DNA of 64,000 nt from Flavobacteriaceae bacterium (GTDB taxonomy: Bacteria > Bacteroidota > Bacteroidia > Flavobacteriales > Flavobacteriaceae). The DNA lies in assembly GCA_013214065.1 (NCBI GenBank), contig JABSPK010000005.1:248001-312000 (forward strand). The letters run 5' to 3'. A program made the position numbers and the translations under genes. Under the pieces are notes generated by a model, which had not been told where the DNA came from, made no database searches, and worked only from the letters and a program-made list of their open reading frames with translations. Below, piece by piece: positions 1 to 64,000 of the stretch. Within the stretch, counting starts at the first letter, position 1. Every line of letters begins with the position of its first letter.

Positions 1-894
1 GGGAGGAACATCACACTTGGGGGGTTTTACCAATATGATATCTTCAATTCGTTCGGGGCGCATATCAGGGCACCCTACCTCTTCGGACCAAAATGGGGAT
101 TGGCACTGAGTTACCAAGATCTGACTACCCAAGAGCCCGTTTTTTTGGATAACGGTACGGCCGATTACAAATACAACAACGAATCGATCGAATTGCTCGC
201 CCTTTACGAATTCAACGCCAAGAACCGGATTGAATTCGGGATCAATTTCTTTACCGAGGACTACGAATACCTTTCGGGGAGTACCGATCCCGACGTGCCT
301 TTGGCATTGAACGTCGACAAGTACCTGTTCAAGTTGATCTATAATTTTGACAACATCGAATACTACTACCAGTACCTCTCGGGTTTTCGCAGTATCCTGA
401 ACTTACAGTATGTACAAAGTAGTGATACGCGGTTGCCTGAATTCGTCATCGGGTTCAATGATTTTTCCTATTTCAAACGTATCGGTGCGCGCGGTAATTG
501 GGCTTCAAGGCTACGTCTGGGCCTTTCGAGTAATATAGACACCCCTTTCGCTCCCTTTGCGGTCGACAATAACCTCAATATCCGAGGGGTAGGCAATACC
601 ATCGATCGCGGTACCGCGGCAATCGTATTGAACACGGAGTATCGGCATACCCTGGTCGATAAAGATTGGTTTGTGTTGCAAGGCAATGTCTTTATCGATG
701 GAGGGAGCTGGCGCAATCCCGGAGGGGACTTGGGTGATTTCGGTGATAGCCAAAACCTGAGGGTCTATCCGGGTGTAGGTATCCGCTTTATCCATAAGCG
801 TATCTTCAATGCCATCTTCAGGATCGACTACGGTCACGGCATCACCAACGATGCCACCCGAGGGGTTGTTTTTGGTATCGGACAATATTTCTAA
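1..894 (+). CDS. Omp85/BamA-like outer-membrane beta-barrel protein, C-terminal part (5' truncated by window)
   Basis: The frame is open from base 1, so the gene begins upstream of the window; only about 297 residues of the C-terminus are seen. The translation alternates short hydrophobic strands and polar turns, contains the late motif 'FIDGGSWRNPGGD' followed by 'YPGVGIRFIHKRIFNAIFRI' and ends in 'GQYF'. This is typical of the bacterial surface antigen barrel (Omp85: BamA, TamA and relatives), whose last strand ends in an aromatic residue for BAM recognition. It likely acts in the outer membrane, in assembly of barrels or secretion of a partner. The POTRA region is not visible, so BamA, TamA-like and two-partner-type members cannot be told apart. 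Confidence 0.75.
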   Translation, partial: GRNITLGGFYQYDIFNSFGAHIRAPYLFGPKWGLALSYQDLTTQEPVFLDNGTADYKYNNESIELLALYEFNAKNRIEFGINFFTEDYEYLSGSTDPDVPLALNVDKYLFKLIYNFDNIEYYYQYLSGFRSILNLQYVQSSDTRLPEFVIGFNDFSYFKRIGARGNWASRLRLGLSSNIDTPFAPFAVDNNLNIRGVGNTIDRGTAAIVLNTEYRHTLVDKDWFVLQGNVFIDGGSWRNPGGDLGDFGDSQNLRVYPGVGIRFIHKRIFNAIFRIDYGHGITNDATRGVVFGIGQYF

Positions 895-922
895 GCTCTT
901 CTATACAATTTATCGATTTTTT

Positions 923-952
923 TTGCATTTCATCGATTAGATACTATATTTG
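923..952 (+). promoter_or_regulatory. Flavobacterial-type promoter (TTG-N19-TATATTTG)
   Basis: TTG at 923-925 and TATATTTG at 945-952 are separated by 19 bp, an exact fit to the Bacteroidota consensus TTG-N17-23-TAnnTTTG. Transcription would start just after 952, which excludes the upstream TTG codon at 950 as the start of the next gene and supports the ATG at 977. Confidence 0.75.
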
Positions 953-976
953 TTGGTCCCACAGAGACATGAACTT

Positions 977-1900
977 ATGAAAAAAACGAATTTAATAGGC
1001 GTTTTTATGCTTTTATTCGCGGTTTTTACCACCGCCCAAGAGCAAGCGTATCCTGTAGCGGCCGAACAAGGTGATGGCATATTTTCCATCCTAAGAAAAC
1101 AAGGTCTTGACCCCGTCAAGTTCTATGCCCGGTTCGTAGCCTTGAACGAAAACAATCTTAAAAACGGCAGTGGGCTTTATCTTGGAAAAGAGTACCTCAT
1201 TCCGTACTCGGCGGATTCCTTTAAAGAGAAAGCCAAAAACGTGGTCACTTCAGATGATAGCGAATCGGCACTTTTTGATTTGGAATTGGCTTCGATCGCT
1301 CCAAAAAGCGAGCATTTGAAACACGCTGTGATCTACTTGATATCCAATACCAAAGGGACCGATAAAACCGGGGTATTGCAACGCCTGGGCAAGGAGATTA
1401 CAGTAACCCTGGCCCAAGAACTGATGGTTCATGGGGCCCAAGTCTATATCATCGACAACCCTGATAAGGAATCCGGCATTTCCGGATATGTCGATGCCGT
1501 GAATACCCGCTACCTGAAAAATCAGGGCAAGTACCAACGCCTGTTAATGATCAATTTGAACGAAGGAATGACCAAAAGCGGTTATTTCGATGTTTCGGTT
1601 TTCCATCACGACAACAACGAAGATGGAGAGCGCTTCGCCAAGAACATCCAACAAATATTGAACAAGCACCGTATCGAAAGTGATGCGCGCAAAGCCTACA
1701 CCGAAGTATTCACCGATAGCGAAAATCTCTTTTTGGCCAAGAATGTACTGCCCGCCATTACGCTCATAGATATTGGCAATTCAAAAGACCCTTCGATCGA
1801 AAGTAGGATTTCGATTCGTAACGATCAACAATTCATATCGGATATCATTGCCAATGGGGTGATGAACGACTACGCGAACTTAGCCGTGGAGACCAACTAA
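977..1900 (+). CDS. LysM-like / N-acetylmuramoyl-L-alanine amidase-fold protein, probably inactive
   Basis: A signal peptide (MKKTNLIGVFMLLFAVFTTAQ) is followed by a LysM-like segment ('GDGIFSILRKQGLDP...YLGKEYLIPY') and a domain laid out like Amidase_3. The landmarks align but the zinc residues are gone: the usual 'DPGHGG' is 'LISNTKG', the 'SIHAN' segment is 'MINLNEG', and the closing 'PxxLxEIGF' is 'PAITLIDIGN', with Asp for the catalytic Glu. Only the Glu of 'GKEITVTLA' resembles a ligand. It is likely a periplasmic peptidoglycan-binding or regulatory pseudoamidase. The start at 977 follows a strong promoter and gives a clean signal peptide. The loss of activity is inferred from a by-eye alignment. 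Confidence 0.65.
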   Translation: MKKTNLIGVFMLLFAVFTTAQEQAYPVAAEQGDGIFSILRKQGLDPVKFYARFVALNENNLKNGSGLYLGKEYLIPYSADSFKEKAKNVVTSDDSESALFDLELASIAPKSEHLKHAVIYLISNTKGTDKTGVLQRLGKEITVTLAQELMVHGAQVYIIDNPDKESGISGYVDAVNTRYLKNQGKYQRLLMINLNEGMTKSGYFDVSVFHHDNNEDGERFAKNIQQILNKHRIESDARKAYTEVFTDSENLFLAKNVLPAITLIDIGNSKDPSIESRISIRNDQQFISDIIANGVMNDYANLAVETN

Positions 1901-1920
1901 ACTTAGTCCCCCATTGTATT

Positions 1921-1957
1921 AAGGCCCTTTTCATTACCCCTAATGAACAGGGCTTTT
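1921..1957. terminator. Bidirectional intrinsic terminator between convergent genes
   Basis: An interrupted inverted repeat (AAGGCCC...TTCATT / AATGAA...GGGCTTTT) lies between the stop of the plus-strand amidase-like gene and the stop of the minus-strand glycosyltransferase gene, with T-rich tails in both directions. Confidence 0.6.
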
Positions 1958-1974
1958 CCTTATCAACTCGCGCT

Positions 1975-2661
1975 TTAGGCCAGGATCTTTTTTTGATAAT
2001 AAGCGTACAAGGCTTCAGGGGAAGCACCAAGAAAGTTCTTCAAATGGATAACGGCGAAATGGAATTGGACGTTGAACGACCCTTTTTCACGGTACTTGCG
2101 GGCTGAGGTAATCACATGGTCCGGTAAGATCCTGAAGTGACCACGGCGGTACAATCGGGTGATGAATTCCGTGTCTTCGTAGATCATATACGCCTCGTTG
2201 AAACCGCCTTCTTCGAAAAACACCTCCTTTTTGATGAAAAGCGATTGATCACCGCCACGACAAAGGGTATGGTTGATCCGGGTCATCCATCCGAAAAAAC
2301 GCAAAAAAACATTTTGGGTATCGAACCGCATTCGAAAACAGCCGGTCTCGAACCCCGCTGCTATGGCCTCACGGATTTTGATGTCGAAGTCTTTTGGAGG
2401 TAAGGTGTCGGCATGTAGAAAATAAAGCGTATCGCCTTTTGCGGCCTTGGCCCCGGCGTTCATTTGTCTAGCACGACCCTTTTTCGAAGGTACCACGCTT
2501 ACGGGCAAGGTTTCAAGAAGCTTCAAGGTTCCGTCGGTACTGCCCCCGTCTACCACGATGATTTCGGAAACCCAGTCCGTCGACCGGGTTTCACTCAAAT
2601 GTTCGATCAATCCCGCAATGCAGGACGCTTCGTTTAAGACGGGAATAATGATGCTCAGCAC
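1975..2661 (-). CDS. TIGR04283-type family 2 glycosyltransferase of arsenosugar gene clusters
   Basis: A GT-A family 2 transferase of 228 residues. It opens with 'MLSIIIPVLNEA', carries 'IIVVDGGSTDGT' and the DxD-like 'FLHADTLPP', then 'GGDQSLFIKKEVFFEEGGFNE' and 'YEDTEFITRL'. This pattern is that of the TIGR04283 family, which recurs beside arsM/arsS and is thought to transfer the sugar or aglycone in arsenosugar formation; the true substrate is unproven. A GTG start is chosen: an in-frame TAA lies just upstream and no ATG is available. It is the last gene of the operon; a 60-bp gap separates it from arsM and holds a Shine-Dalgarno-like AAGGAGG. Confidence 0.8.
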   Translation of the reverse strand: MLSIIIPVLNEASCIAGLIEHLSETRSTDWVSEIIVVDGGSTDGTLKLLETLPVSVVPSKKGRARQMNAGAKAAKGDTLYFLHADTLPPKDFDIKIREAIAAGFETGCFRMRFDTQNVFLRFFGWMTRINHTLCRGGDQSLFIKKEVFFEEGGFNEAYMIYEDTEFITRLYRRGHFRILPDHVITSARKYREKGSFNVQFHFAVIHLKNFLGASPEALYAYYQKKILA

Positions 2662-2721
2662 GGAACGTGATTTACGGATTCCTCCTTAAGAGGTCAACAT
2701 TGGCCAACGAACCTTACAGCA

Positions 2722-3687
2722 TTAGCAGCAACCACCACCGTTATAATGCCAAGTGCTTTCGCTGACATGGATCTCATCACTGGCGCTTGCCAAGGCGGCA
2801 GCGGTTTTATCGCAAACGGCCAAAGGTTGGTTTTGCAACAAGACATGTCCGTTGTTGTCATCAAAATATTCGGCATCACCATAGTAAATAGCCGTTTTTC
2901 CTGTAAAGACACAAGGGCCGTCTTTAGGCATGGGATCTTTGATGGCAGCGATTTCGATCGACTCAATGTAGACCAATTCATCAGTCGGGTAATGGTTCGG
3001 TGTCAAGACACGATAGGACTTACGGGCGCGGATTTCTATGGTGCCAAAGCCGGCGTCGGTCAATACTTTGATGTAATCCTTCATCGGAATACTACCACTA
3101 AGACACAAGGCCCTCAAACGATCGTCATTGCGCAAGGTATCGTTCATGGGTTGTTCGCAAATGGGGTCGCTCATCACCAATCTTCCGTGTGGTTTTAGCA
3201 CGCGGTACATTTCAGCTACGGCCCGCTTCAAATCGTCCATTTTAAAGATGTTGAACAAACAGTTCTGCGCAGCAACATCGATGCTCTCATCATCAATCGG
3301 TAGGTTCAGGGCATCACCCTTGACCAAGTTTACGAATTCGCTTTTGAACCAATCGTTTTCTTCTTCAGCGATCTTAAAATTGTTTTTGGAAGCGGTGAGC
3401 ATTTCATCGACCGAGTCTACTCCGGTTACCCCACCGATCTGACGTGAGAAGTAAGAGAATTGCAGGAGTTCCATTCCGCCTCCGACCCCGACATAGAGTA
3501 CTTTTGGATCATTGATCAAATCTTGGGCCGAAACGGTGCTTCCGCAGCCATAATTCATTTCTTGCATGATCTTCGGAATCGACAAGCCAGGAAACTGCCA
3601 AATTGGATTGGTAGTACAGCATAAGCCCACATCAGGGGTTACGGCAGCTTCTTTATACAGTTCTTGGGTCGCATCTAAATAGCTCAT
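2722..3687 (-). CDS. arsM: Arsenosugar-type arsenite S-adenosylmethionine methyltransferase ArsM
   Basis: A 321-residue class I methyltransferase that would methylate As(III) to mono- and dimethyl species with SAM. Motif I is 'VLYVGVGGGMELL', the acidic loop 'GVTGVDSVDEML', and motif IV region 'SIDVAAQNCLFNIF'. Cysteines suited to binding trivalent arsenic lie at the N-terminus ('GLCCTTNP', 'NYGCGST'), in the middle ('CLF', 'ICEQP', 'LCLSG') and at the very end ('GGGCC'). The N-terminal 'LCCTTNPIWQFPGL' opening and the tail match the arsenosugar-cluster form rather than the shorter stand-alone ArsM. It overlaps the phosphorylase gene by four bases (ATGA), so the two are translationally coupled. 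Confidence 0.85.
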   Translation of the reverse strand: MSYLDATQELYKEAAVTPDVGLCCTTNPIWQFPGLSIPKIMQEMNYGCGSTVSAQDLINDPKVLYVGVGGGMELLQFSYFSRQIGGVTGVDSVDEMLTASKNNFKIAEEENDWFKSEFVNLVKGDALNLPIDDESIDVAAQNCLFNIFKMDDLKRAVAEMYRVLKPHGRLVMSDPICEQPMNDTLRNDDRLRALCLSGSIPMKDYIKVLTDAGFGTIEIRARKSYRVLTPNHYPTDELVYIESIEIAAIKDPMPKDGPCVFTGKTAIYYGDAEYFDDNNGHVLLQNQPLAVCDKTAAALASASDEIHVSESTWHYNGGGCC

Positions 3688-4499
3688 ATCAGTCGGATTA
3701 ATTCTTTGAATAAAGTTATCATTTTTGGTTCAGCTTCAGCGGCAATCGCAATAATCTCCTGAATATCAATCGGTTTTAAATTATCGGGATCGCATTCGTC
3801 AGTCAATACCGAAACCGCTACTATGGGTAGTCGTAAATGATTGGCGACAATTACTTCAGGTACGGTACTCATTCCGACCGCATCGGCCCCCAAGGTTTTT
3901 AACATGCGATACTCGGCTTTGGTTTCGAGTTGTGGCCCGACAACGGATACATACACCCCTTTTTTCAATGCGATATTGTTTTCACTGGCGATTTCTTCCA
4001 AATGCCGGCGCATTTTAAGGTCATACGGTTCACTCATATCGACAAATCGGTCACCGAACTCGGCGACGTTCTTAAATGCCAAAGGGGAACCTCCTTGCAG
4101 GTTGATATGATCTTCGATCAACATCAGTTCGCCTTTTTTGTAATCGAGGTTGATGGCCCCGGCCGCATTTGAGATGAACAGCTTTTTGATCCCCAGCTGA
4201 TGCATGACCCGAATGGGATAGGTAATGTCCAAAAAATCGTAGCCTTCATAAAGGTGGAACCGTCCCTGCATGACGACCACTTTTTTTCCTGAAATGGTTC
4301 CGTAAAGCAACTTGCCGGAATGGAATTCGACCGTAGCCAAAGGAAAGAAAGGGATATGGTTGTAGTGCGCTTCGATGGCATCTTCGATATGATCGACCAA
4401 TTGGCCCAGTCCGGTGCCCAGCACAATGCCTATCTCAGGAGCTTCGAACCCCTTGTTCTTCAAATAGGCTACCGATTCATCAAGTTGTTTTTGTGTCAT
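3684..4499 (-). CDS. Purine nucleoside phosphorylase, trimeric (type I) family, probably 6-aminopurine-specific
   Basis: 271 residues with the trimeric PNP/MTAP landmarks: 'GIVLGTGLGQL', 'MQGRFHLYEGYDF' (phosphate site), 'ISNAAGAIN', 'VVGPQLETKAEYRML' (base-site Glu) and 'GMSTVPEVIVANH'. Near the C-terminus the base-site segment reads 'VSVLTDECDPDN'. Human PNP has Asn243 here; MTAP, which splits methylthioadenosine, has Asp, and the human N243D mutant gains adenosine activity. So an adenine nucleoside is a likely substrate, in keeping with release of adenine from an arsenic-deoxyadenosine intermediate. That role is inferred from the operon. Four-base overlaps with both neighbours (ATGA). Confidence 0.85.
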   Translation of the reverse strand: MTQKQLDESVAYLKNKGFEAPEIGIVLGTGLGQLVDHIEDAIEAHYNHIPFFPLATVEFHSGKLLYGTISGKKVVVMQGRFHLYEGYDFLDITYPIRVMHQLGIKKLFISNAAGAINLDYKKGELMLIEDHINLQGGSPLAFKNVAEFGDRFVDMSEPYDLKMRRHLEEIASENNIALKKGVYVSVVGPQLETKAEYRMLKTLGADAVGMSTVPEVIVANHLRLPIVAVSVLTDECDPDNLKPIDIQEIIAIAAEAEPKMITLFKELIRLI

Positions 4500-5155
4500 T
4501 TCTTCAAATGTGTAAAAAAGGGTTTGAAAGCTTCAATATCCGCAATATCCTCATAAATGTCAACATCGTTCCTGCTTTGCAGGCGATACAAATTGGACCC
4601 CTGAAGGTCGCTCAAGGTATCTTTTAAGACCGTTCCCGTGCCCCAGACCTTGTTGTTGAAGAGCTGCGGTTCAAGGGTTTTCATACCGAGCAAGTAATAG
4701 CCGCCGTCTTCTGCAGGGCCGATAACGAAGTCGTGATCATCCAAGGCCTGGAATGCGTTTTCAAGTGCTTCGGTATCGATTTCATAAAGGTCGCTTCCAA
4801 TGATGATGATTTTTTCAAATCCTTCTTCAAAACCATTTTTGAAAGCTTGGTGCATGCGCGCACCGAGGTCGATACCCTCTTGTAGGTGCTTTTCGAACAC
4901 CGGGTCGCTCCATAGGTCGTCTTCCCATATCTCTTCGGAATAATAGACCCTTTTGGTGGCGCTGACTCCCCGGGTAACGGCCGCGGTATGTTGCAACAAA
5001 AATTCGTAGACCTTGAGGGCCGATTCATTGCCGATGGTCGCGGCCAATCGGGTCTTGCACTTCCCAAGTTCCGGGTTACGTGTAAAGATCAGCAAAAGTG
5101 AATTTGGGCTGTCAGTCAATGTCTTTTGGTTTGGTTTTGTAAACTTTCTCGGCAT
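4496..5155 (-). CDS. TIGR04282-type glycosyltransferase/nucleotidyltransferase-like protein of arsenosugar clusters
   Basis: 219 residues of the DUF2064/TIGR04282 family, a GT-A-like fold related to MobA and CofC. Visible motifs are 'LLIFTRNPELGKCKTRLA' (nucleotide-sugar loop), 'IIIIGSDLYEI' (with the metal-binding Asp) and 'GPAEDGGYYLLGM'. Members pair with TIGR04283 transferases next to arsM/arsS and are believed to activate or transfer the sugar part. The predicted start overlaps the rhodanese gene by 44 bases; a later start inside 'TLTDSPNSLLL' is possible but lacks an ATG. The stop overlaps the phosphorylase start (ATGA). Confidence 0.8.
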   Translation of the reverse strand: MPRKFTKPNQKTLTDSPNSLLLIFTRNPELGKCKTRLAATIGNESALKVYEFLLQHTAAVTRGVSATKRVYYSEEIWEDDLWSDPVFEKHLQEGIDLGARMHQAFKNGFEEGFEKIIIIGSDLYEIDTEALENAFQALDDHDFVIGPAEDGGYYLLGMKTLEPQLFNNKVWGTGTVLKDTLSDLQGSNLYRLQSRNDVDIYEDIADIEAFKPFFTHLKK

Positions 5156-5621
5156 TGGTCAGCAGTTTGCCCCAATACTTACTGAACACATGTACTTTTT
5201 CGGTCTGCACACCCGTACTGTCATAAACCGGGTTGCCATCGATCTTCCATTGGAAAATACCGCCATATAGGTTGGATACATCCGTATACCCTGCCTTCAC
5301 TAATTTTTGGGCAATATCTTCCGACCGTACCCCAATCGAGCAATACACTACAATGGGACTATGTTTGTTCGGAATCCGGTTTTGGATGGAGTCCATCGAA
5401 AAGGTTTTGTGGCCCGACCAAATGGCCCCCTCGAGATGGCTCACTTCGAACTCTTCCTGTTCCCTCGCATCAAGTAAAATGGGGGTGATTTGGGTCAATT
5501 CAGCAACGGTGATGTAATCGACCGCCCCTGAATTGTACCTGTCCAACACGCCGGCGATGGTGCGTTGACCACAAACCGTCAAGAATACAAAGGATAACAG
5601 AACCGTGAAGAGATAGCGCAT
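5112..5621 (-). CDS. Rhodanese-domain lipoprotein, first gene of the arsenosugar operon
   Basis: Starting at the ATG at 5621 gives an SPII signal ('MRYLFTVLLSFVFLTVCGQ', lipidated Cys in 'LTVC') and a single rhodanese domain with 'LLDAREQEEFEVSHLEGA' and the active-site loop 'VVYCSIGVRSE', whose Cys would carry a persulfide. The C-terminal 'NLYGGIFQWKIDGNPV' closes the fold. Rhodaneses of this kind are regularly found with TIGR04282/04283 transferases; lipidation places this one at the cell envelope, unlike its cytoplasmic neighbours. The frame extends upstream to 5663, but that extension translates a perfect palindrome (5621-5639) and would bury the signal peptide. Confidence 0.75.
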   Translation of the reverse strand: MRYLFTVLLSFVFLTVCGQRTIAGVLDRYNSGAVDYITVAELTQITPILLDAREQEEFEVSHLEGAIWSGHKTFSMDSIQNRIPNKHSPIVVYCSIGVRSEDIAQKLVKAGYTDVSNLYGGIFQWKIDGNPVYDSTGVQTEKVHVFSKYWGKLLTNAEKVYKTKPKDID

Positions 5622-5639
5622 ACCGTTTTCAAAACGGTA
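5621..5639. promoter_or_regulatory. Perfect 19-bp palindrome at the start of the arsenosugar operon (candidate operator)
   Basis: TACCGTTTT-C-AAAACGGTA is a perfect 9-bp inverted repeat with a 1-bp centre, touching the start codon of the rhodanese gene. Read on the minus strand it follows directly after TATATTTA, one base from the -7 consensus TAnnTTTG, so it would cover the transcription start. No T-run follows, so it is not a terminator. A dimeric repressor site is the simplest reading; no regulator gene lies next to it. Confidence 0.5.
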
Positions 5640-5708
5640 AATATACGGCGATCCTACGGTCAAGGATTGACAATTATGATTATCTTAAACCGAATAAATC
5701 GCATTGCT

Positions 5709-7256
5709 ATGGGAAAGTCATTCTGGATTTGGTTGTTAGTGGGAATCAGCTTGGCGTGCAGCGAAAAGAAAGTCGACCTGCCGCAAAAGGAAGCTACCGA
5801 TACGTATCGCGAAGCCTATCGCCCCCAATACCATTTTTCACCGCAAGCCCATTGGATGAACGATCCCAACGGACTGGTGTATCATGACGGGGAGTATCAC
5901 CTGTTCTACCAATATTATCCGGAGGCCACCGTTTGGGGGCCCATGCATTGGGGTCACGCGAAAAGCAAGGATTTGGTGCATTGGGAGCATCGACCCATTG
6001 CCTTGTTCCCGGATGGAAAGGGGTTGATATTTTCAGGAAGCGCAGTGGTCGATGTACAAAATACCTCAGGCTTCGGCACCGATGGTACCCCGGCCATGGT
6101 CGCTATTTTCACCTACCATAATATGGCCGGCGAAAAAGCGGGTCGCAACGACTTCCAGACCCAGGGCATTGCCTATAGCCTTGACCAAGGCGAAACCTGG
6201 ACGAAATACGAAGGCAATCCGGTACTACCCAATCCGGGCATCCGCGACCTTCGCGACCCCAAGGTGTTTTGGCATGAAGCAAGCGGGCAATGGATCATGG
6301 CCCTGGTAGCCGGTGACCACGCCAAGTTCTATCGCTCTCCCGATTTAAAAACCTGGGAATACCTTAGTGATTTCGGGAAGGATGCCGGGGCGCATGGCGG
6401 CGTTTGGGAATGCCCCGATCTCTTTGAATTGCCGGTCGAAGGTAGTGATGAGACCAAGTGGGTGCTGATCATCAGCATTGGAAACGGTGGGCCGAACGGG
6501 GGCAGTGCCACCCAATACTTTGTCGGTGATTTCGATGGTACCACCTTTACGGCCGATCATCAAGACTGGAAATGGCTCGACTGGGGCACCGATAATTACG
6601 CCGGGGTTACCTACAACCACACCCCTGGCGGCAAGCGTACGTTTATCGGTTGGATGAGCAATTGGCAGTATGCCTTAAAAACACCCACCGAAACCTGGCG
6701 CAGTGCCATGACCTTACCACGCCATTTAGGGCTGAGAAAGACAGGCGACACCTACCAACTTACGAATTATCCGGTGCCGGCCGTTGGACAATTGGCGACC
6801 GAAAAGGAAACTTCCGAATTTGAGATAGCACCTAATGAAAGCCGGACATGGACTATGGATGAACTAGGCCGATCCCGATTGCAATTGAACACAAATGGCA
6901 GGGAGTTCGAACTGACCTATGCCAATGATTTTGGTGAGCAGACCCGAATCCGGGTCAATGGCGCATCCGATCTGATCATGGTCAACCGTACCCGTTCTGG
7001 TGAAACGGATTTCCATTATGAGTTCGGCAACAAATTACATTATATGGATATCGAAGGTTTGGCAGCGGGGCGCATCGAATTTTCGGTATTCTTGGATTGG
7101 TCTTCCATTGAACTGTTCGTGGCCCAAGGGCAATGGGCATTCACCGACCAACTCTTTCCATCGGTGCCCTATACCCAGTTAACGATCACCAACAAATCGG
7201 GGACGGCTTTGTCCGTTTCGGACTTCGGATTGTCGCCCCTGCGTTCGATTTGGTGA
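5709..7256 (+). CDS. Glycoside hydrolase family 32 lipoprotein (levanase/fructan beta-fructosidase type)
   Basis: A five-blade propeller enzyme that would release fructose from fructans or sucrose-type substrates. The catalytic triad is intact: nucleophile in 'HWMNDPNGLVYHDGEYHLFYQ', transition-state stabiliser in 'LRDPKVFW', acid/base in 'GVWECPDLFEL'. The C-terminal beta-sandwich ends 'DWSSIELFVAQGQWAFTDQLFP'. With the ATG at 5709 the protein begins 'MGKSFWIWLLVGISLACS', a lipobox, so it is surface or periplasmically anchored; an in-frame ATG at 5667 would lengthen the signal by 14 residues. No SusC/SusD pair, fructokinase or transporter is beside it, unlike usual fructan loci. Confidence 0.9.
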   Translation: MGKSFWIWLLVGISLACSEKKVDLPQKEATDTYREAYRPQYHFSPQAHWMNDPNGLVYHDGEYHLFYQYYPEATVWGPMHWGHAKSKDLVHWEHRPIALFPDGKGLIFSGSAVVDVQNTSGFGTDGTPAMVAIFTYHNMAGEKAGRNDFQTQGIAYSLDQGETWTKYEGNPVLPNPGIRDLRDPKVFWHEASGQWIMALVAGDHAKFYRSPDLKTWEYLSDFGKDAGAHGGVWECPDLFELPVEGSDETKWVLIISIGNGGPNGGSATQYFVGDFDGTTFTADHQDWKWLDWGTDNYAGVTYNHTPGGKRTFIGWMSNWQYALKTPTETWRSAMTLPRHLGLRKTGDTYQLTNYPVPAVGQLATEKETSEFEIAPNESRTWTMDELGRSRLQLNTNGREFELTYANDFGEQTRIRVNGASDLIMVNRTRSGETDFHYEFGNKLHYMDIEGLAAGRIEFSVFLDWSSIELFVAQGQWAFTDQLFPSVPYTQLTITNKSGTALSVSDFGLSPLRSIW

Positions 7257-7367
7257 TTAGGTCAAGAAATTATACAAACTGAGGGCGAACAGGAACAAGG
7301 AGCAGCTGACCACTGCATACCAAAATACATATCCCATTTTCGCTCCTTTAGCGTAGTGTGCTTCCAT
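7257..7367 (-). CDS. Putative 36-residue single-span membrane peptide
   Basis: Between GH32 and GAPDH the minus strand reads MEAHYAKGAKMGYVFWYA, continues with a hydrophobic run through 'VVSCSLFLFALSLY' and ends NFLT with a TAA. Polar, lysine-containing residues precede one transmembrane segment, a plausible N-in small membrane protein. Its stop directly abuts the GH32 stop (convergent). A start at the second Met would leave 26 residues. I recognise no family; support is only the clean start, charge pattern and hydrophobic span, so it could be chance. Confidence 0.35.
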   Translation of the reverse strand: MEAHYAKGAKMGYVFWYAVVSCSLFLFALSLYNFLT

Positions 7368-7596
7368 TAGGTTCTCGTTTTAGAAGGCCTATGCAAGTTA
7401 CGATCCAAAAAGGCTGGTCATCACTCCAACTATATGTATTGGGGTTTAAAATTCGTAAGTGGTCGGTTTTTGAGTATAACTGGTTTTTATCAACGCTTAT
7501 CCGTGCTATCAAATCAATTCATGAAGGCATGAAACGGTGTAATGTAGACGCTCTTTTTCTGACTAAAGCAGTGTATAAATAGGATCTAAAAACAAC
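7368..7596. other. Intergenic region upstream of GAPDH
   Basis: This non-coding stretch separates the small-peptide start from GAPDH. A 74-codon plus-strand frame covers it, but its composition and basic, signal-less translation look random. I see no consensus TAnnTTTG promoter, hairpin or riboswitch, although the GAPDH promoter must lie here. Confidence 0.4.
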
Positions 7597-8595
7597 ATGA
7601 AAATGAGAATAGCAATTAATGGAATGGGGCGTATCGGAAGAGCGGCCCTAAAAGTGATCGAAGAGACCGATGGTCTTGAGGTCGTTGCCGTCAACGATAT
7701 CGTCTCCATCGAGAATTCGGTATACCTGTTAAAGTACGATACGGTGTATGGGCGGTATGAAAAATCGGTTTCCCATGCGGACGGAAAACTGGTCGTCGAT
7801 GGACGCCCTATATCGTATACTTCGATACGGAACCCGGAGGACTTGCCCTGGAAAACCCTTGACGTCGATTTGGTCATCGAAAGTACCGGTGTTTTCACCA
7901 ATGGGGAAGATGCCGAACGCCACTTAAAGGCCGGGGCGAAAACGGTTATCATTTCGGCTCCTACTAAAAGTGTCGACACCCCCACCGTGGTGCACGGGGT
8001 GAATTCGGAAGACGGCCATGTCAACGTCTTTTCATGTGCCAGTTGTACGACGAATAATATCAGCCCGGTGGTAGAGATTTTGGGAAGAAGGATCGGCATC
8101 AAAAAGGCCATCATGACCACAGTGCATGCCTACACCGCATCTCAAGATGTGGTAGACGGCCCTTCGCCCAAAAACCTGCGTATGGGAAGGGCCGGGGCGC
8201 AGAACCTAATCCCGACCACTACTGGGGCGGCGATAGCCACGACCAAGGCCTTACCGGAATATGCCGGTAAATTCGATGGGGTCGCCATTCGGGTACCGGT
8301 GCCCGTAGGTTCGATATCCGATATGACCTTCGTGGTCGATCGTGAGGTTACCCCTGAAGAGGTCAATGCGATATTGACCGAAGAGGCCGAAAGCGATCGC
8401 TACCGAGGCATCGTTGCCGTGACCGATGATCCCATCGTTTCTTCGGATATCATCAAAAGTCCCTTTGCCTCGACCGTCGATCTGGGAATGACGCGGGTCG
8501 TCGATGGTGACTTGTTGAAAGTGATGACTTGGTATGATAACGAATGGGGCTTTACCAATCAGATGGTACGACAGATTTTAGAAATCAAAGGATAA
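7597..8595 (+). CDS. gap: Type I glyceraldehyde-3-phosphate dehydrogenase
   Basis: 332 residues catalysing G3P + Pi + NAD to 1,3-bisphosphoglycerate. The Rossmann start is 'RIAINGMGRIGR', the cofactor-selecting 'VVAVNDI' has an acidic residue suggesting NAD, the active-site Cys150 is in 'FSCASCTTNN', His177 in 'TTVHAYT', and the phosphate loop 'GAAIATTKALPEYAG' and 'WYDNEWGFTNQM' are present. It lacks the second Cys usually found four residues after the catalytic one (CTTNC in many GAPDHs). The gene stands alone between non-glycolytic neighbours and ends at a strong terminator. Flavobacteria often hold a second, longer GAPDH; which one is glycolytic cannot be told here. Confidence 0.92.
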   Translation: MKMRIAINGMGRIGRAALKVIEETDGLEVVAVNDIVSIENSVYLLKYDTVYGRYEKSVSHADGKLVVDGRPISYTSIRNPEDLPWKTLDVDLVIESTGVFTNGEDAERHLKAGAKTVIISAPTKSVDTPTVVHGVNSEDGHVNVFSCASCTTNNISPVVEILGRRIGIKKAIMTTVHAYTASQDVVDGPSPKNLRMGRAGAQNLIPTTTGAAIATTKALPEYAGKFDGVAIRVPVPVGSISDMTFVVDREVTPEEVNAILTEEAESDRYRGIVAVTDDPIVSSDIIKSPFASTVDLGMTRVVDGDLLKVMTWYDNEWGFTNQMVRQILEIKG

Positions 8596-8618
8596 GAAAT
8601 AAGGAATGCTGTAGTAAC

Positions 8619-8649
8619 AAAAACCCTGGCCGTTCGGTCGGGGTTTTTT
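8619..8649 (+). terminator. Intrinsic terminator after GAPDH
   Basis: AAAAACCCTGGCC-GTTC-GGTCGGGGTTTTTT forms a 13-bp stem (two G-T pairs) with a 4-nt loop and runs into six Ts, 24 bp after the GAPDH stop. Confidence 0.85.
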
Positions 8650-8681
8650 GTTGGTGGAACGCTACAAATGACCCGTTGAGG

Positions 8682-8689
8682 TATCTTTG
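8682..8689 (+). promoter_or_regulatory. Candidate -7 element (TATCTTTG) before the DoxX-like gene
   Basis: An exact TAnnTTTG match 57 bp before the ATG at 8747; no TTG at the preferred upstream spacing, so support is partial. Confidence 0.4.
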
Positions 8690-8746
8690 ACCAGTTGGGT
8701 TGAAACGGTTCGACTTGCTATCTTTAAGCAACGAAAAACCACGCCG

Positions 8747-9216
8747 ATGAATGCTTTTTTGAACCGACTGGATCAATCCATTGCCCGATATATGCAACGC
8801 TGGGGAGTGCCGGCCATGCGCATATCCTTCGCGGTCATCTTTTTCTGGTTCGGGATCTTGAAACCCTTCCATTATTCCGCGGCTGAAGGACTGCTAAAAG
8901 CAACGGTGGCCTGGTTGCCCTTCGGTTCGCCTGACGGTTGGTTGATGGTCATCGGCTGGTGGGAAGTCGTGATCGGCATCACCTTTTTATTTAAAGCGAC
9001 GACACGCATCGCTATTGGACTGTTGTTCTGCAGATGGTAGGCACTTTTATGCCCTTGGTATTCTTACCCGAGGTCACCTTTCAAGATGGGAATTACCTGA
9101 TGCCGACTTTGGAAGGGCAGTATATCATCAAAAACCTGATGATCATTTCAGCGGCTTTGGTTGTGGGGGGTACGTTCTATAGGAAAGAAAAGGTCAGTCA
9201 AGGACCAGCCTCTTAA
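8747..9216 (+). pseudogene. DoxX-like four-helix membrane protein interrupted by a frameshift
   Basis: The first frame encodes 'RISFAVIFFWFGILKPF' and 'GWWEVVIGITFLFKA', then hits TAG at 9038-9040 after 'IGLLFCRW'. The adjacent frame (from about 9028) continues seamlessly as 'LQMVGTFMPLVFLPEVTF...GQYIIKNLMIISAALVVGG'. Restoring one base (TTCTGCAG to TTCCTGCAG, near 9028) joins the halves into a normal DoxX/DUF417-type protein of about 156 residues with four transmembrane helices. The lesion is not in a homopolymer, so a true mutation is at least as likely as a sequencing error. If intact, the function would be a poorly defined redox- or stress-linked membrane protein. Confidence 0.75.
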
Positions 9217-9246
9217 AATTCTCGCATACGGGAATCATACAAAATC

Positions 9247-9276
9247 AAAAAACCCGGCCATTTGGCCGGGTTTTTT
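9247..9276. terminator. Bidirectional intrinsic terminator shared with tRNA-Phe
   Basis: AAAAAACCCGGCC-ATTT-GGCCGGGTTTTTT is a perfect 13-bp palindromic stem with A and T runs at both ends. It ends the plus-strand DoxX-like transcript and, read on the minus strand, follows the tRNA 3' end by a single base. Confidence 0.88.
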
Positions 9277-9277
9277 G

Positions 9278-9350
<73 letters not shown>

Positions 9351-9457
9351 GTTGGTTTCCCCATTTTTGGGACGGCAAATATACTTTCAAAATTAGGATT
9401 TACAAACAAAAAGGATAAAAAGGGGCTTGTTTTTTCCTATTTGCCGAACTTTGCCTT

Positions 9458-10186
9458 ATGAACCTTGTGGTCGACATCGGAAATACTATGGTCAAATACG
9501 GCGTCTTTGATAAAAACCGCCTGCTGATCGATCAAAGCTCCGAATCGGCCCTCTTTCTGACCATGGTGAAAGAGATCTTCGAGGTCTACCCGAAAATCGA
9601 ACGGGCCATCCTTTCTTCGGTGGCCGATACCGGAAAGAAGGAATATGAGGTGCTCTCCTTATTTTGTAAGGTGCACCGATTGGGCCACGAATCGAAATTC
9701 CCGTTCAAAAACCGCTATGCCACTCCCACGACCTTAGGCTTGGATCGGATCGCCCTAGCGGCCGCGGCCTACTACCACCACCCTAAAGGCAATACCCTGG
9801 TCATCGATGCCGGTACCTGCATTACCTATGACGTGGTGAACGCCCAGGCCGAGTATCTGGGTGGGGCCATTTCACCCGGTTTGCGCATGCGTTATACCGC
9901 CATGAACGAACAGACCGCCAAGCTGCCGTTACTCAAGCCTTCAGACCAAGAACAGCTGGTCGGAGACTCGACCGCAGCCAGCATGCACAGTGGGGCCATC
10001 AATGGTACGGCTAGCGAAATCGACGGCATGATCGATAAGTATCAAAGTCGCTTTTCACATTTAACAGTTATTTTAACAGGCGGCGACGCCCTATTTTTTG
10101 CGAAACGACTAAAAAATTCCATATTTGCGAACTCTAATTTTCTATTGGAGGGGCTTAATTACCTGCTGGAATACAATAAAATTTAG
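9458..10186 (+). CDS. coaX: Type III pantothenate kinase
   Basis: 242 residues of the ASKHA-fold CoaX family, which phosphorylates pantothenate in the first step of coenzyme A synthesis. The N-terminal phosphate loop is 'VVDIGNTMVKYGVFD', the second acidic motif is 'NTLVIDAGTCITYDVV', followed by 'YLGGAISPGLRMRYTAM' and 'ILTGGDALFFA'. Type III enzymes are typical of Bacteroidota, which often lack CoaA. A GAACTTTG sequence at 9446-9453, one base from the -7 consensus, sits only four bases before the ATG, so the message may be nearly leaderless. The stop codon directly abuts the next start. Confidence 0.93.
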   Translation: MNLVVDIGNTMVKYGVFDKNRLLIDQSSESALFLTMVKEIFEVYPKIERAILSSVADTGKKEYEVLSLFCKVHRLGHESKFPFKNRYATPTTLGLDRIALAAAAYYHHPKGNTLVIDAGTCITYDVVNAQAEYLGGAISPGLRMRYTAMNEQTAKLPLLKPSDQEQLVGDSTAASMHSGAINGTASEIDGMIDKYQSRFSHLTVILTGGDALFFAKRLKNSIFANSNFLLEGLNYLLEYNKI

Positions 10187-11464
10187 ATGGTCAGAAAAAT
10201 ATTGGTCGCATTGCTATGCCTTACTTCTTTAGGCATAAGTGCCCAAAATAGCAGCATTTCACCTTATTCATATTTCGGTATCGGCGATTTAAGGGATTTC
10301 GGAACGGTCGAAAACCAAATGATGGGTGGTCTGCGCATGTATGGCGATAGCATCCACGTGAACCTCCGTAATCCGGCCGCTTACTCCAAGCTGCGATTGA
10401 CCGCTTATACTGCAGGTATCTCACACCGCGAGTTCCGTTTGAAGGATGCCAACGAACAACAAAATACCTCAGTAACCAATTTGGATTACCTGTCCATCGG
10501 TTTTCCGATTGCGAATAAGGTCGGTGTCGGTTTCGGATTGGCACCTTATACTTCTGTCGGTTATAACCTGAATTCAGAGGTCACCAATAGCGATGGCAAT
10601 ACGGTCACCAACATCTTTTCAGGTTCGGGAGGTTTGAACCGGGTATACGTTTCCTTGGGTTTTGAGCCCATAAAAAACCTCAGTTTCGGTGCCACCGTGA
10701 ATTACAATTTCGGCGAATTGCAATTTGAACGCATCCAAAGCGTCGAAGATGTACAGTTCGGTACCTTGGATCGACGGACCTCAAAGGTCAACGGCTTCGA
10801 TTTCAACTATACGGCCAGCTTCAATCCGAAAGTGACCAAAAAACATACGCTGTTCGCTTTTGCAGGGGCGAATACCCAAGTGAACCTGGAGTCGGAAAAT
10901 GCAGAACGCCTAGGCTCGTTTTCTTTGCTCAACGGAGCTGAAATCGAAGTGATCGATGTGGATCTCGAGGCACAGGGCCTTGCGAATACCGAGCTCAAGA
11001 TCCCGACCATCTTCACAGGGGGCTTGGGATTCGGGGAGGATAAAAAATGGTTTTTGGGCGCCGAATACAGCTTTCAGGAATTCAGCAGCTTCACCAACGA
11101 TTTCCTTGGGCTTGAAAACGTAGCCTATCAAGATGCCAGCACGCTCTCTTTCGGGGGGTACTACATCCCGAACTATTCCGCCCTGACAGGCATTTTCAAT
11201 AGGATGACTTACCGTGCCGGACTGCGCTACGACCAGACCGGATTAATCGTCAACGGGGAGGAGATCAGTAACTTTGGCATAACTTTTGGATTTGGTGTAC
11301 CAATTGTAGGAACCGGTACCGATAGATTCTCGAATTTGAACGTTGGTTTCGAATTGGGAAGAAGGGGTACCACCAAAGCCGGACTGATAGAAGAAAGTTA
11401 CTTGAAAATCAATATTGGACTATCGTTAAACGATCGATGGTTTGTGAAAAGAAAAATCAATTAA
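10187..11464 (+). CDS. Outer-membrane beta-barrel protein (FadL/PorV-like)
   Basis: A signal peptide ending 'LGISAQ' is followed by 'SSISPYSYFGIGDL', 'HVNLRNPAAYSKL' and repeated amphipathic strands rich in Gly and aromatic residues ('VGVGFGLAPYTSVGYN', 'LSFGATVNYNFGEL'). This matches a family of flavobacterial barrels resembling FadL and PorV that lies between coaX and a TPR gene. The role is unknown; it could be a hydrophobic-compound channel or an envelope assembly factor, given lptC just downstream. No gap to coaX, so it is co-transcribed. Confidence 0.7.
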   Translation: MVRKILVALLCLTSLGISAQNSSISPYSYFGIGDLRDFGTVENQMMGGLRMYGDSIHVNLRNPAAYSKLRLTAYTAGISHREFRLKDANEQQNTSVTNLDYLSIGFPIANKVGVGFGLAPYTSVGYNLNSEVTNSDGNTVTNIFSGSGGLNRVYVSLGFEPIKNLSFGATVNYNFGELQFERIQSVEDVQFGTLDRRTSKVNGFDFNYTASFNPKVTKKHTLFAFAGANTQVNLESENAERLGSFSLLNGAEIEVIDVDLEAQGLANTELKIPTIFTGGLGFGEDKKWFLGAEYSFQEFSSFTNDFLGLENVAYQDASTLSFGGYYIPNYSALTGIFNRMTYRAGLRYDQTGLIVNGEEISNFGITFGFGVPIVGTGTDRFSNLNVGFELGRRGTTKAGLIEESYLKINIGLSLNDRWFVKRKIN

Positions 11465-11566
11465 GATTACTTTTTTTAAAAAATTCTTAAAAACGCCAAT
11501 GTAACTTTACCGAGAGCCGGGTAATTTTATAAAAATTTGTACATTAACCGCTTTAAAATTAACAAG

Positions 11567-12940
11567 ATGAAGAAGAAACTTTACTTAACGATGATCGCAG
11601 TGCTGATGGTGATGGGCGTTAGTATGGCCCAGGCTCAAAACCCGGAGTGCATGACCAACCTTTCCATCTATGCTGAACACGCCAAAGTCAAGAATTATGA
11701 TGCGGCATACGAGCCATGGAAAATGGTAATGGATAACTGTCCGGCTTTGAATAAGGCGAACTTTACCTATGGTGAGCGTATCTTGAAATTTAAGATCAAG
11801 AATTCTTCAGGAGCCGATAAAGATGGGTACGAGCAAGATTTGATGACCTTGTATGACGATAGCAACAAGTATTTTCCAACGAAATACACTCCGGTTGATA
11901 TCGTGACCAAAAAGGCGATTTACAAGAGTGACAACAAATTGGCGAATGATCAGCAATTGTATGACATGATCAAGCCATCTTTCGAATCGAGCCTTGGAAG
12001 CTTCAAAAACCCGAAAGTCCTCTACATTTATTTCTCTAGTTTGGTGAACCTGCACAATGCCGGTTCGAAAGACCTTCAAGAGGTATTCGATGTCTACGAC
12101 GACCTGACAATCCAGAATGAGAAGATCAACAAGGGTTATACCGATAAGATCACGAAGTTGTTGGCCAAGGAAGAAGCCAAGACCATCACTTCAAAAGAGA
12201 AAAAGAACTTGGGCATCTACTCCCGTAACTCCGAGCTCCTGGGTAAGGTAGTCGGTAGTATCGATGCCAAATTGGGTGGTCTTGCCGATTGCGAGAACCT
12301 GATCCCGCTATACGAGAAAAATTACGATGCGCGTAAAGGCGATGTGAAATGGGTGAAAAGGGCCGTAAGTAGAATGTATAGCAAAGAGTGTACTGACGAC
12401 CCGATGTTCCAAAAATTGTTCGAGGCCCAATTGGCCTTGGATCCATCAGCGGAAGCCTATTTCTACTCGGGTATCTTGAAAGATAAAGCCGGTGACAAAA
12501 ACGGCGCGGTCGCCGATTTCAACAAATCCGTCGAATTGGAATCGGATAACACTAGAAAGTCTGAAATCCTTTATAAGATTGCGACCATCATGAAAAAGCG
12601 CGGTAGCAAAGGGCAATCACGAAGTTATGCACAAAAGGCCCTTAATGCAAACGCCTCGAACGGAAAAGCGTATTTGTTGATCGCCAGTTTATACGCCAGC
12701 AGCGCGAACTCTTGCGGTGATGATAGCTTTACCAAAAGGGCCGTGTATTGGAAAGCTGCCGAGATGGCCAGAAAGGCCGGTAGGGTCGATCCTTCCTTAA
12801 GTGGTCGCGCCAATAAGGCTGCTGCTTCTTATAGCGCGAAAGCTCCTTCGAAAACCGATATCTTCAATTCCGGTAAAGCCGGTCAAACGATCAGTTTCAG
12901 CTGCTGGATGGGAGGTAGCGTGAAGGTGCCAAGCCTATAA
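11567..12940 (+). CDS. Exported TPR-repeat protein
   Basis: The ATG at 11567 gives 'MKKKLYLTMIAVLMVMGVSMAQAQ', a typical SPI signal. The mature protein has paired helices; the C-terminal half contains TPR units such as 'AEAYFYSGILKDKAGDKNGAVADFNKSVEL' in two-helix register and 'SEILYKIATIMKKRGSKGQSRSYAQKAL'. Four Cys are spread along it ('NPECMTN', 'MDNCPALN', 'LADCENL', 'YSKECTDD'), perhaps paired in the periplasm. It is likely a scaffold for envelope assembly, shown only by context (OMP upstream, lptC downstream). A stretch resembling an A/T-rich promoter precedes it. A terminator-like hairpin lies just after its stop, within lptC. Confidence 0.75.
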   Translation: MKKKLYLTMIAVLMVMGVSMAQAQNPECMTNLSIYAEHAKVKNYDAAYEPWKMVMDNCPALNKANFTYGERILKFKIKNSSGADKDGYEQDLMTLYDDSNKYFPTKYTPVDIVTKKAIYKSDNKLANDQQLYDMIKPSFESSLGSFKNPKVLYIYFSSLVNLHNAGSKDLQEVFDVYDDLTIQNEKINKGYTDKITKLLAKEEAKTITSKEKKNLGIYSRNSELLGKVVGSIDAKLGGLADCENLIPLYEKNYDARKGDVKWVKRAVSRMYSKECTDDPMFQKLFEAQLALDPSAEAYFYSGILKDKAGDKNGAVADFNKSVELESDNTRKSEILYKIATIMKKRGSKGQSRSYAQKALNANASNGKAYLLIASLYASSANSCGDDSFTKRAVYWKAAEMARKAGRVDPSLSGRANKAAASYSAKAPSKTDIFNSGKAGQTISFSCWMGGSVKVPSL

Positions 12941-13540
12941 GTGAAAGCGTTACGCACATACAACATACTTCAAATTGCCACGGTTTTGACCGTGGCAATC
13001 CTTTTTTGGAACTGTGGCGATAGTTATCAGCGCGTGGGTGAAGAGAAGCTGACCAAGCGTTACCCCCAAGGGGTGGCTGAGAATTTCACCTTGACCTATA
13101 CCGAGATCGATAAAAAAATGAGTTCCCAAGATTCCGCCGCCTCGCGGGTCATTGCCATTTTAAAGAGTCCGATCAATGAGGATTATGACAATCTTGGGTT
13201 CAAGTACAAGGAATTTCCCAAGGGCCTGCAAGTCGATTTTTTCGATGAGAAAAACCAAAAAAGTGTGATCACCGCCGATTACGGCATTATTTATTCGCAA
13301 ACCAACCTCATCGATCTTCGGGGCAATGTCGTGATCGAGAGCCATGATGGGAAAAAGTTGGAAACCCCCCAGCTTTTTTGGGATCGAAAGAACAAATGGA
13401 TCTTCACCGAAGCCACCTTCCGTTTTACGAATCCTGAAGACGGTACCATCATGGATGGTGAGGGGATGGATTTCAATCGGGAACTGACCTTATTCAACGC
13501 ACAAAAAACCTATGGTATCGTAACCATTTCAGACGAATAA
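12941..13540 (+). CDS. lptC: LPS export component LptC
   Basis: 199 residues with an N-terminal anchor ending in a lipobox-like 'LFWNCGD', then an LptC/OstA-type jellyroll: 'FKYKEFPKGLQVDFFDEKNQKSVITADYGIIY' and 'TNLIDLRGNVVIESHDGKKLETPQLFWDRKNKWIFTE' show the regular short strands of the family. LptC passes lipopolysaccharide from LptBFG to the periplasmic bridge. GTG start at 12941 abuts the TPR gene stop. A perfect 11-bp hairpin with a T6 run lies at 12974-13007, within codons 12 to 22, and may limit transcription into this gene. Confidence 0.82.
   Translation: MKALRTYNILQIATVLTVAILFWNCGDSYQRVGEEKLTKRYPQGVAENFTLTYTEIDKKMSSQDSAASRVIAILKSPINEDYDNLGFKYKEFPKGLQVDFFDEKNQKSVITADYGIIYSQTNLIDLRGNVVIESHDGKKLETPQLFWDRKNKWIFTEATFRFTNPEDGTIMDGEGMDFNRELTLFNAQKTYGIVTISDE
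12974..13007 (+). terminator. Intrinsic-terminator-like hairpin inside the 5' coding end of lptC
   Basis: ATTGCCACGGT-TTTG-ACCGTGGCAAT is a perfect 11-bp stem with a 4-nt loop, followed after CC by six Ts. It has every mark of an intrinsic terminator for the TPR gene, yet lies 34 bp after the lptC start. Ribosomes translating lptC would melt it, so it may act as a translation-coupled attenuator. Confidence 0.6.
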
Positions 13541-13546
13541 CAACCT

Positions 13547-13753
13547 ATGAAAAAATTTTTAAAATATACCATCTACATCAACCTGATCGTATCGATATTA
13601 TCGGTATTCATGGCTTTTAATTTTTGGGAAGTCGATCGCAACCGGGCCTACATCTTTCTCTTTTTGGCCGTGGTGACCGGGTTCAACTTCTTTTTTAGAA
13701 GGCATTATTACAAGAAGTTCCAAGAACGCAAAAACCAAGACCAAGGCAGCTAA
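13547..13753 (+). CDS. Small two-helix membrane protein
   Basis: 68 residues: helix one 'YINLIVSILSVFMAFNFW', short loop 'EVDRNRAY', helix two 'IFLFLAVVTGFNFFF', then a basic tail 'RRHYYKKFQERKNQDQG', giving both ends in the cytoplasm. It lies six bases after lptC and its stop directly precedes the GTG of the next gene, so it is a true operon member. I recognise no family; a helper of the LptC or CorC-like neighbour is possible but unsupported. Confidence 0.65.
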   Translation: MKKFLKYTIYINLIVSILSVFMAFNFWEVDRNRAYIFLFLAVVTGFNFFFRRHYYKKFQERKNQDQGS

Positions 13754-15043
13754 GTGGACTATCAATACCTGGTCATTGTCATTTCTTTGCTGTTCTCCGC
13801 CTTTTTTTCGGGAATGGAAATCGCGTTCGTATCGGCGAATCGCATCCATATCGAGCTGGAGAAAAAGCAAGATGGTTTTTTGGCCAAGGTGTTGGGATGG
13901 TTGACCGCAAAGCCCTCGAAGTTCATTGCCACCATGTTGATCGGCAATAACATCGCCCTGGTGGTCTACGGCCTGTTTATGGGCGATATCCTAATAGGAT
14001 GGTTCGAGAGCCTATTACCGACGGGATCGAATCTGGTCAACCTATTATTGACCGATTTCAAACTGTTGTCACAGACCCTGATTTCAACCCTGTTGATTTT
14101 GGTGACCGCTGAGTTTCTTCCAAAAGTCCTCTTCCAGATTTACTCCAATACCCTGTTGAAGGTCTTCGCCGTTCCGGCTTACATTTTTTATTTGTTGTTT
14201 TCGGTGATTTCCTGGTTCGTGATCAAAGTTTCCGATTTCATCCTGCGCACCTTCTTCAAGACGGCCGGTGATGAAGTGCAACTGGCCTTCACCAAACTGG
14301 AGCTGGGCGATTACATTTCGGAACAAATGGAATCGGTTGAGGAAGAAGATGAGGTCGATGCCGAAATCCAACTGTTTCAAAACGCCTTGGAATTTTCAGA
14401 AGTAAAAGCCCGTGAGGTCATGGTGCCACGAACTGAAATCCAGGCGGTCGAATTGCATGAGACCCCAAAGAACCTGACCAAGCTGTTTACCGAAACCGGG
14501 TATTCGAAAATCCTGGTCTATAAGGAGACCATTGATGAGATCATCGGCTACGTACATTCTTACGAACTGTTCAAAAAGCCCAAGACCGTCAAAAGTATTT
14601 TGCTGCCCGTAGAGTTCGTACCCGAGACCATGTTGATCCACGATATTTTGAACGTACTCACCAAGAAGCGGAAGAGCATGGCCGTAGTCCTAGATGAATA
14701 TGGGGGTACTTCGGGCATTATGACCGTTGAGGATATCGTCGAGGAACTCTTCGGCGAGATCGAAGACGAACATGACACCACCGATTTGGTCGAAGAACAG
14801 TTGAGCGAGAATGTCTTTAAGTTCTCTGCCCGTATGGAAGTGGATTATATCAATGAACACTACAAACTGGAGCTTCCCGAAAGTGAGGAGTACGAGACCC
14901 TCGGCGGCTTGATCATGAACGAGACCGGTGAAATCCCGGAACAGGACGCCGAAATTCAGATCGAGCACTTTGTTTTCCATATCCTGGAAGTGTCGAATAC
15001 GAAAATCGATTTGGTGAGCGTACACCGAACCGAATTGGAGTAA
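13754..15043 (+). CDS. CNNM/CorC (HlyC) family transporter-like protein with CBS pair
   Basis: 429 residues: a DUF21/CNNM membrane domain (about 1-170, 'LVIVISLLFSAFFSGMEIAFVSANRIHIE' onward), a CBS pair opened by 'FSEVKAREVMVPRTEIQAVE' with 'SMAVVLDEYGGTSGIMTVEDIVEELFGEIEDEHD', and a C-terminal CorC_HlyC domain ('YETLGGLIMNETGEIPEQ'). The family is linked to Mg2+ or Co2+ export; the flavobacterial gliding protein GldE belongs to it too, but gldE is usually by gldD, so this paralogue is left unnamed. GTG start at 13754 follows the previous stop with no gap. Confidence 0.85.
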   Translation: MDYQYLVIVISLLFSAFFSGMEIAFVSANRIHIELEKKQDGFLAKVLGWLTAKPSKFIATMLIGNNIALVVYGLFMGDILIGWFESLLPTGSNLVNLLLTDFKLLSQTLISTLLILVTAEFLPKVLFQIYSNTLLKVFAVPAYIFYLLFSVISWFVIKVSDFILRTFFKTAGDEVQLAFTKLELGDYISEQMESVEEEDEVDAEIQLFQNALEFSEVKAREVMVPRTEIQAVELHETPKNLTKLFTETGYSKILVYKETIDEIIGYVHSYELFKKPKTVKSILLPVEFVPETMLIHDILNVLTKKRKSMAVVLDEYGGTSGIMTVEDIVEELFGEIEDEHDTTDLVEEQLSENVFKFSARMEVDYINEHYKLELPESEEYETLGGLIMNETGEIPEQDAEIQIEHFVFHILEVSNTKIDLVSVHRTELE

Positions 15044-15085
15044 TTCGTCCAACGGCCTTCTCGCAGGGCGATTACCGCTTTTTTT
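15040..15085 (+). terminator. Probable terminator after the CorC-like gene
   Basis: GTAAT(T)CGTCC pairs with GGGCGATTAC around a 15-nt loop and is followed, after CGC, by seven Ts. One bulge and a long loop make it weaker than others here. Confidence 0.45.
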
Positions 15086-15150
15086 AGCTTTCTTATTTCA
15101 AAAGAAAATGGTAATTTCGCCCACTAAAATCAAGAAAAAGTAGTAGCTAA

Positions 15151-17265
15151 ATGGCAATTTTAGAGAATATTAGGAAGCGAACCACCGTATTGATCTTGAT
15201 CATCGGTATGGCCCTTTTCGCCTTTGTGATTTCAGGGGTATTCACCAGCAGTGATTTTTCAGGGGGCAAGGTTGGATCTTCTTTGGTCGATGTGAACGGC
15301 GAATCCATTTCAATCGATGATTTCAGGCGGCGTGTCGAACAGGCATCAAGACAATATCCTCCCAATTTTTCATCCACCCAATTGGTGAACACCATTTTCG
15401 ATCAAGAGGTGCGAAAGGAATTGTTGAACCAACAATTCGAAGATTTGGGTATCGCGATCGAGAGTGATCAGATCGTTGAGTTCGTCAAGACCACGGGTTA
15501 TGCCCAGATTCCTGATTTCCAAGATGAGAACGGAATTTTCAATGCGGAGATTTTCAAAAACGCCATTGCCGATTGGAAGATTAACGACCCTTTGCGCTAC
15601 GATGCTTGGTTGCAAGATGAAAAGAACATCATGCAAGCCGCCAAAGAGCAGATGTACTTTAACCTGATCAAGGCCGGCGTGGGCGCCACCTTGGCCGAAG
15701 GGGAATTCGATTATCGCTTGGCCAACGACAAGGTCGATCTGCAGTATGTTCGTGTACCTTATAGTTCGATCGCCGATAGCATGATCCAGGTTTCCAAAGA
15801 CGAAATCGCCGCCTACATCAAAGAACATGAAGCGGACTATAAACAAGACAAGGCCCGTGACCTTCGTTTCGTATTCTTCGAAGAAAAGGCTTCTGCCGAT
15901 GATGAGAACCAGGTACGTGATGCCTTGATCGCCCTGTTGGATGATAATGTAACCAATGCCGCCGATACGACCTATGTCGAAAAGCAATTCAAGAATACCG
16001 ATGATATAGAGGCTTTCTTGGATCGCAATTCAGATCAAAAATTCGATACCATTTTCAAAGCGAAGAAAGACCTTCCTGCCATTGCCGCCGACTCATTGAT
16101 GGCCTTGTCCATTGGGCAAGTCTATGGGCCTTACCGTGATGGTGATTTCTTCAAGGTATCGCGAATGATGGCAAGACGACCCAATGGAACCGCCAAGGCC
16201 AGTCATATTTTGGTAGTTTATGAAGGAGCTACCCGGGCGAATCCTGAAATCAAGCGTACCAAAGAAGAAGCCGAGGTTGAAGCCAACCGTCTTTTGGCCG
16301 AAGCCTTGAAAGATGGGGCTGACTTTACCGCCTTAGCCAGGGACAATTCCGATGGTCCTTCGGCGCCAAGAGGTGGTGACCTGGGGTACTTCCAAGAAGG
16401 GATCATGGCCGATGAGTTCAACGATTTCTGTTTTGACAACGAGGTCGGGAAGATCGGACTGGTAGAAACCGAATTCGGTTTCCACATCATCAAGATCGAC
16501 GACAAACAAGACTTGGTGCAAGTGGCCAACTTGGTAAGGGAAATCGAACCTTCCGAAACTACGATCAACACCTTGTTTACCGATGCAACTAAATTCGAAA
16601 TGGCCTCTACCGATGCCGAAGCTGAAGCCTTCGGTGATGTTGCCAAAGAAAGTGATTACACGGTGCGTCCGGTGAACAAAATCAAAGAAATGGATGAGAA
16701 CCTGCCAGGATTGTCATCGCAGCGCGCCATCGTGCAATGGGCATTTAACGACGATACGGAAGTCGGTGATATCAAACGGTTTGATTTGACGAATGGCTAT
16801 GCGGTGGTCCAATTGACCAAAAAGCATCAGGAGGGCTTGATGTCGACCGAAGATGCTTCGGCGACCGCACTTCCTGAAATCAGAAAAGAGAAAAAGGCCG
16901 AACAGATCATTGCCGCCAATCAAGGCAAGTCGTTACAAGACATGGCCAATGATAATAACGTGACCGTTTCGAATGCCACGGCGGTGACCCGAAACTCCCC
17001 CACCTTGCCGGGAGCGGGTAGGGAGCCCTTCGTAGTAGGTAGTGCCTTCGGAATAGCAGAAGGACAGACTTCCGAATTGTTGAAAGGCGATTCAGGCGTG
17101 TTCTTGGTACAAGTCAACAAAAAGACCGACGCGGTTGATTTGCCTAACTTCAGTACCTATAGCACCAACCTGACCACTTCAAACCGCAACCAGGTCAATG
17201 GATCGGTTTACAATGCCTTGAAAGAAGGGGCTGAAATCGAAGATAATAGGGCGACCTTTTACTAA
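15151..17265 (+). CDS. ppiD: Periplasmic folding factor PpiD (SurA-N/parvulin)
   Basis: 704 residues, inner-membrane anchored: short cytoplasmic 'MAILENIRKRTT' then one helix 'VLILIIGMALFAFVISGVF'. A SurA_N-like chaperone region holds 'VNGESISIDDFRRRVEQASRQYP'. The parvulin domain is near residues 345-450 ('ASHILVVYEGATRANPE', 'GGDLGYFQEGIMADEFNDFCF', 'ETEFGFHIIKID'), followed by a second, divergent PPIase-like region and a helical tail. It would assist outer-membrane protein folding at the translocon exit. Its TAA overlaps the stop of the convergent GHMP kinase gene; its terminator lies inside that gene (17298-17332). Confidence 0.88.
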   Translation: MAILENIRKRTTVLILIIGMALFAFVISGVFTSSDFSGGKVGSSLVDVNGESISIDDFRRRVEQASRQYPPNFSSTQLVNTIFDQEVRKELLNQQFEDLGIAIESDQIVEFVKTTGYAQIPDFQDENGIFNAEIFKNAIADWKINDPLRYDAWLQDEKNIMQAAKEQMYFNLIKAGVGATLAEGEFDYRLANDKVDLQYVRVPYSSIADSMIQVSKDEIAAYIKEHEADYKQDKARDLRFVFFEEKASADDENQVRDALIALLDDNVTNAADTTYVEKQFKNTDDIEAFLDRNSDQKFDTIFKAKKDLPAIAADSLMALSIGQVYGPYRDGDFFKVSRMMARRPNGTAKASHILVVYEGATRANPEIKRTKEEAEVEANRLLAEALKDGADFTALARDNSDGPSAPRGGDLGYFQEGIMADEFNDFCFDNEVGKIGLVETEFGFHIIKIDDKQDLVQVANLVREIEPSETTINTLFTDATKFEMASTDAEAEAFGDVAKESDYTVRPVNKIKEMDENLPGLSSQRAIVQWAFNDDTEVGDIKRFDLTNGYAVVQLTKKHQEGLMSTEDASATALPEIRKEKKAEQIIAANQGKSLQDMANDNNVTVSNATAVTRNSPTLPGAGREPFVVGSAFGIAEGQTSELLKGDSGVFLVQVNKKTDAVDLPNFSTYSTNLTTSNRNQVNGSVYNALKEGAEIEDNRATFY

Positions 17266-18173
17266 AGAATCATTTCCGAATAGGAAAGTACCGTATGAAA
17301 ACCCTTGGCTTTGAAATAGTCAGGGGTTTTTTCATTGCCGGAAGCCAAGACGAAGTCCCCACCCCATGCCCCTAGGCTTTTAATACTCCCTGTAAAATCA
17401 GCGAACAAGCGTTCTTTGATGGTGGGCACCCCCATGACCTTAGCAAGCAGGGCCTCGTGGGCTTCCAAGCCTTGGTCGAACGCTTCAACCGTAGTAGCGG
17501 TGGTCAATTGGGTGGTCAGCATATTGATGTTTGAAATCAATTCGTCTCGATCGAAGCTGCGCTCCCGATAGGCCTTGATGCCTTCCCTGCTATTTTGTTT
17601 TTGGTTCAGGTACACGAAAAACAGCCGGTTTTTAAAGGAAGGGTCGAAAGACGCTGGCTGCACGACGTGCCCGTTGGCGGTCAGCCGATAATGCAAGGGC
17701 GTATCGTGCTGCGCACATGCGATATCGTACCCACTGCCCCCAAAGGTCATGGCCAACAACCTATAGGGGTCGAGCTTGGCCCATTGGGCCAAGTTGTTGA
17801 TGAGGGTCGAAGAGGAACCCAAACCCCAATGCCGATCGAAACCCAGATGACTGTGTGCCGTCACCCCATGTGATAATGATGCTAAAAAATCGGGTTGTAA
17901 TTGCCCACAGGCCCGCAATGCTCCTTGCAAACGTTGCGCGATGGTGGTATCGGAGGTCGAACGGATCCTAAGTGAAGGCGCCTCGAATGTAACTTCAAAC
18001 CAGATGGTTCCTTCGGTATCATGACTATACCAATGGCATTCGCCGCTTGCCCCTTGGCCCAATTCCAAAGCCTGGCCGAATACCGTGGGTACGGCCAAGG
18101 CAGTAGCCCCATCGAGCACGGCATACTCTCCGGTCACTAGCAATTTGCCATTACTGTAAAAGCGCGTTTGCAT
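17262..18173 (-). CDS. GHMP-family kinase of the mevalonate pathway
   Basis: 303 residues with an N-terminal 'FYSNGKLLVTGEYAVLDGATALAVP' as in mevalonate-type kinases, the ATP loop 'HWGLGSSSTLINNLAQW' and the late glycine motif 'GSIKSLGAWGGDFVLA'. The 'GGSGYDIACAQ' segment supplies the Asp that activates the substrate hydroxyl. It begins one base after the HMG-CoA reductase stop, so both are co-expressed, pointing to mevalonate or phosphomevalonate phosphorylation in isoprenoid synthesis. Which of the two kinase steps it performs cannot be read from the sequence. The 3' end overlaps the ppiD stop. Confidence 0.8.
   Translation of the reverse strand: MQTRFYSNGKLLVTGEYAVLDGATALAVPTVFGQALELGQGASGECHWYSHDTEGTIWFEVTFEAPSLRIRSTSDTTIAQRLQGALRACGQLQPDFLASLSHGVTAHSHLGFDRHWGLGSSSTLINNLAQWAKLDPYRLLAMTFGGSGYDIACAQHDTPLHYRLTANGHVVQPASFDPSFKNRLFFVYLNQKQNSREGIKAYRERSFDRDELISNINMLTTQLTTATTVEAFDQGLEAHEALLAKVMGVPTIKERLFADFTGSIKSLGAWGGDFVLASGNEKTPDYFKAKGFHTVLSYSEMIL
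17298..17332 (+). terminator. ppiD terminator located inside the convergent GHMP kinase gene
   Basis: AAAACCCTTG (17298-17307) pairs with CAGGGGTTTT (17321-17330), ending in six Ts, 33 bp past the ppiD stop. The bases also encode the C-terminus of the minus-strand kinase. Confidence 0.6.
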
Positions 18174-19490
18174 TCAATCGGCCTGTATCTGTTGGAGTGC
18201 GGCCTTAACGGCCGCATTGCTAATGGTCTTGTCTTTGAAATGGGCTACCAGTCGTTGTTTTTCCGTTTCATTGGCACCCAATTGGTTCAAGAGGTTCAAT
18301 AAGTGCATTTTCATATGCCCTTTTTGGATGCCCGTCGTAATCAATGACCGTACTGCGGCAAAGTTCTGTGCCAAGCCGGCCACGGCGCAAAACTGCATCA
18401 GTTGCTTTGCGGTCGGGTGCTGCAGAATTTCCAATGAAAGCCTGACCAAGGGATGCAGGCTGGTGAGTCCGCCTACGGTTCCTAGAGCGAGGGGGATATC
18501 GATCCAAAACCGGAACCGATCCCCGTTGACCTCTGCATGGGTCAGGCTTGAATACCGGCCCGACCTGGCGGCATAGGCATGCACCCCGGCCTCAACGGCC
18601 CTAAAGTCGTTTCCGGTAGCCAAAATAACCGAGTCGATACCGTTCATGATGCCTTTGTTATGGGTAACGGCACGATGCGGTTCCGCCTTGGCAATGGCAA
18701 TGGCTTGTATGAATTTTTGGGCAAAAGCTTCCGGGGCGATGCCTTCGTCGTTCAAGTCATTGATCGGGCATTCCACTTCCGCCCGAACCACACAATTCGG
18801 CACGTAATTGCTTAAAATGCTCATGATTACGGTCACCGTGGCTTTCGCACGCTCAAAAACGGTATGGCGAACCGCTTCCTGTTCAAAGGTGGTGGCGAAC
18901 TGTTCCAAACAGGAGTTGATAAAATTGGCCCCCATGGCATCCAAGGTCTCGAAGGTACAATGCAGTTGGTAATAATGCTCCAATTCATCGGTACGATCGC
19001 GCAGTTCAATGGCGTTGACGCCGCCGCCGCGTTTTTCCATACTTGCCGTGATCCCGCCCGCAGCTTCTAGGAGCTCGGGGCGTACCTGATTGAAAAAGTC
19101 GTTCAGGTCTTGGCGATCTCCATCGAAAAGGAAATGGACTTGCCCGACCTTTTCGGTGCCCAAGACCGTAGTCTTGAAACCACCGCGCGCCAACCAAAAC
19201 TTGGCGGCTTTACTGGCCGCTGCGACCACCGAACTCTCTTCAATGGCCATGGGCATGGTATAGAGCTTCCCATTGATCATAAAATTCGGGGCTACCGCAA
19301 AAGGGAGGTAGTAGTTCGAAACGGTGTTCTCGATGAACTCGTCGTGGGTCTTCTGAAGTTGTGGGTCGGTATTCCAATACTGTTCGAGGGTGGCTTTGGC
19401 TTGCTCCCCATCGGAAACACAGTTCTTGGCGATCCATTCTATTTTTTCCGTTTTGGAAAGTCTTGAAAATCCTTCAACCGGTCGGTGCAT
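18174..19490 (-). CDS. mvaA: Class II hydroxymethylglutaryl-CoA reductase
   Basis: About 438 residues from the ATG at 19490, near the family norm. Motifs of the class II (Pseudomonas mevalonii-type) enzyme: 'MPMAIEESSVVAAASKAAKFW' with catalytic Glu, 'GGGVNAIELRD', 'HNKGIMNGIDSVILATGNDFR' with catalytic Lys and Asp, and a C-terminal His in 'KGHMKMHLLNLLNQ'. It reduces HMG-CoA to mevalonate for isoprenoids. An upstream in-frame ATG (19559) is rejected: an exact -7 element lies at 19509-19516, after which transcription starts. First gene of a two-gene operon with the GHMP kinase. Confidence 0.92.
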   Translation of the reverse strand: MHRPVEGFSRLSKTEKIEWIAKNCVSDGEQAKATLEQYWNTDPQLQKTHDEFIENTVSNYYLPFAVAPNFMINGKLYTMPMAIEESSVVAAASKAAKFWLARGGFKTTVLGTEKVGQVHFLFDGDRQDLNDFFNQVRPELLEAAGGITASMEKRGGGVNAIELRDRTDELEHYYQLHCTFETLDAMGANFINSCLEQFATTFEQEAVRHTVFERAKATVTVIMSILSNYVPNCVVRAEVECPINDLNDEGIAPEAFAQKFIQAIAIAKAEPHRAVTHNKGIMNGIDSVILATGNDFRAVEAGVHAYAARSGRYSSLTHAEVNGDRFRFWIDIPLALGTVGGLTSLHPLVRLSLEILQHPTAKQLMQFCAVAGLAQNFAAVRSLITTGIQKGHMKMHLLNLLNQLGANETEKQRLVAHFKDKTISNAAVKAALQQIQAD

Positions 19491-19508
19491 GTTTTTTAGT
19501 TGGATTTT

Positions 19509-19516
19509 CAAAGATA
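19509..19516 (-). promoter_or_regulatory. -7 promoter element (TATCTTTG) of the HMG-CoA reductase operon
   Basis: Exact TAnnTTTG on the minus strand, 19 bp before the ATG at 19490, with CTG (one base from TTG) 17 bp upstream. Confidence 0.6.
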
Positions 19517-19544
19517 GCGAATCGGCTTTTTGGCAGAATTCTTG

Positions 19545-19576
19545 TTGCACAATTCTCAATACAAAGTTTATATTTT
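19545..19576 (+). promoter_or_regulatory. Candidate promoter of the DPP-IV/POT operon
   Basis: TTG at 19545-19547 and TATATTTT at 19569-19576 (one mismatch to TAnnTTTG), 21 bp apart, 48 bp before the ATG at 19625. It diverges from the reductase promoter just beside it. Confidence 0.5.
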
Positions 19577-19624
19577 AGGCAAATTATTAGTAAACTTGAA
19601 AGTTTTTAATCAATTTTTCCCTTA

Positions 19625-21784
19625 ATGCGCAAACCCGTTCTTTTCGTACTGCTCGCGATCGGTTGCATCACCTTGCTTCCGGCCCAAAAAAAACAAATCA
19701 CCCTTGAGGATATATGGCGGGGAGCCTTTCGAACCCAGCGCTTGGATGTACTTCGCTCCATGAACGATGGGCAGCATTATACGGTGCTCAACTACGAGGG
19801 TAGTCCGCGAACAAGTCGTATCGATAAATACGATTTCAAGACTTTGGAAAAGGTGGGCACCTTGGTAGAGGCCAACGGGGATATCCCGAACTTTTCATCC
19901 TACGAATTCAGTGCCGATGAGTCGAAAGTGATTTTGGCGACCGAAGTGGAGGCCGTTTTCCGTCGCTCTCGCCTCGGGATATATTATGTATATGATTTCG
20001 CGACCAAAGCGTTGACGAAGATCGCCGAAACAAAGATCCAAGAACCTGAATTATCACCAGACGGGTCCAAGGTGGCCTATGCTTTTGAAAACAACCTGTA
20101 TGTTCGGAACCTGGCCGATGGCCAAGTGACCCAACTCACCCAAGACGGGGTGTACGGGAGTATCATCAACGGCATCACCGATTGGGTCTACGAAGAAGAA
20201 TTCGCCTTTGTCCAGGCCTATGGGTGGAACAGTAACGGCAGTCGGATCGCCTTCCTCCGTTTCGATGAAAGTGAAGTGCCCCACTTTTCAATGGATGTCT
20301 ATGGCACCGACCTCTATCCCTATCCGTATGAGTTCAAATATCCGAAAGCAGGTGAGGCCAATGCCAAAGTAAGCTTGCACTTATATGATCTAGCCAGTGG
20401 CGAAACCGCTGCGGTGGCTTTGGAGGATGCGTATTACATCCCCAGGATCCAATGGATGAACCACCCGGATCATCTCAGTGTCCAAGTGATCAACAGGCAC
20501 CAAAACCACCTGTCACTTCTTAAGGTAGATGCGGCCCAGAACCAAGTAACGACCCTATTGGAGGAAAAAGACGCGGCCTATGTCGACATCCATGATAATC
20601 TGACGTTTTTAGCCGATGATAGCTTTATTTGGAGCAGTGAAAAAGACGGTTTCAACCACATTTACCTGCATAAGACCGACGGCCAGTTGAAGACCCAATT
20701 GACCAAGGGGGAGTGGGAGGTAACCAACTATTATGGTTACGATGCCAAACGCAAAAAAGTGTATTACCAATCGGCCGAGAACGGTTCTATCAATCGGGAT
20801 GTGTACAGTGTTTCGGTATCGGGTAAAAACAAAAAGCGCTTGAGTACCAAGGAAGGAACGAACTCGGCGGCCTTTAATGCCGATTATACTTATTTTATCA
20901 ATACCTACAATAATGCGACCACACCTGTTGAGTATACGATGCATCTAGCCTCGAACGGCAAGAAGTTGAAAGACATCAAAGACAACGGTAGCCTGCTCGA
21001 AAAATTGGAAGGGTATGAAATCAGCCCCAAGGAATTTTCGACCATCGATATCAATGGGAATGCATTGAATATGTGGATGATCAAACCCGCTGATTTCGAT
21101 CCGTCAAAAACCTACCCGCTTTTAATGTTCCAATACAGCGGCCCAGGCTCTCAACAGGTGGCGAACCGATGGATGTCGAGCAATGACTATTGGCATCAAA
21201 TGTTGGCCTCTGAAGGGTATATCGTTGCCTGTGTCGATGGCCGGGGTACCGGGTTGAAAGGACGCGACTTCAAGAAAGTGACCTATTTGAATTTGGTCAA
21301 GTACGAGACTGAAGATCAGATCGCGGTAGCGAAAAAACTCAGCGAACTGCCTTATATCGATGAAGACCGCACCGGTATCTGGGGGTGGAGTTTCGGCGGG
21401 CATATGAGTACCAATTGCCTATTGAAAGGAAACGACGTTTTCGAAATGGCCATTGCGGTTGCCCCGGTGACCAGCTGGCGCTTTTATGATACGATCTATA
21501 CGGAGCGCTTTATGCGCACCCCACAAGAAAACCCGGAGGGTTATGATAACGAATCACCCTTCAACTACCCCGAATTACTAAAGGGGAAATACCTGCTGGT
21601 CCACGGATCGGGCGATGACAACGTGCACGTTCAAAATTCGATGCGCATGATCGAAGCCTTGATCCAAGCGAACAAACCGTTCGATTGGGCCATCTATCCT
21701 GACAAAAACCACGGCATCTATGGCGGCAATACCCGCCTCCATCTCTTTACGAAGATGACCGAATTTATCAGACAAAACCTGTAA
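19625..21784 (+). CDS. S9 family dipeptidyl peptidase IV
   Basis: 719 residues, exported (signal 'MRKPVLFVLLAIGCITLLPAQ'). The N-terminal beta-propeller contains the DPP-IV double-Glu region 'DWVYEEEFAF', which grips the free N-terminus of substrates. The alpha/beta-hydrolase domain has nucleophile Ser589 in 'WGWSFGGHMS', the acid in 'HGSGDDNVHVQ' and His in 'DKNHGIYGG'. It releases X-Pro or X-Ala dipeptides in the periplasm. The POT transporter gene follows after 15 bp, giving a peptide trimming and uptake unit. Confidence 0.93.
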   Translation: MRKPVLFVLLAIGCITLLPAQKKQITLEDIWRGAFRTQRLDVLRSMNDGQHYTVLNYEGSPRTSRIDKYDFKTLEKVGTLVEANGDIPNFSSYEFSADESKVILATEVEAVFRRSRLGIYYVYDFATKALTKIAETKIQEPELSPDGSKVAYAFENNLYVRNLADGQVTQLTQDGVYGSIINGITDWVYEEEFAFVQAYGWNSNGSRIAFLRFDESEVPHFSMDVYGTDLYPYPYEFKYPKAGEANAKVSLHLYDLASGETAAVALEDAYYIPRIQWMNHPDHLSVQVINRHQNHLSLLKVDAAQNQVTTLLEEKDAAYVDIHDNLTFLADDSFIWSSEKDGFNHIYLHKTDGQLKTQLTKGEWEVTNYYGYDAKRKKVYYQSAENGSINRDVYSVSVSGKNKKRLSTKEGTNSAAFNADYTYFINTYNNATTPVEYTMHLASNGKKLKDIKDNGSLLEKLEGYEISPKEFSTIDINGNALNMWMIKPADFDPSKTYPLLMFQYSGPGSQQVANRWMSSNDYWHQMLASEGYIVACVDGRGTGLKGRDFKKVTYLNLVKYETEDQIAVAKKLSELPYIDEDRTGIWGWSFGGHMSTNCLLKGNDVFEMAIAVAPVTSWRFYDTIYTERFMRTPQENPEGYDNESPFNYPELLKGKYLLVHGSGDDNVHVQNSMRMIEALIQANKPFDWAIYPDKNHGIYGGNTRLHLFTKMTEFIRQNL

Positions 21785-21799
21785 CCAAACTAACTCAAT

Positions 21800-23332
21800 A
21801 TGTCGGAAGTTGTTAAACCAGCCCACGAGAAGCAGATTTTAGGCCACCCGCAGGGGTTGTTCTATCTGTTCTTTGCCGAATTATGGGAACGCTTTAGTTT
21901 CTACGGAATGCGTGCGCTGTTGACCTTGTATATGGTCAACGTAATTTTTGAAGCCTTGTCTACCAGGGATTATGCCGCAGCGGCGGTATATGCTTCCTAC
22001 GGGTCGCTCGTGTATGCCTCTACCGTTATCGGTGGTCGTATTTCGGATACCATCTTAGGTATGCGCCAATCGATTTTCCTGGGTGGTATTTTGATGGCTT
22101 TGGGCCACTTTGTACTGGCCATCGAAAACAACATGGCCTTCTTTTTGGCCTTGGCTTTTATCATCGTAGGAAACGGTTTCTTCAAGCCCAACATCTCGAC
22201 CTTTGTAGGCACCTTGTATAAAGATGGGGACACTAGGAAAGACTCCGGATTTACCATCTTTTACATGGGGATCAACATCGGCGGGTTTATCTCCCCACTA
22301 CTTTGCGGATGGTTGGGTGAAACCTACGGGTGGCACTATGGCTTCGGTCTGGCCGGAATCGGAATGTTGACCGGCTTGTTGTTTTTCTGGAGCGGAATCA
22401 AAAAGAACGTCTTCGGCGAAGGGGGTAAACCCCCGAGTGTCGAAGTTTATGAACGCAAAGTGATGGGCTTGCCCCAGCACCAATTGGTTCGGATATTGGC
22501 CTTTATATCGGCCCCTTTGATCGCCTTCCTGTTGTATTCGTACAAGTCATTGGGAGAAAAAGGGACCTTCTTTGGGGATATCAATATCGTCAACCTCTTG
22601 TTCTATTTTGTCGGAATCGCCGTTTTGGCCTATATGGCCTATATCATGTTCAAATCGACCGTAGATGAGCGGAAAAAGCTCTTTATGGCGCTTTTGATCA
22701 CCTTTTTCATGACCATCTTCTGGGGCTTCCATGAATTGCATGGTAGCGTGATCACCTTGTTCGCGGCGCGCAATGTCAACCTTTCGTTGATCAACGCCAG
22801 TCAGACCAATGCCCTAAACTCCATGTTCATCGTGATTTTGTCGATACCGATATCCTTGATGTGGACCTATTTGGCGAAAAAGAAATTGAATCCGAGAACC
22901 CCTTATAAATTTGGACTGGGATTATTGTTGGCCGGTCTGAGTTTTTACATCGTCTCCTTGAGCGGTAACAGTGCCGACGAGAACGGTATGGTACCTTTTT
23001 CGTATTTATTGGCCTTGTATTTCATCATCTCCGTAGGGGAGTTGTTTATGTCTCCGGTAGGTCTGTCGAAAATCACGGACCTTTCCCCGAAACGTATTGT
23101 AGCCTTTATGATGGGGGTATGGTTCCTGTCTTCGGCCTATGCCTTTCAGATCGTTGGCTTTATTTCGAAACAGCTGGCTGTTGAAAGTACCGATAGCAAT
23201 GTTGGAGGGCTTCAGACCTTGAATATCTATTTGGACGGATTTCGATTGATCGCGATTTATGCCCTGGTCGCAGGGGCAGTGGTGATCGTCTTCGGACCTT
23301 TGATGAAACGATTGATGGGCAACGTGCATTGA
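21800..23332 (+). CDS. POT/PTR family proton-coupled di/tripeptide transporter
   Basis: 510 residues with about 12-14 transmembrane helices. The family signature 'ELWERFSFYGMRALLTLYM' (ExxER, proton coupling and peptide-terminus binding) is in helix 1, and 'GNGFFKPNISTFVGTLY' plus 'FTIFYMGINIGGFISPLLCGWLGE' form the two PTR2 motifs. It imports di- and tripeptides across the inner membrane, fitting the upstream DPP-IV. Its terminator lies within the convergent comEC gene (23361-23397). Confidence 0.93.
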   Translation: MSEVVKPAHEKQILGHPQGLFYLFFAELWERFSFYGMRALLTLYMVNVIFEALSTRDYAAAAVYASYGSLVYASTVIGGRISDTILGMRQSIFLGGILMALGHFVLAIENNMAFFLALAFIIVGNGFFKPNISTFVGTLYKDGDTRKDSGFTIFYMGINIGGFISPLLCGWLGETYGWHYGFGLAGIGMLTGLLFFWSGIKKNVFGEGGKPPSVEVYERKVMGLPQHQLVRILAFISAPLIAFLLYSYKSLGEKGTFFGDINIVNLLFYFVGIAVLAYMAYIMFKSTVDERKKLFMALLITFFMTIFWGFHELHGSVITLFAARNVNLSLINASQTNALNSMFIVILSIPISLMWTYLAKKKLNPRTPYKFGLGLLLAGLSFYIVSLSGNSADENGMVPFSYLLALYFIISVGELFMSPVGLSKITDLSPKRIVAFMMGVWFLSSAYAFQIVGFISKQLAVESTDSNVGGLQTLNIYLDGFRLIAIYALVAGAVVIVFGPLMKRLMGNVH

Positions 23333-23341
23333 CCTTGTCTC

Positions 23342-25357
23342 TCATTCAAAATAAAAGGCTCCCTTTTCACCCGTATAGTGGAAAGGGATTCTTTTTTGCT
23401 TGCAACTCCGTTTCCAGCGTTCGACATCTTGGAAATAGTTGCTGCCATCGGCAATGACCTGTTTCGGTCTGACGGAATCCAACAAACGTTCGAAGTTGAT
23501 TTTTGGCGACTGGGTGATGACCAGATAATCGAATCCTTGCTCTTGGGGGTATACCGCCGAATCGTCCATGACAAAGAGCAAGCGATTTCCGATGCGATAG
23601 TGGTTTTTCAAGGGGATTGAGTCTATAGATCGGATTCCAGCCCCAATGGAATAATCCGACAAGATCCTTTGGAACTCCGCTTTTTCGGAATGGAAGACCG
23701 TGAGATGGGTGGCGGTCTGCGCCAGTAAAACACTATGTCTTGAACGGTGTGCCAACACCAATACTTCCTGATGCCGCTGCCGTAGGTTTTTGAAGATACC
23801 CCAAGATTGAAAAACGATGACGGTACATCCCAAATACCAAACCCTCCGCGATTTCGGCTTGGCCAAAAACAGGACCAGTGCGATGATCATGGCATAACTA
23901 AGGATGACTTGCATGCCGTCGAACGATATCCCCTTATAAAGAAAGGCTTCTTGCCCCGCTACCCAATTGACCACGGTATTCATGTACCGGATCAAATACT
24001 GATAGCCCCCAATTAGAAATTCCGGCAGCCATTCGCAAAAGGCCAGAACGATGATGCCCAATCCCCCTAGGAGTACCACCCCTAATAAGGGCACTATCAA
24101 GAGGTTGGAGACAAAGAAAAGGGCCGGAAACTGATGGAAGTAGAACAGACTGATGGGCAGGACACCAAGTTGGGCCGCGATACCCACGGTAAACAGCTGC
24201 CATGCTTTGCGGATGAGGTATCCCTTCGGACGCCAAAACGCCAATAGTTTGGGATAGATCCAAACGATGGCCAAGACGGCTAAATAGCTCATTTGAAAAC
24301 CAAGGTCGAAAAGAAAGTTAGGTGCCGCCAAGAGGATAAAGAAGATGGACCAAGCTAGTACATTGTAGGTATTACTTGGGCGATTCACGGAACGGGCATA
24401 AGCGAGGAATGAAAACATGCTGACCGCCCGAACTACCGAGGCCGAAAGACCCGCTAAAAAAGCAAAGGACCATAACATGAGGATGAGTAAGACGGGTTTC
24501 AAAATATGACCGTATCGAATGCGTTCCAGTGGTTTGAGAACCATTTCCAAAAGCAATAAAAGAATACCTACATGCAAGCCCGAGACGGCAAGGATATGCA
24601 CGGCGCCAGCATTTTTATAATCCGAGTATACCGCCTCTGAAATGGAATTCTGCTGTCCTAAAAGCAAAGCTTGAATCACCCCGAGTTCCGCCACACCGAA
24701 GGCATGCATTTCCAGCTTGGCTATAATCCTATCGCGGAATCCTTCTGCGATGCCCCGCAGGGTTCTTGAAGTTTGCGGTAGTACCTTGATGATCTCAGGT
24801 TCGACGTTAAGTTGGTGCTGTATACCTTTTACTTCCAAGTAGGTTTTATAATTGAATTGGTACGGATTTCGCGGAGGTGGGATGTCGCGGATACGTCCCA
24901 CTACGATGAGCTCATCGTCAATGGCAAGTGTTGGTCGCACGGAATCGACGGAAATGTAAAGCAGTACCTTTCCTTGGGTTGTCGAAGGACCCATACGTTG
25001 TACATGGGCAACATAACGGTCTGCAAAAGGCAGGGGTTTTAACCGCTCGCTGATCTTAAGTTGTAAGGGCCGTTCGGACCTCCAATCAGGAACCTGGGAG
25101 TAATGGTCGTTGAAGTTAGCCCCGATCGTGAATGAGAAGGCCAATACCCCCATTGCGATGACCGTACACAAGGTCACCCATTGAAATACCGGCGTATCAC
25201 GCCGTTGATTTCGGATTTGGAGTAGGCCGAGGATCATGAGGCCCAAGCCTACGATGCACCCCGGTAGGACCGGGTCGGTATGAAACCATCGCCCGATGAG
25301 AATACCGATGACCAAAAAACAGGCCATGCGCACCGAAACGAAATCGATGTGACGCAT
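23342..25357 (-). CDS. comEC: ComEC/Rec2 family DNA-uptake channel
   Basis: About 671 residues. N-terminal helices and a DUF4131 segment ('LLGLQIRN' region), then the Competence domain: 'NAGAVHILAVSGLHVGILLLLLEM' (about residues 240-265), 'FLAGLSASVVRAVSMFSFLAYARSVNR' and 'LGFQMSYLAVLAIVWIYP'. The C-terminal region looks like the end of a metallo-beta-lactamase domain but has no HxHxDH zinc motif ('DYLVITQSPKINFERLL' stands where the late motif should be). The start at 25357 leaves one base after the upstream stop; an ATG at 25390 would overlap the NlpC gene. It probably imports single-stranded DNA without its own nuclease. Confidence 0.87.
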   Translation of the reverse strand: MRHIDFVSVRMACFLVIGILIGRWFHTDPVLPGCIVGLGLMILGLLQIRNQRRDTPVFQWVTLCTVIAMGVLAFSFTIGANFNDHYSQVPDWRSERPLQLKISERLKPLPFADRYVAHVQRMGPSTTQGKVLLYISVDSVRPTLAIDDELIVVGRIRDIPPPRNPYQFNYKTYLEVKGIQHQLNVEPEIIKVLPQTSRTLRGIAEGFRDRIIAKLEMHAFGVAELGVIQALLLGQQNSISEAVYSDYKNAGAVHILAVSGLHVGILLLLLEMVLKPLERIRYGHILKPVLLILMLWSFAFLAGLSASVVRAVSMFSFLAYARSVNRPSNTYNVLAWSIFFILLAAPNFLFDLGFQMSYLAVLAIVWIYPKLLAFWRPKGYLIRKAWQLFTVGIAAQLGVLPISLFYFHQFPALFFVSNLLIVPLLGVVLLGGLGIIVLAFCEWLPEFLIGGYQYLIRYMNTVVNWVAGQEAFLYKGISFDGMQVILSYAMIIALVLFLAKPKSRRVWYLGCTVIVFQSWGIFKNLRQRHQEVLVLAHRSRHSVLLAQTATHLTVFHSEKAEFQRILSDYSIGAGIRSIDSIPLKNHYRIGNRLLFVMDDSAVYPQEQGFDYLVITQSPKINFERLLDSVRPKQVIADGSNYFQDVERWKRSCKQKRIPFHYTGEKGAFYFE
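23361..23397 (+). terminator. POT-transporter terminator located inside the convergent comEC gene
   Basis: CCCTTTTCAC (23361-23370) pairs perfectly, with one G-T, to GTGGAAAGGG (23378-23387); ATTC and six Ts follow. It lies 29 bp past the POT stop and within the last codons of comEC. Confidence 0.6.
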
Positions 25358-25358
25358 T

Positions 25359-25910
25359 TTAGAGGATGCGGGTCGCTTTGACGAAGGCATGGTTCCAGAA
25401 GCCTTCCCGCAATGAAGAAACGATTACCCCTCGCGAACTGGTCGCATGGATGAACCTCACCTCGCCGCCTTTGACGTCGACCACCAAACCGACGTGATTG
25501 ATGCGTTTGCTGCTTTTCTTGGTCCTAAAAAAGACCAAATCCCCCTTGCGTACCTGCCTTAGTTTGACCCGTCGCCCTTCGTTGGCCATTTGGTAGGATA
25601 CCCTTGGAAATTGGATCGCATTTTCTTTAAGGGCCACGAAAACCAAGCCTGAACAATCCATCCCCTTTCGGGTAGCCCCTCCGAATTGGTATTTCACTCC
25701 TGAAAAGGTCATGGCCGAGGCGATGACTGCATCAACGGTACTGTTTTTTGGGGCTTCCGGGGCTGGGGGCGGGGTCGTCACCGAAGGTGAACCTCCTGAA
25801 GAACGCACGATGACGGTGGGCCTGTTGGTCGAGCGGGTAATGGGTTTTTTCTTCGTGCCACAACTGCCTAGTAGCAGCAACAAAATAACGATAAGCGGTC
25901 TTTTCAACAT
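25359..25910 (-). CDS. NlpC/P60 (C40) peptidoglycan endopeptidase lipoprotein
   Basis: 183 residues: lipobox 'LLLLLGSCGTKK' (Cys17), a Pro/Ser/Thr-rich linker to about residue 55, then an NlpC/P60 domain with Cys86 in 'GMDCSGLVFVA', His139 in 'INHVGLVVDV' and a third polar residue (His155) in 'FIHATSSRG'. It would cut gamma-D-Glu-diaminopimelate bonds in the periplasm, like Spr/MepS. It is set between lpxB and comEC in a minus-strand run; the comEC start follows by one base. Confidence 0.9.
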   Translation of the reverse strand: MLKRPLIVILLLLLGSCGTKKKPITRSTNRPTVIVRSSGGSPSVTTPPPAPEAPKNSTVDAVIASAMTFSGVKYQFGGATRKGMDCSGLVFVALKENAIQFPRVSYQMANEGRRVKLRQVRKGDLVFFRTKKSSKRINHVGLVVDVKGGEVRFIHATSSRGVIVSSLREGFWNHAFVKATRIL

Positions 25911-25937
25911 CCAAGTAGGTTTACTCGGAAACCAAAG

Positions 25938-27047
25938 TTACGTATTTTGGACTATCATTTTTGCGACCCGAGCACTCGCACCCTGTCTGCCCAACTTGTC
26001 GACAAGGGCATCATAGGCTTGGAGCATGGCTTCCCGATGGGGACCGGCCAATATTTTTTCCAGTTCCGAACCCAGGTTATCGGTAGTCAAATCATTCTGG
26101 ATCAACTCTTTAACGATTTCCTTTTCCATAATGAGATTCACCAATGAGATATAGTCCAAGGTAATGATCCGCTTTGCGATTTGATAAGAAATCCAATTCC
26201 CTTTATAACATACGACCTGGGGTATTTTGAACAAAGCGGTTTCCAAGGTTGCCGTGCCACTGGTCACCATGGCGGCATGGGCATGACGAAGTAAGGAATA
26301 GGTTTGGTCGGAAACGAAGGCTACGCCATTGCGGTTTAAAAAAGGAATATAGAAGCTATCGTCTAAGCTTGGGGCACCGGCAATGACGAATTGATAGTCG
26401 CCGAATTTTGGGGTGACCGATAGCATGATGTCCAACATTTTCTTGACTTCCTGTTTTCGGCTTCCGGGCAAGAGGGCAATGATGGGTTTTTCGAGATCAA
26501 GTGCATTTCGAAGTCGAAACGTTTGATTGCTTGCGGTATCGGTGTTCGCAATGGCATCCAATAGGGGGTGCCCTACGAATTGGACCTGATACCCTAACTT
26601 TTGGTAAAAGGCTTTCTCAAAGGGCAGAATGACGTACATCGCATCGATATCACGTTTGATTTTTTCAACCCTACCGGCCCTTGAAGCCCAGACTTGGGGT
26701 GAGATGTAGTAATTGGTTTTGAATCCTTGTTTTTTGGCCCATTTCGCGATGCGTAGGTTGAAGCCCGAAAAATCGATGAAAATCACCACATCGGGTTTGA
26801 AGGCACTGATATCCTGCTTACAGAACTTGATATTCTTAAAGATCGCCCCCATATTGCGGACGACTTCGATAAAGCCCATAAAGGCCATTTCCTTGTAGTG
26901 TTTGGCAAGTTCACCACCGGCCGCGGCCATCAAATCACCGCCCCAACAGCGCACCTTGGCATTCGGGTCTTGTTGCATTAAAGCTTTGACGAGATTCGAA
27001 CCGTGCAAATCCCCTGAAGCTTCCCCAGCGATGATGTAATACTTCAT
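25938..27047 (-). CDS. lpxB: Lipid-A-disaccharide synthase
   Basis: 369 residues of the GT19 family, joining UDP-2,3-diacylglucosamine to lipid X to form the lipid A disaccharide. It opens 'YYIIAGEASGDLHGSNLVKAL', contains 'FIDFSGFNLRIAKWAKK', the family hallmark 'NYYISPQVWASRAGRVEKIKRDIDAMYVILPFE' region, 'FVGHPLLDAI', 'ALLPGSRKQEVKKML' and 'MVTSGTATLETALFKIPQVVCYKG'. The start overlaps the upstream stop as TAATG. Confidence 0.95.
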   Translation of the reverse strand: MKYYIIAGEASGDLHGSNLVKALMQQDPNAKVRCWGGDLMAAAGGELAKHYKEMAFMGFIEVVRNMGAIFKNIKFCKQDISAFKPDVVIFIDFSGFNLRIAKWAKKQGFKTNYYISPQVWASRAGRVEKIKRDIDAMYVILPFEKAFYQKLGYQVQFVGHPLLDAIANTDTASNQTFRLRNALDLEKPIIALLPGSRKQEVKKMLDIMLSVTPKFGDYQFVIAGAPSLDDSFYIPFLNRNGVAFVSDQTYSLLRHAHAAMVTSGTATLETALFKIPQVVCYKGNWISYQIAKRIITLDYISLVNLIMEKEIVKELIQNDLTTDNLGSELEKILAGPHREAMLQAYDALVDKLGRQGASARVAKMIVQNT

Positions 27048-27334
27048 TAAAACACTTTATAATACAAAATGACCAATGCGGTCACCAATGTGGCGATCAT
27101 TACCCCGCGTGCCCTAAAATCACGTTTCAATCGCAGGAAGGCGAAAAAAGCGATGAGGTTCAAAATCGCACCAAGGGCTAAAATACTCCCTACATGGCCT
27201 TGTTCGACAGCGGCTTTGAAGGTTTCGACAATGCTGAATTTGGAAAATAGCACGATATACAGCAGCGTACCGAAGGTATTGGCGATAATGCCTACGACGA
27301 ACCCGATCAGGGTTTCTTTGGTTTTCTTATCCAT
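27047..27334 (-). CDS. Small three-helix membrane protein between surE and lpxB
   Basis: 95 residues with three hydrophobic spans ('LIGFVVGIIANTFGTLLYIVLF', 'VGSILALGAILNLIAFFAFL', 'GVMIATLVTALVILYYKVF') joined by basic loops ('RLKRDFRARG'). Overlapping starts and stops on both sides (8 bp with surE, TAATG with lpxB) show a real, coupled gene. No function is known to me; the flavobacterial surE-X-lpxB order hints at envelope work. Confidence 0.75.
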   Translation of the reverse strand: MDKKTKETLIGFVVGIIANTFGTLLYIVLFSKFSIVETFKAAVEQGHVGSILALGAILNLIAFFAFLRLKRDFRARGVMIATLVTALVILYYKVF

Positions 27335-28106
27335 TCAACGTCCAGTTTTTGATGTGGTCCATAGCTTGGTGTGCAGTGAGGTCGAATTGGGTGGGCACCA
27401 CCGAAACATAGCCATTGCGCAAGGCCCATTCATCGGTATCTTCCCCTTCGTCGAGCAATTTATATTCGCCGCTCAGCCAATAATATTCCTTGCCCGTAGG
27501 ACTCACACGTTTGTCGAATTGCTCGATCCAATTCGATTTGGCCTGGCGGCACACCTTGATCCCCTTGCTCGGTACTCCATCTGTTTTCGGGATATTGACG
27601 TTAAGTACCACCCCTGGGGGCATGCCATGGGCAAGTGCTTCACCCACGATTTGCCGTATAGCATGGTCGACGCCATTGAAATCGGCATCCCATGAATAAT
27701 CGCAGAGGGAGAATCCGATGGCCGGAATCCCTTCGATTCCCGCTTCGATAGCGGCACTCATGGTACCTGAGTAGATGACGTTAATGGCCGCGTTCGAACC
27801 GTGGTTGATGCCACTGACCACAAGATCCGGCTTACGATCGAGCAATTCCTGCAGGGCCAATTTGACGCAATCGGCCGGCGTACCACTGCAACTGTATTCG
27901 GCTGGCGCCCCTTTATCCGGGTCGATCACCACTTTTTTCGAATACAGGGTGCTGTCGATGGTGATGGCATGGCCCATGCCCGACTGTGGGCTGTCAGGGG
28001 CGACCACGACGACTTCGCCGAGCGTGTCCATCAATTCGATCAATTTTCGCAATCCGGGAGCGGTTATCCCATCATCATTGGTGACCAGGATCAATGGTTT
28101 TGACAT
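27327..28106 (-). CDS. surE: 5'/3'-nucleotidase SurE
   Basis: 259 residues. The metal centre is 'LILVTNDDGITAPGL' (two Asp), 'VVAPDSPQSGMGHAIT' and 'DLVVSGINHGSNAAINVIYSGTMSAAIEA' (Asn ligand). The enzyme removes phosphate from 5'- and 3'-nucleotides and is linked to stationary-phase survival. It is the first gene of the minus-strand surE-lpxB-NlpC-comEC run, behind an exact -7 element at 28125-28132. Confidence 0.93.
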   Translation of the reverse strand: MSKPLILVTNDDGITAPGLRKLIELMDTLGEVVVVAPDSPQSGMGHAITIDSTLYSKKVVIDPDKGAPAEYSCSGTPADCVKLALQELLDRKPDLVVSGINHGSNAAINVIYSGTMSAAIEAGIEGIPAIGFSLCDYSWDADFNGVDHAIRQIVGEALAHGMPPGVVLNVNIPKTDGVPSKGIKVCRQAKSNWIEQFDKRVSPTGKEYYWLSGEYKLLDEGEDTDEWALRNGYVSVVPTQFDLTAHQAMDHIKNWTLNG

Positions 28107-28124
28107 GACGTATACTTATTGGCG

Positions 28125-28132
28125 CAAAAATA
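28125..28132 (-). promoter_or_regulatory. -7 promoter element (TATTTTTG) of the surE-lpxB operon
   Basis: Exact TAnnTTTG match on the minus strand, 18 bp before the surE ATG; no clear TTG at -33. Confidence 0.5.
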
Positions 28133-28297
28133 CGTTTTTCATTAGGATGATCCTGCCTTGGCCGTTTAACAAAAAATTAAATGGGGCCACATTTTGTGGC
28201 ATGATTTTTTCAGTATATTAGGGAATTCGTATTGAATCAAAAAACGACTGAAAGCAGGTTGTCCGGTAAAACAACCCCCAGTCCCAAAAAGCGAACT

Positions 28298-30484
28298 ATG
28301 AAGAAGAACGTTGTATTTGGATTTTTAATCCTACTCATTGCTGTGGCCTCGTGCAGCTTTACCAACAAATCTTTCGAGACCAACGATAAGGACAAGTTGT
28401 TGCTTGACCTGATTTCGTATGTACTTGAAAAAGGCCACTATGAACCGAAGGATATCAACGACCGGTTTTCGGCCAATGTCTATGAGGATTTCATTGATAT
28501 CATCGATCCCACCAAACGCTATTTCCTGGCCAGCGACATCAGGGAATTCGAACAATACAAGTATCAAATCGACGATCAAATCAAGAATACCGATATCAGT
28601 TTTTTCAATTTGGTCTACCAACGTTTGATGAAGCGTATGGATGAGGCCAAAGCGATCTATGCCGATGTCCTTGACGAATCTTTCGATTATACCAAGGAAG
28701 AAACGATTAGTGTCGATTACAAAGACGAGGGTTATGCCGCCAACAAAAAGCAGCTAAAAGAACGCTGGAGAAAGCAGCTGAAGTACAATGCCCTCGGGGT
28801 TTACGACAATAAAATCAAAATCAGGAATACCGCTACTTCAGGAGGTGCCGGTGAGGATTTGGCCAGTGCCGAAGTGGAAGTGGTCGATCCCGTACAGCAA
28901 GAGTTGAAGAACATGACTTTGGCCGAAGTGGAACAGTCGGCCCGGGAAACCACGAAAAAGACCTTGGACGATTTCTTTGATTTCGTCGACGATTTAGAAC
29001 GCAAAGATTGGTTCGTACAGTACATCAATACCATTGTTGACGAGTTCGATCCCCATACGTTTTATTTCGCTCCGGAGGAAAAAGACAAATTCGACATCAG
29101 CATGTCGGGTAAGTTCGAAGGTATCGGAGCCAGACTACAGAAGAAACCCGAAGGGGCCAAAGTGGTCGAGATCATCTCAGGAGGACCGGTATGGCGCGAA
29201 AAAAGCCTAGAAGTAGGTGATGAGATCCTAAAAGTAGGACAAGAAGGGGAAGAGCCTATCGATATCGTAGGAATGCGATTGGATGATGCCATCAAATTGA
29301 TCAAAGGCCCAAAAGGGACCATCGTTGATTTGACGGTCCGTAAGGTCGATGGCACTATCGATGTGGTATCCATTACCCGTGATGTGGTCGAATTGGAAGA
29401 ATCCTATGCCAAATCGGCGACCGTCATCAAAGGTGAGCGCACCTATGGGTTGATCGATCTTCCTAAATTCTATGTCGATTTCGAAGATTATACCGAACGC
29501 AATGCCGCCACCGATGTGGCCAAGGAAGTGGAGCGTTTGAAGCAAGCCGGTGCCGAAGGCCTTATTTTAGACCTTAGGGACAATGGTGGTGGATCCTTGA
29601 AAACGGTGGTTGAAATGGCCGGTCTCTTCATCAAAGACGGACCCATCGTTCAGGTGCGTTCTTCGGGCAAACGCAAAGAAGTACACGAAGATAAGGACGA
29701 GCGCATCCAGTGGGATGGTCCCTTGGTGATCTTGGTGAACGAACTTTCAGCTTCAGCTTCAGAGATTTTGGCGGCGGCCATGCAAGATTACAAAAGGGCC
29801 GTGGTCATCGGTAGCAAGCAAACCTTTGGTAAAGGAACCGTTCAAAACGTCATTCCCTTGGACAACATCGTCCGTAGCAATGAACACGGAGATTTAGGAG
29901 CGATCAAGCTGACCACCCAGAAGTTCTATCGCATCAACGGAGGCTCTACCCAATTGGAGGGGGTCAAGAGCGATATCGTCGTACCGGACCGTTACAGTTA
30001 TATCGATTTGGGTGAAAAGGACCAAGACAACCCCTTGGGATGGGATAAGATTAGTCCGGCCGATTATATGGTCTGGGACGGGTATATCGATTACGAGGGT
30101 ACCATTGAAAAAAGTATGGCCCGAATGGCCGATAACGAGCAGATCAAATTGATCGAAGAAAACGCAAAATGGTTGCGCGCCCAGCAAGATGAAACCACCG
30201 TATCGCTGAACTACGAAACGTATAAGGCCAACCAAGAGCGTAACAAAGAACGGTCGAATTACTTCAAGTCATTGGCCGATTACGATTCAAGGTTGACGTT
30301 TAAGTCCTTACAGTATGAAAGGGACTTGTTTGCCCAAGACCCGATATTAAGGGAGAAAAGGGACCGGTGGCATACTGATTTGGCCAAGGATGTCTACGTC
30401 GAGGAAGCGATCAACGTATTGCAGGATCTAAAACTCAACGCCATCAAGAACGCAAATACGAAACTAGCGAGCGTGAAAGGCTGA
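28298..30484 (+). CDS. prc: Carboxy-terminal processing protease (S41, Tsp/Prc type), lipoprotein
   Basis: From the ATG at 28298 the protein starts 'MKKNVVFGFLILLIAVASCSF', a lipobox. Next come a Tsp N-terminal helical domain ('SFDYTKEETISVDYKDEGYA'), a PDZ domain ('SGKFEGIGARLQKKPEGAKVVEIISGGPVW'), the S41 core with catalytic Ser in 'NELSASASEILAAAMQDY' and Lys in 'IGSKQTFGKGTVQ', and a DUF3340-type helical tail. It trims C-termini of envelope proteins. The in-frame TTG at 28232 would add a charged, non-signal leader and is rejected. A terminator follows 20 bp later. Confidence 0.92.
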   Translation: MKKNVVFGFLILLIAVASCSFTNKSFETNDKDKLLLDLISYVLEKGHYEPKDINDRFSANVYEDFIDIIDPTKRYFLASDIREFEQYKYQIDDQIKNTDISFFNLVYQRLMKRMDEAKAIYADVLDESFDYTKEETISVDYKDEGYAANKKQLKERWRKQLKYNALGVYDNKIKIRNTATSGGAGEDLASAEVEVVDPVQQELKNMTLAEVEQSARETTKKTLDDFFDFVDDLERKDWFVQYINTIVDEFDPHTFYFAPEEKDKFDISMSGKFEGIGARLQKKPEGAKVVEIISGGPVWREKSLEVGDEILKVGQEGEEPIDIVGMRLDDAIKLIKGPKGTIVDLTVRKVDGTIDVVSITRDVVELEESYAKSATVIKGERTYGLIDLPKFYVDFEDYTERNAATDVAKEVERLKQAGAEGLILDLRDNGGGSLKTVVEMAGLFIKDGPIVQVRSSGKRKEVHEDKDERIQWDGPLVILVNELSASASEILAAAMQDYKRAVVIGSKQTFGKGTVQNVIPLDNIVRSNEHGDLGAIKLTTQKFYRINGGSTQLEGVKSDIVVPDRYSYIDLGEKDQDNPLGWDKISPADYMVWDGYIDYEGTIEKSMARMADNEQIKLIEENAKWLRAQQDETTVSLNYETYKANQERNKERSNYFKSLADYDSRLTFKSLQYERDLFAQDPILREKRDRWHTDLAKDVYVEEAINVLQDLKLNAIKNANTKLASVKG

Positions 30485-30504
30485 TCCTAAAAAAACATCA
30501 TATG

Positions 30505-30533
30505 AAAACCTGCTGTTCACAGCAGGTTTTTTT
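30505..30533 (+). terminator. Intrinsic terminator after prc
   Basis: AAAACCTGCTG-TTCA-CAGCAGGTTTTTTT: perfect 11-bp stem, 4-nt loop, T7 run. Confidence 0.88.
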
Positions 30534-30569
30534 GTTTCTGGCCGTGAAATTCCTTTGTTTGCAGTCTGA

Positions 30570-31370
30570 ATGGGCAAGCAAAAGAAAATATATACCCTGC
30601 TATTGGCAATTTGCATCGTTGGCTTTTGGGTCTTCGAAAATTTCTATACCCCGGCCAGTTATTCAAAGGAAGGTGGATCGGAAGGGATTCCCTTTGATGC
30701 CGGGCTTTTACCGGAATCGACTACCAATTCCGTTGTGGCACATCAGTACTATATGCTCTCGTATAACGAACCCTTTGAGCAGGCCGAGTGGGTGGCCTAT
30801 TCATTAAGTCGTGACCAATTGACCGACGATGACAGAAGGCGCCCCTATTTTATTGAGGATCCCGAAGTACGGACGAAGTCTGCCGATTGGCGCAATTACA
30901 AAGGTTCTGGTTTCGATCGGGGCCATTTATGCCCTGCAGGGGACCGTCGTTTTTCAGAACAAGCATATAACGAAACCTTTTATACCAGCAATATCAGTCC
31001 GCAACGCAGCGATTTCAATGCCGGGGTTTGGAACCGTTTGGAACAACAAGTGCGCTACTGGGCCAAGCGATATGGTCAGGTTCATGTGGTCACGGCGGGG
31101 GTACTGGAAGCGGGTTTGGATGAAATCGGAGGGGAGGATGTGGCCGTACCCGAGGCCTTTTACAAAATCGTATACCGTGAAGACGGGGATAAGGCCCATG
31201 TACTCGCTTTTTTGATCCCTCATGAGGAATCACCGGCTCCGCTGTCTTCGTTCTTGGTGTCCGTCGATGCCTTGGAAGCGGAAACCGGAATCGATTTTTT
31301 CAACTCGAAGCCAACCGATTGGCAAAAGCGTTTGGAAGGCCAGGTGCGAAAATCCGAATGGTCTTTCTGA
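30570..31370 (+). CDS. Secreted/membrane-anchored DNA/RNA non-specific endonuclease
   Basis: 266 residues. A basic start and one helix ('YTLLLAICIVGFWVFENFY') lead into a NUC (Serratia nuclease-type) domain: the active-site 'GSGFDRGHLCPAGDRR' (DRGH, general-base His) and 'TFYTSNISPQRSDFNAGVWNRLEQQVR' with the Mg-binding Asn. It would degrade extracellular or periplasmic nucleic acids, perhaps for phosphate or nucleoside use, which suits SurE nearby only loosely. It is single, following the prc terminator; its stop directly abuts the convergent rodA stop. Confidence 0.9.
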   Translation: MGKQKKIYTLLLAICIVGFWVFENFYTPASYSKEGGSEGIPFDAGLLPESTTNSVVAHQYYMLSYNEPFEQAEWVAYSLSRDQLTDDDRRRPYFIEDPEVRTKSADWRNYKGSGFDRGHLCPAGDRRFSEQAYNETFYTSNISPQRSDFNAGVWNRLEQQVRYWAKRYGQVHVVTAGVLEAGLDEIGGEDVAVPEAFYKIVYREDGDKAHVLAFLIPHEESPAPLSSFLVSVDALEAETGIDFFNSKPTDWQKRLEGQVRKSEWSF

Positions 31371-32660
31371 TCAAATACCCTCACTCAAGCGAGCCGCATC
31401 GAATTTAAGGAAGATGAACAGCATGGCGGTAAAGAACAATAATCCGGAGCCCCCATAGCTGAAAAAGGGCAATGGGATACCGATAGTAGGGAGTAATCCG
31501 ATGACCATACCGATATTGATGAAATAGTGCATGAGTAAGATCGAAATGATCCCATACCCGTACATTCTCGGAAAATCGCGTTTTTGCCGTTCGGCGAGAT
31601 GGATGAGTCTCAAAAAGAATACGGTGAACAGCAAAATGATGAACGTCGTACCCAAAAACCCCCATTCCTCACCTACCGAACTAAAGATGTAATCCGTATG
31701 CTGGGCAGGTACGAAATCACCTTTGGTTCGCGTACCTTCCAGAAACCCTTTTCCCGCGAAACCCCCTGATTCGATGGCTTTTTCCGATTGATAGGTATTG
31801 TATCCAATTGTTTTTTTGATCTGTTCCAATTTTACCGGGTCCTTTTCCAATCCCAACCAAAGTCCAAAACGATCGCGATGGCGTTGTTCAAAAATGTTGT
31901 TGAATACGAAATTGACCGAAAGGGAAACCGCCACACATCCTGCGAGAAACAGGACCAATGGAAAGGTCCGAATCTTGAGTTGGGGTTTCTTGAACAAAAA
32001 GAACAAGGAGGTCAACACACCTAAACCGATGATGACCCAGATGTAACCGAACATCAAGGTGGTAACGAACAAGAGTACCAAAAGCAAGGCCAAGCCGAGG
32101 TAACGTAAGGGGAATCCTTCTCGGAACAAAACGAAAAAAAGCGAAAAATAGACCAAGGCACTTCCAGGATCGGGTTGGGGCAATATCAAAAGGACCGGCA
32201 CCATGATGATCAAGACCGCATATAACTGATGTCGTATACGTTTGATGTCGGTTTGAATGTCACTTAAATATTTTGACAAAGCCAAAGCCACGGCCATTTT
32301 ACCCAATTCCGATGGCTGCAGGTTGAAAAACCCAAGGTCATACCAAGAGGTCGCTCCGGCTATGGTCTCCCCAAAGGCAAACAGTCCGACCAATAAGATG
32401 ATAGCGGCGATGTAGAAGATGCTCGCGAAGCGTTCGAAAAAAGAAGATTCGATCGACATCAAAACCACGATTACGATGACCGATAACCCAATGAAAAAGA
32501 GCTGCTTGCCGTATGAAGTGGAAAAATCGAGTAACGATGACGAGGTATCCGTTAAGGTGGTACTGTAAATGTTGACCCATCCGAAAAAGACCAATAAGGC
32601 GTAAAGCAGTACGGTAAGCCAATCCAAGCGTTTGAAAACGCTGTTACCACGCATATTCAT
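31371..32660 (-). CDS. rodA: Rod-shape SEDS glycosyltransferase RodA
   Basis: About 429 residues from the ATG at 32660 ('MNMRGNSVFKRLDWLTVLL'), with roughly ten helices and SEDS motifs 'YDLGFFNLQPSELGKMAVALALSKYL', 'LILPQPDPGSALVYFSLFFVLF' with the catalytic Asp, and the C-terminal 'MVIGLLPTIGIPLPFFSYGGSGLLF'. It polymerises lipid II for the elongasome with PBP2. The start lies within the last codons of mrdA; an even longer frame to 32735 would overlap mrdA by 92 bp and lacks hydrophobic or signal character. ATG at 32654 is an alternative. Confidence 0.94.
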   Translation of the reverse strand: MNMRGNSVFKRLDWLTVLLYALLVFFGWVNIYSTTLTDTSSSLLDFSTSYGKQLFFIGLSVIVIVVLMSIESSFFERFASIFYIAAIILLVGLFAFGETIAGATSWYDLGFFNLQPSELGKMAVALALSKYLSDIQTDIKRIRHQLYAVLIIMVPVLLILPQPDPGSALVYFSLFFVLFREGFPLRYLGLALLLVLLFVTTLMFGYIWVIIGLGVLTSLFFLFKKPQLKIRTFPLVLFLAGCVAVSLSVNFVFNNIFEQRHRDRFGLWLGLEKDPVKLEQIKKTIGYNTYQSEKAIESGGFAGKGFLEGTRTKGDFVPAQHTDYIFSSVGEEWGFLGTTFIILLFTVFFLRLIHLAERQKRDFPRMYGYGIISILLMHYFINIGMVIGLLPTIGIPLPFFSYGGSGLLFFTAMLFIFLKFDAARLSEGI

Positions 32661-34512
32661 TGATCTTAAAGGGCTTGCCGCTATACGGTTTGGCGTATTC
32701 GTGTTCCAAGGTTTTCTCCAGCATGCGCGATTCAAGATCCGTACGCGTGATGGTTCCCTTCAGGTATTTCTCGATCATTAAGGAGGCGATGTGCCCGGCA
32801 TATCGGGCCCCATAATACCCATGCTCGATGTAGACCGCCATTGCTATCTTTGGGTTTTCGACAGGGGCGAATGCCACGAACACGGAGTGGTCGGTCAATT
32901 GTACCCGCTCTCCGTCGATACGGGTGAAATTTTCAACCGTTCCGGTTTTGCCGGCAATCGAGACCCCGGGAATGCGCAACCATTTGGCCGTACCACGTTG
33001 ATACACCTCGGCCATTCCTTCAACGACGGGCTCGAAGTGTTGCTTATCGATGGTCGTATACTTGCGTTCTATAAAATTCTGATCGATTGAGGCCGTGCCG
33101 GAAATCTGTTTGATTAAGTGGGGCGTGTAGAAAAAGCCTCGGTTGGCAATGGCTGCCGTCATATTGGCCAATTGTAAGGGAGTCGCGGCGACCTCGCCTT
33201 GCCCGATGGAATTCGAGATAATGGTCGATGAGGCCCATCGGTTGTCACCGTACCATTTGTCGTAAAAGGCCTTGCTTGGGATACGACCTGGGCGCCCCGT
33301 CGGGATATCGACCCCTAAATAACCACCAAGGCCGAAACTACGCATGTGGTTTTCCCAAATGTCCATGCCTTCATCCGTGGTCTCGAACTTATCAAAGATT
33401 TTACGGAACGTACCTGCGAAATACGCGTTGCATGAGGTGGAAATGCCCGACTTCATGTTTCGGATACCCCCACCGCAATGGCAGCCCTTTTTCTGGTTTC
33501 CGACATAAAACCCATTGTAACAACGAAAGGTTGTTTTGGTGTCGAGTACGCCCTCTTGCAATGCGATCAAGGCGTTTAAGGTCTTGAAAGGCGAACCTGG
33601 TGAGGGTTCGGCGAGAATGGAACGGTCCCAAGTCGGTTTGGAAATGCTATCGTAATGTAACTTGGTGTAGTTTCGGGATCGCTGCCGTCCTACCAAAAGG
33701 GCTGGATCATAAGTCGGACCGGAAATCATGGTCAGGATTTCGCCCGAAGAAGGTTCGATGGCCACGATACCGCCACGTTTTCCGTGCATAAGGCGTTCGC
33801 CATATTCTTGCAGGTCTTTATCGAGGGTAATGTGTATTTCTTTTCCCAATTCGGGTAGGGTGTCGAGTTTTCCGTTTTTGTAGGGGCCGATATCCCGGTT
33901 AAAGCGGTCTTTTTGGATGTATTTCACCCCTTTCCTTCCCCGTAAGAGGTCTTCATATTGTTTCTCGACCCCTGTTCGCCCCTTTAATTCCCCCGCCCTA
34001 TAGTACGGGTTGGTACGCAAATCGGTCTCGTTTACTTCACTGATATAGCCCAACACATTGGCTCCACTTTCGGTCAAGTAATCACGCAAGGATCTTTTCT
34101 GGATATAAAACCCTTGATACCTCCTCATTTTCTCTTGCAATCGGGCATAATCCTCTTTGGATAGCTGCGGCACCAATACCGAAGGCAGTCGCGGCGAATA
34201 TACCTTGGCCCGTTTCATTTTTTTGATGAACTCTTCTTTAGTGATGCCCAAAAGACTGCTGAATTCCAAGGTGTCCAACGGCTTCACTTCACGCGGAATG
34301 ACCATGACATCATAGGCCGGTTGGTTTCCGACCAAGAGCTTGCCGTTTCGGTCATAAATGTAACCCCGTTCAGGATATTCGTAAACGGCTTTGATCGCCG
34401 GATCCTCCAACAATTGGTTGGGCGAAAAACTGAACAATTGCAAATACGACAACCTCCCGATAAAGGTGATTCCGATGATGATGATAAATGATGAAAGCAG
34501 TAGCTTTTTCAT
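32644..34512 (-). CDS. mrdA: Penicillin-binding protein 2 (elongasome transpeptidase)
   Basis: 622 residues: an N-terminal anchor ('LLLSSFIIIIGITFIGRLSYLQLF'), the pedestal region with 'YPERGYIYDRNGKLLVGNQPAYDV', and a transpeptidase domain with Ser307-x-x-Lys310 in 'PGSPFKTLNALIAL', 'SGISTSCNAYFAG' (SxN) and 'IAGKTGTVENF' (KTG). It crosslinks peptidoglycan with RodA. Sits between mreD (21-bp gap) and rodA (overlap), the classic mreBCD-mrdA-rodA order. Confidence 0.95.
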   Translation of the reverse strand: MKKLLLSSFIIIIGITFIGRLSYLQLFSFSPNQLLEDPAIKAVYEYPERGYIYDRNGKLLVGNQPAYDVMVIPREVKPLDTLEFSSLLGITKEEFIKKMKRAKVYSPRLPSVLVPQLSKEDYARLQEKMRRYQGFYIQKRSLRDYLTESGANVLGYISEVNETDLRTNPYYRAGELKGRTGVEKQYEDLLRGRKGVKYIQKDRFNRDIGPYKNGKLDTLPELGKEIHITLDKDLQEYGERLMHGKRGGIVAIEPSSGEILTMISGPTYDPALLVGRQRSRNYTKLHYDSISKPTWDRSILAEPSPGSPFKTLNALIALQEGVLDTKTTFRCYNGFYVGNQKKGCHCGGGIRNMKSGISTSCNAYFAGTFRKIFDKFETTDEGMDIWENHMRSFGLGGYLGVDIPTGRPGRIPSKAFYDKWYGDNRWASSTIISNSIGQGEVAATPLQLANMTAAIANRGFFYTPHLIKQISGTASIDQNFIERKYTTIDKQHFEPVVEGMAEVYQRGTAKWLRIPGVSIAGKTGTVENFTRIDGERVQLTDHSVFVAFAPVENPKIAMAVYIEHGYYGARYAGHIASLMIEKYLKGTITRTDLESRMLEKTLEHEYAKPYSGKPFKINEYAW

Positions 34513-34533
34513 AGCGGTCCAAATCTTTTCCCG

Positions 34534-35043
34534 TTATTCGTCGTCTTTGGCGAACAACGAACCCAACAGCATACAAATCAAGAACGTTACAACGCTTGTG
34601 AAAAGTATCTTATTCAAAATTAATAGGATATGCGAGAAACTTAAAATTTCAAAGGAAAAGAATAGGGTATGGTGCAAGACGGTCAGGATCCCCAAAAAGG
34701 TGATGCGTTGTAACCGGGTGGTATTCCGGAAGGTAAAACCTTGGAATTCGTAATTCGCCCCGAAACAAAACCTTAAGATCACCGGTCGGGCATAGGCCAA
34801 GGTGACCGCCGCTATCGAGTGCAAGGCCATGGTATCTGAAAAAAGATCGATGGTGAACCCCAAAGCGAATCCTGCCAGAATGAACAAGGCCCTATTTTCG
34901 TGTATGGGGTACCAATAAAAAAATAGGATATAGACGAAGGGGTTGATGTACCCGATGAAGTTCATGTGGTTGAAGACCAAAATCTGGGCCAAGACCAAAA
35001 GCAAAAAGCGGATGCCGTTTAATAGAATTGGATTATTTCGCAT
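34534..35043 (-). CDS. mreD: Rod shape-determining protein MreD
   Basis: 169 residues, about five or six membrane helices ('GIRFLLLVLAQILVFNHMNFI', 'YILFFYWYPIHENRALFILAGFALGFTIDLFSDTMALHSIAAVTLAYARP'). The 'GLxxDLF...G..' type segment is the recognisable MreD feature. It overlaps mreC by 11 bp and precedes mrdA. Sequence conservation of the family is low, so the call rests on topology and position. Confidence 0.9.
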   Translation of the reverse strand: MRNNPILLNGIRFLLLVLAQILVFNHMNFIGYINPFVYILFFYWYPIHENRALFILAGFALGFTIDLFSDTMALHSIAAVTLAYARPVILRFCFGANYEFQGFTFRNTTRLQRITFLGILTVLHHTLFFSFEILSFSHILLILNKILFTSVVTFLICMLLGSLFAKDDE

Positions 35044-35851
35044 TGTCGGTCTTCTTTTCTAAGTCGAGGACCTCTTGTCGGTTCCGGTTCTCGATGACAT
35101 AGACGTTCTTCAAGTTCGCCATGTCATTGAACAATTTGACATCGATATTGAAAAAGCTTCGGGCTTCGTTCAAATCGTATTTTTGGATGACGCCGATAGG
35201 AATGTTTTCAGGGAAGATGCTCGACATGGCCCCGGTCACGATGGTATCGCCGACATTGACGGGGACCAATCGCGGAATATCGACCAGTTGAACGACATCG
35301 AAACGGTCGGTATTCCATTCCAACGAACCGAAATAGTCGGTGTTCTTGATTTTAGCGTTGATACTCGATCGTGTATTCAAAATGCTTTGAACGGTCGCAT
35401 AGTTCGTTGAGGTATTCTCGACGATCCCTAAAATTCCATCGGTTGTGATGACCCCCATATCTTGTTGGATTCCATGGCTCCTACCTTTGTTGATGGTCAG
35501 GTAATTGCGGGGTGAGGCGTAGCTGTTTTTAACGATGCGGGCATTGATTACCGCATAGTCTTGTAGGCTGCTATCCAAGACCTCGTCGTTCACCACTTGG
35601 GCATTGAACAGCAAAACCCGAAGGCGTTCATTTTCTTCGACCAATCTTTGGTTTTCCTCTTGGAGACCAAAATAATCCTTGATGTTGGTCGAGGTGTTAT
35701 AAACACTACCGGTGACCCATTTGGAGGAGTTGAAGAACTTCGATTGGTGGTAGGCGTGTGACCGAATGGTCAAAAACACGGCGATAAACAAAAGCCCAGA
35801 ATAAAGGAATGCGTTCTTATAACTTAGAATGATGTTGATGATCCTTTGCAT
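35033..35851 (-). CDS. mreC: Rod shape-determining protein MreC
   Basis: 272 residues: one N-terminal membrane helix ('AFLYSGLLFIAVFLTI'), a periplasmic coiled coil ('NIKDYFGLQEENQRLVEENERLRVLLFNAQ') and a beta-barrel core ('YLTINKGRSHGIQQDMGVITTDGILGIVENTSTNYATVQSILN', 'VGDTIVTGAMSSIFPENIPIGVI'). It links MreB and the PBP2/RodA machine in the periplasm. Placed between mreB (56-bp gap) and mreD. Confidence 0.94.
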   Translation of the reverse strand: MQRIINIILSYKNAFLYSGLLFIAVFLTIRSHAYHQSKFFNSSKWVTGSVYNTSTNIKDYFGLQEENQRLVEENERLRVLLFNAQVVNDEVLDSSLQDYAVINARIVKNSYASPRNYLTINKGRSHGIQQDMGVITTDGILGIVENTSTNYATVQSILNTRSSINAKIKNTDYFGSLEWNTDRFDVVQLVDIPRLVPVNVGDTIVTGAMSSIFPENIPIGVIQKYDLNEARSFFNIDVKLFNDMANLKNVYVIENRNRQEVLDLEKKTDNAK

Positions 35852-35907
35852 TCCTGGTCTTGGTTTCCGGCACTATGTCAAAAAGGGTCCCGTGTTCGGT
35901 CTGGGAC

Positions 35908-36936
35908 TTATTTGATCAAGATATTTTTATAGCGCTCGAGGTTCTTTAACGTAATGCCCGTTCCACGTACAACGGCACGTAAAGGGTCTTCCGCGATATA
36001 TACCGGAAGATCCGTTTTTTGTGAGAGTCGGCGATCCAAACCTCGGAGCATCGAACCACCCCCGGCAAGGTAAATCCCGGTATTATAAATATCGGCTGCC
36101 AATTCAGGTGGTGTTTGCGAAAGGGTTTCCATAACCGCATCCTCAACACGCAAGATACTTTTGTCTAGGGCTTTGGCGATTTCGCGGTAGGACACCTGCA
36201 CCTGCTTGGGTTTTCCTGTCAAAAGATCGCGGCCCTGGATCAATTTGTCGTCGGGCGGTGACTGCAGGTCTTCGGTCGCGGACCCGATGTCGATTTTGAT
36301 GGCTTCCGCTGTGGTCTCCCCGACGTACAGGTTGTGTTGGGTACGCATGTAATAGATGATGTCGTTGGTGAACACGTCACCCGCGATCTTGACCGATTTG
36401 TCACAGACGATTCCCCCTAGGGCGATTACCGCGATCTCAGTGGTACCCCCTCCGATATCAACGATCATATTCCCTTTGGGCTGCATGATATCAAGACCGA
36501 TACCGATGGCAGCGGCCATGGGTTCATGGATCAAATACACTTCCTTTCCGTTGACCCGTTCGGCTGATTCGCGAACGGCACGCATTTCAACTTCCGTAAT
36601 TCCCGAAGGGATACAGATGACCATACGAAGGGCAGGTGGGAACCACTTTTTCTTTAAGGCCGGGATGTTCTTGATGAACATGTTGATCATCTTTTCCGAC
36701 GCATCGAAATCGGCGATTACCCCATCCTTCAAAGGTCGGATGGTCTTGATGTTTTCATGGGTCTTGCCCTGCATCATGTTGGCCTCGCGCCCGACGGCGA
36801 TGATCTTACCCGAAATTCGATCACGGGCTACGATCGAAGGGCTGTCAACAACCACTTTGTCCAAATGTATGATGAGGGTATTGGCGGTACCGAGGTCAAT
36901 GGCGATTTCCTCGGTCATGAAATCAAAAAATCCCAT
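35908..36936 (-). CDS. mreB: Actin-like cell-shape protein MreB
   Basis: 342 residues with actin-fold phosphate loops 'IAIDLGTANTLI' and 'NMIVDIGGGTTEIAVIALGG', the adenosine motif 'GIYLAGGGSMLRGLDRRL' and the N-terminal amphipathic 'MGFFDFMTEE' for membrane binding. It organises elongasome motion. Preceded by an exact -7 promoter element (36977-36984), so the mre operon can be transcribed apart from purH upstream. Confidence 0.96.
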   Translation of the reverse strand: MGFFDFMTEEIAIDLGTANTLIIHLDKVVVDSPSIVARDRISGKIIAVGREANMMQGKTHENIKTIRPLKDGVIADFDASEKMINMFIKNIPALKKKWFPPALRMVICIPSGITEVEMRAVRESAERVNGKEVYLIHEPMAAAIGIGLDIMQPKGNMIVDIGGGTTEIAVIALGGIVCDKSVKIAGDVFTNDIIYYMRTQHNLYVGETTAEAIKIDIGSATEDLQSPPDDKLIQGRDLLTGKPKQVQVSYREIAKALDKSILRVEDAVMETLSQTPPELAADIYNTGIYLAGGGSMLRGLDRRLSQKTDLPVYIAEDPLRAVVRGTGITLKNLERYKNILIK

Positions 36937-36976
36937 AAAAAGCGTTTACTATCGGATTAAAGGTAAATTTTATCGG

Positions 36977-36984
36977 CAAAAGTA
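36977..36984 (-). promoter_or_regulatory. -7 promoter element (TACTTTTG) of the mre operon
   Basis: Exact TAnnTTTG on the minus strand in the 55-bp purH-mreB gap, 40 bp before the mreB ATG; upstream TTG is not clear. Confidence 0.5.
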
Positions 36985-36991
36985 GGAAAAA

Positions 36992-38524
36992 TTAATGCTT
37001 AAAATGCCGAGTTCCCGTCATCACCATCGCCATTTCGTTTTCGTTGCAATAGTCGATACTCAATTGATCTTTAATGGAACCTCCAGGTTGGATGACACTC
37101 ACCACCCCTGCTTGTTTTGCGATTTCAACACAATCGGGGAAGGGGAAGAAGGCATCGCTGGCCATCACAGCCCCTTGCAGGTCAAAATTGAACTGCCCGG
37201 CTTTGTGTATGGCTTGGTTCAAGGCATCTACCCTTGAAGTCTGCCCGGTGCCGCTGGCACAAAGCTGTTTGTTTTTGGCCAATACAATGGTGTTGCTCTT
37301 GGTGTGCTTACACAGTTTTGAGGCGAAGATCAGGTCTTCCAATTCTTCTGGGGTAGGTTGTTTGTCGGTGACATAGGTCAAATCGGCAACCGAATCGGTC
37401 TTGGCATCCTTTTCTTGTAACAAGGCGCCGTTCAAACAGGTGCGCACCAACATTTTCGGTAAGTCCACGGGTTTTTGTACCAACAAGATCCTGTTTTTCT
37501 TTCCTTTCAAGATAGGTAGGGCCGCTTCGCTGAACGAAGGGGCGATGACCACTTCGCAAAACAGCTTGTGGATTTCCTCGGCCGTTTCGACATCGATCTC
37601 GGTATTCGATATTAAAATGCCCCCAAAGGCCGACACCGGATCACCGGCCAAGGCATCGACATAGGCTTGGTAAATCGACCCACGGGTAGCCAAACCACAT
37701 GCATTGTTGTGTTTTAATATGGCAAAGGTGGGGTCGTCATCCTTGAATTCCTCCATGAGATTCACCGCGGCATCGACATCCAATAGGTTGTTGTATGAAA
37801 GCTCTTTGCCGTGCAATTTGTCGAACATGGCTTCAAAATCACCAAAGAAAAACCCTTTTTGATGGGGGTTTTCGCCATAGCGCAATACTTTGCCTGTGGT
37901 TTCACTGACCTTCAAGGCCGGCAGTTCGTGATCTTGGTTGAAGTAGTTGAAGATCGCAGTGTCGTAATGCGATGAGATGTTAAAGGCCTTCGCGGCGAAT
38001 TGTTTGCGTTGGGCCAAAGTAGTCGCTCCATGGCCTTCGTTCAAAATATCCAAGAACGATCCATAGTCTTCCATAGAGGAAACGCAGAGCACGTCCTTGA
38101 AATTTTTGGCCGCGGCGCGAATCAAGGATATCCCACCGATGTCGATTTTTTCGATGATATCCTGTTCGGAAGCACCACTCGCCACCGTTTTCTCAAAGGG
38201 ATAAAGGTCTACGATGACGATATCGATTTGGGGGATATCGAATTCTTTGAGCTGGGCCACATCCCCTTCATGGTCCTGTCGGTTCAAAATGCCCCCGAAT
38301 ACTTTGGGATGGAGCGTTTTGACCCTGCCCCCAAGAATCGAGGGGTAACTGGTCACCTCCTCTACCGGTACGACCGGTATGCCCAAGTCCGTAATGAATT
38401 TTTCGGTTCCGCCTGTGGAATACAGCGTGATGCCGAGTTCGTGTAATTTTTCAACAATGGGTCCCAAACCGTCTTTATGGAACACGGAAACTAAGGCCGA
38501 AGTGGCTTTTTTGGTGGATTGCAT
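36992..38524 (-). CDS. purH: Bifunctional AICAR transformylase/IMP cyclohydrolase
   Basis: 510 residues catalysing the last two steps of IMP synthesis. N-terminal MGS-like cyclohydrolase part: 'LHELGITLYSTGGTEKFI', 'ILGGRVKTLHPKVFGGIL', 'IDIGGISLIRAAAKNF'. C-terminal transformylase: 'LRYGENPHQKGFFFGD', 'AILKHNNACGLATRG', 'KHTKSNTIVLAKNKQLCASGTGQTSRVDA' and 'SDAFFPFPDCVE'. Both domains are complete. It sits before mreB; an exact -7 element lies at 38553-38560. Confidence 0.96.
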   Translation of the reverse strand: MQSTKKATSALVSVFHKDGLGPIVEKLHELGITLYSTGGTEKFITDLGIPVVPVEEVTSYPSILGGRVKTLHPKVFGGILNRQDHEGDVAQLKEFDIPQIDIVIVDLYPFEKTVASGASEQDIIEKIDIGGISLIRAAAKNFKDVLCVSSMEDYGSFLDILNEGHGATTLAQRKQFAAKAFNISSHYDTAIFNYFNQDHELPALKVSETTGKVLRYGENPHQKGFFFGDFEAMFDKLHGKELSYNNLLDVDAAVNLMEEFKDDDPTFAILKHNNACGLATRGSIYQAYVDALAGDPVSAFGGILISNTEIDVETAEEIHKLFCEVVIAPSFSEAALPILKGKKNRILLVQKPVDLPKMLVRTCLNGALLQEKDAKTDSVADLTYVTDKQPTPEELEDLIFASKLCKHTKSNTIVLAKNKQLCASGTGQTSRVDALNQAIHKAGQFNFDLQGAVMASDAFFPFPDCVEIAKQAGVVSVIQPGGSIKDQLSIDYCNENEMAMVMTGTRHFKH

Positions 38525-38552
38525 AGGTATTTGAGCTGCGAAAATTAAGCTT

Positions 38553-38560
38553 CAAAAATA
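38553..38560 (-). promoter_or_regulatory. -7 promoter element (TATTTTTG) of purH
   Basis: Exact TAnnTTTG on the minus strand, 28 bp before the purH ATG; the -33 TTG is not evident. Confidence 0.5.
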
Positions 38561-38612
38561 CCCTTTTTAACAGGATGGTTCATAGGGGGTTATCAACAAA
38601 AACGGTAAAGTT

Positions 38613-39065
38613 TTAAAGAATTCCCGCGACTTGTTGGTTTACGAATTCCAAGAATCGTTCGTCTTCACTGGAAAAGGGATCCGGGGTATTCGAATCGATA
38701 TCGATTTGGCCGATGTTCTCCCCGTTTTTGAAGAGGGGCACCACAATTTCCGATTTTACCGTCAGGCTGCAAGCGATGTAGTTGTCTTGGGCCTGAACAT
38801 CCGGCACCACGAAATTTTCATTGCTTTCCGCCACCTGTCCACAAATTCCCTTTCCAAATGGAATGATGTCATGATCAGTAGGTTCACCAGCGTACGGACC
38901 TAATTTCAATTCCCTTTTATCCCCGTTTTTGAAATAGAATCCGACCCAATCGTAATAGGCTACGGACTTTCTCAAGGTATCGCAGATTTGCTGCATTTTC
39001 TCGGTAGCGGAATGCTTGGGATCCGCGATTATGGTTTCGATCTCTGGTTTTAAGGATGCGAACAT
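38613..39065 (-). CDS. GAF-domain protein, free methionine-(R)-sulfoxide reductase-like
   Basis: 150 residues forming one GAF domain: 'VAYYDWVGFYFKNGDKRELKLGPYAG', 'FGKGICGQVAESNENFVVPDVQAQDNYIACSLTVKSEIVVPL', 'IGQIDIDSNTPDPFSSEDERFLE'. The 'IACS..VKSEIVVPL' segment with Cys99 (catalytic position) and Cys75 matches fRMsr enzymes. The third family Cys, expected before 'IPFGKG', is absent ('TDHDIIPFG'), so the recycling chemistry may differ. It would repair oxidised free methionine. Good promoter at 39087-39118. Confidence 0.8.
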   Translation of the reverse strand: MFASLKPEIETIIADPKHSATEKMQQICDTLRKSVAYYDWVGFYFKNGDKRELKLGPYAGEPTDHDIIPFGKGICGQVAESNENFVVPDVQAQDNYIACSLTVKSEIVVPLFKNGENIGQIDIDSNTPDPFSSEDERFLEFVNQQVAGIL

Positions 39066-39086
39066 TTGGAGTTTGTTAATTCACGT

Positions 39087-39118
39087 CAAAAGTCGGAAAT
39101 AAGTACGAAAACTATCAA
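39087..39118 (-). promoter_or_regulatory. Promoter of the GAF/fRMsr-like gene
   Basis: Minus strand: TTG (39118-39116), 21 bp, GACTTTTG (39094-39087; one mismatch to TAnnTTTG), then 21 bp to the ATG. Confidence 0.5.
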
Positions 39119-39126
39119 CGCCCGGA

Positions 39127-41451
39127 TCAATTTATTGCGAGGGTGATGTCTTGTGACGAGATGGTCCCTGATTCCGTGAACCCTTCAATGATGATCCGTA
39201 TACCATCTTGATTGTCACGCGGCACTGTAATGGGTTGCGAATGGTTGTCCAACCAATACCAACCCAGAATTCCGAAATGTTCAAAAGCCAGGCCATCAGT
39301 GATATAATGCTGCCGTTTGAATGGAACGTGTTCGTAAAACCCTTTTTCCATGACCAATGCTTTGCTGGTCGATCCGCGCACGTTCTCGGTTCGGTTTTTA
39401 TAGGCCTCATTGGTAAAAACGACCATGAGGAACGAACAACTGGTCGGTCGGTCGATATAGATTTCATCAATATATTCCATGGCCAGGTTTTCATAGGGGT
39501 CGGTATAGGCCGAGTAAATCCCATCGATCATCACAGCCGGAAATACATACCCACAACGGTTTGAGGACTTCCCCAAACTGATCGATCCCGCCCTTCTCGT
39601 ATCGGGAAACCCGACAGGAACGGCCAATGGGGCAAAACCTTCCTTTAGCAACATTTCGCGCAAGGTTTTCATGCCTATAGAACTATCGACCTTGACCCCG
39701 AAAAAGGTCTTGAAGTATTTTTGGTACTTCAATTTTTTGGCGCTCAGGGTTACCCCTTCCAGTTGTTGTAGGTTGGGGTCGTTCGCATTCAAGGAGGTGG
39801 GTGTGGCAGAGTCGGGGTTTGACGCTGTTTGCACCACCTCTTCGGTGGAGAAACGATGTCTGAATTTGTCGATTCCAGGCTGGATGCTATAGTTGAATTT
39901 TGCCTGATGGGGTTTGCCATCGTTTCCGATGAGCGAAAAGTTGAGTGTACTGCCTTCCTTAAAACTGATATCCTTGAAGGTAAATCGGCCATTGCTCACG
40001 GAACTGTTCCGAAACAGTTCGTTCGATTTTGAATACAATAAAACGCTTTCCGGAACGACTTTCTTCGATACCGGTTCAACGACCCCTAGGATGCCTCCTG
40101 TCACGTAATTTTCATTCGGGATTCGGAGGTTGTCGTTAAAGATGTTGCGCCAGTCGTACTTCGCTTTGGCAAACAAGGTAAGATCGTCGGTACGGTTATC
40201 CAAACCAGGAATTCCTGCCACCGCAGTCCATAAATGGGTCCACTGTGCCCCTTTGAAATAAGGTTCGAGCTGTAGGGCGAAAAATGCGTTTTTTCGAAAT
40301 CGTTGGGCTTGGGTGCCACTAGGGAGTACCGATAAACTCAAAGATCCCTTTCGCATACTGAGAGCGATACGAATCGAATCTTGGTTTAAACCTTCCAATG
40401 CGGTTTCCATTACCGTATTTTTTTCTTTCTGTTGGAAGAACAAGCGTTCGGTCCACACCTTTTTTTCGGCGTCGATGACTGTCAAGGCGTTCATTCCTTG
40501 AAACAAGACGTCGTAGGCAAGTTTGAACCGGTAGTTTCCGGATGCACCGTTTTCGGGAAAAGGGAAATCCAAGAGCTTATTGTCCTTATGGAGATAAAGC
40601 CTGAGGGGAGCTCGTTCGTTTCGAGCTCTGCGGTCGGTCAATTGCACGATCAGTTCTTCGGTTTTAGGATTGCGGTGCAATGAGATGGCCACTCCGTATT
40701 CCGAAACTTCGGGCAAGGGTTGGCGCAGGATGCTATCCCCCAAATCCGCTATCAGAACATAGGCGTTTCCTTCTTTGGGAATGAAGTTGAAAGGGATCAA
40801 GGAGCGACTCGCCACCGCTGGTTTTAGGATCAGTTCCCCTTGTGCATTCCGAACTTCCAGGCTTTTCGGGCGAAGCGATTGTCCTTGAACATCGGTAATC
40901 CGAACCATGCATTTGGCCATGGTTCCGGCTACCAATTGCCCACCTTCAGCAACGATGGCTATTTGCGGCTGTGGACTCCGCTTTTGATAAGCATAGTCCA
41001 AAGGGTCTAGATTAAAATCTTGTTGTACCCGAATCGGGTAAATCGAGCTGTCGTCTTCTTCGAAACCCTGCATGTTGGCCGTATAGGCTTGTAAAAAATA
41101 CAAACCCGAAGGTAAGGAGGGTGAAAGAACGATATCGCCTTTGCCATGGCCGTTTCGGCTCAAGATGATGCGTTGATCGATTCGTTTTCCGCTCTCGGTC
41201 AGTAGATCGATATAGACGTACTCCTCGTTCCTGCTCGGAAAATCAAGGGTTTGGTTGAACAGATAGGTGCTGAACCAAATGCGTTCGCCCCCGTTAAAGA
41301 CGGTTTTGTTCAGATGCACATGCACACTTTTCCGGTCTGTTTTGAAATAGTCATGGTAGGCATCCGCGACACCCTGGTCCAAGGTCGAATCGCGTTGGGC
41401 GATCGTACTCCACGAAGCTAGAAAGACCAAGATCGGCAGCAGCTGTTTCAT
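39127..41451 (-). CDS. Large exported protein with MG2-like N-terminus and TonB plug-like C-terminus
   Basis: 774 residues, signal peptide 'MKQLLPILVFLASWSTIAQ'. The start of the mature protein ('VHVHLNKTVFNGGERIWFSTYLFN', 'LPSGLYFLQAYTANMQGFEEDD') resembles the macroglobulin MG2 domain, several beta-sandwich units follow, and near residues 590-720 there is a plug-like module ('FAPLAVPVGFPDTRRAG...VMIDGIYSAYTDPYENLAMEYIDEIYIDR'). No barrel follows. This architecture recurs in Bacteroidota without known function; it may sit in the periplasm or under the outer membrane and contact a TonB-dependent partner. Divergent from the metal operon, sharing a 122-bp intergenic region. Confidence 0.7.
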   Translation of the reverse strand: MKQLLPILVFLASWSTIAQRDSTLDQGVADAYHDYFKTDRKSVHVHLNKTVFNGGERIWFSTYLFNQTLDFPSRNEEYVYIDLLTESGKRIDQRIILSRNGHGKGDIVLSPSLPSGLYFLQAYTANMQGFEEDDSSIYPIRVQQDFNLDPLDYAYQKRSPQPQIAIVAEGGQLVAGTMAKCMVRITDVQGQSLRPKSLEVRNAQGELILKPAVASRSLIPFNFIPKEGNAYVLIADLGDSILRQPLPEVSEYGVAISLHRNPKTEELIVQLTDRRARNERAPLRLYLHKDNKLLDFPFPENGASGNYRFKLAYDVLFQGMNALTVIDAEKKVWTERLFFQQKEKNTVMETALEGLNQDSIRIALSMRKGSLSLSVLPSGTQAQRFRKNAFFALQLEPYFKGAQWTHLWTAVAGIPGLDNRTDDLTLFAKAKYDWRNIFNDNLRIPNENYVTGGILGVVEPVSKKVVPESVLLYSKSNELFRNSSVSNGRFTFKDISFKEGSTLNFSLIGNDGKPHQAKFNYSIQPGIDKFRHRFSTEEVVQTASNPDSATPTSLNANDPNLQQLEGVTLSAKKLKYQKYFKTFFGVKVDSSIGMKTLREMLLKEGFAPLAVPVGFPDTRRAGSISLGKSSNRCGYVFPAVMIDGIYSAYTDPYENLAMEYIDEIYIDRPTSCSFLMVVFTNEAYKNRTENVRGSTSKALVMEKGFYEHVPFKRQHYITDGLAFEHFGILGWYWLDNHSQPITVPRDNQDGIRIIIEGFTESGTISSQDITLAIN

Positions 41452-41560
41452 CCCCTTAAAATAAGGAATAATCCGTTGTGTTTTGAGGAATCAGCCTAAA
41501 GGAATTCTTAAAGTTGGGTTAAGGAAATTGCCTTTTTTAAGGCTCAAAATCAGGATTTTG

Positions 41561-41568
41561 TACCTTTG
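41561..41568 (+). promoter_or_regulatory. -7 promoter element (TACCTTTG) immediately before the metal operon
   Basis: Exact TAnnTTTG ending five bases before the ATG at 41574, so the message may be leaderless. No TTG at -33; instead a small inverted repeat GCCTT-TTTT-AAGGC sits at 41530-41543, a possible operator. Confidence 0.5.
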
Positions 41569-41573
41569 TAGCT

Positions 41574-41984
41574 ATGAACGAAAGGTTGCGACAGATCGTA
41601 TCCCCATTTTTGGCCCTATTGGTGCTGCTATCGACGGTTTCATGGTCGGTTGAAAAGCATCTGTGTATGGGTCGGGTCACGGACATCGCTTTTTTTCACC
41701 ATGCCGATAGTTGTGGTATGGAGGAAGGAATGGAGGCCATGGGCCTAGCGACGGATGCCATGGATTGTTGTGACGATGAGGCGTTTACTATAGAAGGTCA
41801 AGATGACCTAAAGATTACATGGGAAGACCTCAGTGGGGAACAGCAGACCTTCGTTACCGTTTTTGGTCAGGTTTTTCTATTGCAACTGCACTTGGCTTCA
41901 GAACAGGTGATTGCAAAGACCGACTATCCCCCTCCATTGTTGGTCTATAATCTACAACTCCTACACGAGGTCTATTTGATTTGA
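41574..41984 (+). CDS. HYC_CC_PP family exported protein (metal-operon marker)
   Basis: 136 residues with signal-like 'FLALLVLLSTVSWSVEKHLCMGRV', a Cys pair in 'AMDCCDDE' and a late 'DYPPPLLVYN'. These are the H-x-C, CC and PP features that name the HYC_CC_PP family, a short Bacteroidota protein regularly found before TonB receptors of metal loci. His and Cys residues ('HLCMG', 'FFHHADSCGMEEGME', many Met) could bind copper. It is the first gene of the operon. The molecular function is unknown. Confidence 0.8.
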   Translation: MNERLRQIVSPFLALLVLLSTVSWSVEKHLCMGRVTDIAFFHHADSCGMEEGMEAMGLATDAMDCCDDEAFTIEGQDDLKITWEDLSGEQQTFVTVFGQVFLLQLHLASEQVIAKTDYPPPLLVYNLQLLHEVYLI

Positions 41985-42053
41985 TCGGGTGCCCATAGAC
42001 GCCGTATCTACGGCGATGTGCTAGAGTACCCTATGTTCAATTCAAATACAACA

Positions 42054-44297
42054 ATGAAAAAAATCCTAGGCTTTCTTATTGCCTTACAAATAAGTGCCTT
42101 CACGGTCGATGCCCAGCAGAAAATCGAGGGTATGGTCATGGAGGCGAACGATGCCGGCAAGCATATCGGCTTGGCCGGGGCCAATGTATATTGGTTGGAT
42201 TCCCCAATCGGTACCATTACCAATGATGAAGGCCTGTTCTCGATCCCTTACAGCAAGGAATACGATCGACTGGTCATTAGTTTCGTTGGTTTCGAGACCG
42301 ATACCTTGACCATCGAAAGTCCGAGAATGGTGCACCATTGGTTGCGTCCTTCGAATCAGCTTGATGAAGTGGTGGTCGAAAAAGAACGCGATGCGTTACA
42401 AAAGACCTTTTTGAGTTCCCAAAACGTAGTAACGATCAATAGTGCCGAACTCTTGAAAGCTGCCTGCTGCAACCTATCGGAAAGTTTTGAGACCAACCCG
42501 GCCATCGATGTGAATTTCAACGATGCCTTGACCGGGACCAAGCAAATCCAAATGCTCGGGTTGACCAGTCCGTACTTGCTGATCACCCAAGAGAATATTC
42601 CCATGGTACGTGGGGCCTCCCAGATTTACGGCCTCACTTTTACGCCTGGCACTTGGGTAGAGAGCATCCAGATTACCAAAGGTGCCGGAAGCGTGATCAA
42701 CGGTTTTGAAAGCATTTCTGGGCAGATCAATACCGAATTGGTCAAACCGTTCACCGACACCCCGATTTTCGTAAACGGCTATGCCAACTTAAACGGGCGT
42801 TTGGAGTTGAATGCGCACTTCAACAAGGACTTGTCCGATAAATGGAGTACGGGCCTATACTTGCACGGAAACCAACGCACGGTCGAAGTCGATAACAATG
42901 ACGATGGCTTTTTGGATGTGCCCTTGGCCGACCAGATCAACATCCAGAACCGCTGGCAGTTCCAAGATGCCGAGAAGGGGTGGATCGGTTTTTTGAATCT
43001 GCGGTTCTTGAATGATGAAAAACAGGCCGGGCAGACCCTATTCAATCCGGATACCGATCGTTTTACGATCAATGCTTGGGGTAGCGAAATCGATACCCGA
43101 AGGTATGATGCCTCCGTAAAATTGGGGTATGTGTTCCCTGAACTTCCTTTTCAAAGTGTCGGATTCCAGGCGGCCTACAGCAACCATCGACAAGAATCGT
43201 ACTTTGGGTTCAATCGCTATGATATCGATCATGAGAGCCTGTATTCCAATTTAATATTCAATTCCATCATCGGCAATACCAAGCATAAATTTAAAACCGG
43301 CTTTTCCTTAACATATGATAGCTATGATGAGCTAGCGAACAATGTAATCTACCAGCGGGTCGATAATTCAGCAGGGGCCTTTTTTGAATACAGTTTTGAT
43401 GACTTGGACAAGGTGAGCCTTACGGCTGGGCTTCGGGTCGATTCACATAACCGTATCGGGGAATTCGTAACCCCGCGTTTCCACATTCGGTATACCCCGT
43501 GGGAATTGGGAAGCTTACGCGGATCTTTCGGAATCGGGCGTCGGGTACCCAACTTTTTTGCCGAGAACCAACAACTGTTCGGTTCTGCCCGTTCGATTCA
43601 ATTGGTGGGCAATGGCGGCAATGTGTATGGGCTCGATGCAGAGAAGGCCACCAATTTCGGCATCAGTTTTTTGCAGGGCTTCAACCTCTTCGATCGCCCA
43701 GGTAACATATCAGTTGATTTTTACCGTACTGATTTCGAAAACCAGGTGGTGGTCGATTGGGAAAACCCAAGGGAAATCCTTTTCACGAATTTGGATGGGG
43801 ACAGTTATGCCAACAGCTTGCAAATCGAGTTGAACCATGAGATCTTACCTAAGTTGGAGGCGCGTGCCGCCTACAAATTCTATGATGTCAAGACCCAGTA
43901 TCAAACCGGGTTGCTGCAGCGGCCCTTGACCGCGCGTAACCGGTTCTTTGCGAATTTAGGGTATGAAACGGAAGTAACGGATAAGGATTCCCAATGGCGT
44001 TTCGACTATACCTTGCATGTGGTTGGGCCGCAACGGCTACCCAGCACCGCTGCCAATCCGATCCCCTTTCAATTGGGTGATTTTTCGGCAGGGTATTCTT
44101 TGATGAACGCCCAGGTAACCAAGGTATTTTCGAAAAAGTTCGAGGTCTACCTGGGGGGAGAGAACCTGACCGCCGAACGGCAACAAGGTCCGGTACTGAG
44201 TGCGGGTAACCCTTTTAGCGAGAATTTTGATACCAGCTTTGTGTATGCCCCCATTTTAGGGCGGATGATCTATGCCGGTTTCCGATTTAAATCTTAA
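42054..44297 (+). CDS. TonB-dependent receptor of the metal operon
   Basis: About 747 residues from the ATG at 42054 (signal 'MKKILGFLIALQISAFTVDAQ'). A carboxypeptidase-regulatory-like domain ('GLAGANVYWLDSPIGTITNDEGLFSIPY'), a plug ('QNVVTINSAELLKAACCNLSESFETNPAIDVNF', 'QMLGLTSPYLLITQENIPMVRG'), then a 22-strand type barrel ending 'LGRMIYAGFRFKS'. The CC in the plug region is unusual and could touch a metal. Flanking HMA proteins point to copper or another soft metal as cargo, which is inferred. An in-frame ATG at 42018 would precede the signal peptide and is rejected. Confidence 0.88.
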   Translation: MKKILGFLIALQISAFTVDAQQKIEGMVMEANDAGKHIGLAGANVYWLDSPIGTITNDEGLFSIPYSKEYDRLVISFVGFETDTLTIESPRMVHHWLRPSNQLDEVVVEKERDALQKTFLSSQNVVTINSAELLKAACCNLSESFETNPAIDVNFNDALTGTKQIQMLGLTSPYLLITQENIPMVRGASQIYGLTFTPGTWVESIQITKGAGSVINGFESISGQINTELVKPFTDTPIFVNGYANLNGRLELNAHFNKDLSDKWSTGLYLHGNQRTVEVDNNDDGFLDVPLADQINIQNRWQFQDAEKGWIGFLNLRFLNDEKQAGQTLFNPDTDRFTINAWGSEIDTRRYDASVKLGYVFPELPFQSVGFQAAYSNHRQESYFGFNRYDIDHESLYSNLIFNSIIGNTKHKFKTGFSLTYDSYDELANNVIYQRVDNSAGAFFEYSFDDLDKVSLTAGLRVDSHNRIGEFVTPRFHIRYTPWELGSLRGSFGIGRRVPNFFAENQQLFGSARSIQLVGNGGNVYGLDAEKATNFGISFLQGFNLFDRPGNISVDFYRTDFENQVVVDWENPREILFTNLDGDSYANSLQIELNHEILPKLEARAAYKFYDVKTQYQTGLLQRPLTARNRFFANLGYETEVTDKDSQWRFDYTLHVVGPQRLPSTAANPIPFQLGDFSAGYSLMNAQVTKVFSKKFEVYLGGENLTAERQQGPVLSAGNPFSENFDTSFVYAPILGRMIYAGFRFKS

Positions 44298-44313
44298 TTT
44301 AATACTAGTAGTA

Positions 44314-44673
44314 ATGAAACATACGATATTCACATTAGCGTTCACCTTTTGCACTGTAGTGGTGTTCGCCCAACAGAAAAACAAGAAAATGGCCTTCGAG
44401 GTCGATGGCGTTTGCGAAATGTGTAAAATGCGCATCGAAAAGGCCGCCTTGGAAGTGGCCGGGGTCAAGTTTGCCGATTGGAACATACCCAGCCATGAAT
44501 TGACGCTGATCGTCGACGAACGGAAAACCAATGCCATGGCCATCAAATCGGCTATTGTAAAGGTAGGCCATGACACCAAAGAGCTCAAAGCTACCGAAGA
44601 GGCATATCGCAAGGTGAATCCTTGTTGTAGATACCGCGAAGGCGATGCCAACCCGCACGAAGGCCATCATTAA
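44314..44673 (+). CDS. Periplasmic HMA-domain metal-binding protein
   Basis: 119 residues: signal 'MKHTIFTLAFTFCTVVVFAQ', a heavy-metal-associated fold with 'FEVDGVCEMCKMRIEKAALEVAGV' (CxxC in the metal loop, in place of the usual MxCxxC) and 'SHELTLIVDERKTNAMAIKSAIVKVGHD', and a C-terminal 'NPCCRYREGDANPHEGHH' with extra Cys and His ligands. It probably carries copper in the periplasm between the TonB receptor and the next gene product, whose ATG directly follows its stop. Confidence 0.88.
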   Translation: MKHTIFTLAFTFCTVVVFAQQKNKKMAFEVDGVCEMCKMRIEKAALEVAGVKFADWNIPSHELTLIVDERKTNAMAIKSAIVKVGHDTKELKATEEAYRKVNPCCRYREGDANPHEGHH

Positions 44674-45390
44674 ATGGAGCAGCATTTGAATATATCAGGT
44701 ATGACCTGCCAGGGCTGTGTCAAATCGGTAACTGAAAAACTATCGCAAGTGGCAGGTGTTGAAGCGGTCTTTGTGGATTTGGAAAGCGGGACCGCGGCCA
44801 TTTCGGCACCGCTACCCATCGAAATCGGAGCCCTGAGTTCGGCACTGCCCAACAAGTATCGAATTTCTCCCGTAGATGACCCGGTCAATCCGAATACCAT
44901 GGGCGAGGAGGTTTCAAAATGGCGGCAGTTGCGACCCCTATTCCTGATTTTCGCCTACCTCTTTGGAGCTGGCTTCTTATTGAATTACAACACATGGGAC
45001 TGGAACGCGGCGATGTTGGATTTTATGGGCTTGTTCTATATCGTCTTCAGCTTTTTCAAGTTCCTCGACCTTAAGGGCTTTCCTGAAAGTTTTCGCATGT
45101 ACGACCCTTTGGCAAAACTAGTGCCGGCTTACGGATGGGTATACCCCTTTTTGGAGTTGGCCTTGGGACTATTGTTCCTGATGCGGATACAAGTGCAGCT
45201 TGCTTTGGTGTTGACCATTGTCATTCTGGGGATTACGACCATTGGGGTAACCAAAACCCTCTTGGATAAAAAAGCGATTTGTTGTGCCTGTTTGGGCACG
45301 GCCTTGCAATTACCGATGACCGAGGCTACCTTTATCGAAAACGCGATCATGCTGATCATGGCAATCGGCATGTTGGTGCAAATGGTATAA
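44674..45390 (+). CDS. HMA domain fused to a MauE/DoxX-like membrane domain
   Basis: 238 residues. N-terminal HMA domain with the classic 'ISGMTCQGCVKSVTEKLSQVAGV' (residues about 6-30), then four helices ('LFLIFAYLFGAGFLLNY', 'LDFMGLFYIVFSFFKFLDL', 'FLELALGLLFLM', 'LALVLTIVILGITTIGVT'), a Cys cluster 'KKAICCACLGTALQLPMTEATF' and a last helix. The MauE-type bundle with membrane Cys suggests thiol relay or metal transfer across the inner membrane. No P-type ATPase is present, so this could be the permease of the operon; that is inference. Confidence 0.82.
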   Translation: MEQHLNISGMTCQGCVKSVTEKLSQVAGVEAVFVDLESGTAAISAPLPIEIGALSSALPNKYRISPVDDPVNPNTMGEEVSKWRQLRPLFLIFAYLFGAGFLLNYNTWDWNAAMLDFMGLFYIVFSFFKFLDLKGFPESFRMYDPLAKLVPAYGWVYPFLELALGLLFLMRIQVQLALVLTIVILGITTIGVTKTLLDKKAICCACLGTALQLPMTEATFIENAIMLIMAIGMLVQMV

Positions 45391-45394
45391 AGGA

Positions 45395-46114
45395 ATGCTT
45401 GATCGAAAAAAGAAGGTGGCCGTGCGAAAGGCCCACCGTTATTTGGGCCTCTTTCTAGGAGTCCAGTTCTTATTATGGACGCTCAGTGGGCTGTATTTCA
45501 GTTGGACGGATATCGATGAGATCCATGGGGATGATTATAAACAACTACCCCCTCAAAAGAACAGTTATTCGAATTTGATAGCGGTTACCGCGATTTCGAA
45601 CATCAAAAAAGTGGAAACTTTGGAACTGCTTGAAATCGATGCCCAACCTTATTACTGGGTCAACGAAAGTCAATTGGTACATGCCCAAACCGGTGAAACC
45701 AAAACAGGAATCAGTTCGGAGGAGGCACTTGCCATCGCGAACCGATATATGCGGTCTGATTTGGTGGTGGTATCGATCAAACGTATCGATAGTGTCGGCC
45801 CGCACCATGAATATCGAGGTCGACCCTTACCGGCCTTCGAAATAAGTTATGAAACCGCGAAGAACGTCAAGGCTTACGTGGCTATAGATAACGGGGCATT
45901 CCAAACGGTACGATTTAGGGATTGGCGTTGGTTCGATTTTTTATGGATGACCCATACCATGGACTATCAAGGCCGTGACGATATCAACACATTGTTACTC
46001 CGTATCTTTTCGATTGGGGGCTTGTTGACCGTCCTTAGTGGATTAACGCTTTGGGGAACCAGTTCACCCCGTTTAAGAAAATTATGGGCCTCCGGAAAAA
46101 GAAAAACGCCCTGA
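45395..46114 (+). CDS. PepSY-domain membrane protein
   Basis: 239 residues: one helix near the N-terminus ('YLGLFLGVQFLLWTLSGLYFSW'), a periplasmic PepSY-type region ('ISSEEALAIANRYMRSDLVVVSIKRI', 'LPAFEISYETAKNVKAYVAIDNGAFQTVRFRDWRWFDFLWMTH') and a second helix ('FSIGGLLTVLSGLTLWG') with a basic tail. PepSY membrane proteins often act as reductases for metal uptake (ferric or cupric). Last gene of the metal operon, four bases after the previous one; its stop lies within the terminator at 46102-46129. Confidence 0.85.
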   Translation: MLDRKKKVAVRKAHRYLGLFLGVQFLLWTLSGLYFSWTDIDEIHGDDYKQLPPQKNSYSNLIAVTAISNIKKVETLELLEIDAQPYYWVNESQLVHAQTGETKTGISSEEALAIANRYMRSDLVVVSIKRIDSVGPHHEYRGRPLPAFEISYETAKNVKAYVAIDNGAFQTVRFRDWRWFDFLWMTHTMDYQGRDDINTLLLRIFSIGGLLTVLSGLTLWGTSSPRLRKLWASGKRKTP

Positions 46115-46129
46115 AATAAGGGCGTTTTT
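46102..46129. terminator. Bidirectional terminator between the metal operon and groEL, overlapping the PepSY stop codon
   Basis: AAAAACGCCCT-GAAATA-AGGGCGTTTTT: perfect 11-bp stem with A and T runs. The left arm and stop codon of the PepSY gene coincide; on the minus strand it ends the groESL message. Confidence 0.85.
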
Positions 46130-46150
46130 ATCATGTATATGGGAGATGGT

Positions 46151-47806
<1,656 letters not shown>

Positions 47807-47865
47807 TTATGCAGGAACCTTGATATACAATAGATAGATTTTCGGAATAGGAAATTCCAATGCTG

Positions 47866-48144
47866 TTAGACGATTGCTAAAATGTCACTTTCACGCATGA
47901 TAAGGTAATCGGTACCTTCGAATTTCAATTCGGTACCTGCGTATTTTCCGTAGAGTACGGAATCACCCACTTTGACGGTCATCGCCTCGTCTTTGGAACC
48001 GGGTCCTACGGCAACGACTTTCCCTTTTTGTGGTTTCTCCTTCGCAGTGTCGGGAATGATGATGCCTGAAGCCGTTTTGGTCTCGGCCGCCATGGGCTCG
48101 ATCAAGACCCTATCTGCCAATGGTTTGATGTTAACTTTAGCCAT
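47866..48144 (-). CDS. groS: 10-kDa co-chaperonin GroES
   Basis: 92 residues: '[12 protein letters not shown]', the mobile loop '[30 protein letters not shown]', '[36 protein letters not shown]'. The lid of the GroEL chamber. Transcribed from the 90-bp region below 48234, which holds a TGGCAC element at 48201-48206. Confidence 0.97.
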
Positions 48145-48190
48145 TTTATTGATTTTTATGTATTAGTTTTTTAGAATCTTCAAATTTTTT

Positions 48191-48207
48191 GACAGAAATT
48201 GTGCCAA
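48191..48207 (-). promoter_or_regulatory. Candidate groESL promoter with TTGGCAC motif
   Basis: Minus strand TTGGCACAATTTCTGTC. The TGGCAC part equals the sigma-54 -24 box; the -12 box would be CTGT instead of TTGC. Alternatively TTG here is the -33 of a housekeeping promoter with AAAATTTG 16 bp downstream. Both readings are imperfect. Confidence 0.35.
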
Positions 48208-48233
48208 TGCGCAAAAACTGACAATCCGTAAAC

Positions 48234-48265
48234 AAAAAATGCCAGCTTGTCACAAAAGCTGGCAT
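48234..48265 (-). terminator. Intrinsic terminator after secG
   Basis: Read on the minus strand, ATGCCAGCTT-TTGTGAC-AAGCTGGCAT then a T6 run: 10-bp perfect stem, 26 bp past the secG stop; it ends the miaB-secG operon before groES. Confidence 0.82.
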
Positions 48266-48291
48266 TCTTCATTTCATATCGTCCCCCAATC

Positions 48292-48660
48292 TTATCGGAT
48301 CGTGTCCGCTGGGTTGTTTCCGTCAGTAGCAGGTACTTCTTCGGGTACCTCCTCAGGCAAGGTTTCGGGCACTTCGGCCTCAATGTCATCACCCTGCAAC
48401 AATTTCGAGTCGACCACACCATAATTTCCTTTCAAGGCCACATTCGATAACAAGATCAAAACGATCAACAGGGTTGCTAGGGTCCAGGTACTCTTATCCA
48501 AAAAATCACCGGTTTTCTTCACTCCACCGACAACTTGGTTACCACCCCCTCCGAATGATGACGACAAGCCACCACCTTTTGGGTTTTGTACCATGATCAC
48601 CAATACCAAAAGAAGGCAAACGGCGATTATCAGAATCAAAAATATGCTAAACGTACTCAT
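48292..48660 (-). CDS. secG: Preprotein translocase subunit SecG
   Basis: 122 residues: helix one 'FSIFLILIIAVCLLLVLVIMVQNPKGGGLSSSFGGGG', the SecG hallmark loop 'QNPKGGGLS', helix two 'STWTLATLLIVLILLSNVAL', then an acidic Glu/Pro-rich tail ('EVPETLPEEVPEEVPATDG') as often added in Bacteroidota. Last gene of a five-gene operon, four bases after the preceding stop. Confidence 0.92.
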   Translation of the reverse strand: MSTFSIFLILIIAVCLLLVLVIMVQNPKGGGLSSSFGGGGNQVVGGVKKTGDFLDKSTWTLATLLIVLILLSNVALKGNYGVVDSKLLQGDDIEAEVPETLPEEVPEEVPATDGNNPADTIR

Positions 48661-48664
48661 TGTC

Positions 48665-49567
48665 TCAATCGTTATCTTTCTGCAATTGCTTCACTTCCCG
48701 AATTCGGTCTGCAAAGAAACCACTTTTTTCCGGATATTTCAAACTCAAGATCTTATACGATTGGATGGCCTTTTTGTACTTCTTTTGCTCGAGATACACT
48801 TTGGCCAAAGTCTCGGTCATTAGTTCTGTTTTATCGAATTTGACCGATTCTTTGATAGCCACTTTGGTCGTCTTTTCTTCAGAGGGTACGATCTTCGGTC
48901 GGCTTTCGATGAACTTGTCCAACAATTCGAACTTTTTCTTCTTATCAAGCGCTTGCTTAGCGGGTTCTTCTGTGGTTTCCGCCTTCCGTTCGATGGGTTT
49001 GAATGAGGTCAATTGCAACCATTCCGAAAAGGAATGGCGTTCACTCTTGGTAAAGGGTAGGGGCTTGCCCAGATTTAGTCCATCGGGGGTTTGGGTGTCG
49101 GCATTCCCTTCTTCGATCTTTGCTTCCTCATCGGGTTCCGTCGTTTCGAAAAGTGCCGGATCCAAGATCTGTTCGGCATCCTTGATGTTTTGGGGCAAAG
49201 GCTCGGCCTCGGTTTCCCCTAAGATCACTTGGGCTTCCGGATTGGGTTCGATCTCTTCCGATACGGCGGGCTTCTCCTCCAACTTCGGGGAGCGGCCCAG
49301 CAGGCTGTCGGCAATATTGTTTTGGGTGAACTCGTCTGAAGTAATCAAATCGAACAAGACTTCGCGGTCGGTCGTATGGGCCGCGGTAAGCTTTAAGGCG
49401 TTGTTGTATTTATAGCTCTCCAAGTTTTTCAGTCCTTTCAAATGTAAGGCCCGGGCAGCTTGAAAATAGGGGTACTCATGCAGGATGTCTTCGAGCTCAC
49501 GGGTCTGCTTCGGCGAGAGGATCGTGTTCGAATGTTGTAAGATCGCTATGAAGTCGGAAACGTTCAT
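48665..49567 (-). CDS. TPR-like cytoplasmic protein of the lptE-secG operon
   Basis: 300 residues, no signal peptide. Helical N-terminus ('FIAILQHSNTILSPKQTRELEDILHEYPYFQAARALHLKGLKNLESYKYNNALKLTA'), an acidic low-complexity middle, and a C-terminal TPR ('LMTETLAKVYLEQKKYKKAIQSYKILSLKYPEKSGFFADRI'). ATG at 49567 overlaps the lptE stop as TAATG. It recurs between lptE and secG in flavobacteria; function unknown, perhaps an adaptor for envelope biogenesis. Confidence 0.75.
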   Translation of the reverse strand: MNVSDFIAILQHSNTILSPKQTRELEDILHEYPYFQAARALHLKGLKNLESYKYNNALKLTAAHTTDREVLFDLITSDEFTQNNIADSLLGRSPKLEEKPAVSEEIEPNPEAQVILGETEAEPLPQNIKDAEQILDPALFETTEPDEEAKIEEGNADTQTPDGLNLGKPLPFTKSERHSFSEWLQLTSFKPIERKAETTEEPAKQALDKKKKFELLDKFIESRPKIVPSEEKTTKVAIKESVKFDKTELMTETLAKVYLEQKKYKKAIQSYKILSLKYPEKSGFFADRIREVKQLQKDND

Positions 49568-50088
49568 TACCAATCCGCGAGCGATGCATTGAAAATATCT
49601 TGGGTAATCCGTTCGAAGAGTACCTCATGGGCCTCGCTTTTGACGGACTCCAACAACTGGGTGCCCGGAAAGTCGAAAAAGAAGGAAAAACGGCGTTCGA
49701 AATCGACATCGTCTTTGGTCTTGTTGAAAAACCGGACGTTCACACTCATGGTCAAGCGGTTTTGGGCCGCCGTTTGATTGGCCGTGGCCGACATGGGCGA
49801 CACGCGATATTCCACGATTTCGCCTTCATACAAGAGGTCGCCATTGCTATTGGTCAGGTTCAGACTGGTCAGGTTGGTGATCAGGTCTTGCAAGGCAATG
49901 GTAAAGTCGCGGTCCAATTGGGGTTCGATGGTCGAACCAGGGGTCTGATCGGCGTAGTTTTGAAAAAAGTTGACCTGAAACGATTCTGCCGTACCGGTAC
50001 TGGCCCCAGAAAAATTATAAAATCCGCATCCATTCAAGAATACTACGAGTGCGCCGGCCATAAGTAAGGCCATTCGTTTTTTCATCAT
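49567..50088 (-). CDS. lptE: LPS-assembly lipoprotein LptE
   Basis: 173 residues: lipobox 'ALVVFLNGCGFYNFSGAS', then the LptE fold as in Bacteroidota ('SFQVNFFQNYADQTPGSTIEPQLDRDFTIALQDLITNLTSLNLTNSNGDLLYEGEIVEYRV', 'SVNVRFFNKTKDDVDFERRFSFFFDFPG'). It plugs LptD to insert LPS in the outer membrane. Nine bases separate it from the upstream sigma-54 activator. Confidence 0.85.
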   Translation of the reverse strand: MMKKRMALLMAGALVVFLNGCGFYNFSGASTGTAESFQVNFFQNYADQTPGSTIEPQLDRDFTIALQDLITNLTSLNLTNSNGDLLYEGEIVEYRVSPMSATANQTAAQNRLTMSVNVRFFNKTKDDVDFERRFSFFFDFPGTQLLESVKSEAHEVLFERITQDIFNASLADW

Positions 50089-50097
50089 CCTATCGTC

Positions 50098-51366
50098 TTA
50101 AAGATCGTATTGTTTGATTTTTCGATATAAGGTGCGTTCCGAAATGCCCAATTCGACAGCGGCCGCTTTTCGTTTGCCCCGGTTGCGTTCCAATGACTTT
50201 TTGATCAATTCGATTTCCTTTTCCTGTAAAGATAAGGTTTCCTCTTCTTGGATTTCCTCGGCAAAATGATAGCGGTCTTCCGCCACGGGCTCTGGCCGTT
50301 GGGGTTCGACCACAGGTTCGGGCAGGTGCAAGACCTCTGCTGCATGGGTATTGGTTTCGTCGACCACCTCGTCTTTGTTGCCATAGATTTTGCGGATCAA
50401 GGTCTCGTTCTCTTGCTGTACTTTGGCCGAGTCATTGTCCTTGAGCAATTCTAAGGTCAATTTCTTCAAATCGTTGAGGTCACCCTTCATATCGAACAAC
50501 ACCTTATAGAGGATTTCACGTTCGTTGCTGAAATCACTTTCCTTCTTCTCCGAACCGACCACTGCCGGCAGGTTGGTGGCATGGCTGGTGGGCAAATACC
50601 CATGTAGGGTATTCGCACTGATCGATCGGGTTTCTTCCAAGACCGAAATCTGCTCGGCGATATTACGCAGCTGGCGGATGTTACCGGGCCATCGGTACTT
50701 TTGCAAGAGGGCTACAGCGGCTTCATCAAGGCGTACCGTGGGCATTTTGTATTTCTGCCCGAAATCGGCCGCGAACTTACGGAACAGCAAATGGATGTCA
50801 TCTTGCCGTTCACGCAATGGGGGGATGTTGATTTCGACCGTGCTGAGACGGTAGTACAGGTCTTCACGGAATTTCTCTTTTTTGATGGCCTCGAACATGT
50901 TGATGTTGGTGGCCGCGACGATACGGACATCGGTTTTTTGTACTTGTGAAGAGCCTACTTTCAAGAATTCACCATTCTCCAACACCCGCAACAGCCGTAC
51001 CTGGGTCGTCAAGGGGAGTTCGCCGACCTCATCAAGGAAGATGGTGCCACCATCGGCCACTTCGAAATATCCGCTCCGGGTCTGCGTCGCTCCGGTAAAG
51101 GCCCCTTTTTCATGTCCGAAGAGTTCACTGTCGATCGTGCCTTCAGGAATCGCCCCGCAGTTCACGGCGATGTACTTCGCGTGTTTGCGATGCGATAGGG
51201 AATGGATGATCTTGGGGATTGCCTCTTTACCGACCCCACTTTCACCGGTCACCAAAACCGAAATATCGGTCGGGGCGACTTGGATCGCCTTTTCAAGGGC
51301 ACGGTTCAGTTTGACATCGTTGCCGATGAGTTCGAACCGTTGTTTTATTGCTTGAACGTTTTCCAA
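50098..51366 (-). CDS. Sigma-54-dependent AAA+ activator lacking a receiver domain
   Basis: 422 residues. The AAA+ core begins almost at the N-terminus: Walker A 'VTGESGVGKEAIPK', the sigma-54 contact loop 'GHEKGAFTGATQTRSG' (GAFTGA), Walker B 'GGTIFLDEVGELP', arginine finger region 'FREDLYYRLSTVEINIPPLRER'. A linker of about 100 residues leads to a Fis-type HTH ('RNRGKRKAAAVELGISERTLYRKIKQY'). With no receiver, GAF or PAS domain its control must come from a partner or its level. Twelve-base gap to miaB upstream. Confidence 0.93.
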   Translation of the reverse strand: MENVQAIKQRFELIGNDVKLNRALEKAIQVAPTDISVLVTGESGVGKEAIPKIIHSLSHRKHAKYIAVNCGAIPEGTIDSELFGHEKGAFTGATQTRSGYFEVADGGTIFLDEVGELPLTTQVRLLRVLENGEFLKVGSSQVQKTDVRIVAATNINMFEAIKKEKFREDLYYRLSTVEINIPPLRERQDDIHLLFRKFAADFGQKYKMPTVRLDEAAVALLQKYRWPGNIRQLRNIAEQISVLEETRSISANTLHGYLPTSHATNLPAVVGSEKKESDFSNEREILYKVLFDMKGDLNDLKKLTLELLKDNDSAKVQQENETLIRKIYGNKDEVVDETNTHAAEVLHLPEPVVEPQRPEPVAEDRYHFAEEIQEEETLSLQEKEIELIKKSLERNRGKRKAAAVELGISERTLYRKIKQYDL

Positions 51367-51377
51367 AATAGCTGTAC

Positions 51378-52838
51378 TTATTCACTAAGGCCCACGGCCG
51401 TTCCCAACAAGGTGGCCGAGGTACAATCATTGATTTTTACATTGACGAAATCACCGATTTGATAGTTTTCCTTGGGGAAGACCACCACGGTATTCTGCGA
51501 GTTTCGACCCATCCAATGGGCGTCGGATTTCTTCGAATTCCCTTCGATCAACACTTCTTCGACCTTGCCGACATGTTGCTGGGTACGGTATAATCCGTGC
51601 TGTTGTTGCAGGTTGATGATCTCGTTCAAACGTCGTTTTTTGACCGCTTCGGGCACATCGTCTTCCAATTTTCGGGCGGCCAAGGTCCCCGGTCGTTCCG
51701 AATAAGCGAACATAAAACCGAAATCGTACTTGACATACTCCATCAATGAAAGGGTATCTTGATGGTCTTCTTCGGTCTCGGTCGGAAAGCCACTGATCAT
51801 ATCTTGACTGATCGCACAGTCGGGATTGATCCGTTTGATGTTGTCGATAAGGTCGAAATATTCTTGACGGGTATGCAATCGGTTCATGGCTTTGAGGATA
51901 CGATCGCTACCGCTCTGCACTGGAAGGTGGATGTAATCACAGATGTTCTTGAAGCGGGCCATGGTTTCGATAACGTCCAGGGTCATGTCCTGTGGATTGG
52001 AGGTTGAAAACCGGATGCGCATTCTGGGCTGGGCCAAAGCGACCAACTCCAACAATTTGGCAAAATTGACCGAGGTGGCTTTTTGCATTTCAGTGGCCTT
52101 TTCGAAGTCTTTTTTCAAACCGCCCCCATACCAAAGGTAGCTATCGACGTTCTGGCCCAATAAGGTGATCTCTTTGAAGCCGCGTGACCAAAGATCGTTG
52201 ACTTCATCGACGATCGATTGTGGATCTCGACTACGTTCACGGCCCCGGGTAAAAGGCACGACGCAAAAGGTGCACATGTTATCACAGCCGCGGGTAATGG
52301 AAACGAAGGCGGTCACCCCATTCGAATTCAAGCGAACCGGGGCCACATCACCATAAGTCTCATCTTTCGATAAGATCACGTTGACCGCGTTTCGGCCTTC
52401 GTCAATTTCTTGGATCAGGTTCGGTAGGTCTTTATAGGCATCGGGCCCCACCACCATATCGACGATTTTTTCTTCTTCGAGGAACTTGCTTTTCAAGCGT
52501 TCGGCCATACAGCCGAGCACTCCGACTTTCATGTTCGGATTGACCTTTTTGACGGCATTGAATTTCTCAAGACGTTTGCGTACGGTCTGCTCCGCTTTTT
52601 CGCGGATCGAACAGGTGTTCACCAAAACCAAATCGGCCTCGGCCAGCTCCTGGGTGGTATTGAACCCCTCTTTGGCCAAAATGGAAGCCACGATCTCACT
52701 GTCAGAAAAATTCATCTGACAACCGTAACTTTCAATGTAAAGTTTCCGGTCGTTCGTGGCCTTGCTTTCGACCAAGGTCGCAGTGCCTTGGGCACGTTCG
52801 TCCATTGTTTTTTCCATAGGTTTTCCTGCTTCCCTCAT
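51378..52838 (-). CDS. miaB: tRNA-i6A37 methylthiotransferase MiaB
   Basis: 486 residues. N-terminal UPF0004 domain with three cluster Cys ('[12 protein letters not shown]', '[11 protein letters not shown]', 'LGCMAERLK'), radical-SAM motif '[24 protein letters not shown]' (CxxxCxxC) and a C-terminal TRAM domain ('[16 protein letters not shown]', '[18 protein letters not shown]'). It adds methylthio to isopentenyl-A37 of tRNAs, including tRNA-Phe. First gene of the five-gene minus operon. Start at 52838 follows a strong promoter; 52817 is an alternative. Confidence 0.96.
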
Positions 52839-52856
52839 CTACGCTTAATAAGGATG

Positions 52857-52888
52857 CAAAGATAGTGCTTAATCCATGTTTATGACAA
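52857..52888 (-). promoter_or_regulatory. Promoter of the miaB-secG operon (TTG-N21-TATCTTTG)
   Basis: Minus strand TTG (52888-52886), 21 bp, exact TATCTTTG (52864-52857), 18 bp before the ATG at 52838. Confidence 0.7.
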
Positions 52889-52977
52889 TATGTCAGCTTT
52901 TTTTTAAGAAAGAAGCACGCAACTTTGTTTAACGAAAACCATCTAAAATCCAAATTCCACACTAAAAAATTAAACAA

Positions 52978-54216
52978 ATGAAAAAGAATGCCCTATTATT
53001 CTTGACCCTGATTACCGCTACTTTTTTTTCCTGTAATGACGACAACGCCGATGATGGTGAATATGCCGATTTCTTGGTGGCCCGACCTTTGGTCATCAGT
53101 CGCGCTGAATTCGAAGATAGCGTGGCCATAGTCGACCCACTTCCTATCGAGGAGTCTGGGAAAATATACGCCTATCAAAACCTGATATTCGTGAACGATA
53201 CCTATAAAGGTATTCATGTCATTGACAATTCGAATCCGGCCTCCCCAACTAAAATAGCCTTTATCAATATCGCGGGCAATGTCGATATTTCGGTCAAGGA
53301 TGGGTTCCTGTATGCCGATAGTGTTACCGATTTGTTGGTCATTGATATTTCGGACATCCAAAGTATCGAGGTCATCAACCGATTGGAGAATGTCTTGCGC
53401 GATAATATCGTTTGGCCCAATGCTGATATTTTCGAATGGGAGGGCCTCGATAATGATGAGATTTTGGTTGGATGGGAAACCGTGACCGAACGCCGGCGCA
53501 TCGATGAGGTGCAACCGGATATCGCTTTTTTCGAAGATGCGGCGACCAATGACTCCGGAGGCGATACAGGTCAGGGTGGTTCATTGGCACGTTTTAAGAT
53601 CGTTGGCGATTTTCTCTATGCGGTCGATAGCCATTCCATCAACGTATTCGATATTTCCGATCTGTCGCAGCCCCAAGATCTCGATGATGTCTATGCCGGT
53701 TTTGATATCGAAACCATCTTCAACAAGGGTGAACACCTCTTCTTAGGGAGCATGCGCGGTATGTATATCTACGATATCAGCAGTCCGGCAACTCCGACTT
53801 ACGTTTCCGAATTCCAGCACGGTACGGCCTGTGATCCGGTGGTCGTTGATGGCGACTATGCCTATGTAACCTTGCGTGGCGGTAATTTCTGCGGTGCCAC
53901 GGAAAGCGGGTTGTACATTGTCGATATTTCGACCATCGAAACCCCTGAGCTCAAAGTCATCTATCCTATGGATGAACCTTACGGACTTGGGGTAAAAGAT
54001 GATAAACTGTTTGTTTGTGATGGAAGTTCCGGTTTGAAAGTCTATGACAAATCGGCTGTTCCGGATCTACCACAGTTAAATCATTTTAAAGAAATCGTTA
54101 CGTTTGACGTCATCCCGATGCAAGAGCAATTGTTGATGGTCGGTGACGGGGTGCTGTATCAGTATGAGTACCTTGACGATTCGATCGAGTTGATCAGTAC
54201 CCTAGACTTGAATTGA
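52978..54216 (+). CDS. LVIVD-repeat beta-propeller lipoprotein
   Basis: 412 residues. Lipobox 'LITATFFSCNDD', then repeated propeller blades of LVIVD type: 'GIHVIDNSNPASPTKIAFINIAG', 'LLVIDISDIQSIEVINRL', 'INVFDISDLSQPQDLDDV', 'MYIYDISSPATPTYVSEF', 'LYIVDISTIETPELKVIY', 'LKVYDKSAVPDLPQLNHF'. At least six blades are visible. It is exported to the outer membrane; binding partner unknown. It is co-transcribed with the small lipoprotein that starts one base after its stop. Confidence 0.85.
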   Translation: MKKNALLFLTLITATFFSCNDDNADDGEYADFLVARPLVISRAEFEDSVAIVDPLPIEESGKIYAYQNLIFVNDTYKGIHVIDNSNPASPTKIAFINIAGNVDISVKDGFLYADSVTDLLVIDISDIQSIEVINRLENVLRDNIVWPNADIFEWEGLDNDEILVGWETVTERRRIDEVQPDIAFFEDAATNDSGGDTGQGGSLARFKIVGDFLYAVDSHSINVFDISDLSQPQDLDDVYAGFDIETIFNKGEHLFLGSMRGMYIYDISSPATPTYVSEFQHGTACDPVVVDGDYAYVTLRGGNFCGATESGLYIVDISTIETPELKVIYPMDEPYGLGVKDDKLFVCDGSSGLKVYDKSAVPDLPQLNHFKEIVTFDVIPMQEQLLMVGDGVLYQYEYLDDSIELISTLDLN

Positions 54217-54217
54217 T

Positions 54218-54583
54218 ATGCGACGATACCTATATAGTATAATGATCGTGGCCGTATGTTTTACGGCCTGTGATGCCGAAGATGATGAACTCGATCTTGA
54301 CGAACAGTTCGAAGCCCTGGTGGCATTGTCAGAAAGCGTGACTTGTGTCGATCCGGCCGAATGGCGTGTTGCCGGTATCGGGGCCAAAGCCTGTGGTGGT
54401 CCTTCGGATTACATTGCCTATTCGGTAGCCATCGACACCTTGGATTTTTTGCAACGATTGGAAACCTACAACGAAGGGGTCGCTGCCCGAATTGCCGACT
54501 CAGGCTTGTTTTCCGATTGCAGTATCACACCCCCGCCCAGGGCGGTAAGCTGTGAGAACGGTAAGGCCGTTTTAATGTATTGA
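54218..54583 (+). CDS. Small lipoprotein with four C-terminal cysteines
   Basis: 121 residues: SPII signal 'SIMIVAVCFTACDAED', a helical acidic stretch ('DELDLDEQFEALVALSESV') and four Cys ('SVTCVDPAEWRV', 'AKACGGPSDYIAYSV', 'SDCSITPPP', 'AVSCENGKAVLMY') that could form two disulfides. The 'C-x-WxxxxxGxKxCGGPxxYIAYS' pattern recalls small exported domains found singly in flavobacteria; I know no function. Coupled to the LVIVD lipoprotein gene, so the two may form a complex. Confidence 0.7.
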   Translation: MRRYLYSIMIVAVCFTACDAEDDELDLDEQFEALVALSESVTCVDPAEWRVAGIGAKACGGPSDYIAYSVAIDTLDFLQRLETYNEGVAARIADSGLFSDCSITPPPRAVSCENGKAVLMY

Positions 54584-54627
54584 CGTACCGATGAGGTACA
54601 TTGATTATTTCCTTTTTATACACTTTT

Positions 54628-54655
54628 AAGCAGGTATTCCGTACCTGCTTTTTTT
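54628..54655 (+). terminator. Intrinsic terminator after the lipoprotein pair
   Basis: AAGCAGGTA-TTCCG-TACCTGCTT then five more Ts: perfect 9-bp stem, 44 bp past the stop. Confidence 0.85.
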
Positions 54656-54698
54656 ATGTGGGATGTACGCCCTCGCGATCGGAATTAAAAAATTGCCA

Positions 54699-54706
54699 TA
54701 CTTTTG
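54699..54706 (+). promoter_or_regulatory. -7 promoter element (TACTTTTG) of topA
   Basis: Exact TAnnTTTG, 19 bp before the topA ATG; no TTG at the preferred spacing. Confidence 0.5.
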
Positions 54707-54725
54707 TTTTCGCAAAACCTATTGA

Positions 54726-57221
54726 ATGCCAAAGAATTTAGTAATTGTCGAGTCCCCGGCCAAAGCAAAGACCATTGAACGATTTCTAGGAAAGGATTTT
54801 CAGGTTGAATCGAGTTTCGGCCATATCGTAGACCTACCCTCCAAGGAGTTGGGGGTGGATGTCGAAAAGAACTTCGAACCGAAATATATCGTTGATAAAG
54901 AGAAAAAGGCCCTTGTCAAAAAATTGAAGGACCTGGCCAAAAAAGCCGAGACCATTTGGCTGGCCAGTGATGAAGACCGCGAAGGAGAGGCCATATCGTG
55001 GCACCTTGCCGAAAAGTTGGGCCTGGATCGTTCGAAGACCAGACGCATCGTCTTTAACTCGATTACGAAATCGGCCATTCAAAAGGCCATTGACAATCCG
55101 CGTGAGATCAATTACAATTTGGTGAATGCCCAACAGGCACGACGGGTTTTAGACCGGTTGGTGGGGTATCAACTCTCGCCGGTGTTATGGAAGAAAATCA
55201 AACCCGGGCTTTCTGCCGGTCGGGTGCAATCCGTAGCCGTACGATTGATCGTTGAGCGCGAACGGGCGATCGAAGCCTTTACCCCTGAAGCCACGTTTCG
55301 GGTTCGGGGTATTTTCAAAACGACCAATGGAAAGGCTTTTGAGGCCCGATTAGGAAAGACTTTCGATTCGAAGGCCGCGGCCGAAGCCTTTTTGAAGCAA
55401 AACATCGGTGCTGATTTCGAGGTGGGGAACCTCGATAAGAAACCGGCTAAAAAATCACCCGCCGCCCCCTTTACCACTTCGACCTTACAACAAGAAGCGT
55501 CACGAAAATTGTATTTCTCCGTAGCGCGCACCATGCAAGTCGCCCAGCGATTGTACGAAGCGGGATTGATTACCTATATGCGTACCGATAGCGTCAACCT
55601 TTCAAACGAGGCGTTGAACGCAGCCAAAGATGCCATTGTCGAGAATTATGGCGAAGCCTACAGTAAGGTGCGCAGTTATACCGGAAAATCGAAAGGGGCG
55701 CAAGAAGCGCATGAGGCCATCCGCCCTACCGATATGAAAATGCAACCCGTAGGTATCGGCACCTCGCTGGAAAGGGATCAAGCCAAGCTCTACGAATTGA
55801 TTTGGAAACGTACGCTCGCCTCCCAGATGAGCGACGCCCAGTTAGAGCGTACCAATGTGAAGATAAAAAGCAATACCCATGACCAAGAATTCACCGCCAA
55901 TGGTGAAGTCGTGAAATTCGATGGTTTCCTGAAGGTATACCTCGAAGGGGTCGATGAAGAAGATAAAGGGGATGAACAAGAGGGCATGTTGCCGGCAATG
56001 GCGATCGGTGACGCGTTGACCAATGATCATCTCACGGCAACGGAGCGGTTCTCAAGACCTCCCTATCGATTTACGGAAGCCTCCTTGGTCAAGAAACTCG
56101 AAGAATTGGGCATCGGACGACCTTCGACTTATGCCCCGACCATTTCGACCATACAAAACCGGGGCTATGTCGAAAAAGGAACCGTAGAAGGGGTAGAACG
56201 AAAATACAGCCAATTGCTGCTCGAAGCCGGCCAACTGACTGACAAGCAATTGGTTGAGACCGTCGGGTCTGACAAAGGAAAGATGGTGCCCACCGATATC
56301 GGAATGATCGTCAATGATTTCCTGGTCAGCCATTTTACCAATATTTTGGACTATAATTTCACGGCCAAGGTCGAAGAGGATTTCGATGAGATCGCTGCCG
56401 GCCAAGAAGATTGGCAAAAGGTAATGCGGTCCTTCTACAAAGATTTCCATCCGACCGTACAAGATGTTGAAGAAAACGCGGAACGTGCCAGCGGTGAACG
56501 GGTGTTGGGCACCGATCCCAAAACAGGGCGTCAGGTGGCGGCACGTTTAGGACGCTTCGGGCCCATGGTGCAAATCGGTACCGTTGAAGAAGAGGAAAAA
56601 CCTTTGTTCGCCAGTTTACTGCCCGAACAGTCGATCAACACGATCACCTTCGAAGAGGCGATGACCCTTTTCGAACTTCCCAAAAAATTGGGGACCTATG
56701 AAGGAGAGGAAGTCGAATCGAACGTCGGTCGATATGGACCGTACGTGCGTTTTGGTAAAAAGTTCATTTCGTTGGACAAAGGCGAAAGTGCCTTCGAAGT
56801 TGACATGGACCGGGCCATCGAATTGATCAAGGCCAAGCAAAAGGCCGATGCCCCGATCGCGAAATACGAAAGCCATGACGTGACCAAAGGCGTCGGGCGC
56901 TTTGGACCCTTCATCAAATGGAACGGCATGTTCATCAATGTGAACAAGAAATACGACTTTGACAACCTATCACAAAATGACATTGTCGAATTGATAGAGG
57001 CCAAAAAGCAAAAGGAAATTGAAAAATTGGTGCAGGAATGGCCTGAAGAAGGTATCCGTATCGAAAAGGCCAGATGGGGTAGGCACAATATCATCAAAGG
57101 AAGGATCAAGGTCGAGTTGACCAAGGATGTCGATGCGACCAAGGTAACCTTGGAAGAGGCCCAAAGTTTGATCGAGAAGAAGTCCCCCAAGAAAACCAAA
57201 GCAAGAAAAAAGGCGAAATAA
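54726..57221 (+). CDS. topA: DNA topoisomerase I (type IA)
   Basis: 831 residues. TOPRIM domain 'LVIVESPAKAKTIERFLG' and 'ASDEDREGEAISWHLA', the active-site Tyr284 in 'GLITYMRTDSVNLS', 'EAHEAIRPTD' and 'PSTYAPTISTIQNRGYVEK'. In place of classic CxxC zinc fingers, the C-terminus holds repeated, Cys-free Topo_C_Rpt units ('GRFGPMVQIG', 'GRYGPYVRFGKKFISL', 'GRFGPFIKWNGMFINV') and ends in a Lys-rich tail. It relaxes negative supercoils. The arginase-fold gene follows after four bases. Confidence 0.96.
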   Translation: MPKNLVIVESPAKAKTIERFLGKDFQVESSFGHIVDLPSKELGVDVEKNFEPKYIVDKEKKALVKKLKDLAKKAETIWLASDEDREGEAISWHLAEKLGLDRSKTRRIVFNSITKSAIQKAIDNPREINYNLVNAQQARRVLDRLVGYQLSPVLWKKIKPGLSAGRVQSVAVRLIVERERAIEAFTPEATFRVRGIFKTTNGKAFEARLGKTFDSKAAAEAFLKQNIGADFEVGNLDKKPAKKSPAAPFTTSTLQQEASRKLYFSVARTMQVAQRLYEAGLITYMRTDSVNLSNEALNAAKDAIVENYGEAYSKVRSYTGKSKGAQEAHEAIRPTDMKMQPVGIGTSLERDQAKLYELIWKRTLASQMSDAQLERTNVKIKSNTHDQEFTANGEVVKFDGFLKVYLEGVDEEDKGDEQEGMLPAMAIGDALTNDHLTATERFSRPPYRFTEASLVKKLEELGIGRPSTYAPTISTIQNRGYVEKGTVEGVERKYSQLLLEAGQLTDKQLVETVGSDKGKMVPTDIGMIVNDFLVSHFTNILDYNFTAKVEEDFDEIAAGQEDWQKVMRSFYKDFHPTVQDVEENAERASGERVLGTDPKTGRQVAARLGRFGPMVQIGTVEEEEKPLFASLLPEQSINTITFEEAMTLFELPKKLGTYEGEEVESNVGRYGPYVRFGKKFISLDKGESAFEVDMDRAIELIKAKQKADAPIAKYESHDVTKGVGRFGPFIKWNGMFINVNKKYDFDNLSQNDIVELIEAKKQKEIEKLVQEWPEEGIRIEKARWGRHNIIKGRIKVELTKDVDATKVTLEEAQSLIEKKSPKKTKARKKAK

Positions 57222-57225
57222 AACT

Positions 57226-58383
57226 ATGGCATTCGATTTTTTGGTTCCCGTTAGTGATAAGGTGCTGGCGTTTACCGAATTTTTACCCCCACAATCCTTA
57301 GGGAAAAACATCTTCAAACACACCGCGAAAAAAGGACTGCCCGTTTTCGCGAATGCCTCGGTCGCGATTTTTGGGGTTTTGGAATCTAGGAACGCTTTTG
57401 AAAAGAAACCCGCCACACTAGATATGGACGGGCTTCGCCTCCAGCTCTACCGCTTGATGATGGGCAACTGGAATACCACCCTGATCGATATTGGCGATGT
57501 GGAGGCAGGCGAAACGGTTGAAGATACCTACTTCGTGGTCAAAGAGATCGTTGCCGGACTTTTGGAAGAAAAAATCATACCTATTATTATAGGAGCGACC
57601 CAAGACATCACCTTCCCTACCTATCGTGCCTTTGACAATATCAAGGACATGATCAATATCGTTTCGGTCGATAGTCGATTCGATTTTGGGGAAGATGACG
57701 AATTGATTTCATCACATTCCTATATGAGTCGGATCATTACCGACAAACCCAACAACCTCTACAACTTCTCGAACCTGGGGTATCAAAGTTATTTCAATGC
57801 CCAGGAAGAGATCGATTTGATGGAGCGTTTGTTTTTCGATGCCTATCGCCTGGGTGAGATCATTGCCGATATTTCTTTGGCCGAGCCGGTGCTGCGAAAC
57901 GCCAACCTCGTCAGTATGGATATGCGTTCAGTACGGGCCGGCGAGATGGGTGTTACCCAAAACTTTTCGCCCAACGGTTTCAGCGGCCGTGAAATCTGTG
58001 CCATTGCACGCTACGCGGGCATGAGCGATAAGGTCACCGTGTTCGGTATTTATGAAATGGAAAACACTTCCCTTTCTTTTCAGCTTACCGCACAAATCTT
58101 ATGGTATTTCATTGAAGGCCTGAGTTACCGCATTACCGAAGTGCCAAGTTCCGATGATGAGGATTTCACGAAGTTCACCGTACCCACCGATTCCGATGAG
58201 CTGATCTTCTATAAAAGCCATGTGACCGAAAGGTGGTGGGTCGAGGTACCATCGATTTTACCCGAGCATACTAAAAACAATTCGATCGCGTTATTACCAT
58301 GCACCCAACAGGACTATTTGGATGCGTGCAACCAAATTATTCCCGAAAGGTGGTTCAAGGCCTATAAAAAAGGCTTCAACTAA
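57226..58383 (+). CDS. Arginase/formimidoylglutamase-fold protein lacking metal ligands
   Basis: 385 residues with ureohydrolase landmarks in the right order but altered: 'PIIIGATQDIT' stands for the GGDHS motif, 'IVSVDSRFDFG' for DAHxD, and 'LVSMDMRSVRAGE' for SxDxDxxDP. The His and one Asp needed for the Mn pair are missing, so a hydrolase activity is unlikely. Homologues annotated as formimidoylglutamase commonly precede gldKLMN in flavobacteria. It may have become structural or regulatory. Co-transcribed with topA; 123 bp precede gldK. Confidence 0.7.
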   Translation: MAFDFLVPVSDKVLAFTEFLPPQSLGKNIFKHTAKKGLPVFANASVAIFGVLESRNAFEKKPATLDMDGLRLQLYRLMMGNWNTTLIDIGDVEAGETVEDTYFVVKEIVAGLLEEKIIPIIIGATQDITFPTYRAFDNIKDMINIVSVDSRFDFGEDDELISSHSYMSRIITDKPNNLYNFSNLGYQSYFNAQEEIDLMERLFFDAYRLGEIIADISLAEPVLRNANLVSMDMRSVRAGEMGVTQNFSPNGFSGREICAIARYAGMSDKVTVFGIYEMENTSLSFQLTAQILWYFIEGLSYRITEVPSSDDEDFTKFTVPTDSDELIFYKSHVTERWWVEVPSILPEHTKNNSIALLPCTQQDYLDACNQIIPERWFKAYKKGFN

Positions 58384-58506
58384 ACAAAAATAATTTTTGA
58401 CGTTATAGTCGCTCCGACACAATAATTCCCTCAAAATTCAGTTTAGAGAGTAGAAAAATAGTGTTCGACCAGATTGTAATCTTAAATCGAAAATTTAACC
58501 TAAAGT

Positions 58507-59889
58507 ATGAGAAAGCTATTATTGTCATCTATTGCACTTGTTTTTTTGCTCACAAGTTGTGGTTCAAAATCAAAGTCGAAAGGTGAATTGGTAGGGGTGA
58601 AAGGAAAGAAGTGGTACCCTGAGAAACCGTACGGGATGGAATTGATCCCAAGGGGTTCTTTCGTGATGGGTAAGGCAGAGGAAGATCAAGCCAAAGTCCT
58701 GAACGCACCCACGCGAACGGTTACCGTCCGTTCTTTCTATATGGATGACACCGAAATCACTAACAGTGAATACCGTCAATTCGTCGAATGGGTCAAAGAT
58801 TCAGTCGTACGCACCAAGTTGGCCATCTTGGCCGATGAGTTGGGCGTCGGACCTGAAGATGAAGGTATCGGCGAATTCGCATTCAAAGATGCCGACACCA
58901 CCAAAATGTCGGTCTATGATAAATACATGCTCGACAATTACGCCGGGCTAGGTGAAACCGGATATGAAGGTAGGGCCTTGAATACCGATATCGATTTGGT
59001 ATGGGATACTTCCGATTACCCGGATGAATTCTATACCGAGATCATGGATTCGTTATACCTATCTGAAGAAGAGACCTATAATGGTCAACGAACCATCGAT
59101 GTCAAGCAATTGAAATACAAATACAATTGGATGGATATCGAAGCGGCCGCCCGATCACGTACCGGAAGCCGAAAAGACTTCACCAAGCAAGAAGAATACG
59201 AGGTGTATCCTGATACTACGGTATGGATCCGCGATTTCGAATACTCGTACAACGAGCCCATGCACAATGATTACTTCTGGCATGATGCGTACAGTGAATA
59301 TCCAGTGGTCGGTGTGAATTGGGAACAAGCCAAGGCTTTCTGCCATTGGAGGACCAAATTCAAGAACGACGATCAAAAAGAGCGGGGTAGACAATTCGTC
59401 AACCAGTTCCGTTTGCCTACCGAGGCCGAATGGGAGTATGCCGCACGAGGGGGTATCGAAGGAGGCACCTACCCGTGGGGTGGTCCTTACGTGATCAGTG
59501 ATACGGGTTGTTTTATGGCGAACTTCAAACCGCAACGTGGTGATTACGCCGCCGATGCAGCCTTGTATACCGTTGAGGCCAAATCATACGAACCCAACGA
59601 TTTCAACTTATACAATATGGCCGGAAACGTTTCTGAATGGACGAATTCAAGTTACGATCCTGGGGCCTATGAATATGTTTCGACCATGAACCCGAATGCC
59701 GGTTCTGGCCAGAACAAACGCAAAGTCATCCGAGGGGGCTCTTGGAAGGATGTCGCTTATTTCTTGCAGGTGAGTACCCGTGATTACGAGTACCAAGATT
59801 CCGCAAGAAGCTACATCGGTTTCCGTACGGTCCAAGATTATATGGGTGAAGAAGACTCAGAACAACAACGAAGAAGAAGTAGTAGATAA
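58507..59889 (+). CDS. gldK: T9SS ring lipoprotein GldK
   Basis: 460 residues: lipobox 'ALVFLLTSCGSKSKSKG', then a formylglycine-generating-enzyme (SUMF1) fold: 'PRGSFVMGKAEEDQAKV', 'FYMDDTEITNSEYRQFVEW', 'PVVGVNWEQAKAFCHWRT', 'FRLPTEAEWEYAARGG', 'NMAGNVSEWTNSSYD', 'VIRGGSWKDVAYFLQVSTRDY'. With GldN it forms the periplasmic ring of the type IX secretion system under the outer membrane. First of the contiguous gldKLMN genes. Confidence 0.96.
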   Translation: MRKLLLSSIALVFLLTSCGSKSKSKGELVGVKGKKWYPEKPYGMELIPRGSFVMGKAEEDQAKVLNAPTRTVTVRSFYMDDTEITNSEYRQFVEWVKDSVVRTKLAILADELGVGPEDEGIGEFAFKDADTTKMSVYDKYMLDNYAGLGETGYEGRALNTDIDLVWDTSDYPDEFYTEIMDSLYLSEEETYNGQRTIDVKQLKYKYNWMDIEAAARSRTGSRKDFTKQEEYEVYPDTTVWIRDFEYSYNEPMHNDYFWHDAYSEYPVVGVNWEQAKAFCHWRTKFKNDDQKERGRQFVNQFRLPTEAEWEYAARGGIEGGTYPWGGPYVISDTGCFMANFKPQRGDYAADAALYTVEAKSYEPNDFNLYNMAGNVSEWTNSSYDPGAYEYVSTMNPNAGSGQNKRKVIRGGSWKDVAYFLQVSTRDYEYQDSARSYIGFRTVQDYMGEEDSEQQRRRSSR

Positions 59890-59964
59890 TAGAAAACGAT
59901 TTTAAGGAACACTATACAAGCCTTTTAACCAAATTCTTATTATACTTAATTTAAAATTGAAATT

Positions 59965-60615
59965 ATGGCACAGTCAAAATCAACAAAGAAACTGTTTAAC
60001 ATGGCCTACGGCCTTGGAGCATCGGTCGTTATTATCGGTGCATTGTTCAAGATCCTTCACTGGGAATTCGGACCACTGACCGGTGGATTACTACTCGCAG
60101 TAGGTTTGATTACCGAAGCATTGATCTTCGCGATCTCAGCCTTCGAACCTGTAGATGACGAATACGATTGGTCATTGGTATACCCTGAATTGGCCGGTGG
60201 TCAAGATAAAGGTACCAAGCAAGATGCCAAGATGGCCCAAGAATCTGAAGGGATCCTTTCCAAAAAATTGGACAACCTTTTGAAAGAAGCGAATATCGAT
60301 TCCGAATTGTTCAACAGCTTGGGTGATAGCATCAGAAGCTTTGAAGGAGCTGCTAAAAACATCTCTCCGACTACCGACGCGATCCAACACACCAAGAAGT
60401 ATTCTGAGGAGTTGTCTCACGCCGCTGCCCAAATGGAATCTTTGAACAGCTTGTACAAAGTACAATTGGAAAGCGCGAGCCGACAAGCTTCGATCAACGA
60501 GGAAGTCGTTCAGAATGCCGGTGCTTTGAAAGAGCAAATGGAGTCTTTGGCCACTAACCTATCTTCATTGAACGGAGTTTATGGCGGTATGCTTTCTGCC
60601 ATGAGCAAAAACTAG
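59965..60615 (+). CDS. gldL: T9SS/gliding motor protein GldL
   Basis: 216 residues: two N-terminal helices ('MAYGLGASVVIIGALFKIL' and 'PLTGGLLLAVGLITEALIFAISAFEP') with the intramembrane Glu of 'ITEALIF', then a cytoplasmic helical tail ('LDNLLKEANIDSELFNSLGDSIRSFEGAAKNI'). Five GldL around two GldM make the proton-driven motor. 75 bp after gldK. Confidence 0.96.
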   Translation: MAQSKSTKKLFNMAYGLGASVVIIGALFKILHWEFGPLTGGLLLAVGLITEALIFAISAFEPVDDEYDWSLVYPELAGGQDKGTKQDAKMAQESEGILSKKLDNLLKEANIDSELFNSLGDSIRSFEGAAKNISPTTDAIQHTKKYSEELSHAAAQMESLNSLYKVQLESASRQASINEEVVQNAGALKEQMESLATNLSSLNGVYGGMLSAMSKN

Positions 60616-60681
60616 TACTAATTAGAACACTGATTGAAAACCAAACCCGAATCATTTAATTAATTCTAATTAGTAAAAAAC

Positions 60682-62247
60682 ATGGCATCAGGAAAACAAA
60701 CCCCACGTCAGAAGATGATCAACCTTATGTACTTGATCTTCATCGCGATGTTGGCCTTGAATATGAGCAAAGAGGTGCTTTCCGCTTTCGGTCTGATGAA
60801 CGAAAAGCTGGAGGCCTCCAATGCGAAGACCACCGATAACAACAACGCCTTTTTGGCAAGTTTGGAGGTCAAAGCATCTGAAAATACCGAGAAATTCGGC
60901 CCGCTTTACGAAAAAGCGAGCCAGATTCAGAAACTATCCTCTGAATACTACAACTACTTGGGCGACTTGAAAAACCGCATGACCGAGAAGTTGGAAGACG
61001 ATCAGGATTATGAAGTAATGGACAAGTCGGATTTCTTAGATCAAGAATTCTTCCAAGGCGATAACTATACCAAGGAAGGAAAAGATTTCGTCGGTCGTAT
61101 CGACGGGTACAGAATCGAAGTATCCCGCATCTTGGGAGAAGATTTCAAAGAAGTCGCTTCTACTTTGGATAGCCGTTTCTCTACTGGTGAAAACGGAAAA
61201 GCCACAAACCGTGATGGGAAGAAAATCGATTGGTTGGATTACCATTTCAAAGGATTCCCATTGGTCGCTTCGTTGACCAAGATCACCCAATTGCAAGCTG
61301 ATATCAAGGCTACTGAAGAAGAAGCCCTTTCAGCGATGTTGCAAGGAAAGTTGAGCGACGATTTGAAGATGACCAACTATACCACTTTGTTGGAGCAGGA
61401 GAAATCAGCTTTCTACGCTGGTGAGAAGTTCTCCGGTAACATCGTATTGGGTCGTAAAGACGCCACTACGCGACCTAATGAAGTGAACATTACTTTGGAT
61501 GGTAGAAAGCTATCCGAAGGGTCTGACTTCGTTATCGAAGACGGTAAAGTGAAATTGTTGGTGAGCGCAGGTGCTCCTGGTGATCACAAAATCGAAGGAA
61601 ATTTGGTTTTCCTTCAAGATGGTGAGCGTACCGAGGTTCCTGTTTCCTCTACTTTCGCAACGATTTCGAAACCGAATGCCGCGGTAATCGCCGCTGATAA
61701 AATGAACGTTGTATATCGAGGGGTTGCAAACCCAATGACGATCTCAATCCCAGGTATTCCTGACAATAAGGTTACCGCCTCTGCTCCAGGTCTTTCGAAA
61801 AGAAGTGGTAGCAAGTATGTCATGAACCCAGGTAAAGGTCGTGAAGTAACGATCAGCGCCTCAGGGGTATTGCCTGACGGTCAGCGTATCAGCACTCCGG
61901 CTACCTTCCGTATCAAAGATATTCCACGTCCAGCAGGTGCCGTTCGCGGTGAGGCCGGGAGCATCAAGATGCCAAGAAGGAACCTTGAAGTTTCGACCAT
62001 TACCGCCGTATTGGAAGACTTTGACTTTGACTTGAACCTTGCGATCAGCGGTTTCAAATTCAAAGTACCGGGTCAGCCTACCATCGCGGTCAAAGGAAAC
62101 AAATTGGATGCGCGTGCGAAAAGCGCCTTGAAGCGTGCCAAGAGAGGTTCAGCCGTCCAGATTTTCGATATCCAAGCATTCATCAGCAACAACAGAAGCT
62201 ACAAGTTGAAGAAAGTTTCTCCAGTTGTTGTTGAGCTTACAAACTAG
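60682..62247 (+). CDS. gldM: T9SS/gliding motor protein GldM
   Basis: 521 residues: one N-terminal helix ('MINLMYLIFIAMLALNMSKEVLSAF') and a long periplasmic part made of stacked domains (helical D1 to about residue 220, then beta domains such as 'FSGNIVLGRKDATTRPNEVNITLDGRKL' and 'GVANPMTISIPGIPDNKVTASAPGLS'). It spans the periplasm to carry motor torque to the GldK/GldN ring. Confidence 0.96.
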   Translation: MASGKQTPRQKMINLMYLIFIAMLALNMSKEVLSAFGLMNEKLEASNAKTTDNNNAFLASLEVKASENTEKFGPLYEKASQIQKLSSEYYNYLGDLKNRMTEKLEDDQDYEVMDKSDFLDQEFFQGDNYTKEGKDFVGRIDGYRIEVSRILGEDFKEVASTLDSRFSTGENGKATNRDGKKIDWLDYHFKGFPLVASLTKITQLQADIKATEEEALSAMLQGKLSDDLKMTNYTTLLEQEKSAFYAGEKFSGNIVLGRKDATTRPNEVNITLDGRKLSEGSDFVIEDGKVKLLVSAGAPGDHKIEGNLVFLQDGERTEVPVSSTFATISKPNAAVIAADKMNVVYRGVANPMTISIPGIPDNKVTASAPGLSKRSGSKYVMNPGKGREVTISASGVLPDGQRISTPATFRIKDIPRPAGAVRGEAGSIKMPRRNLEVSTITAVLEDFDFDLNLAISGFKFKVPGQPTIAVKGNKLDARAKSALKRAKRGSAVQIFDIQAFISNNRSYKLKKVSPVVVELTN

Positions 62248-62263
62248 AATAGAAAAGTAGATT

Positions 62264-63172
62264 ATGATCATGAATTGGAAAAATGTATTGGTAGTTGCGG
62301 CTTTAGGTGTATTGCCTATGTCACTAGCGGCCCAGGCAAACATCTTGAATGCCAAAAAGCCGGAAGACGTCGGTAAGAAAACCGAAGCCCAAATGGAACA
62401 AGACAACGATGCTCCCTTAGAGTACGGGTATGTCGACGATAGGGATATCCTTTGGTCGAAGACCGTATGGGAAACCGTTGACTTGGATGAGCGCGTCAAC
62501 TTCCCGTTGTACTATCCGACCGACACCATTGGTATCGGCGCCGATAGACGGTCATTGTACCACGTTTTGATGAAGAACATCCGAAACGGGAAACTGACCG
62601 ACGTGTACACCGATTCGTACTTCACCGAAAAGAGGAAGTTCGATGACTTGACCGCTACATTGAGTAAGGTGGATACCACCGATTTAGGGTACGAACAATT
62701 CAATGCCGGAGAGCAGATCTCTGAGGAGTTCATCAACAAAAGAGATCTTACCGCTGCCGATATTGAGGAGTACCGAATCAAGGGTATCTGGTATTTCGAC
62801 AAGCGACAAGGCGAGTTGAAGTATCGCATGCTGGGCATCGCCCCGGTTGCACCCGACGTAAACTTTATCGATGACGAATCTGTAGACCCAGGTGAAAACA
62901 AAGTAGAACTGTTTTGGGTTTGGTACCCTAGTGCCAGACAGATTTTGCACGAAGCCAAGGTCTTCAATAACCGCAACTCGGCACAGCCCATATCATTTGA
63001 TATGTTGCTGAACGCGAGAAGGTTCAACGGCGTCATCTATAAGGAAGACAACGTCCATGGCGATCGCAAGATCACCGACTACGTTTTTGATAACGCCTTG
63101 TTCCAGTTGCTGGAGGCAAACCGCATCAAGGAAACCATCCGCGACCGCGAACAAGACATGTGGGCCTACTAA
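62264..63172 (+). CDS. gldN: T9SS ring protein GldN
   Basis: 302 residues: signal 'VLVVAALGVLPMSLAAQ', then 'YVDDRDILWSKTVWETVDLDERVNFPLYYP', 'GIWYFDKRQGELKYRMLGIAPVAPDV', 'LFWVWYPSARQILHEAKVFNNRNSAQPISFDMLLNARRF' and 'REQDMWAY' at the end, all typical of GldN/PorN. It partners GldK. Starts at 62264 or the second ATG at 62270. A strong terminator ends the operon. Confidence 0.96.
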   Translation: MIMNWKNVLVVAALGVLPMSLAAQANILNAKKPEDVGKKTEAQMEQDNDAPLEYGYVDDRDILWSKTVWETVDLDERVNFPLYYPTDTIGIGADRRSLYHVLMKNIRNGKLTDVYTDSYFTEKRKFDDLTATLSKVDTTDLGYEQFNAGEQISEEFINKRDLTAADIEEYRIKGIWYFDKRQGELKYRMLGIAPVAPDVNFIDDESVDPGENKVELFWVWYPSARQILHEAKVFNNRNSAQPISFDMLLNARRFNGVIYKEDNVHGDRKITDYVFDNALFQLLEANRIKETIRDREQDMWAY

Positions 63173-63201
63173 ACCCACGAACTTTTCCAATTCCATAAAA
63201 C

Positions 63202-63230
63202 AACGCCCCGGATTTTCCGGGGCGTTTTTT
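63202..63230 (+). terminator. Intrinsic terminator after gldN
   Basis: AACGCCCCGGA-TTT-TCCGGGGCGTTTTTT: perfect 11-bp GC-rich stem with T6 run, 29 bp past the gldN stop. Confidence 0.9.
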
Positions 63231-63280
63231 GTTTGTGGTAATAGGAGCAACGTCAGCCACACTTTGGATATCTTCGCAAC

Positions 63281-64000
63281 ATGATCGACTATTTGGTGGT
63301 AGGGAGTGGTTTGGCCGGGATTAGCTTTTGTGAGCGCTTGGAACAGCACGGCCATTCGTATCGGGTAGTCTCAGATAACTCCCAACAGGCTTCCAAAGTA
63401 GCAGGTGGGCTCTACAATCCTATCATCCTGAAACGCTTGACCATGGCCTGGAAAGCCGCTGAGCAGCTTGCCATGGCCCTTCCTTTTTATGCGGATCTTG
63501 AGAAGAAACTTTCCGTGGCACTCGACCATAAAGTAGCCGTCTTTCGAAAGTTCGCTTCCATTGAAGAACAGAACAATTGGTTTGCAGCCATGGATAAACC
63601 CGGATTCGATGCTTTTTTATCCCCCGGACTACAATCCAATACCAATCCCCATATCGAAGCGCCTTTTGGTTTTGGGGAGGTGATGCAGACCGGTCGTGTC
63701 GATACCAAGGTATTGTTGGATGCCTATCGAAAGTACCTTGCCAACCGCCAGGTGCTTATGGAAGAAGCTTTCGATCATACCATCCTCACCCTAGGTAAAG
63801 ACCATGTGTCGTATAAAGGGCAAACCTATAGGCAGCTGGTGTTCGCAGAAGGTTTCGGAATGCGTAACAATCCCTTTTTCGGATACTTGCCCTTGAACGG
63901 CACCAAAGGGGAATTGTTGACCGTCAAAATCCCCGGTCTGGGATTGGAACAGGTCTTGAAATCAGGAGTGTTCATGATTCCCCTTGGGGGCGACCATTAC
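63281..64000 (+). CDS. FAD-dependent oxidoreductase (DAO type), 3' truncated by window
   Basis: The frame from the ATG at 63281 is open to the window end (240 codons). It starts with a Rossmann dinucleotide motif 'DYLVVGSGLAGISFCERLEQHG', followed by 'KVAGGLYNPIILKRLTMAWKA', as in D-amino-acid-oxidase-like FAD enzymes, and 'LVFAEGFGMRNNPFFGYLPLNGTKGELL' in the middle. The 'GGLYNPI' segment recalls glycine/amino-acid oxidase relatives. Substrate unknown; the C-terminus is not visible. It lies behind the gldN terminator and so is a separate unit. Confidence 0.8.
   Translation, partial: MIDYLVVGSGLAGISFCERLEQHGHSYRVVSDNSQQASKVAGGLYNPIILKRLTMAWKAAEQLAMALPFYADLEKKLSVALDHKVAVFRKFASIEEQNNWFAAMDKPGFDAFLSPGLQSNTNPHIEAPFGFGEVMQTGRVDTKVLLDAYRKYLANRQVLMEEAFDHTILTLGKDHVSYKGQTYRQLVFAEGFGMRNNPFFGYLPLNGTKGELLTVKIPGLGLEQVLKSGVFMIPLGGDHY

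Follow-up and report, generated by a model that had tools for sequence, protein, structure and literature searches.

A probable ArsM half of a split arsenosugar biosynthesis gene set in a member of the Flavobacteriaceae

The window, that is the whole 64,000-nucleotide stretch of Flavobacteriaceae DNA analysed here, contains, with high probability (roughly 85%), the ArsM-bearing half of an arsenosugar biosynthesis gene set that is complete but physically split over two loci. The first-pass annotation had described an arsenosugar-type operon without the radical-SAM enzyme ArsS. This is correct for the operon and its surroundings, the whole-genome ArsS search having given no match on the window contig (C20), but it is wrong at the level of the genome, which carries a full-length ArsS on contig C12. 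Since ArsS lies on another contig, its absence beside arsM is not absence from the genome; the puzzle of the missing gene dissolves, and the alternative already offered by that annotation, an arsS elsewhere in the genome, was the right one. A separated arsS is ordinary in the clade to which this genome belongs.

The ORF listing shows five consecutive ORFs on the minus strand (1975–5663), which were assigned to families using NCBIfam profiles with curated cut-offs. These are, all on the minus strand, an exported rhodanese-domain protein (NF045521; 5112–5621; 181.8 bits against a cut-off of 145, and 60.9 bits for Pfam Rhodanese), a TIGR04282/DUF2064 protein named as a glycosyltransferase (4496–5155; 208.6 bits, cut-off 134), a purine nucleoside phosphorylase (PNP; TIGR01700; 3684–4499; 304 bits, cut-off 293.35), the arsenosugar-type arsenite methyltransferase ArsM (NF038099; 2722–3687; 562.8 bits, cut-off 400) and a TIGR04283 family-2 glycosyltransferase (1975–2661; 244.8 bits, cut-off 182; Pfam Glycos_transf_2 71.4 bits). 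The ArsM and PNP genes overlap by 4 bases, as do those of PNP and TIGR04282. The first ATG of the rhodanese gene is at 5621, while the ORF tool places a TTG start at 5663. The motif NYGCG and a C-terminal CC were found in 132/132 ArsM proteins examined and CCTTNP in 114 of them; the window ArsM carries all three. The five-gene arsenosugar-type set reported earlier is real, all its members scoring above the curated cut-offs, and, judged from sequence, the membership of these genes in the arsenosugar biosynthesis gene set holds.

The ArsS gene (TIGR04167) is located at C12:451301–452206 and scored 443.5 bits against a cut-off of 300. The whole-genome profile search returned only one other place, a weak radical-SAM match on C18 (32.1 bits); all 14 control genomes gave weak matches, and one of them (Synechococcus elongatus) exceeded the cut-off. 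As read from its translation, the C12 protein keeps the radical-SAM cysteine motif and the C-terminal cysteines. Its gene adjoins that of an AhpD-like TIGR04169 protein, the usual partner of ArsS (198.5 bits, cut-off 120). A diverged copy of TIGR04282 immediately precedes the pair, and the gene of a TetR regulator directly follows it. Loss of arsS through an assembly error, which the first-pass annotation had named as part of one case that would overturn its claim, was rejected: both loci lie more than 75 kb from a contig end, and the split is also seen in the single-contig genomes G032 and G056, where arsM and arsS are 603 and 462 kb apart, respectively.

The arsM-arsS genes of Synechocystis are arsenosugar biosynthesis genes (Xue et al. 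2019, as cited in PMC8552651). As far as that citation describes them, both genomes have members of the ArsM and ArsS families; in the window genome, by contrast, the two genes are on separate contigs, so that their usual but non-obligatory adjacency is lacking, and arsM is accompanied by the genes for PNP, TIGR04282, TIGR04283 and the rhodanese.

We surveyed 149 genomes of the family, and ArsS was above its cut-off in every one of the 85 that had an NF038099 ArsM above cut-off. The distance between the two genes was 5 kb or less in 61 of these and 5.7–11.7 kb in nine, while in 15 they were farther apart or on another contig; one of the latter (G136), in which ArsM is ~1.5 kb and ArsS ~0.6 kb from contig ends, may represent an assembly break. 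The earlier expectation that comparable loci of relatives would have arsS next door is borne out for most genera examined (70/85 within 12 kb). The usual gene order in relatives is AhpD-ArsS-rhodanese-TIGR04282-PNP-ArsM-(DUF547)-TIGR04283, the homologous cassette genes being interleaved with arsS in the linked loci. These loci (G096, G113, G129 and others) share with the window the order from rhodanese to ArsM, followed by TIGR04283. They differ from it in that DUF547 lies outside the window operon, and in that the place directly before the rhodanese gene, taken by AhpD-ArsS in the linked loci, is held in the window by a divergent GH32 gene.

In the ArsS tree 12 of the 15 split genomes, the window genome among them, form together with G075 a single supported clade (99/92). 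New flanking genes are common to 13 of 75 ArsS loci, and 12 of these 13 belong to the split clade. Among the named ArsM loci, the closest 80 all lack ArsS in the flanks read, and ArsS was found elsewhere in all 48 searchable genomes of close named relatives (50 were submitted). The ArsS module has moved to another site in one clade of these marine bacteria, which includes the window genome, and has been retained there; the split layout is the rule in this clade.

The first-pass annotation had also proposed that the operon makes a different organoarsenical, independently of ArsS. The physical separation of arsM from arsS would agree with this, as would five genomes (G001, G018, G037, G103 and G128) which keep the rhodanese, TIGR04282, PNP and TIGR04283 genes with neither ArsM nor ArsS above cut-off. 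However, ArsM never occurred without ArsS in the survey, ArsS is kept by every searchable close relative with the split layout, and homologous genes are interleaved with arsS in the linked loci; the proposal has gained no support and we regard it as very improbable. The same five genomes, in three of which DUF547 was also assigned, bear on another reading, according to which rhodanese, TIGR04282, PNP, DUF547 and TIGR04283 would be the core of a non-arsenic pathway with ArsM and ArsS as optional additions. A further point for it comes from the 25 ArsS genomes lacking an NF038099 ArsM, since 14 of them have no ArsM above either cut-off and 10 of these 14 are listed as at least 99% complete. Yet the five core-only genomes are related to the window's clade, with flanking genes in common in at least four of them, and this fits a recent loss; moreover, G018 retains an ArsS fragment (54.7 bits, in a 137-residue frame) and G103 an ArsM-like protein just below the cut-off (229.9/263). 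A conventional ArsM (NF008823) above cut-off also stands in for the missing one in 11 of the 25 genomes as against 3/85 and 4/39 in the other groups (p = 2.5e-6 and 0.0028, rough values obtained with a hand-chosen 85-bit line and with related genomes treated as independent), as is expected if methylated arsenic is needed. A non-arsenic core is unlikely, but parts of the cassette may have other work, given the 14 genomes without any ArsM and the five core-only ones.

Under the favoured reading, a complete but split arsenosugar gene set, arsenosugar production by the window organism is predicted from its gene content. ArsM would make dimethylarsenic(III), which ArsS would couple to the 5'-deoxyadenosyl group of SAM. 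Phosphorolysis of this arsenic nucleoside by PNP would give 5-dimethylarsino-5-deoxyribose-1-phosphate, the TIGR04282 protein would activate the latter to an NDP-sugar, and TIGR04283 would transfer the NDP-arsenosugar to an acceptor, e.g. glycerol or a lipid. The exported rhodanese might, at a guess, transfer sulfur within the envelope. The late part of this scheme, in which a PNP with a hydrophobic 5' pocket removes adenine from the ArsS product and is followed by a TIGR04282 nucleotidyltransferase and a TIGR04283 transferase, is put forward tentatively, at somewhat less than even odds. The literature searched, which excludes most subscription papers, yielded no assignment of enzymes to the post-ArsS steps.

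The Cys active-site loop YCxxGxR is present in 109/109 rhodaneses examined. The gene had earlier been called a rhodanese lipoprotein, of which the rhodanese part stands; the window protein has a signal-like N-terminal stretch, but by eye its cysteine falls outside a canonical lipobox, which leaves the lipoprotein part weak. As a family trait lipoprotein status is likewise unsupported, a lipobox pattern occurring within the first 45 residues in at least 15 of the 109 (a lower bound, as many ORF starts are over-extended).

Despite its glycosyltransferase name, the TIGR04282 protein as modelled (pLDDT 92) has a fold that appears nearest to nucleotidyltransferase-type proteins, among them the guanylyltransferase 7p97 (Z 19.2), the probable nucleotidyltransferase 2i5e (18.7) and Rv2983 (16.9). 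Against a nucleotidyltransferase role, the highest-scoring match of all, 3cgx (Z 26.6), itself bears the name of a putative nucleotide-diphospho-sugar transferase, and mannosylglycerate synthase, a glycosyltransferase, gave Z 13.1. Its best characterised fold neighbour is 3-phospho-D-glycerate guanylyltransferase (7p97), which like CofC/FbiD (6bwg; Z 16.7) shares the fold at 17–19% identity; the sequence match to TIGR03552 CofC is weak (35.1 bits, far below the cut-off of 105). A GxxKTR motif is kept in 149/161 TIGR04282 proteins.

By alignment the window PNP has Ile246 and Leu191 where PNPs encoded next to lpxK have His and Phe. The His corresponds to His257 of human PNP, which has a role in binding the 5'-OH; the position is Ile or Val in 82/82 cassette PNPs, His in 8/8 lpxK-linked ones and Val in an aligned fragment of methylthioadenosine (MTA) phosphorylase. 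The latter enzyme (PDB 1cb0) resembles the window PNP in this hydrophobic residue and in an Asp at the base-recognition place, but the window protein belongs to TIGR01700 and scored only 102.6 bits with the MTA phosphorylase profile TIGR01694 (cut-off 274.85). The base-site Asp was rejected as a mark of adenine preference, being present in 100/100 PNPs compared. It is quite possible, though we would sooner bet against it, that this PNP simply serves purine housekeeping, or the phosphorolysis of 5'-deoxyadenosine and MTA in general, and has no arsenosugar step of its own. The genome has no other TIGR01700 match at E ≤ 1e-20, and PNPs of this type occur in 132/149 genomes; furthermore, 8 of 10 PNPs outside the cassette and lpxK contexts are also non-His, in genomes without ArsS above cut-off or a neighbouring cassette, so that the residue is not arsenic-specific. 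Against this, PNP is within two genes of ArsM in 49/52 ArsM loci and directly before it in 79/80 named loci, the single miss being a contig end, and G033 has both an lpxK-linked His-type and a cassette Ile-type enzyme, which suggests different duties. Cassette and lpxK-linked phosphorylases, both of which G033 carries, offer a natural control for PNP, and their contrast, together with the TIGR04282 fold comparison, proposes assayable enzymes for the post-ArsS steps. A second nucleoside phosphorylase of the window genome is located at C18:349718 (PF01048, 85.7 bits).

The five minus-strand genes at 1975–5621 encode a rhodanese (NF045521), TIGR04282, the phosphorylase PNP (TIGR01700), ArsM (NF038099) and TIGR04283. 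Each scores above its NCBIfam cut-off, with concordant Pfam matches, which bears out the family names of the first-pass annotation. The PNP/ArsM and TIGR04282/PNP pairs overlap by 4 bases, the rhodanese gene is overlapped by that for TIGR04282, and 60 bases separate ArsM from TIGR04283; these overlaps and the short gap constitute an operon-like arrangement. The same annotation correctly recognized an arsenosugar gene set. This set, an ordinary one, does not lack the radical-SAM enzyme ArsS but is divided between two loci, of which the window, on contig C20, carries the one with ArsM. A search of the whole genome with the ArsS model (TIGR04167) gave one match over the cut-off, on another contig (C12:451301–452206; 443.5 bits vs 300), and a second match of 32.1 bits on C18. 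The C12 frame specifies 362 residues, with a CxxxCxxC cysteine motif and a cysteine-rich C-terminal tail. It is directly preceded by a TIGR04169 AhpD-like protein (198.5 bits vs 120) and directly followed by a TetR-type regulator; also just before it is a diverged copy of TIGR04282 (92.3 bits, under the cut-off of 134, and covering profile positions 68–186 only). The window ArsM and the ArsS lie ca. 77 and 98 kb, respectively, from the nearer contig end, and the contamination listed for this genome is 0.33%.

Among the best 80 named loci, chosen by nearest ArsM, none contained ArsS within the flanks read (9 kb or more on each side in 68), and all 48 genomes searched from this group possess ArsS over the cut-off elsewhere. 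Their genera, where given, are mostly Flagellimonas, Allomuricauda/Muricauda, Maribacter and Arenibacter. In a sample of 149 genomes from the family ArsS exceeded the cut-off in 110, and the arsenosugar-type ArsM in 85, every one of which also has ArsS. Comparison of the homologous loci placed the ArsM and ArsS starts less than 5 kb apart in 61 of these 85 and 5.7–11.7 kb apart in 9; another 7 have both genes on a single contig, 377–683 kb apart, and the remaining 8 have them on separate contigs, among these G136, which may reflect an assembly break. The order at linked loci is AhpD, ArsS, rhodanese, TIGR04282, PNP, ArsM, often a fatty-acid-hydroxylase-like gene, DUF547 and TIGR04283. DUF547, GH113-like, FAD-oxidoreductase and ferredoxin genes, which accompany such gene sets (cassettes) in many relatives, are found 3–7 kb before the window start (C20:244931–245653 and neighbours; locus L042).

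In some loci (L073–L077, L110, L130–L133 and others) a block of genes lies between ArsS and the rhodanese. It comprises, besides a diverged copy of TIGR04282, a receptor of SusC type (592 bits vs a cut-off of 368), a SusD-like protein assigned by eye and matching no NCBIfam model, and transporter-like (symporter-like) and phosphoesterase-like genes; the SusC/SusD-like pair with the latter two would suit substrate uptake. Judged as an arrangement only, this layout is intermediate between adjacent and separated. In the ArsS tree (74 rows, with an unsettled bootstrap and 47 of the 71 inner branches open) a single clade (99/92) holds G075 and 12 of the 15 split rows, those with the two genes far apart or on separate contigs; the other three (G035, G064 and G136) are placed elsewhere, on long branches. 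One common foreign neighbourhood surrounds ArsS in 13 of 75 ArsS loci, and G064 shares it although outside the split clade. For the window's clade, the simplest explanation is that ArsS was relocated once and then inherited vertically.

The arsenosugar-type ArsM is absent from 25 of the 110 ArsS genomes. A conventional ArsM (NF008823) is over the cut-off elsewhere in 11 of them, with a stop inside the match in G120; no ArsM over either cut-off was found in the other 14. Since a second kind of ArsM (matches of at least 85 bits) is rare in other groups (3 of the 85 genomes that have ArsM and ArsS, 4 of the 39 that lack ArsS), replacement of the arsenosugar type by the conventional one looks real. 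Five genomes (G001, G018, G037, G103 and G128; loci L100–L104) keep the rhodanese, TIGR04282, PNP and TIGR04283 with ArsM and ArsS both under cut-off; G103 has an ArsM-like protein (229.9 vs 263) and G018 an ArsS fragment (54.7 bits).

At E ≤ 1e-20, TIGR01700 matches no protein of this genome other than the window PNP; PF01048 reveals one other phosphorylase, on C18. Aligned with 99 others, sites being placed through the sequences of solved chains, the window PNP has Ile and Leu where human His257 and Phe200 sit. Ile/Val and Leu occupy these places in 82/82 cassette PNPs, and His and Phe in 8/8 PNPs in lpxK context; 8 of 10 belonging to neither group are of the cassette type. A cruder pattern count of 180 PNPs gave 168 of cassette type, 9 of His type and 3 unclear. 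G033 has one PNP of cassette type and one of His type. The cassette residues are consistent with a pocket accepting 5'-substituted 5'-deoxynucleosides, the ArsS product among them. This residue type is also found without ArsS, so the enzyme may ordinarily act on MTA or 5'-deoxyadenosine.

An extract of PMC8552651 has the Synechocystis ArsS working with ArsM in the initial steps; among the papers listed by title and full-text searches on arsenosugar biosynthesis and TIGR04282, there was no title or abstract in which the steps beyond ArsS are assigned. Of interest are an assayable proposal for these steps and the genomes keeping parts of the set. The structure model of TIGR04282 (45 input sequences; pLDDT 92, pTM 0.87) best matched 3cgx (Z 26.6), an uncharacterised protein titled putative nucleotide-diphospho-sugar transferase. 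Next came 3-phosphoglycerate guanylyltransferase (Z 19.2), then a probable nucleotidyltransferase (Z 18.7) and Rv2983 (Z 16.9); the glycosyltransferase mannosylglycerate synthase (13.1) fell amid cytidylyltransferases. As a nucleotidyltransferase acting on a sugar-1-phosphate, TIGR04282 would form a logical bridge from PNP to TIGR04283. The motif GxxKTR occurs in 149 of 161 TIGR04282 proteins and in 0 of 25 diverged copies, which may have lost nucleotide binding. The diverged copies are often near ArsS (L040:8439–9119 and 24 other loci). A second TIGR04283 paralogue, at G000:C5:25181–25843, is barely above its cut-off (182.5 vs 182).
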